31,267 nucleotides of DNA. Source: a virus. Of this stretch, positions 1-31,267 are shown in pieces (the first letter of the stretch is position 1; every line of letters begins with the position of its first letter). Under the pieces are notes generated by a model. That model was given only the letters and a program-made list of their open reading frames with translations, ran no database searches and was not told the origin of the DNA. Made by a program: the position numbers and the translations under genes. The DNA lies in the IMG/VR virus record IMGVR_UViG_3300021509_000010, positions 1 through 31,267 of that record; one strand, written 5' to 3'.

Positions 1-629
1 GGTTCTAAAACTTCCTTAGAAATCTTTCCGCTATACGAAATAATCGGAAGTTTTTCCTTAACACGAACATGCAAACTTTCATCCATTGAACGATACATCT
101 CCTTAGAGAAATTCTCCATTGTATTATAGATGAAGCATATCTTATCATAATCCAATACTTCTCCTAACAAAAAACGTCTATTTATCATAGTTACTAATGT
201 TAGTAAAACAATTTCTATATTAATATCAGTTTCACCGAGGAATGCACAATATACTCTGTTATCAATATCTTCTCTGACACTTATACCGATTTCAAATTCA
301 GTAACACTATAATATCTATATAGGAATGCACGTATAGCATCATCTAAATCTATTTCATTCACGTCGCATTGAAACAAAATCTTTCTAGTGTTTTCCATAT
401 AAACTTCTAGAAAATCAATAATCGCTGCCTTAATAGTTTGAAAACTTTTATGTACTAAGCATGTGTCATTTTTTCTCTTTATAAAATATGCAAGAAAACC
501 AGCAAACGTATCCTCAACGATTTCTACTATTGTATCGTTACTGAGATAATTATCATAGGAATTAGCTGCCGCTAAAGCAATTTCAAACATATCTTCGAAA
601 TTTGTTATCTTTTTAATAGGACGTTTCAT
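1..629 (-). CDS. Hypothetical protein, C-terminus cut by the window edge
   Basis: An open frame runs from an ATG at 629 to the window start without a stop, giving at least 209 residues. It begins MKRPIKKITNFEDMFEIA. A strong ribosome-binding site (GGAGGAGG) lies just upstream, and the ATG overlaps the TGA of the upstream gene as ATGA, which fixes the start and suggests translational coupling. The protein is soluble, mixed alpha/beta in appearance, rich in Ile, Glu and Asp, with no membrane segment and no catalytic motif that I recognise. It is the third gene of a three-gene unit read from the promoter at 2400-2427. Function unknown. Confidence 0.8.
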   Translation of the reverse strand, partial: MKRPIKKITNFEDMFEIALAAANSYDNYLSNDTIVEIVEDTFAGFLAYFIKRKNDTCLVHKSFQTIKAAIIDFLEVYMENTRKILFQCDVNEIDLDDAIRAFLYRYYSVTEFEIGISVREDIDNRVYCAFLGETDINIEIVLLTLVTMINRRFLLGEVLDYDKICFIYNTMENFSKEMYRSMDESLHVRVKEKLPIISYSGKISKEVLE

Positions 630-1621
630 TTCCAACCTCCTCCTGCTATTATAAATTCCAAAAACGGATATCTTATGTTTAGATTGATATTCGTTATCAA
701 TCTAAAAACAACATCTATTTCATCGATGATTCTCTGTTTTAACATTATCAGTAAATTTATAAATTCCTCTTCGCTTTTTCTTCTATTAAAACATACCAAA
801 TCATCGTACAAATAAAAGATGTTGAAAACGACATTATATACCGTTAAAAGCTTCTCAAATGATTCATGAAAAGTAAAATCCATAGCTAAAGTCAATGGTA
901 ACTTTGTTATCAATCCCTTCTTACTTATAACTTCTAGAGTAGTTAATGCTTCTCTCATTGCAATTGCACGATAATCTTTATCCCTGCTTCTATATTCTTT
1001 GTTATATAAGAAGTAAAGATTATTCATAACAGAGTTAAAAACTTCATTATTTGAGAGTGGAACTGCAACCGTAATCGAATTATATTTGTCAGAAGCAAAC
1101 TCTTTATATTTACTGTATATATTAAATCTGGTATTGAATTTAATATCAAACCTGTTTGAGTTAACTATTACTGAAGTTACCGCAACTCCATTACCTACAA
1201 ATAATAAAGTTGCTAACAGATTCCTAATGTCATCTCTAAGCCAACTATTTCCTTCAATAATTTCTCCTATTCTAAAGAACTTATAGGTTGGTTTAACGTA
1301 GAATATAGTAGTAGGAATCGCAAATAAATCATCAGGATGAAAAATCTCACTTATCGAAATCCCTTTTGATATATAAGGAAAAGTAAAGAAATTAAAGATA
1401 TATTCAGCTATGTATCTATTTAATGTTTCATCATTTAACAGCTTACCATTCCTAAAGTCTGTAGACACCATACCTATTCTTGATCCTCTATATCTAATAC
1501 AACCGCGGAGGTAGTTAAATAACTCCTCCATATCGTTATCCAGAAGTATCTTATCTCCAAGAGTCATAATAATATCATAAGCTTGGCTATTCATATTCTT
1601 CAAAAAGCTAAAATCTACCAT
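626..1621 (-). CDS. Hypothetical protein, 331 aa
   Basis: The frame starts at ATG 1621 behind GAGGAGGAGAA and ends in a TGA that overlaps the next ATG. The start lies inside the last codons of the gene before it, so the three genes are tightly coupled. The product is soluble and Ile/Leu/Phe/Asn rich, with no recognised catalytic motif, signal peptide or clear transmembrane helix. An aromatic segment near residues 76-120 and a helical C-terminal third are visible. Its neighbours are also unknown, so context gives only co-expression. Function unknown; the reading frame itself is secure from length, ribosome-binding site and overlaps. Confidence 0.8.
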   Translation of the reverse strand: MVDFSFLKNMNSQAYDIIMTLGDKILLDNDMEELFNYLRGCIRYRGSRIGMVSTDFRNGKLLNDETLNRYIAEYIFNFFTFPYISKGISISEIFHPDDLFAIPTTIFYVKPTYKFFRIGEIIEGNSWLRDDIRNLLATLLFVGNGVAVTSVIVNSNRFDIKFNTRFNIYSKYKEFASDKYNSITVAVPLSNNEVFNSVMNNLYFLYNKEYRSRDKDYRAIAMREALTTLEVISKKGLITKLPLTLAMDFTFHESFEKLLTVYNVVFNIFYLYDDLVCFNRRKSEEEFINLLIMLKQRIIDEIDVVFRLITNINLNIRYPFLEFIIAGGGWK

Positions 1622-2367
1622 TTCTCCTCCTCTGTTTTATATATCAGTATTCCAACCTCTGGCCTAACAATAAAATAAGAAAATCTCATTGTATTATCTA
1701 CTATAAACTCTAGCTTGTTCTTTATAATCTTAGGAATATCATATACTATCGAATGTTTCATATATGCAAATATCCATACTATTATAGCTGGTCCTACAAC
1801 TCCAAGCGGATGATAATGTTTACATTTTAATAGTGCGTTAAAACATCTTTTTCTTTTATTCAATCTCATAAGCCCTTTATCCACTAGCAAAGAAAAGGAG
1901 GCAGGTTTATATTTCATTTCATGAAGGATTTCTCCTACGAAATATGGTATTTGTGCAAACGTTGGCGCAGATGAAGAGAAAGTATCATTATATACATCTC
2001 CTACTACGTTAACGCACTTACCTTCAAGGCTCATTATCATATAGAGGAACTTACGTTTTAATTCAGAGAATGTAACGTAATCAATATCATATCTAAGTAT
2101 AAATGGTAACGCAAATGTCGTTATAGGATCTATAATATATTCTTTATCCGTGGAAAATTCTCCTGCGGATCCTAATGTTTTTATATATGAATCAAGATAG
2201 TCTGCTATATATTCTTCCGTGCGAATATAATAGAACAATCCAGGTGTTCTTGCTACGTCTAAGAACTCTGCTATTCTCATTCTCATGTCTTCTAACTTAA
2301 ATCCTGCTACCCTTGCTATCGCCAATGCTGCCAAGCTAGCTTTAAATATTGTATCGTTATACATCAT
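1615..2367 (-). CDS. Hypothetical protein, 250 aa, first gene of the left unit
   Basis: Starts at ATG 2367 (MMYNDTIFKASLAALAIARV) about 7 nt after GAGGAGG. The next in-frame ATG is the second codon, so the start is uncertain by one residue. It ends in GAGGAGGAGAAATGGTAG, where the ribosome-binding site and ATG of the next gene are embedded in the final codons. The N-terminal 30 residues could form an amphipathic helix. No domain is recognised. It is the promoter-proximal gene: the -10 element of the minus-strand promoter ends at 2400, leaving a leader of roughly 25 nt. Confidence 0.8.
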   Translation of the reverse strand: MMYNDTIFKASLAALAIARVAGFKLEDMRMRIAEFLDVARTPGLFYYIRTEEYIADYLDSYIKTLGSAGEFSTDKEYIIDPITTFALPFILRYDIDYVTFSELKRKFLYMIMSLEGKCVNVVGDVYNDTFSSSAPTFAQIPYFVGEILHEMKYKPASFSLLVDKGLMRLNKRKRCFNALLKCKHYHPLGVVGPAIIVWIFAYMKHSIVYDIPKIIKNKLEFIVDNTMRFSYFIVRPEVGILIYKTEEEKW

Positions 2368-2399
2368 AACAAACCTCCTCTAGTTTACAACTTATTAAT

Positions 2400-2427
2400 A
2401 ATATAATCTACTCCTCATAAAACACAA
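2400..2427 (-). promoter_or_regulatory. Promoter for the left three-gene unit
   Basis: On the minus strand, TTGTGT (2427-2422) is followed by 16 nt and TATATT (2405-2400). The spacing equals that of the other main promoters of this window. The predicted start is near 2393, a short distance before the ribosome-binding site of the gene starting at 2367. The -35 is the least conserved of the set. Confidence 0.6.
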
Positions 2428-2550
2428 GGCTATATACGATCTAACGTATAGATAACGTAACTGCTTACGTAATTGTACTATCCAACTAATACAATAATAC
2501 AATTCAGCTCTATTGAAAATAGAGCGTTGCATAATATAAATATACAGAAC

Positions 2551-2848
2551 ACGTTAGCAGTTCCGTTACGTTAGCAGTTCCGTAAGAGCAGGATACGTTG
2601 ACAGTTACGTAAAGGACAGAATACGTAAACAGTTACGTTACGCTAGCAGTACCGTTGTTAACGCTAATAGTTCCGCTATTAACGTTAACAGTACCGTTAC
2701 GTTAACAGTACCGTAAAAATAGAACACGTTAACAGTTACGTAGTTAACGTAAACAGTACTGTAATTAACGCTAGCAGTACCGTAACTAGCATTAGTAGTA
2801 TGTAAAGGACAGAATACGTTAGCAGTTACGTTACGTTAGCAGTACCGC
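2551..2848. repeat. Array of about 14 imperfect ACGTTARCAGTWMCGT repeats
   Basis: Units start at about 2551, 2568, 2594, 2623, 2640, 2661, 2682, 2699, 2726, 2747, 2768, a degenerate one near 2789, 2816 and 2833. Steps are mostly 17 or 21 bp. Each unit is about 16-17 bp with consensus ACGYTARCAGTWMCGT. A longer duplicated block beginning AAAGGACAGAATACGT occurs near 2610 and 2804. The same core ACGTTAACAGT is used at 14981-15150. Units are too close, short and variable for CRISPR. They could be iterons of a replication origin or binding sites of a phage regulator. The stretch 2368-3063 has no gene that I can support. Confidence 0.75.
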
Positions 2849-2894
2849 AACCTAGCATCTCGCGTATCCTGCTTACGTCAAATTTTCTTATTAT

Positions 2895-3056
2895 AGCGTA
2901 ACGTATTCTGCTTACGCAGAATCGCGCTCGCTACGCTTCGCTACGCTCGCGTATCCTGCTAACGTTAGCAAAGTCTATTATAGCGCTACCGTTACTGTTA
3001 TACGTTACTGCAGTTACGTAACTGCCTGATACGTAAGCAGCTACGTAACTGCAGAC
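2895..3056. repeat. Palindrome-rich non-coding stretch
   Basis: This continues the repeat region with palindromic words built from TACGTA and GCAGTTAC. A perfect 16-bp palindrome (GCAGTTACGTAACTGC) lies at 3010-3025, with a near copy 20-odd bases downstream. Around 2924-2952 there is a CGCTACGCT-type inverted repeat. The word GTATCCTGC, also found repeatedly at 14750-14880, occurs near 2871 and 2951. It may be part of an origin or a regulator-binding hub; no gene fits. Confidence 0.5.
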
Positions 3057-3063
3057 GTATCTA

Positions 3064-3282
3064 TTACTCTTTCTTTTGTTTCGCAAACCGTTTCGTGATA
3101 GGATAGAGTACGATCGCGGAGAGAAGAATAACAGCAAAGAATGCTGGTATCGATATACAGTAACGTATAAGTAACGTCTTAACACCATGCTGCAATGCAA
3201 AGTTAACGTTAACAATGATAGCAGTAGCAATAACTGCTATCCAGACGATGACATTAAATGCCTTAGTCCTAAACATAGACAT
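3064..3282 (-). CDS. Small membrane protein, 72 aa
   Basis: Starts at ATG 3282, preceded by AAGGAGGTTACG, a canonical ribosome-binding site and spacing. Two hydrophobic helices are visible, about residues 9-28 (VIVWIAVIATAIIVNV) and 41-60 (CISIPAFFAVILLSAIVL), followed by a basic tail KRFAKQKKE. This suggests a two-pass inner-membrane protein with a basic cytoplasmic end. It is the only convincing gene in the 2.4-4.2 kb hub. The nearest good upstream promoter on its strand is at 4145-4172, which would give an unusually long leader. It could be a holin-like or superinfection-exclusion protein; that is a guess from size and topology. Confidence 0.65.
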   Translation of the reverse strand: MSMFRTKAFNVIVWIAVIATAIIVNVNFALQHGVKTLLIRYCISIPAFFAVILLSAIVLYPITKRFAKQKKE

Positions 3283-3442
3283 CGTAACCTCCTTATTTTA
3301 AGGTTTTTACTTAGATTATTATTAAAACCATACGCCACAGAACACGGAAAGATATATCTAACGCTACTGAACCCTGCCAAATTACTGTTAATCATATCGT
3401 TACTTGTTGGCGCCCCAAAGTGGCGCCCCTTACCGTTAGTCC

Positions 3443-3470
3443 TTGCGAAATTGAGAAACTTTATTATATT
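3443..3470 (+). promoter_or_regulatory. Promoter of a candidate small RNA
   Basis: TTGCGA (3443-3448), 16-nt spacer, TATATT (3465-3470). It shares the wider block CTTGCGAAA with three other promoters in the window. The predicted start is at about 3476-3477. A GGCGCC-based inverted repeat flanks it (about 3411 and 3531-3548). Confidence 0.6.
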
Positions 3471-3475
3471 ATAGT

Positions 3476-3558
3476 AGTATTTATGCTTCGTATTTTCTCC
3501 TCCTTTTTGGTTTTTGCTTTTCCTCCTTTGGGGCGCCGTTTGGCGCCCTTATTTCTTT
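3476..3558 (+). ncRNA. Candidate 83-nt small RNA with two anti-Shine-Dalgarno stretches
   Basis: A promoter (3443-3470) and an intrinsic terminator (3531-3558) bracket about 83 nt. Between them are two pyrimidine tracts, CTCCTCCTTTTT at 3497-3508 and TCCTCCTTT at 3521-3529. They are complementary to the AAAGGAGG ribosome-binding sites of most minus-strand genes here. No convincing protein is encoded: ATG 3483 opens 28 codons without a ribosome-binding site. I infer an antisense-type RNA that could mask ribosome-binding sites. On the opposite strand the AAAGGAGG words are not followed by usable start codons, so they are not simply ribosome-binding sites of minus-strand genes. Confidence 0.4.
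3531..3558 (+). terminator. Intrinsic terminator of the candidate small RNA
   Basis: Perfect 7-bp stem GGGCGCC (3531-3537) with GGCGCCC (3542-3548), loop GTTT, followed by the U-rich tail TTATTTCTTT. Confidence 0.6.
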
Positions 3559-3578
3559 ACGAGTCATAAATGACTGAT

Positions 3579-3800
3579 AATCTAGCTACTAGATGCTATT
3601 TAGAAGATACGATCATTGATTTTCAGTGACTTACGTCTTTTCACGCTTCGCTGAACCCTGCTAAGTTACGTAACTTATTCAAAATCTAGCTACTAGACTA
3701 TGTTTGAAATGGCCGATTATTGATTTTCAACGACTTATGCATTTTTGACTTGCATGAAAACGGCAAAATTCACGTAAATTATTGAAAATCTAGCTACTAA
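3579..3800. repeat. 104-bp tandem repeat, two units and a partial third
   Basis: The word AATCTAGCTACTA begins at 3579, 3683 and 3787, exactly 104 bp apart each time. Within the first two units the order of words is also kept: AATCTAGCTACTAGA, then ATTGATTTTCARYGACTTA about 50 bp in, then CGTAAMTTATTSAA at the end. The units have diverged in between. The array lies between the small-RNA terminator and the promoter at 3828. No gene was seen in it. Possible roles are an origin element or protein-binding repeats. Confidence 0.7.
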
Positions 3801-3827
3801 GGGTAGCGAAAACCTCACTTTTAAGTC

Positions 3828-3855
3828 TTGCGAAATCATAGAATCGTGTTATATT
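3828..3855 (+). promoter_or_regulatory. Promoter, CTTGCGAAA class
   Basis: TTGCGA (3828-3833), 16-nt spacer, TATATT (3850-3855). Predicted start 3861-3862, which coincides with an ATG at 3861. Transcription would run rightward toward the hairpin at 4224-4242. Confidence 0.6.
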
Positions 3856-3860
3856 GTACT

Positions 3861-4145
3861 ATGAGCATTAATATTGACGCAGCAGTTGACTTGACAGTTG
3901 ACGCAGCAGGTAACGCTGCCGCTGGCCGTAACGCTACCAAGGGAAGCTCATTTTATTCGCTTCTATCTTGGCTCGTTATTAGTTGCCTTAAGCTGCCAAG
4001 TTATTGTCGTTTCTTTTGTCGTTTCGGTTGTCGTTTTTTTTTCCAGTGCCGCTTGCCGTTTCTCGCTTACGCGTCCTTAACGCTGCCAAGTTATGCTCAC
4101 TCGCTACCGCTCGCGCGCTTCCAACCCTGCCAAGTGATATTATAA
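3861..4145 (+). CDS. Doubtful 94-aa frame, possibly leaderless
   Basis: The ATG at 3861 sits at the predicted transcription start of the promoter at 3828-3855, as for the gene at 15210. The frame then runs 94 codons. Against it: the DNA is a patchwork of repeated words (GCTGCCAAGTTAT near 3984 and 4080; TGTCGTTTC several times), the translation is a Cys/Phe/Arg-rich low-complexity string, and there is no ribosome-binding site. I keep it as a possibility because the promoter/ATG geometry repeats. It may equally be a non-coding RNA of about 380 nt ending near 4250. Confidence 0.2.
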   Translation: MSINIDAAVDLTVDAAGNAAAGRNATKGSSFYSLLSWLVISCLKLPSYCRFFCRFGCRFFFQCRLPFLAYASLTLPSYAHSLPLARFQPCQVIL

Positions 4146-4172
4146 TTATATTCCGTTTTTCCATTTTCGCAA
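4145..4172 (-). promoter_or_regulatory. Leftward promoter with a consensus -10
   Basis: On the minus strand TTGCGA (4172-4167) is followed by 16 nt and TATAAT (4150-4145), preceded by AC and followed by AAA, matching CTTGCGWAAA apart from one flanking base. The predicted start is near 4138. It lies just beyond the terminator of the large minus-strand block, so it restarts transcription toward 3282. It is antisense to the units driven from 3443 and 3828. Confidence 0.6.
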
Positions 4173-4216
4173 GTCCATACGTCCACTTTTTAACAATACA
4201 TTGAGTTTAGTTTAGA

Positions 4217-4242
4217 AAAAAGAGCCTCCCTTTAAGGGAGGC
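4217..4242 (-). terminator. Terminator of the early minus-strand block
   Basis: Stem GCCTCCC (4224-4230) with GGGAGGC (4236-4242), five-base loop, followed on the minus strand by CTCTTTTTTC. It abuts the stop codon of the gene ending at 4243. Confidence 0.85.
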
Positions 4243-4596
4243 TTAATCTTGATTATTTACTTGTTTGTGCATATATTCCATGGTCTTATTAATGGCTTCA
4301 GATTCTTTAAGCATCTTTTCTATAGTCTTAAGCATTCTTTTTCTTTCTGCTTTGATTTTTAACTTTTCTGCTTGTTTCGCTACCTTTCTTAGTATTTCAT
4401 TGTAGTCTAGTAGCGCTGCTAGTAGATCTCTATTGAATTCCATTTCTTCTATGTATCCTCTGATTGTCGCGACGCTATCGTTAAGATGTTCCGTATATTC
4501 ATTATATAGTTGTCTATAGTCTTTAAGTATAATAATGAGTCCTATAACCGATGCAATGGCTAACGAGGCTACTATTATGAAGAGATTTAAAAGCAT
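4243..4596 (-). CDS. Membrane-anchored coiled-coil protein, 117 aa
   Basis: Starts at ATG 4596 behind GGAGGTAATAA. One N-terminal transmembrane helix spans about residues 2-24 (LLNLFIIVASLAIASVIGLI). A long charged helix follows, rich in Lys, Glu and Leu with heptad-like spacing to the C-terminus, so the protein is probably an anchored coiled coil. Size and topology resemble an inner-membrane spanin or a tether, but no lysis partner is next to it and I do not claim that role. It is the last gene of the block; its stop codon abuts the terminator. Confidence 0.75.
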   Translation of the reverse strand: MLLNLFIIVASLAIASVIGLIIILKDYRQLYNEYTEHLNDSVATIRGYIEEMEFNRDLLAALLDYNEILRKVAKQAEKLKIKAERKRMLKTIEKMLKESEAINKTMEYMHKQVNNQD

Positions 4597-4599
4597 TTA

Positions 4600-4752
4600 T
4601 TACCTCCTTTTCTCTTTTATCTTACTCTCTACTCTATCACACCACTTCTTGAATTTGCATCCCTTAGTTGGACGAGGAATTCTACAGTTCCTTATGACTT
4701 CTTCTATATCTCCATTCTTATCGAAAACAACTGTGAAATTAACTTTTAACAT
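4600..4752 (-). CDS. Small basic protein, 50 aa
   Basis: Starts at ATG 4752 after GAGGAGGCGAAAG. The translation begins MLKVNFTVVFDKNGDIEEVI and has two cysteines (CRIPRPTKGCKFKKWC gives three in all near residues 23-38) and a basic tail. The stop TAA lies within the ribosome-binding site of the next gene. Three closely spaced Cys residues with surrounding Lys/Arg could bind metal or nucleic acid, but no family is recognised. The start is supported by overlap with the end of the preceding reading frame. Confidence 0.65.
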   Translation of the reverse strand: MLKVNFTVVFDKNGDIEEVIRNCRIPRPTKGCKFKKWCDRVESKIKEKRR

Positions 4753-4919
4753 CTTTCGCCTCCTCTCTATTCTCTAATGATTTTATCTTTCTCATCGCTT
4801 TTTCTCCTTCTTTTTTACTGAGTCTACAGTACCATGTTTTGGTATAGCCTCTTTTTTTCAAAAGAGTATGAATTTCTCCCGTGTTATCTATTATTAACTC
4901 TTTTGCTTTATCTGTCACG
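4739..4919 (-). CDS. Small gene interrupted by an apparent frameshift
   Basis: The start is GTG 4919, 5 nt after GGAGGT, overlapping the previous TGA as GTGA. Frame 0 (MTDKAKELIIDNTGEIHTLF) ends at a TAG at 4824-4826 after 31 residues. A second frame, shifted +1 at the run of five T followed by G and seven A (around 4852-4865, minus strand), continues as KKRGYTKTWYCRLSKKEGEKA to a stop at 4739, overlapping the next ATG by 14 nt. Removing one T would join both into a natural-looking 59-aa protein. Candidates are a homopolymer error, a real pseudogene, or frameshifting. The N-terminus MTDKAKELI matches that of the 59-aa gene at 5138-5317 (MTDKVKELI), suggesting a related pair. Confidence 0.55.
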
Positions 4920-5124
4920 TCTTACCTCCTTTTTTATTTTGTTTCAATAAAGTATCGATATATTCCTTGACGTCTTTGAAACTTCCGTAGATACTAATTT
5001 CAGTATCAGGTATGTTAGGACTTTCTATTAGCCAATAGTAGAGATGGGTAGTTGTATTTTCGTTTTCTGGTATAGAGACAGAATAAAGAGATATCTCAAA
5101 TCCTCTATATGTTTTTATGTGCAT
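4915..5124 (-). CDS. Hypothetical protein, 69 aa
   Basis: Starts at ATG 5124 behind AAAGGAGGCAAAG. It reads MHIKTYRGFEISLYSVSIPE and looks like a small antiparallel beta protein ending in a helix (KDVKEYIDTLL) and a Lys-rich tail KQNKKGGKT, whose codons contain the ribosome-binding site of the next gene. Its TGA overlaps the GTG of the following gene. No family recognised. Confidence 0.75.
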   Translation of the reverse strand: MHIKTYRGFEISLYSVSIPENENTTTHLYYWLIESPNIPDTEISIYGSFKDVKEYIDTLLKQNKKGGKT

Positions 5125-5137
5125 CTTTGCCTCCTTT

Positions 5138-5317
5138 CTAATACTCTAGTTCTCTAATATCCATATCGTATACGATCAATAAGGCTTCTTCGATCTTGTC
5201 CATTTTTCTTCTTACGGAATAATAACTTTCAGGATCTTTATGTTCTTGCAAGATTCTGTCTGCTTCTTTATCGAGTTTCTTGTATTCTTTTATTAATTCC
5301 TTTACTTTATCTGTCAT
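5138..5317 (-). CDS. Small helical protein, 59 aa
   Basis: Starts at ATG 5317, overlapping the upstream TGA as ATGA, with GGAGGT 6 nt upstream. The sequence is almost wholly helical and charged: MTDKVKELIKEYKKLDKEAD at the N-terminus and RRKMDKIEEALLIVYDMDIR near the end. The first nine residues nearly equal those of the frameshifted gene at 4739-4919, so the two may have arisen by duplication or share a leader. No catalytic motif; a small regulatory or adaptor protein is possible but unproven. It is too short for most gene callers. Confidence 0.7.
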   Translation of the reverse strand: MTDKVKELIKEYKKLDKEADRILQEHKDPESYYSVRRKMDKIEEALLIVYDMDIRELEY

Positions 5318-5484
5318 ATTTTACCTCCTTTTTTATGTTTTTTCATTACTACGTAGACTTGATCTAGTTCTAATCTGCCGCAATTTGGGCAGATGGCGTA
5401 GTCAGTACCGTCTTTCATATTATCGCTGTCGTAGTCGTTTAAAATGATTTTGACTGGACTATTACATATCTTACATCTTATCAT
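5314..5484 (-). CDS. Zinc-ribbon mini-protein, 56 aa
   Basis: Starts at ATG 5484 behind a GGAGGT site. The residues MIRCKICNSPVKI contain one CxxC pair at C4 and C7, and AICPNCGRLELD has a second near residues 32-35, so the protein is a classic zinc ribbon with two knuckles. The C-terminal KKHKKGGKI is basic, and its codons provide the ribosome-binding site of the next gene. Such ribbons usually bind nucleic acid or mediate protein contacts. The start overlaps the upstream gene by 14 nt and the stop overlaps the next ATG. Confidence 0.75.
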   Translation of the reverse strand: MIRCKICNSPVKIILNDYDSDNMKDGTDYAICPNCGRLELDQVYVVMKKHKKGGKI

Positions 5485-5710
5485 ATTTTACCTCCTTAAG
5501 TTTCCTTCCGTATATTTTCGTCAGGATTTCAATATCCGTATCGTCTTTGTATTCGTCAACTTCGATTTTGACTCCATTGAATTTGAACGATACAATACAA
5601 TGCCTTTCTTTTGCCAGGTGTATTGCTTCTCTTAACGTTTCTTCTAGTTCCGCACCTGGCATTACTTTAACGTATGTTATTGGAATGATATGCCTATAGT
5701 ACATATTCAC
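5471..5710 (-). CDS. Hypothetical protein, 79 aa
   Basis: Starts at ATG 5710 after GGAGGTGAAT. It begins MNMYYRHIIPITYVKVMPGA and contains a helix (LEETLREAIHLAKE) between beta segments, ending KLKEVKYDKM. The pattern suggests a small alpha/beta fold. It lies directly downstream of the tmRNA-like RNA at 5724-5788, whose 3' end is only 13 nt before this start, so RNA processing there would trim this mRNA's leader almost to the ribosome-binding site. No family recognised. Confidence 0.75.
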   Translation of the reverse strand: MNMYYRHIIPITYVKVMPGAELEETLREAIHLAKERHCIVSFKFNGVKIEVDEYKDDTDIEILTKIYGRKLKEVKYDKM

Positions 5711-5723
5711 CTCCTTACGTTAG

Positions 5724-5788
5724 TGGATGCGGCCGGAATCGAACCGGCGTCCGATAGCAAAATGCTATCGTCGAAACCTACCGCACCC
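5724..5788 (-). ncRNA. Miniature tmRNA-like RNA (tRNA-like domain without an mRNA-like domain)
   Basis: Read on the minus strand from 5788 to 5724. A 7-bp acceptor stem (GGGTGCG with CGCATCC) has a G3-U70 wobble and A73, the known identity elements for alanyl-tRNA synthetase. A D-loop region GTAGGTTTCGAC matches the tmRNA consensus GG-N-TTCGAC and has no D-stem. Then GATAGCA, TTT, TGCTATC form a perfect 7-bp hairpin, then GGAC as in tmRNA, then a T-arm GCCGG, TTCGATT, CCGGC. The hairpin has neither a normal anticodon arm (seven pairs, or a seven-base loop with A at position 33) nor room for a tag reading frame. CCA is not encoded. It sits in an operon between small genes. Probably a 65-nt alanine-accepting, SmpB-type RNA; function is inference. 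Confidence 0.7.
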
Positions 5789-5801
5789 TTATGTTTCGTT
5801 T

Positions 5802-5966
5802 TTATTTTTCTGTGAATCTGTCAAGTCTTTTGTTTATTTTATGCAGTAGTCTTATCGCTAGGGCTATTATAGCAGTTACGATACTGTTTACGGCCTCTTT
5901 TATGTTCTCACTGAATATCGCACCGATAGCCAAACCTACTAACATTACGATTATAACGAAGAACAT
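5802..5966 (-). CDS. Small membrane peptide, 54 aa
   Basis: Starts at ATG 5966 after AAAAAGGAGGTGATT. The first 17 residues (MFFVIIVMLVGLAIGAI) form a transmembrane helix, and a second hydrophobic stretch (IVTAIIALAIRLL) follows near residues 28-41, ending in the basic HKINKRLDRFTEK. The topology is one or two passes with a basic cytoplasmic tail. It lies 13 nt upstream of the tmRNA-like RNA, so both are probably on one transcript. Role unknown; small holin-like or regulatory membrane peptide. Confidence 0.65.
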   Translation of the reverse strand: MFFVIIVMLVGLAIGAIFSENIKEAVNSIVTAIIALAIRLLHKINKRLDRFTEK

Positions 5967-6122
5967 AATCACCTCCTTTTTTGTTATTTAAAATTTAAGC
6001 CCTTGCGGAATAACCCGCAAGGGCTGTGGCCACCTTCCTCCATTTGTCCCGGGGCCCTCCATCCCCATACTAACGGGACCCTCCTATTGCGCTAATAACA
6101 GGCATTGCGCTAACGCAATGCC
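5967..6122 (-). promoter_or_regulatory. Structured intergenic RNA with two perfect hairpins
   Basis: In transcript order there is a 9-bp hairpin GGCATTGCG/CGCAATGCC (6101-6122) overlapping the stop of the previous gene. Next comes a purine-rich G stretch with a GTCCCG/CGGGAC stem, then a 10-bp hairpin GCCCTTGCGG/CCGCAAGGGC (5998-6023) followed by TTAAATTTT, which could act as a weak terminator. A possible 26-codon frame (5988-6068) lies inside. It lacks the 16-bp motif of the other leaders. Confidence 0.5.
5988..6068 (-). CDS. Possible 26-aa leader peptide
   Basis: AGGAGG precedes an ATG at 6068 by 11 nt, and the frame MGMEGPGTNGGRWPQPLRVI continues to a TAA at 5988 for 26 residues. Composition (Gly/Pro/Trp) and GC content are unlike the neighbours, and the DNA is constrained by RNA hairpins, so coding is uncertain. 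It could be a leader peptide read through the 10-bp hairpin, or a by-product of a G-rich RNA. Confidence 0.25.
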   Translation of the reverse strand: MGMEGPGTNGGRWPQPLRVIPQGLKF

Positions 6123-6343
6123 TTAATAAATTCCTTTTCGGTTATGTGAATAATACCGTGATCGTTTCTCAGTGCTACGATCCATTCTCCTACACTTGGA
6201 TCGTAGAACTTTTCAATTACCTCTCCAAATGCAATTTCTGAACTAACCGTAGCAAGAATACCTTTATACTTTAACTTTTTCTCATGGTAGAACTCTACTA
6301 TGTCTCCTTCTCTTGCTTCTACAATACTGTGAATTATCTCCAT
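6110..6343 (-). CDS. Hypothetical protein, 77 aa
   Basis: Starts at ATG 6343 after AAAAGGAGGTTAAG. The sequence MEIIHSIVEAREGDIVEFYH has alternating hydrophobic residues, with glycines at turns, and looks like a small SH3-like beta barrel closed by a short C-terminal helix (EKEFIKALR). No catalytic residues recognised. The stop TAG lies in a perfect 9-bp hairpin. Its leader (6344-6464) carries one copy of the 16-bp motif shared by five genes, so it probably belongs to that regulated set. Confidence 0.75.
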   Translation of the reverse strand: MEIIHSIVEAREGDIVEFYHEKKLKYKGILATVSSEIAFGEVIEKFYDPSVGEWIVALRNDHGIIHITEKEFIKALR

Positions 6344-6464
6344 CTTAACCTCCTTTTAACGTTAAAGGTTTAACTTAATAACATAAAGTCCATGAACGCT
6401 ATTGATGAAGTGAAGGCGGCGGCAGTGGTGGAAGGGAGGTGGTAGGGCCGCCGCCGAAACGATC
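6344..6464 (-). promoter_or_regulatory. Structured leader 1 of the five-copy motif family
   Basis: A 9-bp GC stem (GGCGGCGGC, plus 6415-6423; GCCGCCGCC, plus 6447-6455) closes a 23-nt loop. In the transcript the loop lacks G except at its margin and contains CACCTCCC, which can pair with the downstream GGAGGT of the same gene. The shared motif (CCATGAACGCTATTGA in plus reading, 6390-6405) sits 46 nt before the start and can be the loop of a small TTCAT/ATGGA stem. Confidence 0.5.
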
Positions 6465-6821
6465 TTATCTGAACTTCTTAATATATACTTTCTTATTTAG
6501 TTTCTTCATTATGTCGATCATGTGCTTAGTGCCTTTCGATCTGCCGTCCCAGAATCCGATTCCGATATCTGCAACTTGTGCCATCTTCTCGTTTCTACGA
6601 TATCCTGCCGATTTACCATAACGATTCCAGTCAGCAGGATACTTTTCTAAGTCGTATCCTCTCTCGTTCGCATAGCGTTCACCTAAACTGTCAGCACCTC
6701 TCGCAGTACCGCTTATAATTGTAACGGTATCTGGTTTTAGTTTCTTGATTATTCTGTCACAGACTTTCTTTAACAATTCATAGTTGTCAAAGTTTCTACT
6801 ACCAAATATAACTATCTTCAC
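6465..6821 (-). CDS. SLOG-family (DUF2493/YspA-like) nucleotide-binding protein, 118 aa
   Basis: Starts at GTG 6821 behind GGAGGTAAAC. The pattern is that of a compact Rossmann-like SLOG domain: KIVIFGSRNF at residues 2-11, then the glycine-rich ISGTARGADSLGERYA at about 36-51, PADWNRYGKSAGYRRN, and a final DIGIGFWDGRSKGTKHMI. These are the motifs of the DUF2493 group, related to DprA and lysine-decarboxylase-like folds, which bind nucleotides or nucleotide-derived ligands. Known length of such stand-alone domains is similar. In phages the role is not settled; nucleotide-metabolite sensing or sequestration is a reasonable inference. It has its own leader with the shared motif. Confidence 0.85.
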   Translation of the reverse strand: MKIVIFGSRNFDNYELLKKVCDRIIKKLKPDTVTIISGTARGADSLGERYANERGYDLEKYPADWNRYGKSAGYRRNEKMAQVADIGIGFWDGRSKGTKHMIDIMKKLNKKVYIKKFR

Positions 6822-6925
6822 GTTTACCTCCTTTTTTAACGTTAAAATCCATGAATGCTTTTGAAGCGTAGGCGGCAGGTGAACGGTGGTGGTAGTGGTT
6901 GTGGAGGACCTGCCGCCGGAGCGTT
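6822..6925 (-). promoter_or_regulatory. Structured leader 2 of the five-copy motif family
   Basis: A 10-bp stem (GGCGGCAGGT, plus 6871-6880; ACCTGCCGCC, 6908-6917) encloses a 27-nt loop that is C-rich in the transcript and includes CCTCCAC, able to pair with GGAGG of the gene. The motif (CCATGAATGCTTTTGA, plus 6849-6864) lies about 27 nt before the GTG. Upstream of it are two tandem terminators, so new transcription or read-through is needed to express the gene. Confidence 0.5.
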
Positions 6926-6979
6926 ATCGCTTTAGTTTCGCTTAATTTCAACTCGCTATATGTCCACTAACGTTAGCAG

Positions 6980-7029
6980 AAAAAAAAATAGCCACCTCGC
7001 GTTAGCATTTCACTAACGCTGCAGGTGGC
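6980..7029 (-). terminator. Intrinsic terminator, second of a tandem pair
   Basis: GCCACCT (6991-6997) pairs with AGGTGGC (7023-7029), with an inner 7-bp GCGTTAG/CTAACGC stem. On the minus strand it is followed by TATTTTTTTTT. Confidence 0.85.
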
Positions 7030-7030
7030 G

Positions 7031-7059
7031 AAAAAAATAGCCCTGCCGTTAGGCAGGGC
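7031..7059 (-). terminator. Intrinsic terminator, first of a tandem pair
   Basis: GCCCTGCC (7040-7047) and GGCAGGGC (7052-7059) form an 8-bp stem with loop GTTA, followed on the minus strand by TATTTTTTT. It lies just after the stop of the gene ending at 7076. Confidence 0.9.
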
Positions 7060-7075
7060 TTATACTAACGCGACA

Positions 7076-7540
7076 TTAGTCGCGATTAGGTTCACCGAAG
7101 AATCCGATGGTCTCGTTTGGAGCCACAATGCGAATTATCGGAGTATATTTGCCGTTGTTGTCTCTCTTAAAGATGACTCCGAATTTCGCGATCCAGTTAC
7201 GATTAGGACCATAAATCCAACCGCACCTGTAGGCAGCCAACCTCTTGTTCCGTATCTGCTCTGCATACCAGGAACGGCCTTCAGGATTCTGAGTTGCAAC
7301 ATTCAGTGTGGTTTTACCGACTTTGACGGCTGCCTTGGTCATTTTATAAGTGTTGTACGCTTCCGCAATGACTTGTTTAACGGCATCGACAACTTTGTTG
7401 GTCACTTTCTTGGTATCTACCTCGTCGGAAAGTTCGACTGGAATATCGTCGAATGTGTCGATCTTGGTCCTATTCTTGGATGACTTTTTTGATAACCTGA
7501 TGTTTACAGGTTTTCCAGTGAATGGATTAAAAATCTTCAT
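7076..7540 (-). CDS. Basic hypothetical protein, 154 aa
   Basis: Starts at ATG 7540 behind AACAAGGAGGTTATACT. The N-terminal 30 residues are basic (NIRLSKKSSKNRTK). A helical middle (KVTNKVVDAVKQVIAEAYNT) follows, and a C-terminal part with many aromatic and beta-type residues (YRCGWIYGPNRNWIAKFGVI). The composition suggests binding to nucleic acid, but no family is recognised. The gene has an elaborate leader containing a predicted pseudoknot and is closed by two strong terminators, so it behaves as its own transcription unit and may be highly expressed. Confidence 0.75.
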   Translation of the reverse strand: MKIFNPFTGKPVNIRLSKKSSKNRTKIDTFDDIPVELSDEVDTKKVTNKVVDAVKQVIAEAYNTYKMTKAAVKVGKTTLNVATQNPEGRSWYAEQIRNKRLAAYRCGWIYGPNRNWIAKFGVIFKRDNNGKYTPIIRIVAPNETIGFFGEPNRD

Positions 7541-7570
7541 AGTATAACCTCCTTGTTTAAAGTTAATTTA

Positions 7571-7740
7571 CCATGAGGGCTATTAACGGTTTTCTGGGGT
7601 AGGGTTGGTTGGGTAGCGGTTGCCCACTTGCGGTAAACCCTCATGCTATTCTTTCCCGCAAGTGGCAGGCCATTGGCGATAGCCAATGGCCTTTAGCCGT
7701 TAACGAACCGCGGTAGCGATTCGTTTGGGGGGGTTGGTGG
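7571..7740 (-). promoter_or_regulatory. Leader with predicted H-type pseudoknot
   Basis: Plus positions: stem 1 is 7656-7665 (CCGCAAGTGG) with 7624-7633 (CCACTTGCGG). The loop of stem 1 holds CCCTCATG (7638-7645), which pairs with CATGAGGG (7572-7579) outside the stem. The order of strands is that of an H-type pseudoknot with a 44-nt C-rich third loop (7580-7623). The stem-2 strand at 7572-7579 is part of the shared 16-bp motif (7571-7586). A further 10-bp hairpin GGCCATTGGC/GCCAATGGCC (7668-7691) precedes it, and a C-rich tract (7725-7750) opens the region. Confidence 0.6.
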
Positions 7741-7752
7741 GGATGGGGTGAG

Positions 7753-7780
7753 AAAAATAGCCCCGTTAGGGGCTATTTTT
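7753..7780 (-). terminator. Strong, bidirectional-type terminator
   Basis: AAAAATAGCCCC (7753-7764) pairs fully with GGGGCTATTTTT (7769-7780), with loop GTTA. The TAA of the gene ending at 7766 is in the loop. It can work on both strands. Confidence 0.9.
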
Positions 7781-8065
7781 GATGACTTCTTTGATTTCGT
7801 TTTTCAGGAACTTGAAGTAATTATGGTATAACATGTTGTCTTTATAGTATTCATTCCATAGATCTAGTACTTCTTTCGCGTTTTTCGGTTGACGGTTATG
7901 TGTAGCCTTAAAGATGTCTACCATATACCTTGCTATATATTTTGCATGTCTCTCTCTGCTAATCCATCCGTAGACGTCGGCTGATACTAGCCACTCTATA
8001 GGGTTATCAAATTCACTCGCAAGTCCATATGTTACAACTTTGTGAAAAAACTTATAATAACTCAT
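7766..8065 (-). CDS. Hypothetical protein, 99 aa
   Basis: Starts at ATG 8065, overlapping the upstream TGA, after GGAGGTGAAGA. It is Tyr/Lys/Asn rich and helical (YISRERHAKYIARYMVDIF-like region, then VLDLWNEYYKDNM), with no membrane segment. The sequence ends inside a terminator. No family recognised; a small DNA-binding or host-takeover protein is possible but unsupported. Confidence 0.75.
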   Translation of the reverse strand: MSYYKFFHKVVTYGLASEFDNPIEWLVSADVYGWISRERHAKYIARYMVDIFKATHNRQPKNAKEVLDLWNEYYKDNMLYHNYFKFLKNEIKEVIKNSP

Positions 8066-8268
8066 TCTTCACCTCCTTTCTTTATACGTTTTACTTCCTC
8101 TAATGTGAGTTCTTTTTCTATTTCTCCAGTTTCGTATTTTATTAGAAGGAATGCGGTTCTAAATCGCATGGTCCAGTTCGTAGGATCGGTTTCGTCTATT
8201 CTTGTTTCTACTATTACTTTGTCTTTGTAGCCACCTAGTACTTTGCGTTTACTACAAAATAGGACCAT
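8062..8268 (-). CDS. Hypothetical protein, 68 aa
   Basis: Starts at ATG 8268 behind GGAGGTAAGTT. A beta-rich N-terminal half (VLFCSKRKVLGGYKDKVIVE) is followed by a charged helix (GEIEKELTLEEVKRIKKG). Its final codons GGAGGTGAAGAATGA carry the ribosome-binding site and start of the next gene. No family recognised. Confidence 0.75.
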   Translation of the reverse strand: MVLFCSKRKVLGGYKDKVIVETRIDETDPTNWTMRFRTAFLLIKYETGEIEKELTLEEVKRIKKGGEE

Positions 8269-8308
8269 AACTTACCTCCTTTGGTTTAGAGTTATGAGCC
8301 AGTCTGGC

Positions 8309-8572
8309 TCAAATTAAGTGAAACCAGTCTGGCTCTTCAAAATCTAGTATATCTTCGATATCTTTCTTGTCTATGCGTTCTTTAAATAGGAGATCTGTTA
8401 GTCCTTTTTCGAAGTGAGTCACATATATCTTCTCTTTCTTCAACTGCATCTCTAGATTGTAAACTCTGTTCTCTGTTCTAGTTAGTTTCTCCTCTGCTTT
8501 CTTTATCTTATTCTGTTGGATGACAACCACCAATACTAAGATAACCATTACGGTAGAGAAGATTATTATCAT
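8309..8572 (-). CDS. Membrane-anchored coiled-coil protein, 87 aa
   Basis: Starts at ATG 8572 after AAGGAGGTATAT. A transmembrane helix covers residues 1-20 (MIIIFSTVMVILVLVVVIQQ). A coiled coil follows (KIKKAEEKLTRTENRVYNLE, on to about residue 50), then an acidic tail ending DFEEPDWFHLI. The design resembles the 117-aa protein at 4243-4596, so the phage has two anchored coiled coils in the early block. The word GAGCCAGACTGG occurs both in its last codons and 27 nt later, allowing a 12-bp imperfect hairpin that overlaps the stop. Confidence 0.75.
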   Translation of the reverse strand: MIIIFSTVMVILVLVVVIQQNKIKKAEEKLTRTENRVYNLEMQLKKEKIYVTHFEKGLTDLLFKERIDKKDIEDILDFEEPDWFHLI

Positions 8573-8653
8573 ATATACCTCCTTGTTTATTTTTAACCAT
8601 AACGGCTATTGGTTCGTTGGCGGTGGTGGGGTAGTTTTTCAACTTCAACTGAA
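8573..8653 (-). promoter_or_regulatory. Structured leader 4 of the five-copy motif family
   Basis: It contains the motif CCATAACGGCTATTGG (plus 8597-8612), able to form the loop of an AACCA/TGGTT stem, 23 nt before the ATG. Just upstream in the transcript is a C-rich, almost G-free tract (plus 8620-8635). It lies directly after the terminator at 8654-8681. Confidence 0.5.
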
Positions 8654-8681
8654 AATTAAAGCCACGGCAATTTGCCGTGGC
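8654..8681 (-). terminator. Intrinsic terminator
   Basis: GCCACGGCA (8661-8669) and TGCCGTGGC (8673-8681) form a 9-bp stem followed on the minus strand by TTTAATTTTC. Confidence 0.75.
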
Positions 8682-8684
8682 TTG

Positions 8685-8870
8685 CTATTTTGTACTATCT
8701 CCCATTTCACCAACTTCTATTTCCGTAACGAATTCATTTATACCGTGGCAAGATGTTTCATATGGTAATAACATTATCGCTTCAAGTTCCTTTAAGTCGT
8801 CGGCTGTCAACGTGAGTCCATTGTCGATAAATTCGATTACGTTCTCTTTTACTTTTATTTTAACTTTCAT
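8685..8870 (-). CDS. Hypothetical protein, 61 aa
   Basis: I place the start at ATG 8870, behind AAAAAAAGGAGGTTGGT. The open frame extends upstream to 9140, but that part runs through hairpins of the leader and overlaps the RNase H gene in another frame. The protein reads MKVKIKVKENVIEFIDNGLT, with a helix DDLKELEAIM and an acidic C-terminal strand. It is probably a small alpha/beta domain; no family recognised. The terminator follows the stop at once, and the leader has the shared motif. Confidence 0.75.
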   Translation of the reverse strand: MKVKIKVKENVIEFIDNGLTLTADDLKELEAIMLLPYETSCHGINEFVTEIEVGEMGDSTK

Positions 8871-9075
8871 ACCAACCTCCTTTTTTTCATTTAACAATGG
8901 CATAGCAAGAATAGAACTCGCTATACCGTGAAGGCTATTTACGGTATAAGGTGGCGTGGATGGGCGGAGTCGTAGCCGATTGCGGTAGCAATCGGCTTTA
9001 GTAGCGACGAACCGCGTTCGGCATTCTACGTTCGCTAGTCGCGGTTCGTCGCGTGCCGGTGGGGGTGGGGGGAAA
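8871..9075 (-). promoter_or_regulatory. Structured leader 5 of the five-copy motif family
   Basis: Four stems are visible in plus coordinates: a perfect 13-bp stem 9004-9016 with 9040-9052; a 9-bp stem 8975-8983 with 8988-8996 (loop GGTA); an 8-bp stem TATACCGT/ACGGTATA (8922-8948) whose loop is the shared motif; and an ATAGCAAG/CTCGCTAT stem (8902-8924) near the ribosome-binding site. G-rich plus-strand tracts (9052-9072, 8950-8968) are C-rich and G-poor in the transcript. Confidence 0.55.
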
Positions 9076-9483
9076 TTATTTTGTTGCTTCTTTTGCAAGT
9101 TCGTCAGCTCTATCATTGAATTTATTACCGCTATGAGCACCTACCTTTACGAATTTAATATATACGTTTTTCATTTGCTTTAGCATCCAGTCCTTGTATT
9201 GTTTAGTTGCGTTATTTTTCGCTTTCCATACTCCAGTAACCCAGTTTTCAATACCAGCATAATCGTAATACAATCTAATATATTTATATCCGTTCTCTTT
9301 TGCGTATTTAACTGCTTTCATCGCTGCAGACATTTCGCCAGTGACATTTCTAAGTTCTTTATACTTTTCTACTGTCCATTTCTCTTCATGGATGACTTTG
9401 CCGTTATCAACTACAACGAAAGCGGCGCCGACGGCTCCGTTCATAAAGGAGCCGTCAACGAAGATGTTAAGTACCTTATTCAT
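9076..9483 (-). CDS. rnhA: Ribonuclease HI, 135 aa
   Basis: Starts at ATG 9483 behind GGAGGTATC. It has the RNase H fold order and all four acidic catalytic residues: D10 in FVDGSF, E50 in GEMSAA, D74 in YYDYAGIENW, and D124 in NDRADELA, with H117 in AHSGNKFN. The family degrades RNA in RNA-DNA hybrids. In a phage it may remove replication primers or R-loops. It lacks the N-terminal hybrid-binding domain seen in longer homologues, matching the usual 135-155 aa bacterial form. Its start overlaps the last codons of the upstream gene, so the two are coupled. No terminator follows; a highly structured leader of the next gene begins directly. Confidence 0.93.
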   Translation of the reverse strand: MNKVLNIFVDGSFMNGAVGAAFVVVDNGKVIHEEKWTVEKYKELRNVTGEMSAAMKAVKYAKENGYKYIRLYYDYAGIENWVTGVWKAKNNATKQYKDWMLKQMKNVYIKFVKVGAHSGNKFNDRADELAKEATK

Positions 9484-9736
9484 GATACCTCCTTGTTACT
9501 GTTTTTAATTCTCTTTCTAATACTGAAATAGACTCCTTTACCTCATGCTTGGTAAATTCGTTCACTACCTTGCTATGGACGAACTTCTTTGTCTTTCCCT
9601 GTAAACCTTTTGAGATACGGTCTGCGAGAATCTTTGCTACAGAATCGTTACAATAAACGATTCCGCGACTCTGACACCACTCCAAGGCGGCACGAAGCCG
9701 CGCTTGGAGTTGTTTCTCAGATAAACGTTTTTTCAT
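9476..9736 (-). CDS. Basic helical protein, 86 aa
   Basis: I choose ATG 9736 because AAGGAGGTAAAA lies directly before it; the upstream in-frame ATG at 9769 lies in the end of the previous gene without such a site. The protein reads MKKRLSEKQLQARLRAALEW, has an Arg/Lys-rich character and ends SVLERELKTVTRRYHE. It could be a small DNA- or RNA-binding protein, but no helix-turn-helix is clear. It overlaps RNase H by 8 nt. Confidence 0.7.
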   Translation of the reverse strand: MKKRLSEKQLQARLRAALEWCQSRGIVYCNDSVAKILADRISKGLQGKTKKFVHSKVVNEFTKHEVKESISVLERELKTVTRRYHE

Positions 9737-9746
9737 TTTTACCTCC

Positions 9747-10118
9747 TTATATTCTTTTTTGAATTTCATTTAAAACATCATGTATCTTCGTGTTAGGACT
9801 TACAATAATCATTATCCCTTTGTGTACTAAGAACTTATACCTCCACCTTCTATGGCTATGTGTTTTATCATATTCGTATACCCAACCGCAGAACATACCG
9901 TTATTGATAAGACAGTTCATTTCCTTGTTCGTTCCTTTTTCAGGATTCTGAATAGCAAAAACAGTATGCCCTATCGCAAGATAGGGCTTAAAGTCTTTTA
10001 TATTATCTCTGTTTAACCATTTATTGTATAACTTCATTATGGTTGACACAATAAAGCTGAACTGTGCGAAGGATGCAAACTTTACTGTTGTAAAAATCTC
10101 AAAGTGATATAAATCCAT
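9747..10118 (-). CDS. Hypothetical protein, 123 aa
   Basis: The start at ATG 10118 follows AAGGAGGTTATC. The frame is open up to 10181 and its 21 extra residues (SKPRGVKRFLVNEARQKEVI) look fairly natural, so an upstream start cannot be excluded, though that stretch spans a terminator-like hairpin. The protein begins MDLYHFEIFTTVKFASFAQF and contains an aromatic/basic central part (HSHRRWRYKFLVHKGIMIIV). No family recognised. It is the next gene after the RNA polymerase gene in transcription order. Confidence 0.7.
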   Translation of the reverse strand: MDLYHFEIFTTVKFASFAQFSFIVSTIMKLYNKWLNRDNIKDFKPYLAIGHTVFAIQNPEKGTNKEMNCLINNGMFCGWVYEYDKTHSHRRWRYKFLVHKGIMIIVSPNTKIHDVLNEIQKRI

Positions 10119-10149
10119 GATAACCTCCTTCTGCCGCGCTTCGTTAACT

Positions 10150-10188
10150 AAAAACCGTTTCACGCCGCGCGGCTTTGACATGAAACGG
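10150..10188 (-). terminator. Terminator or attenuator after the RNA polymerase gene
   Basis: CCGTTTCA (10155-10162) pairs with TGAAACGG (10181-10188), with an inner GCCGCGCGGC palindrome. On the minus strand TTTTT follows. Its position, before the ribosome-binding site of the next gene, would suit an attenuator. Confidence 0.6.
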
Positions 10189-10229
10189 TCAATTAAAAAC
10201 CAAAAAAACAGATAACAACAACTTCTATG

Positions 10230-10238
10230 TTACATCAT
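10230..10238 (-). CDS. Two-codon minicistron (ATG ATG TAA)
   Basis: A canonical site AAGGAGGTACATT precedes ATG ATG TAA at 10238-10230, in the gap after the RNA polymerase gene. Such a start-start-stop is too short to encode a product. It may hold a ribosome and tune the attenuator at 10150-10188 or protect the mRNA. It could also be a relic of a lost gene. Confidence 0.35.
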   Translation of the reverse strand: MM

Positions 10239-10259
10239 AATGTACCTCCTTGTTAGACG

Positions 10260-12497
10260 TTAATCTTGTAATAACTCGTCCATCACATCTTCGTATTCAA
10301 GTGAACGGTCATCTACAAGATGTACTTTAAACGCGTCAGGATGTATTACTCCAGCGTTAAATGCTGCTATGAGGAATTCATATTCGTCTTCTGCAAGCTC
10401 ATCCTTCGCTATACGTATCGCTTTCCTAATTACTTTCTCTATATACCCTTTATCATTTTCCACTAATACCATATCTGCTAGTCCAATGTTCCACGGGAAT
10501 TGTACAGCTGTAAGTGCAGCAAGTCCTAGTACTCTTCTAAATCTCCTAACTGCACTTTCAGGAGTTTCATTTGCACGGGCAAATCCGAACTGTTTAACGA
10601 ATTCAAGTGCTTTTTCTGGTTCAGCTTCAATCTGTTTCAGTACGTCACGTATCTTATTGAAACTATTAAAGACACCGTTACGATCAAATCTAACTTCTAT
10701 AGTCATTCTAATTACAGCGTTTGCTATATCTTTAGACGCTAGGTGCGGCAGTATTTGTTTTTCCATCACTCCATTCATTATCTTTCCAAACCTACGTATT
10801 ATCTTCTTATCATCTATATGAACTATATCCAATACACTTAGTATCTTCGTAAACATTTCTGCATTATTGGTAGCTAGTTTATTCGTTCTAAATCTTATCA
10901 TGGCATCCATTAGTTTATTGAACTCCCTAATCTTTCCGCTAGCAAATAGTAGCATTTCATCTGGCTCGGTACGTTTTGCTTCTTCGTACCATTCTGCCGC
11001 TAGCGGACTATCTTTTATGCTAATTCCGTGCTTCATTCCTTCGATCGCAATCTGCACAGTATTCAGGAACAGTTTGAATTGTTCAGCATACGTATCCAGA
11101 TCCACCTTCTTATTCTTCAGTATTTCGCTATACCATTTCAGAGTCAGATAGCCAACAGCTTCTGCATTCTCATAAGACAGTTTCCAATACTCATATTCGG
11201 TGTTGATCTTTCCTGCTACCTCTTCTGTTAGCTTTTCTACATATTCGTCATGAGCTTCAACTAGCGGTCTGAACTTTTCAATAGTTTCGTCTGCCCAGAA
11301 TGCTAGCTTCGTTATTCTCTCGTCATTAGTTACGAATGCCATGTCACCGTCGAAATCTCCCAGTCCAACGAATTTCCATAGATCAGGATGTACATATATC
11401 ACGGGATCCTCTCCTACCGTCACACGAACTTTCGTAAGTCCACCAATACTTGCTAACGGAGATCTGAATATCACTACAGTGTCGCCAGTCCTGACACGTA
11501 GATGTCTAGCTATCTCTTTCGGTATCGTTATCCAATTAGGAGTGTCACTTTCGATATCAGGAAGTGCTACTGCACCTGCTTTCTTAATTCTAAGTCTAAA
11601 TGCTCTTCTGATTGCAGATCTAAGTTCATCTTTTACGTTCTCTAGTGCTTCTCTAGTCCTGAACCACTTGAATACATGCGCCGCTACACTAGTATCGCTC
11701 ATCTTCATATCTATCTCAGGTATATCATATTCGCCATACAGAGCTATTAGTGGCTGAACACCTCTCTTGGTAGTAATTCTATTCTCACCTATTTCAGCTA
11801 TCCACATGAATTTCTTATAATCGTCTATCGGTCCGTGATCTTCTCCATTCTTTCTAATATCGATCTTTAGTGCATTTTCAATAGGAACCCATATCTCATT
11901 GTCAGGTACGAACTTAGCTGGCGTAATCGTTCCTTTTATCGCTCCTTTAACTTCGCTACCAGCAAACTTTCTCCACTTCTTACTTACGAATATACAACCA
12001 TCAGTTCTATAGTCATCGAATATGTCACCCCTAACAAACCTTACTGTATCTATCTCTGGCATCAGGTCAGTGATGTTCGCTATCCTTCTTCTTATGAGCA
12101 GTTTATACCTTACAATCCTCTTTGCAGTATTGGTAACCTTATTGATAACACTCTTGAAAGCAGGACTCGGATTCACGATGATAGTTGGATCTTTAGTGCC
12201 TTGTCCGCTAACACCAGCATAATATACATTCTTTCCGAACAGTCTGAGAATTAGTTTCTCGGAAGGTATGAATCCTCTGAATTTCACCATCTTCTTATAT
12301 GCACTCACATTACCTGTTACTTCAACTGTCTCAAGTCTTTCGTTATATCTTATGTCCATATCACCTGTAATCGGATTGTACCTTTTTATGCGTTCGATCA
12401 CTAGAACCTTAACTCTCATACGTCCGTCCGCTAGCTTTTCCACTTTCTGATTCATCTGCTGTTTCAATAACTCCCTTACGTGTTTGAAGTCAATCAT
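10260..12497 (-). CDS. Single-chain two-barrel RNA polymerase, YonO/QDE-1-like, 745 aa
   Basis: Starts at ATG 12497 behind AAAAAGGAGGTTATA. The decisive motif is GDFDGDMAFV with DFDGD at 381-385, the metal-binding signature of the beta-prime-type double-psi beta barrel in cellular RNA polymerases and their single-chain relatives (QDE-1, phage YonO). Upstream, RSPLAS (345-350) and VIYVHPDLWKFVG fit the strand order before this motif. The N-terminal barrel is suggested by DGCIFVS (166-172) and VKGAIKGTITPAKF (183-196) with conserved lysines (184, 188). QIAIEGMKHG near 475 resembles the post-barrel helix. It is shorter than YonO (about 900 aa). It probably transcribes phage genes without host subunits, but a primer or RNA-copying role is not excluded. 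No known promoter specificity. Confidence 0.85.
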   Translation of the reverse strand: MIDFKHVRELLKQQMNQKVEKLADGRMRVKVLVIERIKRYNPITGDMDIRYNERLETVEVTGNVSAYKKMVKFRGFIPSEKLILRLFGKNVYYAGVSGQGTKDPTIIVNPSPAFKSVINKVTNTAKRIVRYKLLIRRRIANITDLMPEIDTVRFVRGDIFDDYRTDGCIFVSKKWRKFAGSEVKGAIKGTITPAKFVPDNEIWVPIENALKIDIRKNGEDHGPIDDYKKFMWIAEIGENRITTKRGVQPLIALYGEYDIPEIDMKMSDTSVAAHVFKWFRTREALENVKDELRSAIRRAFRLRIKKAGAVALPDIESDTPNWITIPKEIARHLRVRTGDTVVIFRSPLASIGGLTKVRVTVGEDPVIYVHPDLWKFVGLGDFDGDMAFVTNDERITKLAFWADETIEKFRPLVEAHDEYVEKLTEEVAGKINTEYEYWKLSYENAEAVGYLTLKWYSEILKNKKVDLDTYAEQFKLFLNTVQIAIEGMKHGISIKDSPLAAEWYEEAKRTEPDEMLLFASGKIREFNKLMDAMIRFRTNKLATNNAEMFTKILSVLDIVHIDDKKIIRRFGKIMNGVMEKQILPHLASKDIANAVIRMTIEVRFDRNGVFNSFNKIRDVLKQIEAEPEKALEFVKQFGFARANETPESAVRRFRRVLGLAALTAVQFPWNIGLADMVLVENDKGYIEKVIRKAIRIAKDELAEDEYEFLIAAFNAGVIHPDAFKVHLVDDRSLEYEDVMDELLQD

Positions 12498-13174
12498 TAT
12501 AACCTCCTTTTTCTAAAAAGTTCATTTACAAGTGTTATATTTATTTTGTCGATGAGTTTCGTAGGATCTTTTATATCGATGCCCCTTATCGCGTACATGG
12601 TCGGCAATATCCCTGCTATAAGTCCTCTATTTAATTCTTCATTAAAGTCAAGTTTGCTAATTATTTTATAAATTTTATCAGTTGCTTCCTCCTCGACATA
12701 ACCGTAATTATATTCAATGATGGTTTCATTTGCTATAACGAAATATCTTATACATGTAACTAGTTTCGTAGCCATTAATATAGCATTTAGATCTTTTGCA
12801 TGGAAAATATCTCCACTAGAAGGAAATCCTAGGATAATATCTATATATTCTGTCAATTCTAGTTTAGCTATAGTTTTCTGGATTAGTTCTGTTTTAGTCG
12901 GATGCGAGTGCAAAACATACACTTCTACTTTTTCGTTTTTGTCTAGTATCGCTTCTGTAATAGCTTCTTCGTTAAACATACAGAATTGGTCTGTCTCTAG
13001 AGAAGCTACATCTTCTACAGGCATCAACTCATTTTTTGTCGCTAATAGTATGAGTGCACGTTCAGTTTCGGTATAATCGTCTGGTACATTCATCTTGTAT
13101 ATACTTAAAATCTCTTCTTTCGTCCATTCCTTTTTCACTGCCTGTTTCTTAAACAACCTTATTAGTTTCCTCAT
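12497..13174 (-). CDS. JAB/MPN-like metalloprotease-fold protein, 225 aa
   Basis: Starts at ATG 13174 behind AAAGGAGGAAAGC; its TAA overlaps the ATG of the RNA polymerase gene. VYVLHSHPTKTE supplies H89 and H91, and GFPSSGDIFHA supplies S119 and D122. Together they fit the JAMM pattern HxHP...SxxD, with an acidic residue possible upstream (E69/E70). The gap between HSHP and SSGD is about 27 residues, longer than the usual 10, so this is a divergent or inserted member. Catalytic MPN domains bind zinc and cleave isopeptide or peptide bonds; here the substrate is unknown. Tight coupling to the polymerase gene suggests a joint role, for example processing or binding a host factor; that is inference. 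Confidence 0.55.
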   Translation of the reverse strand: MRKLIRLFKKQAVKKEWTKEEILSIYKMNVPDDYTETERALILLATKNELMPVEDVASLETDQFCMFNEEAITEAILDKNEKVEVYVLHSHPTKTELIQKTIAKLELTEYIDIILGFPSSGDIFHAKDLNAILMATKLVTCIRYFVIANETIIEYNYGYVEEEATDKIYKIISKLDFNEELNRGLIAGILPTMYAIRGIDIKDPTKLIDKINITLVNELFRKRRL

Positions 13175-13494
13175 GCTTTCCTCCTTTCGATCTCTTTCAT
13201 TTTCATTATCTTATCTTTCTCGATTATCACTTGCTTTCTGTCCACTATAACTGCACTTTCGATAGTCTCGATCCGATACTGCACTATTTCTAGTTCATAT
13301 CCGTAATCTGCAACATATTCTTTCGCTTCTTTTAACCACTCGTCAATGTGTTCTTCGAACGTGAAATACAGCTTTCCGTCGTCTTGTTCTATCTTATATT
13401 CGTTAGTCCACACGTATGACCACGGTCCGATGTCAGTACCAGCTACTACGACCTTGTATACGCTTATTATTATCGGCCTCTCGTTTAGTCTCAT
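13171..13494 (-). CDS. Hypothetical protein, 107 aa
   Basis: Starts at ATG 13494 behind AAAGGAGAATAGAA. The N-terminal part is beta-rich (IIISVYKVVVAGTDIGPWSY) and the C-terminal part helical and charged (DKIMKMKEIERRKA). No family recognised. It overlaps the following ATG by 4 nt, placing it in the same polycistron as the JAB-like and polymerase genes. Confidence 0.75.
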   Translation of the reverse strand: MRLNERPIIISVYKVVVAGTDIGPWSYVWTNEYKIEQDDGKLYFTFEEHIDEWLKEAKEYVADYGYELEIVQYRIETIESAVIVDRKQVIIEKDKIMKMKEIERRKA

Positions 13495-13496
13495 TT

Positions 13497-14006
13497 CTAT
13501 TCTCCTTTCTTCTCTTCTTCTTTTAGTTTCAATAACTCTTCATCCGTAGTTACTTCTATTATCGCTTTCTCGTCAGTAGCATCGATGACTACAACATAAT
13601 CTTGTGTAATATTTTCTTCGTTTATAGTAGTTTCAATGATGTTTCCGATATCAGTTAACGCCTTTGCGTCCTTATTAGTTTTAAGTAGTATTCTAATAAC
13701 TCTGTCTACTTCATATTGTTCTACGTTCCACAGTTTACGCGGCCATGTCAGTTTCGTCCCGCTGTTCAGCTTCACTTGAATCAGTACACCGATTCTTCCG
13801 ATTCCGAGAGCGATATCGACTTTCATCTTTATGTCAAGAGCAGTTCCATTTTCAGATCTCAGTACGTGCTTTTCACCGAATTTTGCTATCAGGAGTCTTT
13901 CAACTGTGTCTTCTACGTACGTTCCTCCCGCTCTCTGTATGTAACTCTCTGTTGTGTATCCGAACCTATTCAACAATTTACGCAAAAAGATATGTCTCTT
14001 AGTCAT
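13497..14006 (-). CDS. Possible PD-(D/E)XK nuclease, 169 aa
   Basis: Starts at ATG 14006 behind AAAGGGAGGTAACA. The pattern EDTVERLLIAKFG (32-44) as helix one, KVDIALGIG with D64, and VLIQVKLNSG with Q77-V-K79 fits the restriction-endonuclease-like core, D...(E/Q)xK. The size of about 170 aa suits a stand-alone resolvase or nuclease domain, such as a Holliday junction resolvase. The C-terminal 50 residues are acidic and helical. I do not see a second metal-binding acidic residue with certainty, so this remains a prediction. It is first after a long structured RNA (14010-14230). Confidence 0.5.
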   Translation of the reverse strand: MTKRHIFLRKLLNRFGYTTESYIQRAGGTYVEDTVERLLIAKFGEKHVLRSENGTALDIKMKVDIALGIGRIGVLIQVKLNSGTKLTWPRKLWNVEQYEVDRVIRILLKTNKDAKALTDIGNIIETTINEENITQDYVVVIDATDEKAIIEVTTDEELLKLKEEEKKGE

Positions 14007-14009
14007 TGT

Positions 14010-14230
14010 TACCTCCCTTTGAAAGATAACGATTAAGCTGAAGATGCTTAACGCCTGATCATGATAGTCCTTTCTACAAGCTGATAACCAGGCATATCAG
14101 CTTGTAGGAAATGCTACAGTTTTAAATCCTGACAGAGGGGTCTAGGATCTTCGCAGGTACCAGGCAAACCGTAGCCAAAACCTGGCTCTTGTCACTCCCC
14201 CTCTTTAGGGAGTCCAAGCTCAGCTAATTC
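14010..14230 (-). ncRNA. Structured leader RNA before the possible nuclease gene
   Basis: In plus coordinates a perfect 13-bp stem CTACAAGCTGATA/TATCAGCTTGTAG with an 8-nt loop lies at 14073-14106. CCAGG and CCTGG pair around 14160-14190. AGAGGGG and CCCCTCT (about 14136-14205) can close a larger domain. ATCCT/AGGAT forms a short stem near 14125-14150, and a 10-bp CCAAGCTCAG/CTGAGCTTGG hairpin (14213-14243) overlaps the previous stop. The arrangement looks like a riboswitch or other cis-regulatory RNA, but I cannot match it to a known class. Confidence 0.5.
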
Positions 14231-14473
14231 CTAACTGAGCTTGGTTTCCGGAGCTTCCTCCGGGAATGGGAGCTCCAAAATCGGATTCTCCGAGAAACGG
14301 AGAATCACCAATTTCTGGAGCTTCCGCTGCTCCTCCTCTCCCCAATTCAGAGAAAGAGGAGGTTCCCCAAAAAATTCTCCCTCAAGTCCAAAGGCCTCAA
14401 CAGCCTCTATGAAGAGGGAGAACTCCTCGAAATTCTCGAGGAGCTCCGGAGGTACTATGGTTTTATAACTCAT
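14231..14473 (-). CDS. Acidic hypothetical protein, 80 aa, in hairpin-rich DNA
   Basis: Starts at ATG 14473 behind AAAGGAGGTAACT. It reads MSYKTIVPPELLENFEEFSL and is rich in Glu, Pro, Leu and Phe. The coding DNA is markedly GC-richer than its neighbours and packed with inverted repeats: ATTCTCCG/CGGAGAAT, CCTCCTCT/AGAGGAGG, TTCTCCCTC/GAGGGAGAA and CTCCTCGA/TCGAGGAG. So it may serve as structured RNA as well as a message. The frame stays open to 14722 upstream. A longer 137-residue form from ATG 14650-14648 is possible but has no ribosome-binding site. Acidic small proteins sometimes mimic DNA; that is only a thought. Confidence 0.6.
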   Translation of the reverse strand: MSYKTIVPPELLENFEEFSLFIEAVEAFGLEGEFFGEPPLSLNWGEEEQRKLQKLVILRFSENPILELPFPEEAPETKLS

Positions 14474-14740
14474 AGTTACCTCCTTTATTGTTTTGCTCCC
14501 CCCTCGAGCATTCGGCTTTCGGGGCTCCCCAGACGAATTCGCCTTGTCGTATCCCTTCCCAGGGAATACTTCGTCTGAGGAGGGCCGTTGTAGTGCTTCT
14601 GCTGTATCACCATCGGCAGCCAGGCACTGCCTGGCAATTTCCAATTTCATTATGATCACTCGATGTTTGGTGTTTGCTTTGTACCCCGGGGCTCGAAACC
14701 CCGGAGCACAAAAACAAACCAAAACCTAGTCTTCGCTGAC
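14474..14740 (-). promoter_or_regulatory. GC-rich, hairpin-rich leader of the early block
   Basis: An 11-bp hairpin (plus 14681-14691 with 14699-14709, loop CTCGAAA) comes first in the transcript. A GCCAGGCA/TGCCTGGC palindrome (about 14617-14635), a CAGACGAA/TTCGTCTG stem (about 14531-14577) with a nested GTATCCCT hairpin, and a GCTC/GAGC hairpin follow. No separate gene is supported, though the frame is open. With GC content unlike the rest it may be acquired DNA or a conserved RNA. Confidence 0.45.
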
Positions 14741-14741
14741 C

Positions 14742-14925
14742 TTTCTGACGTATCCTGCCGCGCTATTCCGCGCCACCTGCTGCGTATCCTGAGACTTCCT
14801 GCGTATCCTGTTATTTCAACGTTACCTGCTGCGTATCCTGAGACTTCCTGCGTTACCTGAGATGCCTAATGTATCCTGTTACTCCTACGCCACCTGAGAT
14901 ATCCAACGCTACCTACGCGGCGCCA
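14742..14925. repeat. CCTGCTGCGTATCCTG-type repeats
   Basis: The 37-bp block starting ACCTGCTGCGTATCCTGAGA occurs near 14775 and, 49 bp later, near 14824, differing at a few bases. Single words GTATCCTG and ACCTGAGA recur up to 14900. GTATCCTGC is also found in the hub at 2868-2958, so the two non-coding regions share vocabulary. No gene lies here. Confidence 0.6.
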
Positions 14926-14975
14926 AATTAAATTTTTCAACTATACATGATCAAATTTTCAAAATCTAACGCTCT

Positions 14976-15003
14976 ATATTACGTTAACAGTATACGTTAA
15001 CAA
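14976..15003 (-). promoter_or_regulatory. Candidate leftward early promoter inside the operator repeats
   Basis: On the minus strand TTGTTA (15003-14998), 16 nt, TAATAT (14981-14976). The -35 arises only because the middle 13-bp repeat has AACAATAT instead of AACAGTAT. Predicted start near 14969. It would read the whole early block beginning with the leader at 14474-14740. Confidence 0.45.
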
Positions 15004-15150
15004 TATACGTTAACAGTATACGTAAATAGGGTTTATTCTCTTAAAGAGAATAAACCCTTACGTTAGACGTATCTATTACGTATCTATAGACGTATATATA
15101 TTATTACGTTAACAGTATACGTATTAACGTTAACAGTATACGTAAACATA
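14981..15150. repeat. ACGTTAACAGTAT operator-like repeats in the divergent control region
   Basis: Units of 13 bp start at 14981, 14994 and 15007 with a truncated one at 15020, all in direct tandem. Two more begin at 15106 and 15127. They flank a perfect hairpin and lie between the leftward (14976-15003) and rightward (15176-15203) promoters. The core is the same as in the array at 2551-2848. This is the arrangement expected for binding sites of a repressor or activator that governs both promoters. Confidence 0.65.
15028..15058. repeat. Perfect 15-bp inverted repeat between divergent promoters
   Basis: AGGGTTTATTCTCTT (15028-15042) is followed after one base by its complement (15044-15058). 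No U-run follows on either strand, so it may be an insulating hairpin or a dimer-binding site rather than a terminator. Confidence 0.7.
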
Positions 15151-15175
15151 CCAGCGCCTAAACAATTATTGGCCC

Positions 15176-15203
15176 TTGCGTAAATTGATTATCGTGCTAT
15201 AAT
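15176..15203 (+). promoter_or_regulatory. Rightward promoter with consensus TATAAT
   Basis: TTGCGT (15176-15181), 16-nt spacer, TATAAT (15198-15203), in the wider block CTTGCGTAAA. By standard geometry +1 is 15210, the A of the first ATG of the rightward genes. Five operator-like repeats lie upstream. Confidence 0.75.
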
Positions 15204-15209
15204 ATTAGT

Positions 15210-15713
15210 ATGTACGGTAGCATTGGTCCAGAACTAAAAGCAGATATCATAGAGGTACGTAACTGTTTAAAATGTCCGTACTTCTTCAAGTGCGCTAAGA
15301 AAAATCTTGTTAGGATTGAAAGTATCGATATGAAAGCAAGAAAACTTGGAGAAAATGTTATAATGGCAGCAGAAGTTGCTATATGCTTAGAAATTATGCC
15401 AAATTTCTTTCTATACAAAGAATGCGATAGAGGAATATTAGATAGTGGATATGCTACAGTTATATATCATACTCATAAGTCAGAAGTAGGCATTATAAGA
15501 CAAGAGATGCTTGAATATCTTATTGATAACTATTATTATAAAGAAATGGAGACCTCTTCTGTAGAGATAGAATTAATTATTCCTATTAGTGAGTGGCATA
15601 AGACTAATGATACTACGTATACAACAGATCAAACAGATGTACTCGAGGTAGTAGATATATTAAACAAACTGTACGATATAGTATATAATCAGGGAAGGAG
15701 GATTGTGTTATGA
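15210..15713 (+). CDS. Cys-cluster protein A, 167 aa, probably from a leaderless mRNA
   Basis: The ATG at 15210 is the predicted transcription start and has no ribosome-binding site. Alignment with the next gene supports this start: both have about 15-18 residues before a cluster C-x2-C-P-[YF]-F-x-K-C, here NCLKCPYFFKC (C19, C22, C28). The rest is alpha/beta with no known domain. Three cysteines plus one more could bind zinc or an Fe-S cluster. It overlaps the next gene by 4 nt (ATGA). It is the first gene of the rightward set, so possibly a regulator or an early virion protein; unproven. Confidence 0.75.
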   Translation: MYGSIGPELKADIIEVRNCLKCPYFFKCAKKNLVRIESIDMKARKLGENVIMAAEVAICLEIMPNFFLYKECDRGILDSGYATVIYHTHKSEVGIIRQEMLEYLIDNYYYKEMETSSVEIELIIPISEWHKTNDTTYTTDQTDVLEVVDILNKLYDIVYNQGRRIVL

Positions 15714-16429
15714 AAATAAAATATCCTGGAGTACAGTTATATCAAGTAGGAGATTGTTATAGTTGTCCGTTTTTCTTGAAATGTCTAACGAGGTATATTA
15801 CTACTCATATTACTGAAACTGAATTTAGAGACGTCGTAGTACGCATTGAAAGGGAAAAAGACAATTATCCGACTATAAAGCCAAAGGATTATTTATTAGT
15901 AGGATTCAAAGTATCCGTTCCTATTTATGTAATAGCAATGAATAGAGATATTAATTGTAAGGATAAAGGAACTATTAGGAGTAGAATTATAGATAAGTCT
16001 AAAGATCCTATACTAGTAAAGGTATATGGAGAAATTGATATAAGAGAATTGGATGATTATAGTTATAGCGCGGATTACGTAACAATATATTCGTATACAT
16101 TAGATAGTAGTACATCAGAATGGAGTAACGCTCCTATCACAACAATAGATACAGATACTGTTCCTAACGGTTATAATATTAGTACTACGGTAGAACCTAA
16201 TGTTATTTATACTGCCTATAACGGAAGCGGTAATATAACTGGTCAGTATAATTCTTACTCAGTATACAGCATTTTTGACTTTACTTTCAATATACTATTT
16301 CCATTTGACATGTTTAAACAGGTTGCAGAAGTATATGGAAGTACTATAGCCGTATCGAAAGTAGTAGAGCTGTTATATGATAGCTATCGTAAAATAATTT
16401 ATCAGTGCTCAAATGGAAGGATTATATGA
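15710..16429 (+). CDS. Cys-cluster protein B, 239 aa, paralogue of A
   Basis: Starts at ATG 15710 behind GGAAGGAGG with an ATGA overlap. It has the same N-terminal pattern as A: DCYSCPFFLKC (C16, C19, C25), which fits a gene duplication. Its middle is Thr/Ser/Tyr/Asp rich (residues about 120-185) and seems beta-structured, the kind of composition common in virion or fibre-like parts. No known domain. The end overlaps the next ATG (ATGA). Confidence 0.75.
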   Translation: MKIKYPGVQLYQVGDCYSCPFFLKCLTRYITTHITETEFRDVVVRIEREKDNYPTIKPKDYLLVGFKVSVPIYVIAMNRDINCKDKGTIRSRIIDKSKDPILVKVYGEIDIRELDDYSYSADYVTIYSYTLDSSTSEWSNAPITTIDTDTVPNGYNISTTVEPNVIYTAYNGSGNITGQYNSYSVYSIFDFTFNILFPFDMFKQVAEVYGSTIAVSKVVELLYDSYRKIIYQCSNGRII

Positions 16430-16920
16430 AAAAATGTAGTATATGTGATGGTACTGTTAAGGTTAAAAAGTCGTATAAGTATAACGGTAAGAAGTACTAT
16501 ATTTGCGATAGTTGTAGTAAGAGATACAAATTCGACAGCCGTGGATTTTTTTATTTACGTAAGAAAGGTGGCGGAAATGTTAGTAAGTTGCAGAGAGTTG
16601 TACGGATATACCTGAAGAGGTTATACGGAAGTTCCGATGTTTTCGAGGAGGTTTTGCCATGTTGGATGGTGGATTTTGGGAAGAGGTATAGGTTTGATTT
16701 TTATATTGTTAGTAAGAACGTTTACGTAGAAGTTCATGGTAGACAACATTTTTATCAGTACCCTGAGTTCCAGAGTGAAGAGGAGTTTTTGAGAGCAGTT
16801 GAGAGAGATAGGGAGAAGCGGGAGTTAGTGGGAAGAATCGGGGGGCCGTATAGGTTGGTTTATATTTTGTTTGATGATCCAATTTATGATATTGAGTTTT
16901 ATAGAACGCTAATAGAATAG
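16426..16920 (+). CDS. Zinc-ribbon protein with Vsr/DUF559-like endonuclease domain, 164 aa
   Basis: I choose ATG 16426 (ATGA overlap, GGAAGG upstream). The N-terminal ribbon CSIC (C4, C7) and CDSC (C27, C30) is followed by a nuclease-like domain: FDFYIVSKNVYVEVHGRQHF, with D91, E102 and Q107-H108, then a charged helix ERDREKREL and a last strand YRLVYILFDD. This order fits the Vsr/DUF559 branch of PD-(D/E)XK enzymes. Such proteins in phages cut or nick DNA or act as homing-type endonucleases. It might mobilise itself or act on host DNA; no target site is seen. Confidence 0.65.
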   Translation: MKKCSICDGTVKVKKSYKYNGKKYYICDSCSKRYKFDSRGFFYLRKKGGGNVSKLQRVVRIYLKRLYGSSDVFEEVLPCWMVDFGKRYRFDFYIVSKNVYVEVHGRQHFYQYPEFQSEEEFLRAVERDREKRELVGRIGGPYRLVYILFDDPIYDIEFYRTLIE

Positions 16921-16958
16921 TTGCAATTAAGTTAGTTAAGCAGTATAATGAAAGTAGA

Positions 16959-17192
16959 ATGTTTGACACTCTTGTTATTGAACAGATGAGGATTTATGTC
17001 GAGAGCGTTTATAACGCAAAAGCTAAGTTATATTATGTTATGAAACCGGATATTAGCGGAATAACTAATGGAGATAGTTTAGTGGCAATGTTTAGTTTGG
17101 TTCCGAGAGGAACAGATGTAGATGTTCCTGCATTTGTTATCGTTAGGCATAATAATAAAGATGGAGATGTTATATTAAACGAGATACTATAG
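16959..17192 (+). CDS. Hypothetical protein, 77 aa
   Basis: ATG 16959 is the first standard start in this frame, but it has only a weak GAAAGTAGA before it. The frame is open back to 16905 and those codons (AIKLVKQYNESR) look natural, so the true start may be a rare codon upstream. The protein is alpha then beta: MRIYVESVYNAKAKLYYVMK and a C-terminal FVIVRHNNKDGDVILNEIL. No family recognised. Confidence 0.6.
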   Translation: MFDTLVIEQMRIYVESVYNAKAKLYYVMKPDISGITNGDSLVAMFSLVPRGTDVDVPAFVIVRHNNKDGDVILNEIL

Positions 17193-17196
17193 GAGG

Positions 17197-17550
17197 TTGC
17201 ATTTAATTGGTATTAAGATGGATAGATATCCTATGTTTCTTTCGTTGTTTATAAATTGCGTTTTTGAAGAAGTTATTTTCCGTGTAACAGTAATTTATCT
17301 ATGTAGTATTACAATTGGTAATGAATTAACGGTAATAATATTAAGTGCACTAATATTTGCTTCGGCACACATGATATTTTTTAAGTTTTACATGTTCATA
17401 ATGACATTTATATTAGGACTTATCCTTGCATATGTATATTTAAGTATCCCACATTTTGTAGTTGCATTATGGAGTGTTATACTTATTTATTTCTTCGCTG
17501 CATATATCGGTATGGAAAGTGGAATAATTGATAAATTAACAAGGAGGTGA
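17197..17550 (+). CDS. CPBP-type (CAAX-protease-like) intramembrane protease, 117 aa
   Basis: Four or so hydrophobic helices are visible. The CPBP motifs are present: EEVIFR (E24, E25, R29), FASAH (F54...H58), and a third histidine in SIPHFVVALW (H86). In the family these bind metal in the membrane and cleave peptide or prenyl-type substrates; bacterial Abi members are linked to bacteriocin immunity. At 117 aa it is much shorter than usual, just the catalytic core. The start is unclear: TTG 17197 touches AGGAGG, ATG 17218 is 22 nt away, and ATT 17206 is ideally spaced. A membrane protease beside lysis genes might act in immunity or lysis control. Confidence 0.7.
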   Translation: MHLIGIKMDRYPMFLSLFINCVFEEVIFRVTVIYLCSITIGNELTVIILSALIFASAHMIFFKFYMFIMTFILGLILAYVYLSIPHFVVALWSVILIYFFAAYIGMESGIIDKLTRR

Positions 17551-17555
17551 GTACT

Positions 17556-17774
17556 ATGTGGAATAAATTAGGAGGGAGAAAATTTGTTTCGGTTTTATCA
17601 ATGATTCTGGTATACTATACTACTGTTATAGTCTTTCTATGTAATTGGCATAATCCAGCAGTTGCACCATTGTTAGAGTTTTTGAAGTTATTAACTCCAT
17701 CTTTTGTGTTTACATTGTTAGGATACGGAACTATCAACGTTGTTAATAAGAAAGTTTTAGATAAAAGGAAGTAG
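17556..17774 (+). CDS. Holin-like membrane protein, 72 aa
   Basis: I choose ATG 17556, 8 nt after AAGGAGGTG; a GTG at 17547 is too close to that site. Two transmembrane helices lie at about residues 13-31 (LSMILVYYTTVIVFLCNWH) and 41-62 (LEFLKLLTPSFVFTLLGYGT). The N-terminal MWNKLGGRKF is typical of small phage membrane proteins, and the C-terminus is basic. With the amidase two genes later this is the best holin candidate, though the class cannot be proven from sequence. Confidence 0.6.
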   Translation: MWNKLGGRKFVSVLSMILVYYTTVIVFLCNWHNPAVAPLLEFLKLLTPSFVFTLLGYGTINVVNKKVLDKRK

Positions 17775-17782
17775 AGGGAATT

Positions 17783-18151
17783 ATGAAGATTAAATGGGCA
17801 TATGATACTTTTAGGTCTGTTATGTTGATTTCAGATAAATTCCTACATTTATCTGCATCGTTTGCTGCTGCTCTAATCCTACATTTTCAGACGAAATGGT
17901 CTATTTGGAATATATGTATTCTCGTAATTGTGGGCGGTATAATCTGGGAATTCCTTGAAATGTTTTTTGCAGATGGCATATCATGGAGAGACATTGTTGC
18001 GAATCTTATTGGTATAGGAGTATTCGTATTATTCATTAAAGGATTCTTTATCATAGCAGTTATTGTCGTTGTAATAAGCTATATTTTATTCAACTGGGAA
18101 ATGTTGGTTTTGTACATTAAAGAGCATGTTAAAAAACGTAAATCGAGGTAA
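17783..18151 (+). CDS. VanZ/DUF2279-like membrane protein, 122 aa
   Basis: Starts at ATG 17783 after AGAGGGAATT. It contains SDKFLHLSASFAAALI, GGIIWEFLEMFFADG and SWRDIVANLIGIG: the D..H...E..D..D..N pattern of VanZ/DUF2279-type proteins with three to four membrane helices and conserved polar residues (D18, H22, E56, D69, N73). It also has a basic C-terminal tail. Such proteins often sit in lysis or exclusion cassettes. Its exact role is unknown. Confidence 0.6.
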   Translation: MKIKWAYDTFRSVMLISDKFLHLSASFAAALILHFQTKWSIWNICILVIVGGIIWEFLEMFFADGISWRDIVANLIGIGVFVLFIKGFFIIAVIVVVISYILFNWEMLVLYIKEHVKKRKSR

Positions 18152-18153
18152 AC

Positions 18154-18909
18154 ATGTATGAAGTTCAGAACACTGAGCTTATAGATAATATAAAAGAGAT
18201 AACGGACTACAATGTGAAGGATCTAAGGTATGAATTGCCAAGACATGAGAATAGAGTGAAAAAACGAATGTTAAACAGAATAAAAATGGTCATAGTACAT
18301 TGTACAGCTGCAGATGATTCTGCTCTTCCAGATGTGTATAATATTGCAAGATATCATACCTCTCCAGGATGTCATATATGTCCTGAGCATGGTTGTCCCA
18401 CGATAGCGTATCATGCTGTCGTAGAATTAGTAAACAATGAACCTGTCATTGAGATAGCAGCAAACATAGAAGATATAGTATATGCTGTCGGAAAATGGAA
18501 CTATATAACATATAACATAGCAGTGAATTATAGCGGAATAGGTAAAGTAAGAGATGATATCTTTGAAGCATTAGTGGATATAACTTCTGCAGTTGCTAAG
18601 TATTTTGATATTCATCCTGCATTCGGCATATGGGGACATAGAAATTTAGAAAAAACAGGTTTTAATATTATAAATAACAAGATAGTATTCAGGAAATCAT
18701 GTCCTGGAGAAATCGATGTTCTTGATTTACAAAAGCGTGTAATTGTTAAGAACCTTGGAGATAAATACATTTGGAACGAACATATTGCCCAAAACGAGGT
18801 ATGTAACGGAAAATTTTCTACTACGATACCATTTATAACATATGACACATACAAAATAATGGACAAACGTGGAATGCTAACATTTAAGTGGGATAAATGG
18901 AAGGTATAG
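18154..18909 (+). CDS. N-acetylmuramoyl-L-alanine amidase (endolysin), 251 aa
   Basis: An Amidase_2 domain covers about residues 42-195. IVHCTAAD provides zinc ligand H49, IWGHRNL provides H162 and SCPGEI provides C183. IARYHT, IAYHAVVE and AVGKWN match the family's substrate-cleft strands. The fold cuts the amide bond between MurNAc and L-Ala of peptidoglycan. An insertion CHICPEHGC near 73-81 has extra cysteines and histidines and may bind a second metal. The C-terminal 55 residues may be a small cell-wall-binding part. The start, 2 nt after the previous stop, has a weak ribosome-binding site, implying coupling. Its end overlaps the next gene by 13 nt. Confidence 0.88.
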   Translation: MYEVQNTELIDNIKEITDYNVKDLRYELPRHENRVKKRMLNRIKMVIVHCTAADDSALPDVYNIARYHTSPGCHICPEHGCPTIAYHAVVELVNNEPVIEIAANIEDIVYAVGKWNYITYNIAVNYSGIGKVRDDIFEALVDITSAVAKYFDIHPAFGIWGHRNLEKTGFNIINNKIVFRKSCPGEIDVLDLQKRVIVKNLGDKYIWNEHIAQNEVCNGKFSTTIPFITYDTYKIMDKRGMLTFKWDKWKV

Positions 18910-20078
18910 AATCAGGACTAGCAATAAATGATATGTATAATGTGAAGGACATAGACGTCAAGGAAGCAATTTCTGCTATCGTAGATAATATTACGTCAAT
19001 GAAAGTACTTCCTAAGATCTGCGACGGAGATCATTGCGAAAACAAAGATTATTGTCCGTTGTACAAGATGAACAAGGCGCCAGTTGGCAAATTCTGTCCG
19101 ATAGAAGAGGAATTAATAGCGAAACTCCGTTACATGTTCGAAGAGGAGTTAGGAATAGAACCAACATCGGTTTCAGAAAGAATGTTACTAAACGACCTAA
19201 TAGAAACGCATTTATATGATGTATGGCGTACTAACGGACCGATGATGACAAAAGGAGTATTAGTAAAAGTACCAGCGATAGTTAACGAAAAAACGGGAAA
19301 CGTGTATTATAAAGATGCTCCAAATCCTATGTTCAAGATAAAAGAAGAACTCAAAAAGAAGAAAATAGAGATACTAAAAGAATTTGTAGCTACGAGAAAA
19401 CAGAAGCTATCGCTTAAAACTAGAAATAATATTGATCCTTCTACATTTATGGTTGAAATAATAAAGATAGCAGATAAGGAGATAGAAAGTGAGGTAGAAG
19501 ATACGGATGCAATAGAGTTCAAGAAATACAAGGCTTTAGCTAACAAGAATAGAAAGTTTTTATTGGAGCGTTTAGGTTATGATCCAGAAAAATACGACGA
19601 AGAAGTAAAAAAGGAGATTGACAATAATCAGGTAGTAGAAGAACAAGAGTCTAGATATCCAAGTACCAGGATGGCCAATGTTAGTATATTTATTGAAGCT
19701 GTTAAGCAATATATAGACTTTGGAGAGTCAGAAGAGTTTCTGTTGCTACTAGAAGAGAATACTTACATACGCAGATTTATAAGAAAGTTAATGGAATTCA
19801 GTGACGGTATACGACCTATACGGGATAATAAGAAATTAAGAGGGAAACCAATAAATCTAGAATACAAAAGTACTGGAAACAATAAATATATGAATATTAA
19901 GATAAAATATGATCCTTCTTCGTTTTCTGGAGAAGATATAGCATACAAATTGTTAAAATTTAGAGAAAATAATAAAAATTTACTGGAAAGATTAGAGAGA
20001 AAATTCATTATAAATCTTATACCATCTCCTGTTAGGGCAGAGGAACAGCAAAGCCTAATGGAACGTAGTGATGTTTAG
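18897..20078 (+). CDS. Cys-cluster protein, possible small-terminase-region protein, 393 aa
   Basis: ATG 18897 overlaps the end of the amidase gene; ATG 18933 is an alternative. Near the N-terminus, C42, C47, C53 and C67 (ICDGDHC, DYCPLYK, KFCPIE) look like a metal or Fe-S site, followed by helices (MLLNDLIETHLYDVW). The middle is Lys/Glu-rich coiled coil (residues about 150-240), and the rest is mixed. Its position before the large terminase suits a small terminase or DNA-packaging partner, but the length is large and no helix-turn-helix is evident, so this is inference only. Confidence 0.6.
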   Translation: MEGIESGLAINDMYNVKDIDVKEAISAIVDNITSMKVLPKICDGDHCENKDYCPLYKMNKAPVGKFCPIEEELIAKLRYMFEEELGIEPTSVSERMLLNDLIETHLYDVWRTNGPMMTKGVLVKVPAIVNEKTGNVYYKDAPNPMFKIKEELKKKKIEILKEFVATRKQKLSLKTRNNIDPSTFMVEIIKIADKEIESEVEDTDAIEFKKYKALANKNRKFLLERLGYDPEKYDEEVKKEIDNNQVVEEQESRYPSTRMANVSIFIEAVKQYIDFGESEEFLLLLEENTYIRRFIRKLMEFSDGIRPIRDNKKLRGKPINLEYKSTGNNKYMNIKIKYDPSSFSGEDIAYKLLKFRENNKNLLERLERKFIINLIPSPVRAEEQQSLMERSDV

Positions 20079-20964
20079 ACCAATAGACTTTGTACACGAT
20101 TTTGGAATGGGATATGGAGAACAGGAAAGAGGTGTACTTATAAATGCTATAGCATCTCATATGAATAGGAATCGTCATAATGTAACTTATAATAGAGAAA
20201 TACCGAGTTGGCTACAACCTCATTATAGTAGACCAGCTAGTGAAGCGGAAATCTATTATCTTGGATTCGGTGAAATAGCACACAAAGCTGCAGACAAAAT
20301 AGCAAATATTAAGAAATGGGAAGTTAATCTAGAAAATATAGAAGAATATGCAAAAGAATATAAAATAGGAAGTTTAGGTGGAATTAAAAGGATCTTTAAA
20401 TCTCTTTTCTCCCGGAGTGAAAAAGCAATAGAAACAGCAGAAAAGACAGTTAAGACTACTAGCGCATTAAGAGAATTTACAGAACTTATGAAGGCTGGGA
20501 TACAAAAACTTGAAGGAGGAGCGGTAGTTGGCAGAGTAGCAGCTGCTATTGCCGCTATAATGATAGGTAGAAGTATTTTAATGAAAATTTCTAATGTAAT
20601 ATCCGGAGATAACAAAGAACATATTCCTCGTAGAAATGAGGGATATTATTTAATGGAGTCTATAAGGAATGGATATAACGGTGCATATCGTAATGCATAT
20701 ACTCCGTTTGGTTCTAGATTTAATGGGATGAAAAATGTAGCAATGGGAATGGAATATATGTATATGAATAGAGAGATGTCATCCAGAATTGATATACCTA
20801 TAAATGCAATGGACAACAAGAGTTTCATAAAACCTACAATAAGACAAGCTAATATACTGTCGTCTCAACTTATTAGTATGCGACCGAATAAAGGGCACAT
20901 GATGACATCGTCATATCACGCTAAAATGTATTTTAGAAGAGCCATAACTAATGGAGGAGTATAA
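20068..20964 (+). CDS. Hypothetical virion-region protein with hydrophobic centre, 298 aa
   Basis: The start is GTG 20068 or ATG 20071, inside the end of the previous gene. A charged N-terminal half is followed by an Ala/Ile-rich hydrophobic segment near residues 152-178 (VVGRVAAAIAAIMIGRSILM) and a Met/Asn/Tyr-rich C-terminus. It is the first of three consecutive genes of similar design between the packaging-like gene and the large terminase. Candidates are an internal virion or membrane-active ejection protein; no known domain. Confidence 0.65.
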   Translation: MMFRPIDFVHDFGMGYGEQERGVLINAIASHMNRNRHNVTYNREIPSWLQPHYSRPASEAEIYYLGFGEIAHKAADKIANIKKWEVNLENIEEYAKEYKIGSLGGIKRIFKSLFSRSEKAIETAEKTVKTTSALREFTELMKAGIQKLEGGAVVGRVAAAIAAIMIGRSILMKISNVISGDNKEHIPRRNEGYYLMESIRNGYNGAYRNAYTPFGSRFNGMKNVAMGMEYMYMNREMSSRIDIPINAMDNKSFIKPTIRQANILSSQLISMRPNKGHMMTSSYHAKMYFRRAITNGGV

Positions 20965-21293
20965 TGAGAACTGGAATACTAAGAGTAGCTGCTAGACCTG
21001 TAACTTCAATGTTAAAAGCATTTGTTAGCCCTGCTTCCGCGTTAGGACTTACTAATATAGTATTGACTGGAAGTGCTGCAGTGTCTGTCCTTGGTCTAAG
21101 TATGTCAGCCTTTAAAAGAGGATCAAGGATAGTAAAAGAAGGTCCAGTTTCTAGAGTTAAGATGGCTGTTCCGACTGTATCTACTGCCTACTCAGTATGG
21201 GGCAATACATCTACATATAGTAGATTGCACAAGTCTACTTACAATTTGGTACAATCTTTATATAAGCTTAGACATAGAGGATATTACTACTAA
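20964..21293 (+). CDS. Hypothetical protein with hydrophobic segment, 109 aa
   Basis: ATG 20964 overlaps the previous TAA region after GGAGGAGTATA. The Ala/Ser/Leu-rich region ALGLTNIVLTGSAAVSVLGL at about residues 25-45 may insert in a membrane; the rest is basic (RSRIVKEGPVSRVKM-like) with a Tyr-rich end (LRHRGYYY). No known domain. Probably belongs with its two neighbours. Confidence 0.65.
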   Translation: MRTGILRVAARPVTSMLKAFVSPASALGLTNIVLTGSAAVSVLGLSMSAFKRGSRIVKEGPVSRVKMAVPTVSTAYSVWGNTSTYSRLHKSTYNLVQSLYKLRHRGYYY

Positions 21294-22339
21294 TGGCACA
21301 ACCTTTAAGGACTACTGATCAAAATGTAGCTGAATATACTGAGGATAGATATAGTCCTCAGTATATGCGGAAGGTTATTAGGAATGCAGTAAAAGATATA
21401 GCATCTTACCCATTTAAACATCCTATAAAATATGTTGCTATTACTACTTCCTTCAGACTCGGTAGATTTGCTAATATGTTAAAGATGGCGAGGGCTACAG
21501 GTTATGCAGAATTTAAATGGCCTGGAGTTTTTGGAGCTAAGAATTTATATAGACTAGCGGAGAAAATAACTAGATATGGAGGAATAGTAGCTGCTAGAAC
21601 TAGTAACTTTATTGGTAGAGTTGCAGAAGGCGGAGTTAGTAGATTAATGGGTATGACAGTAGGAGAGGATACAATTATTGGAAAGTTGGGAGAGGTGTTA
21701 TTTGGGAAGGTGAGTGGAAAAGCAGCCGGAAAGGGATTAATACACAAATTATTATTTTCGGGTCCGACAAAATCGTTTTTTACAGGGACAACAATAGGAG
21801 GGATACCAAAACCAAGTGTAGAAGAAGGTATGAAACTTTTAAAGGAAGCCAGAAAAGTTGGAAGTTCATTTAAAATGCTACATAAGTTCAGAACAACAAT
21901 AGAGGCTGGAGAAAGAGCTATAGACCTTAAAATATTTCGTGGAGCAGCAGGAGAAGTTGAAAGAGGTGCTAAGACCAAACTATTTACAACTGTAGTAAGT
22001 AAAACTAAGGAAGCGCAAAAGTTTGCTGTAGCGAGATTTATAGGAAAGTTAGCTCCCTTTGCTACTGCCGCTGCTGTAGCATTTGATATATATACCGTAT
22101 CTAATGTGATGAATAAAGCAATATTTGGGACATACGAATTTTTTAGAGGAGTAACGTCTCACGTAGCTGAGACAATGAATGCTACAGAATTCGGAGGCAG
22201 ATTATATTCGGCATACATGACACAGCAAGCCGCAACGGAAAGACAACGTGCACTACAGGCAATGCAGAATATAGGAGTAAATGCAAGAATGTATATGGGG
22301 AACGAAGCAGGAATAATGCATGGTCTTGTCAGAAGATAA
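21293..22339 (+). CDS. Hypothetical virion-region protein, 348 aa
   Basis: Starts at ATG 21293 with a one-base overlap (TAATG). It is basic, rich in Gly, Ala, Arg and Lys, with amphipathic helices and an Ala-rich hydrophobic segment near residues 250-275 (LAPFATAAAVAFDIYTVSNV). The C-terminus has Met/Gln/Ala helices (YMTQQAATERQRALQAM). With the two genes before it, it could form an internal core or a DNA-ejection set, but no family is recognised. Confidence 0.65.
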   Translation: MAQPLRTTDQNVAEYTEDRYSPQYMRKVIRNAVKDIASYPFKHPIKYVAITTSFRLGRFANMLKMARATGYAEFKWPGVFGAKNLYRLAEKITRYGGIVAARTSNFIGRVAEGGVSRLMGMTVGEDTIIGKLGEVLFGKVSGKAAGKGLIHKLLFSGPTKSFFTGTTIGGIPKPSVEEGMKLLKEARKVGSSFKMLHKFRTTIEAGERAIDLKIFRGAAGEVERGAKTKLFTTVVSKTKEAQKFAVARFIGKLAPFATAAAVAFDIYTVSNVMNKAIFGTYEFFRGVTSHVAETMNATEFGGRLYSAYMTQQAATERQRALQAMQNIGVNARMYMGNEAGIMHGLVRR

Positions 22340-24388
22340 ATGAAGGTACCAGTATTATATAGCTCATTTAACATAGAAGAATTAAGATTTATTGTAAAAA
22401 ATTTACATATGCCACCAGAGGAGATAAGTGAATACCTTCATGGAAGGCATAAAGTTTCTACTATTAGGAGTATAGTTAAAAGATTAAATGAATTTTTAAT
22501 AACTGGAGACTATACAAATGCATATGACATAGAAGTTGAATTGTTATCGTGGTATTTGGATGACAATACAATAGCTAAAGAAAGAACGGATATAAATGAC
22601 AAAAACCTATCATCTATAAGGTTCGTAGATAAAAGAATATTTAAAGGACTTACGAAACGAGATATAGAAAAATATTACAAAATATTTTCTAATCCAGTAC
22701 GTTGGGCTGAACATATTCTACGTGATCCGAAAAACCCTAACAAACCATTAAGATTAAGACCCTGGCAAAAAGAAGTCTTAATGGCAATGAAATTAAACGA
22801 TAAAGTATCGTTACGTATCGCTAGAAGGTGTGGTAAGTCTGTTACGTTAGCAGTTTTTTCGTTGTGGAAAGCAAGTACTACTGAAGCTGTTAACATAGTG
22901 CTTATTACGCCTTACGAGTCTCAGGTACGGGTTTTGTGGGAAATGATAGGTAATATGATACATGATTCCGATATAATAAGCTCTTCCATAACTGTATTTA
23001 GAAGACGCTCTCCATACGAAATAAAGTTCAAGAATGGCAGTACTATAAGAGGGTTTACTACTGCTGAAAGAAGCACAAAAGGTACTACAGTTAGGGGTGC
23101 GGATGCAGATATAATGATACTTGATGAGGTGGATTATATGAGTGACGAAACTCTTGGTGCTATTCTTGCATTGACATCTGGTGCCGAACAGATGCAACTT
23201 ATAGTATCTTCTACTCCATCTGGTAAACGTGGATTCTTTTATGATACACAAACAAAACCTGAATTAGGATTTTGGGTCAAACATTTAACAGTACATGAAG
23301 CCAACCCTAATTGGTCAAGAGAAAGAGATTTGTTCTATAGAAAGTTACATGCTAAAAATCCATGGATATACGAAAGAGAATATCTTGCTAGTTTTAGCGA
23401 TGAAGTAGAAGGTGTATTCTCTCATAAGTTTATAGACGCTGCTATTAAAAAATATTCATATAGAGATATAATTCCTAAGAAAGAAAGTATATATATAATA
23501 GGGATAGACTGGAATACGCCACAAAATGGAGATAGAATTGTAGTTTTGGAACGGGACAATAAGAAGAAGAAATTCAGAGTGGTAGCGCATGAGATAGTAA
23601 TGGAAGAGAGGTATAAGAACCAAGAAAGCATGAAGAGAATAATTGCATTGTACGATAAATTTCGTCCGAAGTATATATATGTAGATAAAGGATATGGTGA
23701 TGTAGCTGTTGAAGATCTAATGTTGTTGTCAAAACAGAGAGGAATGGATCTACATAAAAAATTGGTGATTATAGATTTCTCAAAACCAGTTGAGATATGG
23801 AGTCCGACGAGAAAAATTCTTGTCAAGAAGCATCCTAAACCATTAATGGTAGATTTTCTAGCTAGAGTATTAGCCGAGAACATATTAGAGATACCAGAAG
23901 AGGAGAATGAGATTGGACGTATTGTAGACGAGTTAAGAGAATTTAAAAGAAAAAAGTCTACTAGTCATATTCCAGTTTTCGAAGATGAAAATTGTCACTC
24001 AGTTACGGCGTTAATGTTGGCAGTATACGGATACATGGATAATTTTAGTATATTTTCTCCTAGACATAGAACAGGTATGGTAAATCCTTTCAAGACCTTA
24101 AGATTTAAATATATAGATTCAGATTCAGAAGTAGATAGGGAAATAAATACGGCAGAGAGTAGCACATTGATACCTGGAGTGGAGAAACGCGGACCAATGA
24201 TGAAGGATATCGTAGAAGAGGAAGGAATATACGATTACGAGTATCGTATAGATCCTGGTCCAGATTCTAAGAAAAGGAATTATGATAGTTTTGACGAAAT
24301 ATTGCACGATAAACATAAAAATAACATTTTTAGAAAACGTAATTTTGTAGGCAGAAGACGTATAAGACGATCATTTAGGAGGTTTTAG
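22340..24388 (+). CDS. terL: Terminase large subunit, 682 aa
   Basis: Starts at ATG 22340 directly after the previous TAA (TAAATG). The ATPase shows LRIARRCGKS (Walker A 158-167), DIMILDE (Walker B 257-263 with catalytic E263), and SSTPSG (coupling motif 290-295). The RNase H-like nuclease shows IIGIDWN (D390), YVDKGYGD (D449) and FEDENCHS (D550). The protein packages DNA into the prohead and cuts it. Length is at the long end, with about 130 residues before the ATPase and a charged C-terminal tail of about 110 residues. Its stop overlaps the next GTG. Confidence 0.95.
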   Translation: MKVPVLYSSFNIEELRFIVKNLHMPPEEISEYLHGRHKVSTIRSIVKRLNEFLITGDYTNAYDIEVELLSWYLDDNTIAKERTDINDKNLSSIRFVDKRIFKGLTKRDIEKYYKIFSNPVRWAEHILRDPKNPNKPLRLRPWQKEVLMAMKLNDKVSLRIARRCGKSVTLAVFSLWKASTTEAVNIVLITPYESQVRVLWEMIGNMIHDSDIISSSITVFRRRSPYEIKFKNGSTIRGFTTAERSTKGTTVRGADADIMILDEVDYMSDETLGAILALTSGAEQMQLIVSSTPSGKRGFFYDTQTKPELGFWVKHLTVHEANPNWSRERDLFYRKLHAKNPWIYEREYLASFSDEVEGVFSHKFIDAAIKKYSYRDIIPKKESIYIIGIDWNTPQNGDRIVVLERDNKKKKFRVVAHEIVMEERYKNQESMKRIIALYDKFRPKYIYVDKGYGDVAVEDLMLLSKQRGMDLHKKLVIIDFSKPVEIWSPTRKILVKKHPKPLMVDFLARVLAENILEIPEEENEIGRIVDELREFKRKKSTSHIPVFEDENCHSVTALMLAVYGYMDNFSIFSPRHRTGMVNPFKTLRFKYIDSDSEVDREINTAESSTLIPGVEKRGPMMKDIVEEEGIYDYEYRIDPGPDSKKRNYDSFDEILHDKHKNNIFRKRNFVGRRRIRRSFRRF

Positions 24389-26487
24389 TGAATAAAAATA
24401 TACATGACATTACAAAACGACCTATAATAGAATGGATACAGAAACAAATAAGTATAACTGACTACGGAAGCGCAGAAAAAGAACAACAAGAACGAGTTGA
24501 AAAGTTCGAAAGTGAGATAGATAGTAATCTAGATAAATTACTGGATCTGTTATCCTCTCTCAAAGAGAAAGCTTCCAAAATAAATAACCTATTTTCAGAA
24601 GCATTTAAACATATTAAGACCGATAACGGAGAAACATTTGAAGACTATAAGAAGGCAAAAGAATTAATAGGAGAATCAGTTATAGATCCATATGAAGTAG
24701 TTTACCATTCGATAGTAGATAATAAAGTGTACATTAAATTAAACAAGAAAAGTTACGATAGTGAGTGTAATATTAGAAGTTCAAGGGTTACCGAATGCCA
24801 GTATTCGAATCTGGATGAAGCCTTAAAGAATAGCTCCACGGTAGACGTATTTAAGTTAGTATTCTTATATGTTATAGAATACGCTTTATATTTGGTGCTT
24901 AAAGTATTATTATCGTTAGCAAAGTGGCCTATTAGCGGACTCGTTATGTCAGTTGCGGCGCCATTGATCAAAGTATTCTACGTGCTGAAGGAAAAGTTAC
25001 CGTTTGATATAGGACTTGAACTTAACGTTCCAGACAGAGTATTTCAAGAATGTAGATATAAGGTACCGATAAAAGGATGGATATCTGTTCCCGTACCTGT
25101 GTATTTACAGAAGAAGTGCTGGGACAAAAGAGAATATAAATGGGATGACGAAAAGGAAGATATTGTTCCGTTAGAAGAATCCGATTTAATAAAGGGAATG
25201 GAAACAGAATTCAATGATATACTATATAATACCTTTCATTATGGTCCTCCAGCTAGGTGTAGACAACGTGCTCTTGGTATAATATCAAGATTTAAGAATA
25301 AAGTGAACGGAGAATTAGACAATGAGGCATACTCTGCTGGATTGTCATTATATGATATATTCAGATTTGGAGAAAAATTATTAAACCATTCCGAAAAGGC
25401 GTTAGATCCAATCGCAAAAGGATATTCTCCTAAGAATAGATTAGGAGGATATTCTACGTCTACAGATCATTTAATCGCCGCAGATTTCTATGAGCTTATG
25501 AAAAGATTGGACAATTTGTTTAATAAAATAGAAAAGACTTTACATTATCTAATGAAGGATAAAGCTGTAGCATGTTGTCTTATTAGAAATTTACTTTCGT
25601 CTATGCTAGCTACACACGGACAGTATCCGAGTAAAGAAGCTATCAATAAGCTTAGAAACACATTGAGGTCCGTAAGACTTATAGTTAGAGGTGTTATAAA
25701 TCTTGAAAAGATGACGATGAATATATCGTTACCGAATCTTACTGAAATTCTTCAAGAATTCCTTCTAGCAGTCGTTGCGGCATTAGTGTCGGCATTAACG
25801 GTAGTACTACAAGCAGTTAAAGCTTCAGATCCATTTATCAAACTTTTGTACAGAATGAAATTTACGAAAAATGATCAGATATCGAGAGTATTACGCGAAT
25901 GTCTTGCGTGGAACAATTTCGTTAGCTGGATAATAGATGCGTATAGCCATATGTATGATACTATAACTAAACTTGCTAGAGATGCTCTTGTGTGGGTTCT
26001 TCATAAAACAAAGATAGCAGATAATTCTGCTGACATGATTATAAGGATTATAAAGCTTACGTATCTGTCAGATATCCTTCAAAAACTAGATAAACTATTA
26101 GGCCTAGTGTATCTGGATCCTGCACTTTCTAATATAGAATTCTTAATTAATTGTATAGATACAAATACATTGAAAGATATAAAGGAAGCAGGACAAACGG
26201 GTTCCTTAACAGATAGCGATGATAGGGATAGATACAAAGAACTAACAGATGAAGAACTGAAACAGTATATAGATGAAAAGGCTAAAACTGAACCAATTGT
26301 ATCAGCGTTAAAGGAAGCAGGTTTTTCAGATGAGGAGATAGTTAGCATGTTTAATCGAGACCCGCGGACTGGTGCAGTTGTTTCTAAGGAAAGTATTGAT
26401 TATAATATAGATGATATACTTGACGTATTTGGAGAATGTGGAGCGTCTGCTTCTGTAGAAGAATATAGAAAACTTATGGAGGAATAA
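24388..26487 (+). CDS. Large hypothetical protein between terminase and portal, 699 aa
   Basis: Starts at GTG 24388, overlapping the terminase TAG as TAGTG, with AGGAGGTTT just before. It has an N-terminal coiled coil (about 28-75), a hydrophobic stretch at about 153-200 (VFLYVIEYALYLVLKVLLSL) and a second near 450-480 (LLAVVAALVSALTVVLQAV). Between them is a beta-rich segment with Cys pairs (QECRYKVPIKGW, QKKCWDKREY). The end is acidic. It is not a known portal, protease or tail family. Position implies a virion component, perhaps a membrane-interacting internal or connector-associated protein. Confidence 0.65.
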   Translation: MNKNIHDITKRPIIEWIQKQISITDYGSAEKEQQERVEKFESEIDSNLDKLLDLLSSLKEKASKINNLFSEAFKHIKTDNGETFEDYKKAKELIGESVIDPYEVVYHSIVDNKVYIKLNKKSYDSECNIRSSRVTECQYSNLDEALKNSSTVDVFKLVFLYVIEYALYLVLKVLLSLAKWPISGLVMSVAAPLIKVFYVLKEKLPFDIGLELNVPDRVFQECRYKVPIKGWISVPVPVYLQKKCWDKREYKWDDEKEDIVPLEESDLIKGMETEFNDILYNTFHYGPPARCRQRALGIISRFKNKVNGELDNEAYSAGLSLYDIFRFGEKLLNHSEKALDPIAKGYSPKNRLGGYSTSTDHLIAADFYELMKRLDNLFNKIEKTLHYLMKDKAVACCLIRNLLSSMLATHGQYPSKEAINKLRNTLRSVRLIVRGVINLEKMTMNISLPNLTEILQEFLLAVVAALVSALTVVLQAVKASDPFIKLLYRMKFTKNDQISRVLRECLAWNNFVSWIIDAYSHMYDTITKLARDALVWVLHKTKIADNSADMIIRIIKLTYLSDILQKLDKLLGLVYLDPALSNIEFLINCIDTNTLKDIKEAGQTGSLTDSDDRDRYKELTDEELKQYIDEKAKTEPIVSALKEAGFSDEEIVSMFNRDPRTGAVVSKESIDYNIDDILDVFGECGASASVEEYRKLMEE

Positions 26488-28623
26488 ATGGGTAAATTAA
26501 CAGATATGATGTTTTCAGTTAATGAGGACAAAAACAGAGTCAAAGAGAAGAAGAAAGTTCTTCTAAAGAGATTAGAATTTGGATCATTATATAATAGAGA
26601 GCTTAATCAGAATCTTGGTATCTATACAGAGTACTACGGACTTCCAAGAAATTCATATAATAGGGAAAAGAAATGGTTTATTCATTATCCTCCTAAGGGT
26701 TTAGTAGATGTGCCCTATATGTATTATAATGACTCTATAATTAGAAGAGCAACCGATATGGTAGTAGAAACTGCATTGATAAATGGAGTAGGTCTTAGTT
26801 CCAGGAATAAGAAATATTTAGAAGCCGTTAAAAAAGAATTAGAACATATTTGCAATAATTCAGATACTGTATTTGAAGTGTTCTTCAAGAATGTATTAAC
26901 TCACGTAGCTACTTTTAACAATGTATTTATAAGAAAATTACGAGTACCTACAGACGATGCCTCTAAGATATATGTGGACGGAAAGCCTGTAGATAAAATA
27001 GCTGGAATAGAGATAATTACTCCTACCAATATTGCAATAGTTACCGATAAAAAGGGTAATGTATTATTCTACCATCCTGTACGAGAAGTCAGAGTAGGAA
27101 AGGAAAGAGTAAGTTATGTAGTAGATTATGATACTAAAATACCAAAGGAAGATATTATACATATTAAGTTTGGTGGTATCTCTACTCTTATGTGGGCGAT
27201 TCCGTCGCTGTTAGCAGTTATGGATGATGTCGTTATATTAAGAAGAATAGAAGAAGACGTATATAATCTATTGTTCCAGCATATTGTTCCGTTATATCAT
27301 CTGCAATTGTCAACAGAAGGAATGGATATGTTAGAAGCAGAAGCACAAGTGGATAAGATGTATGATACTGTTGAGGATAAAGTTAGTCACGGCGCATTAA
27401 TAACGACAGATGCATGGACGTTGAAAGTAATAGATCAAGGTAATTCAAGAATACCCAATGTGATAGAATATCTTGAGTATTTCAAAACGAGAGTATATAC
27501 AGGATTAGGATTGTCGGCTATATCTTTCGGAGAAGCAGCAACTGCAAATAGAGCAACAGGAACTATTGTAGCGAGAAATCTAGTTATGATAGCGAAAAGT
27601 CTCTTAAATACGGTTAAATTATATTTGGATCATTTTCTGCTGAAAGAGATACTTATTCAAACGAAAATGGTAAAGAAGGAAATAAATGATGAAAACAAAG
27701 TAGAAATATACATTCCAGAAATAGACATTGAATGGAGACAGAGTATCGAAAACCACGGATTGGTACTGTTACAAGCTAATGGTATAACTATAGATGAGTT
27801 CAGGAAAGAATACTTAGGCAAGTTACCATACTCAGATAATGACTTATGGAAAACATATACATACATGTTTAAATTGCCACAGTCAGTATCAATTGCTAGA
27901 GACGAATCGTTATCTGAGTTTTTGCAGACACAACAGATGCCAAGAAATCAATATGGAGCAAAAGAAGCGCCGGGAAGGAAAGCAGACGAAATCACTTTAG
28001 AGGAGCTCAAATTCCAGGATGTCTTAAATGATGAAGCTAGAAAGTTCCTTGACTCTCTTAATGTATATCACGCCGCTAGCGTGTTTAAAGGTATAGTGTT
28101 ACCGTTAATGGACGACGTATTGGCAGGTAATAACGCATCATATTCTAAGGTTAAAACTGCTCTAAAACATTACTTAATAGCGTATTCTTCAGTAGTTATC
28201 AAGAAGGCAATACATGATGTTGTTACAGAATACGAAGGCAAAAATCCTAAAGTAGATAAGCTGACACACGCAGACGTATTAAAGTTACTTAAAAATAAAC
28301 TCTTCAGTGTAATAGACGAATCAGTAAAAAACATTAGAGAAGTCGTAAATGACGACGAAAAATATCAGACATTCGTAGACAAAGAACGCAGAATATTACT
28401 AAATATGGAGATTCTTGCTAGAACAGAATTAGTGCGTGTGTATTGCGCCACAAAATTATATGCATATAACATGATGGGATACAATAAAGCAAAAATAAAG
28501 TTCATTATAGACAATATAGATCATAGTGGCGAAAAGACTATAATATCGCTGAGAGACAAACATTATGTTCTTACTCCATGGAAATGGCATCCTAACGCAG
28601 TAAGGGATGTAATTCCTATGTAG
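26488..28623 (+). CDS. Portal protein with MuF-like C-terminal region, 711 aa
   Basis: Starts at ATG 26488 after GAGGAATAA. Portal features: KWFIHYPPKGLVDVPY, a beta/alpha clip and wing region, PTNIAIV..., VDYDTKIPKEDIIHIKFGG, and the long stem helices around 280-400 including FKTRVYTGLGLSAISFGEAA. The last 70 residues (NMEILARTELVRVYCATKLY; TPWKWHPNAVRD) resemble a MuF/SPP1 gp7-type domain, which many Firmicutes phages encode separately or fused. Portals form the dodecameric DNA gate. It lies two genes after the terminase, as usual. The fusion explains the length. Confidence 0.85.
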   Translation: MGKLTDMMFSVNEDKNRVKEKKKVLLKRLEFGSLYNRELNQNLGIYTEYYGLPRNSYNREKKWFIHYPPKGLVDVPYMYYNDSIIRRATDMVVETALINGVGLSSRNKKYLEAVKKELEHICNNSDTVFEVFFKNVLTHVATFNNVFIRKLRVPTDDASKIYVDGKPVDKIAGIEIITPTNIAIVTDKKGNVLFYHPVREVRVGKERVSYVVDYDTKIPKEDIIHIKFGGISTLMWAIPSLLAVMDDVVILRRIEEDVYNLLFQHIVPLYHLQLSTEGMDMLEAEAQVDKMYDTVEDKVSHGALITTDAWTLKVIDQGNSRIPNVIEYLEYFKTRVYTGLGLSAISFGEAATANRATGTIVARNLVMIAKSLLNTVKLYLDHFLLKEILIQTKMVKKEINDENKVEIYIPEIDIEWRQSIENHGLVLLQANGITIDEFRKEYLGKLPYSDNDLWKTYTYMFKLPQSVSIARDESLSEFLQTQQMPRNQYGAKEAPGRKADEITLEELKFQDVLNDEARKFLDSLNVYHAASVFKGIVLPLMDDVLAGNNASYSKVKTALKHYLIAYSSVVIKKAIHDVVTEYEGKNPKVDKLTHADVLKLLKNKLFSVIDESVKNIREVVNDDEKYQTFVDKERRILLNMEILARTELVRVYCATKLYAYNMMGYNKAKIKFIIDNIDHSGEKTIISLRDKHYVLTPWKWHPNAVRDVIPM

Positions 28624-28627
28624 AATT

Positions 28628-28655
28628 TTGACATATAAAGAGTTCCATGTATACT
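28628..28655 (+). promoter_or_regulatory. First of two tandem promoters before the protease gene
   Basis: TTGACA (28628-28633, perfect -35), 16-nt spacer, TATACT (28650-28655). Predicted start near 28662. Confidence 0.65.
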
Positions 28656-28697
28656 ATTGATATTCAAGTGATTACATATACGTTAGACGGTATTTAC

Positions 28698-28726
28698 TTG
28701 CTAGACAAGTATTTATATGTTATACT
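28698..28726 (+). promoter_or_regulatory. Second tandem promoter before the protease gene
   Basis: TTGCTA (28698-28703), 17-nt spacer, TATACT (28721-28726); predicted start near 28733, about 10 nt before AGGAGGAG of the gene at 28752. The capsid genes therefore can be transcribed apart from the upstream packaging genes. Confidence 0.6.
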
Positions 28727-28751
28727 ACAATAGAAATGTATAGGAGGAGCT

Positions 28752-30431
28752 ATGAATAGAATAGTGCTCGTTGATAAGGTAGCTACAATAGAGTTACCTC
28801 AATATGATAATTCTTTATATGCATCTGATAGGATTATTATAGAACTGAGTGCTACGCATACTGGATTTGTTAACAAAAACTTCTATTGGTATGATACAGA
28901 GACTGTAAAAGAAAGAGCAAATACATTTCTACATCCATATCCAAAACCACTCGTAATATCCCATGAATGGGAAAATCCTGTTACTACAGTAGGTAGAGTA
29001 ATAGGGATTGAATTTGTGAGTCTTCCAAAGCTGGAAAAAGATGATTTATATTCTCCTGAGGGAGTACTTAAAGTATTTGCAGAAGTTACAGATCCAGAAG
29101 CTATAAAAAGAGTTTTAGATAGGAGATTTCTTACAGTTAGTATAGGAGCTGAAGGTTCTGCATATTGTTCTATATGCGGAGAAAAATTGTCTAGTGATCC
29201 ATTTGAACATGAACATGTAAGGGGGAAGAAGTACGACGGAAAACTTGCGTATTGGATCATAAAGGGTGACTTAGAATACACACAAGTAGCATTTGTAAAT
29301 ACCCCTGCTGACTCTTACGCGAAAGTAGAAAAAGTGTTATCAGAATCTCAATATGCAGAATTAATTCAAAAATCAGGGTATAACGATAGTGTGACAAGAG
29401 GGAACAGAATATTCTTGTTTGATGTATATCAAAAAGGGAGGTTAGATATGGGAGATAAAGAAAAGGATAAAGATGTCTACATGGAGGACTTCTCAGATCT
29501 CGAACTATCTGAGGAAGATATTAACTCGCTTGGGGAATTATCAGATGAATTTCTTAAGGAGGTAGAAAAGACATCAGATGAGTTCGAAATTGAAATTGAC
29601 GAGGAGGAACTTGAGGATTCTACGGAAGAGGATAAGAAACTTCCTCCTGCCGGTTCTAAAGCTAGAAAGAAAATGAAAACAGTTTTTTGTGGTCCTAACA
29701 AAACATTTCCTATTCCAGATTGTAAGCACGCTGCAGTTGCTCTTGCTATGTTGAACTGGCCTAAAGTTAAAAAGAAATATAGCGCTAGCGTTAGAGCAAG
29801 AATAAGAGCGTGCGTAATGAGGAGAGCTAAAGCACTTGGATGCAAAATGGCGAAGAAGAAAAAGGATTCTGTAGATGAAAACACCACAGCTCAGGAAACA
29901 ATGCATAAGAAACATATTACTGACGAGAACACGATAAGAGATATAGTAAAAGGAGTATACGAGGATACTATTAAAGAACACAAGCAACGTCTTGAGAAGC
30001 TCGAACAAGCCAGTAAGGAACTTTTGGTTAGGTTAGAGAAGATTGAGGAAGAGCTCAAAAATATAGCAAATATGAAAGATGAAGATCTAGTTGATACAAT
30101 TTCAAGTCTCACAACTGACAATGTTAACCTCAATAATAAAGTGGAGCTTCTGGCAAAGAAGCTATATACTACTATGTCAATTCTGTTAGGTGATTTAGAA
30201 CAGAAGGACAATTTCAAGTTCAATGATTATGTAGAAGATATAACGGCGGAGCTATCTCTCCCAGAGGTAATGGAAAAGATAAAAGATATGGAAGAGGCTA
30301 TTAATAAGAAGATAACTTCCAAAAAGAAAACTGCAAAACAGGATCTAGAAGACAACGAAGTTCAAACTCCTGGAGCGAAAGCAGTTTTAGAATTCTTCAA
30401 CATGATTGACGGAAATAAAACAAAGGATTAA
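28752..30431 (+). CDS. Prohead protease with C-terminal scaffold, 559 aa
   Basis: Starts at ATG 28752 behind TAGGAGGAGCT. Residues 1-190 form the protease: KPLVISHEWENPVTTVGRVI with H71, and RRFLTVSIGAEG with S130 are the likely catalytic His and Ser of the U35/S78-type herpesvirus-like clan. A zinc knuckle C139, C142, H153, H155 is inserted. From about 232 the protein is acidic, then has a DUF-like basic module VFCGPNKTFPIPDCKHA to KALGC (310-370), then a long coiled coil (about 395-500), typical of scaffolds. The enzyme cleaves scaffold and capsid protein in prohead maturation. The scaffold is also made from an internal start at 29448. Confidence 0.88.
   Translation: MNRIVLVDKVATIELPQYDNSLYASDRIIIELSATHTGFVNKNFYWYDTETVKERANTFLHPYPKPLVISHEWENPVTTVGRVIGIEFVSLPKLEKDDLYSPEGVLKVFAEVTDPEAIKRVLDRRFLTVSIGAEGSAYCSICGEKLSSDPFEHEHVRGKKYDGKLAYWIIKGDLEYTQVAFVNTPADSYAKVEKVLSESQYAELIQKSGYNDSVTRGNRIFLFDVYQKGRLDMGDKEKDKDVYMEDFSDLELSEEDINSLGELSDEFLKEVEKTSDEFEIEIDEEELEDSTEEDKKLPPAGSKARKKMKTVFCGPNKTFPIPDCKHAAVALAMLNWPKVKKKYSASVRARIRACVMRRAKALGCKMAKKKKDSVDENTTAQETMHKKHITDENTIRDIVKGVYEDTIKEHKQRLEKLEQASKELLVRLEKIEEELKNIANMKDEDLVDTISSLTTDNVNLNNKVELLAKKLYTTMSILLGDLEQKDNFKFNDYVEDITAELSLPEVMEKIKDMEEAINKKITSKKKTAKQDLEDNEVQTPGAKAVLEFFNMIDGNKTKD
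29448..30431 (+). CDS. Nested capsid scaffold protein, 327 aa
   Basis: Within the protease frame, AAAGGGAGG lies 7 nt before an in-frame ATG at 29448 (codon 233), beginning MGDKEKDKDVYMEDFSDLEL. This ribosome-binding site is as strong as those of true gene starts, so an independent scaffold product is expected, as known for lambda C/Nu3. The product has an acidic start, a basic VFCGPNK to KALGC module, and a coiled coil. It should be made in excess over the protease to nucleate proheads and be removed by cleavage. Confidence 0.65.
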   Translation: MGDKEKDKDVYMEDFSDLELSEEDINSLGELSDEFLKEVEKTSDEFEIEIDEEELEDSTEEDKKLPPAGSKARKKMKTVFCGPNKTFPIPDCKHAAVALAMLNWPKVKKKYSASVRARIRACVMRRAKALGCKMAKKKKDSVDENTTAQETMHKKHITDENTIRDIVKGVYEDTIKEHKQRLEKLEQASKELLVRLEKIEEELKNIANMKDEDLVDTISSLTTDNVNLNNKVELLAKKLYTTMSILLGDLEQKDNFKFNDYVEDITAELSLPEVMEKIKDMEEAINKKITSKKKTAKQDLEDNEVQTPGAKAVLEFFNMIDGNKTKD

Positions 30432-30445
30432 AAGGGAGGTAAGAT

Positions 30446-31267
30446 ATGATTAAGGATCTTTACGGACACACGACAAGCATGCCATTCAGAGATGCTCCTG
30501 ATAAGTTTAAGAGTTCAAGGCTTAGAGGGCAGATACATGCAGGGGAAGAGCCTACTGACGTTTTCTATCCACTAAAGGCTCTTCCTATAGCTTTCTTGGA
30601 TGTGGAAACACAGGATCCGGTAGTGATTGCAAAAGGAACAATTGTGTCTGCTTGGGGGCATTTTACTGAGAATACTCATATTCCAGTTCCTGCTTCTTCT
30701 GGAACTATTCCTGTTTATGAGGCTGTGGGAAATGGGACTATGAATGTTAATATTGATACATCTTTCTGGGGATATCCAGATGCAATAGCTGCTCTTTTAG
30801 TGCCGGCTAATGGCGGTACGGCTGTTACTCTCGACTACTCCCAGTATGATATTGACTTTGGTACTTATGATATTGAGGGTAACAAAGTTACTGCCAGTAC
30901 TTCTGGGCTTGTTGTACCGGCCAATATTCCTATTGGTATTGTAGTGCAGGACGTATACTCTGATTTCAGAGGCAAGTATCTTAACTACTATAACCCTTTC
31001 AGCAAGCCAATAGGCATTCTGAGAAAGGCATACATAAATATACCATTTGTTGCAACCGATAAATTCAATGATGAGTACAGTGCAACCTTCACAGATGATG
31101 CAATCTATGGTAATCTGTGGAAAGTATACGCATTTATATATGATGAATCAACCGACCTTACTCCTGGAGCATTTGTTAAATCCGACACACATGGAAAGTT
31201 TATCGTAGAAAGTGATAATACTAGCGCAAATAGGACAATTCAGACTGTTGGTAGGATTTATACAGTT
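30446..31267 (+). CDS. Capsid-region structural protein, partial (at least 274 aa)
   Basis: Starts at ATG 30446 behind AAAAGGGAGGTAAGAT and runs off the window. It begins MIKDLYGHTTSMPFRDAPDK. The visible part is beta-rich with Gly/Thr/Asp/Tyr turns, and codon choice turns to more C and G than in neighbours, a sign of high expression. The position directly after the protease/scaffold is that of a decoration or major capsid protein. An HK97-type capsid normally starts with a long helix, which I do not see, so a decoration or head-surface protein is as likely. Confidence 0.7.
   Translation, partial: MIKDLYGHTTSMPFRDAPDKFKSSRLRGQIHAGEEPTDVFYPLKALPIAFLDVETQDPVVIAKGTIVSAWGHFTENTHIPVPASSGTIPVYEAVGNGTMNVNIDTSFWGYPDAIAALLVPANGGTAVTLDYSQYDIDFGTYDIEGNKVTASTSGLVVPANIPIGIVVQDVYSDFRGKYLNYYNPFSKPIGILRKAYINIPFVATDKFNDEYSATFTDDAIYGNLWKVYAFIYDESTDLTPGAFVKSDTHGKFIVESDNTSANRTIQTVGRIYTV

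Follow-up and report, generated by a model that had tools for sequence, protein, structure and literature searches.

The minus strand of a 31-kb virus fragment with terminase and portal genes raises the question of why a virus should carry the tRNA-like domain (TLD) of tmRNA without a message. In host trans-translation a protein is tagged and then degraded, as is its mRNA. The fragment was analysed over its whole length of 31,267 nucleotides (hereafter the window), and the existence of a 65-nt, hairpin-closed TLD at 5788-5724 was confirmed. The window terminase was found to be far from those of cultured phages (30% at best), and a DNA search of the window against cultured phages gave no match.

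The minus strand of the gene, from 5788 to 5724, was found to contain 5′-GGGTGCG GTAGGTTTCGA (CGATAGCA TTT TGCTATCG) GAC GCCGG TTCGATT CCGGC CGCATCC A-3′, where the brackets enclose the hairpin, and a genomic CTA (5723-5721) was located directly 3′ of A73. The gene, its parts and its two co-oriented neighbours were located as follows:

5721-5788, minus strand: mini-tmRNA gene, 5788-5724 to A73 plus the genomic CTA at 5723-5721 (from Rfam RF00023, the fold z score and the relatives)
5782-5788, minus strand: 5′ strand of the acceptor stem, GGGTGCG, with G3 opposite U70 (from sequence and fold)
5771-5781, minus strand: D region GTAGGTTTCGA, a tmRNA-type D loop without a D stem (from sequence, Rfam alignment and fold)
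5752-5770, minus strand: hairpin CGATAGCA-TTT-TGCTATCG, the stump of tmRNA helix 2 (from sequence and hairpin covariation in relatives)
5732-5751, minus strand: GAC linker and T-arm GCCGG-TTCGATT-CCGGC (from sequence and fold)
5724-5731, minus strand: 3′ strand of the acceptor stem, CGCATCC, with U70, and the discriminator A73 (from sequence and fold)
5802-5972, minus strand: upstream co-oriented ORF encoding a small hydrophobic protein of 56 aa, with 13 nt between its stop codon and the RNA
5471-5704, minus strand: downstream co-oriented ORF of 77 aa from the ATG at 5704 (from the ORF list)

The acceptor of the window copy contained 7 of 7 pairs, including G3-U70, and A73 was present. The D region (GGTTTCGAC) was found to be stemless, and the GGAC linker was followed by a perfect 5-bp T-arm. 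Helix 2 leaves between the D loop and the T-arm, as in the tRNA-like domain of tmRNA, and is represented by a hairpin of 7 bp with a TTT loop (8 bp if the final C of TTCGAC is taken to pair with the G that opens GGAC), which stands in for the whole mRNA-like and pseudoknot body, some 300 nt in bacterial tmRNA. The Rfam tmRNA model (RF00023; gathering cut-off 47 bits) was aligned end to end with the window copy at 63.7 bits (E 7.6e-23), with about 308 model positions reduced to 3 nt and the body pseudoknots absent. No tag reading frame with a resume codon was found in the window copy, where only 17 nt separate TTCGAC from GGAC. Canonical bacterial tmRNA thus shares with the window copy all the features of the tRNA-like domain and differs from it in having the tag frame, the resume codon and the pseudoknots. 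The minimum free energy was -34.5 kcal/mol and that of shuffles -20.0 ± 3.0 (z = -4.8); the lone strand reaches this minimum in a different pairing, the TLD fold itself having -30.3. As the genome has CTA after A73, a CCA end would need the CCA-adding enzyme. The anatomy described in the original prediction (acceptor with G3-U70, A73, stemless D region, T-arm and 7-bp hairpin with TTT loop) was borne out by sequence, fold and RF00023.

Two other classes of RNA were considered for this locus and rejected. ARAGORN made no call over the window, missing the mini-tmRNA and finding no tRNA, and the D stem of an ordinary tRNA is lacking. A permuted (two-piece) tmRNA was rejected on the standard order of the pieces and on a score of just 19 bits with the permuted model.

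The spacing to both co-oriented ORFs was found to be tight, the AAGGAGG ribosome-binding site (5716-5710) of the 77-aa ORF starting 4 nt past the CTA of the RNA, so that co-transcription followed by putative processing of the RNA is likely. The product of the 77-aa ORF contained a weak match to PHROG 10085, of unknown function, and no PHROG match was found for the 56-aa upstream product. A terminator-like hairpin was located on the minus strand at 6025-5998, upstream of the mini-tmRNA. The gene had been predicted to be co-oriented and co-transcribed with early genes; the co-orientation and tight packing held, whereas the co-transcription with early genes did not, given this hairpin. A second terminator-like hairpin was found at 7039-7060, also on the minus strand and upstream of the RNA, and the positions of the two hairpins suggest separate transcription units in this region.

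Relatives were collected from IMG/VR and cultured-phage records by a DNA pattern with a short gap between TTCGAC and the GGAC-T-arm. Because TTCGAC, GGAC and a portion of the T-arm were required by the pattern, nothing can be concluded from their conservation. Sequences were admitted to the final set only with A73 and with 6 or 7 of the 7 acceptor pairs, and the pair type at 3:70 was left unselected. The first scan, before any acceptor filter, gave at least 119 viral contigs, and among those listed 115 contained a full acceptor (116 counting the window). Four pattern scans together with the cultured-phage records gave at least 251 viral loci with at least 169 unique sequences of 61-82 nt. Two size classes were found by hairpin insert, one of 12-22 nt (17 in the window) and one of 26-34 nt, the latter having an internal loop plus a further small hairpin, in many cases CCGCACGCGG or CCGCATGCGG. 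CCA was genome-encoded in 51 of the 169 unique relatives.

The cultured carriers were the Streptomyces phages LuckySocke, GiJojo, pSt2308, BRock and Shaeky and the Stenotrophomonas virus Jojan60, and the mini-tmRNA itself was unannotated in all six; the LuckySocke copy was located at 17977-18054 of OR725497. ARAGORN reported a tmRNA at none of 16 carrier loci. A tmRNA match of mini size was found in all 35 viral records screened, 34 of them exceeding the Rfam cut-off, and a full tmRNA in none of the 35, many of which are fragments. SmpB was not encoded in the window, nor in any of 40 viral records, many of the records screened being fragments. The same pattern in GTDB genomes matched mostly the 3′ ends of ordinary tmRNAs, with mini-tmRNAs on about 8 contigs; a separate full-length tmRNA was present in 7 of 8 bins checked, binning being no proof of the host.

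Although the pair type was left unselected, G3-U70 was found in 168 of the 169 unique relatives, and G-U made up at most 3% at the other variable acceptor positions. The one exception (L025) contained a shifted acceptor whose 3′ strand lacks two bases. The acceptor was paired at 7 of 7 positions in 168 of 169 (at least 6 pairs being required). The original prediction of a tmRNA domain without a message held up and is made stronger by this near-constant alanine identity in the relatives. Covariation was counted on anchored columns because the MAFFT alignment misplaced the 5′ strand. Two-sided changes were found at acceptor base pairs 4-6, T-stem base pairs 1-3 and hairpin base pairs 1-5 in tens to more than 100 sequences, mostly still paired; this covariation of acceptor, T-stem and hairpin far exceeded that of shuffles and held in 38 sequences below 71% identity.

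The relatives of the terL-portal lineage were gathered by the portal protein, independently of the RNA. The RNA was located between terminase and portal in 31 of 80 such loci, all with G3-U70, and compensated acceptors were found to contain GGGGATG/CATCTCC, GGGGACG/CGTCTCC and GGGCCGT/ACGGTCC. In other close relatives of this lineage the RNA was cleanly absent, with no debris. A second lineage was found to have the RNA in few of its relatives, where it stands upstream of the gene for the major head protein, and L555 and L576 contained a compensatory change of the hairpin-closing pair from C-G to U-A. Judged on these sequences, the intact-or-absent pattern of the examined lineages is that of an accessory gene under selection and not of decaying sequence. 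The same architecture with compensatory stem changes, for which a search of related phages had been proposed, was therefore found, and the free decay named beforehand as evidence against the gene was not seen in the terL-portal lineage.

The genomic contexts of the relatives included terL/portal, head protease/major head protein, a DnaB-like helicase and tRNA arrays. Gene clustering around 96 copies gave several different contexts, with no universal neighbour as a fixed protein partner. Most copies were located outside tRNA arrays; in Streptomyces phage Shaeky, with 16 tRNAs, the mini-tmRNA was found between tRNA-Phe and tRNA-Leu, and RNA ligases were found near it in LuckySocke and BRock. For the window's own region, no relatives were found through its 745-aa neighbour protein, and its 118-aa neighbour protein gave six loci, none with a tmRNA match; these searches thus yielded no syntenic relative of the window copy. 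Since the neighbours differ and SmpB was not found in the viral records, the partners of the RNA are presumably host factors.

The form had been considered to belong to no described class, and on this point the original prediction was incorrect, as the TLD-only ssrA of phage DS6A and the CDS-less plastid and mitochondrial forms were already known. The ssrA of mycobacteriophage DS6A was listed as 'TLD only' by Hudson et al. 2014 (PMC4131195). According to the account of Mao et al. 2009 given there, a molecule similar to that of DS6A strongly inhibits tmRNA whether or not it can be charged, with titration of SmpB as a possible cause (PMC4131195), and the DS6A form was reported by Nawrocki et al. 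2025 to inhibit endogenous tmRNA in E. coli (PMC11915505). As far as its description allows comparison, the DS6A RNA (Phage__Mycobacterium.9) resembles the window copy in being phage-borne, with little beyond the TLD and no tag frame, and its proposed target is SmpB and tmRNA (PMC4131195, PMC11915505). The window copy differs in its 17-nt hairpin insert and encoded CTA, and its phage is not known to be related. 'Standard, no CDS' forms made up 9 of 97,179 unique tmRNA sequences, phage sequences numbering 79 in all (PMC11915505).

Together, SmpB and fragments of the TLD mimic a tRNA (PMC3929946; PMC3985003), and the TLD of an SmpB co-crystal (PDB 2CZJ) is described in PMC3985003 as the 5′ 25 nt, a UUCG loop and the 3′ 34 nt. 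Such engineered fragments contain the same acceptor, D loop, short closed helix 2 and T-arm; they are artificial, whereas the phage mini-tmRNA is encoded by a gene found in nature and closed by a hairpin of its own. The CDS-less tmRNAs of mitochondria and of Mallomonadaceae plastids (about 65 bp in plastids) have likewise kept the tRNA-like domain and lost the tag frame (PMC11915505), but they are organellar, mostly permuted and two-piece in mitochondria, and the sole tmRNA there. Full-length phage tmRNAs (the mycobacteriophage Bxz1 group; Streptomyces phages with the tag ANSNFALAA; the two-piece form of Melnitz) share the phage location and the alanine identity, and differ in retaining the tag frame and most of the body.

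The mini-tmRNA form is thus not new, and the new content is its breadth and conservation, which the reports on DS6A do not give. TLD-only interference of phages with ribosome rescue was represented by one RNA, that of DS6A, and is now extended to at least 251 viral loci in which the alanine identity is nearly always kept, so that what was a minor curiosity becomes a viral RNA family that is large, conserved and represented in culture. Phage tmRNAs had been surveyed earlier with ARAGORN (PMC9004378), a tool that does not report mini-tmRNA forms. If functional, the RNA would be a frequent phage RNA that lacks annotation, and a natural means to probe the messageless use of tmRNA by SmpB, AlaRS and the ribosome, and the cultured carriers make it experimentally accessible now.

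With moderate confidence, and by analogy with DS6A, the RNA is interpreted as alanine-charged and bound by host SmpB and EF-Tu, acting as a messageless competitor of host tmRNA at stalled ribosomes and reducing tagging in infection. The sequence shows a gene set between phage genes of the same orientation, with every feature of the tmRNA domain, the alanine identity G3-U70 and A73 included. Its transcript would be matured by host RNase P and the CCA-adding enzyme, charged by AlaRS, and bound by host SmpB and EF-Tu. The resulting Ala-mini-tmRNA-SmpB may then contend with host tmRNA over both SmpB and stalled ribosomes, consistent with the biochemical and DS6A precedents, and, as it contains no resume codon, no tagging would be directed and host trans-translation would be blunted. 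The inhibition of trans-translation offered in the original prediction is, as an interpretation, backed by the same precedent. A pure inhibitor has two points against it: trans-translation can also help phages, so that its benefit is not obvious, and CDS-less tmRNAs persist in mitochondria and plastids without a normal tmRNA, so that a positive role is possible. Titration of SmpB alone also fails to explain the invariant G3-U70, because inhibition in E. coli needed no charging. The fixed pair suggests a natural mode beyond mere SmpB titration, which may include delivery of alanyl-RNA to ribosomes, and tagless rescue and untemplated alanine addition are therefore live rivals of the competitor.

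In tagless rescue, Ala-mini-tmRNA-SmpB would enter stalled ribosomes, take the nascent chain and eject the broken mRNA, and the peptidyl-mini-tmRNA would drop off or be hydrolysed; ribosomes would be freed during the burst and phage proteins would not be tagged for proteolysis. The strict G3-U70 implies that charging, and hence peptide transfer, matters, the RNA is placed within the late structural operons of some lineages and within the tRNA arrays of translation-rich phages, and CDS-less mitochondrial tmRNAs are kept with SmpB and thought to help with incomplete mRNAs (PMC11915505). However, expression in E. coli of the sole phage case tested, DS6A, led to inhibition of endogenous tmRNA, and without a stop codon no step for efficient peptide release is known, which leaves this explanation possible but doubtful. 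Repeated rounds of Ala-mini-tmRNA-SmpB might instead extend stalled chains by untemplated alanine, like C-terminal Ala tails. The near-invariant G3-U70 would agree with this, as would the polyalanine made in vitro without mRNA by SmpB and a TLD fragment in the work of Shimizu and Ueda 2006 as cited in PMC3929946; alanine addition is nevertheless improbable, being seen in vitro only, with no known benefit to a phage and with a vacated A site needed after each translocation. A wider proposal, that the viral RNA family with host SmpB performs tagless trans-translation or adds alanine, silencing host tagging while keeping ribosomes running in many lineages, can be put forward tentatively and is rather unlikely.

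Also improbable is a decoy or stand-in role in countering host defences directed at translation, in which an anticodon-less alanyl RNA would absorb or evade toxins directed at tRNA or tmRNA. The large tRNA set of Shaeky and the RNA ligases of LuckySocke and BRock would fit such a role, but it is opposed by the location of most copies and by the fact that no defence system with such a target is identified. A remnant of an ssrA attachment site, or a pseudogene from integration, was rejected as very improbable, even though ssrA is often an integration site (PMC11915505). The RNA has both of its halves in full, with a covarying hairpin linking them, and the copies of relatives are intact or absent, not decaying. 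A tyrosine integrase was found in 6 of the 35 related records screened, and its distance from the RNA was about 1 kb or more in each. The identity with host gene ends that would mark a remnant was looked for in the five bins with both RNAs, where the mini-tmRNA shared only 16-28 of 31 acceptor and T-arm bases with the bin's own tmRNA. As similar copies in hundreds of viruses nearly always retain the alanine identity, the RNA probably serves viruses widely, either to counter host ribosome rescue or to replace it.

Several further loci were recorded. The ARAGORN tRNA-Glu call at 8486-8576 of L097 spans the mini-tmRNA and is an example of mis-annotation for such RNAs. A mini-tmRNA at 568-646 of L193 (Cellulosimicrobium cellulans MP1 contig 3) was located near genes with matches to phage glycosyltransferase families; this contig of 472 kb is labelled as an isolate and is possibly a prophage or phage contig. 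A diverged relative in Streptomyces phage Riptide (L295, 2477-2554) contained the acceptor GGGTTTG/CAAATCC with G3-U70 and a AAAGCCGCACGCGGAAC hairpin motif; as it lacks TTCGAC and GGAC, the family is wider than the scan pattern. In Stenotrophomonas virus Jojan60 (L289, ON045087) the deposited strands of four tRNAs were opposite to those of ARAGORN. The BLAST matches in cyanophages were rejected as mini-tmRNAs, being permuted tmRNAs. This layout was found in Synechococcus phage S-CRM01 (L288, HQ615693), S-CAM1 (L290, HQ634177) and S-SSM7 (L293, GU071098), which contained the acceptor 3′ piece followed within about 6-8 nt by a GGGG-type 5′ piece with TTCGAC. No tmRNA is annotated at the matched site in these three, and the site in S-SSM7 carries the annotation of a hypothetical protein.
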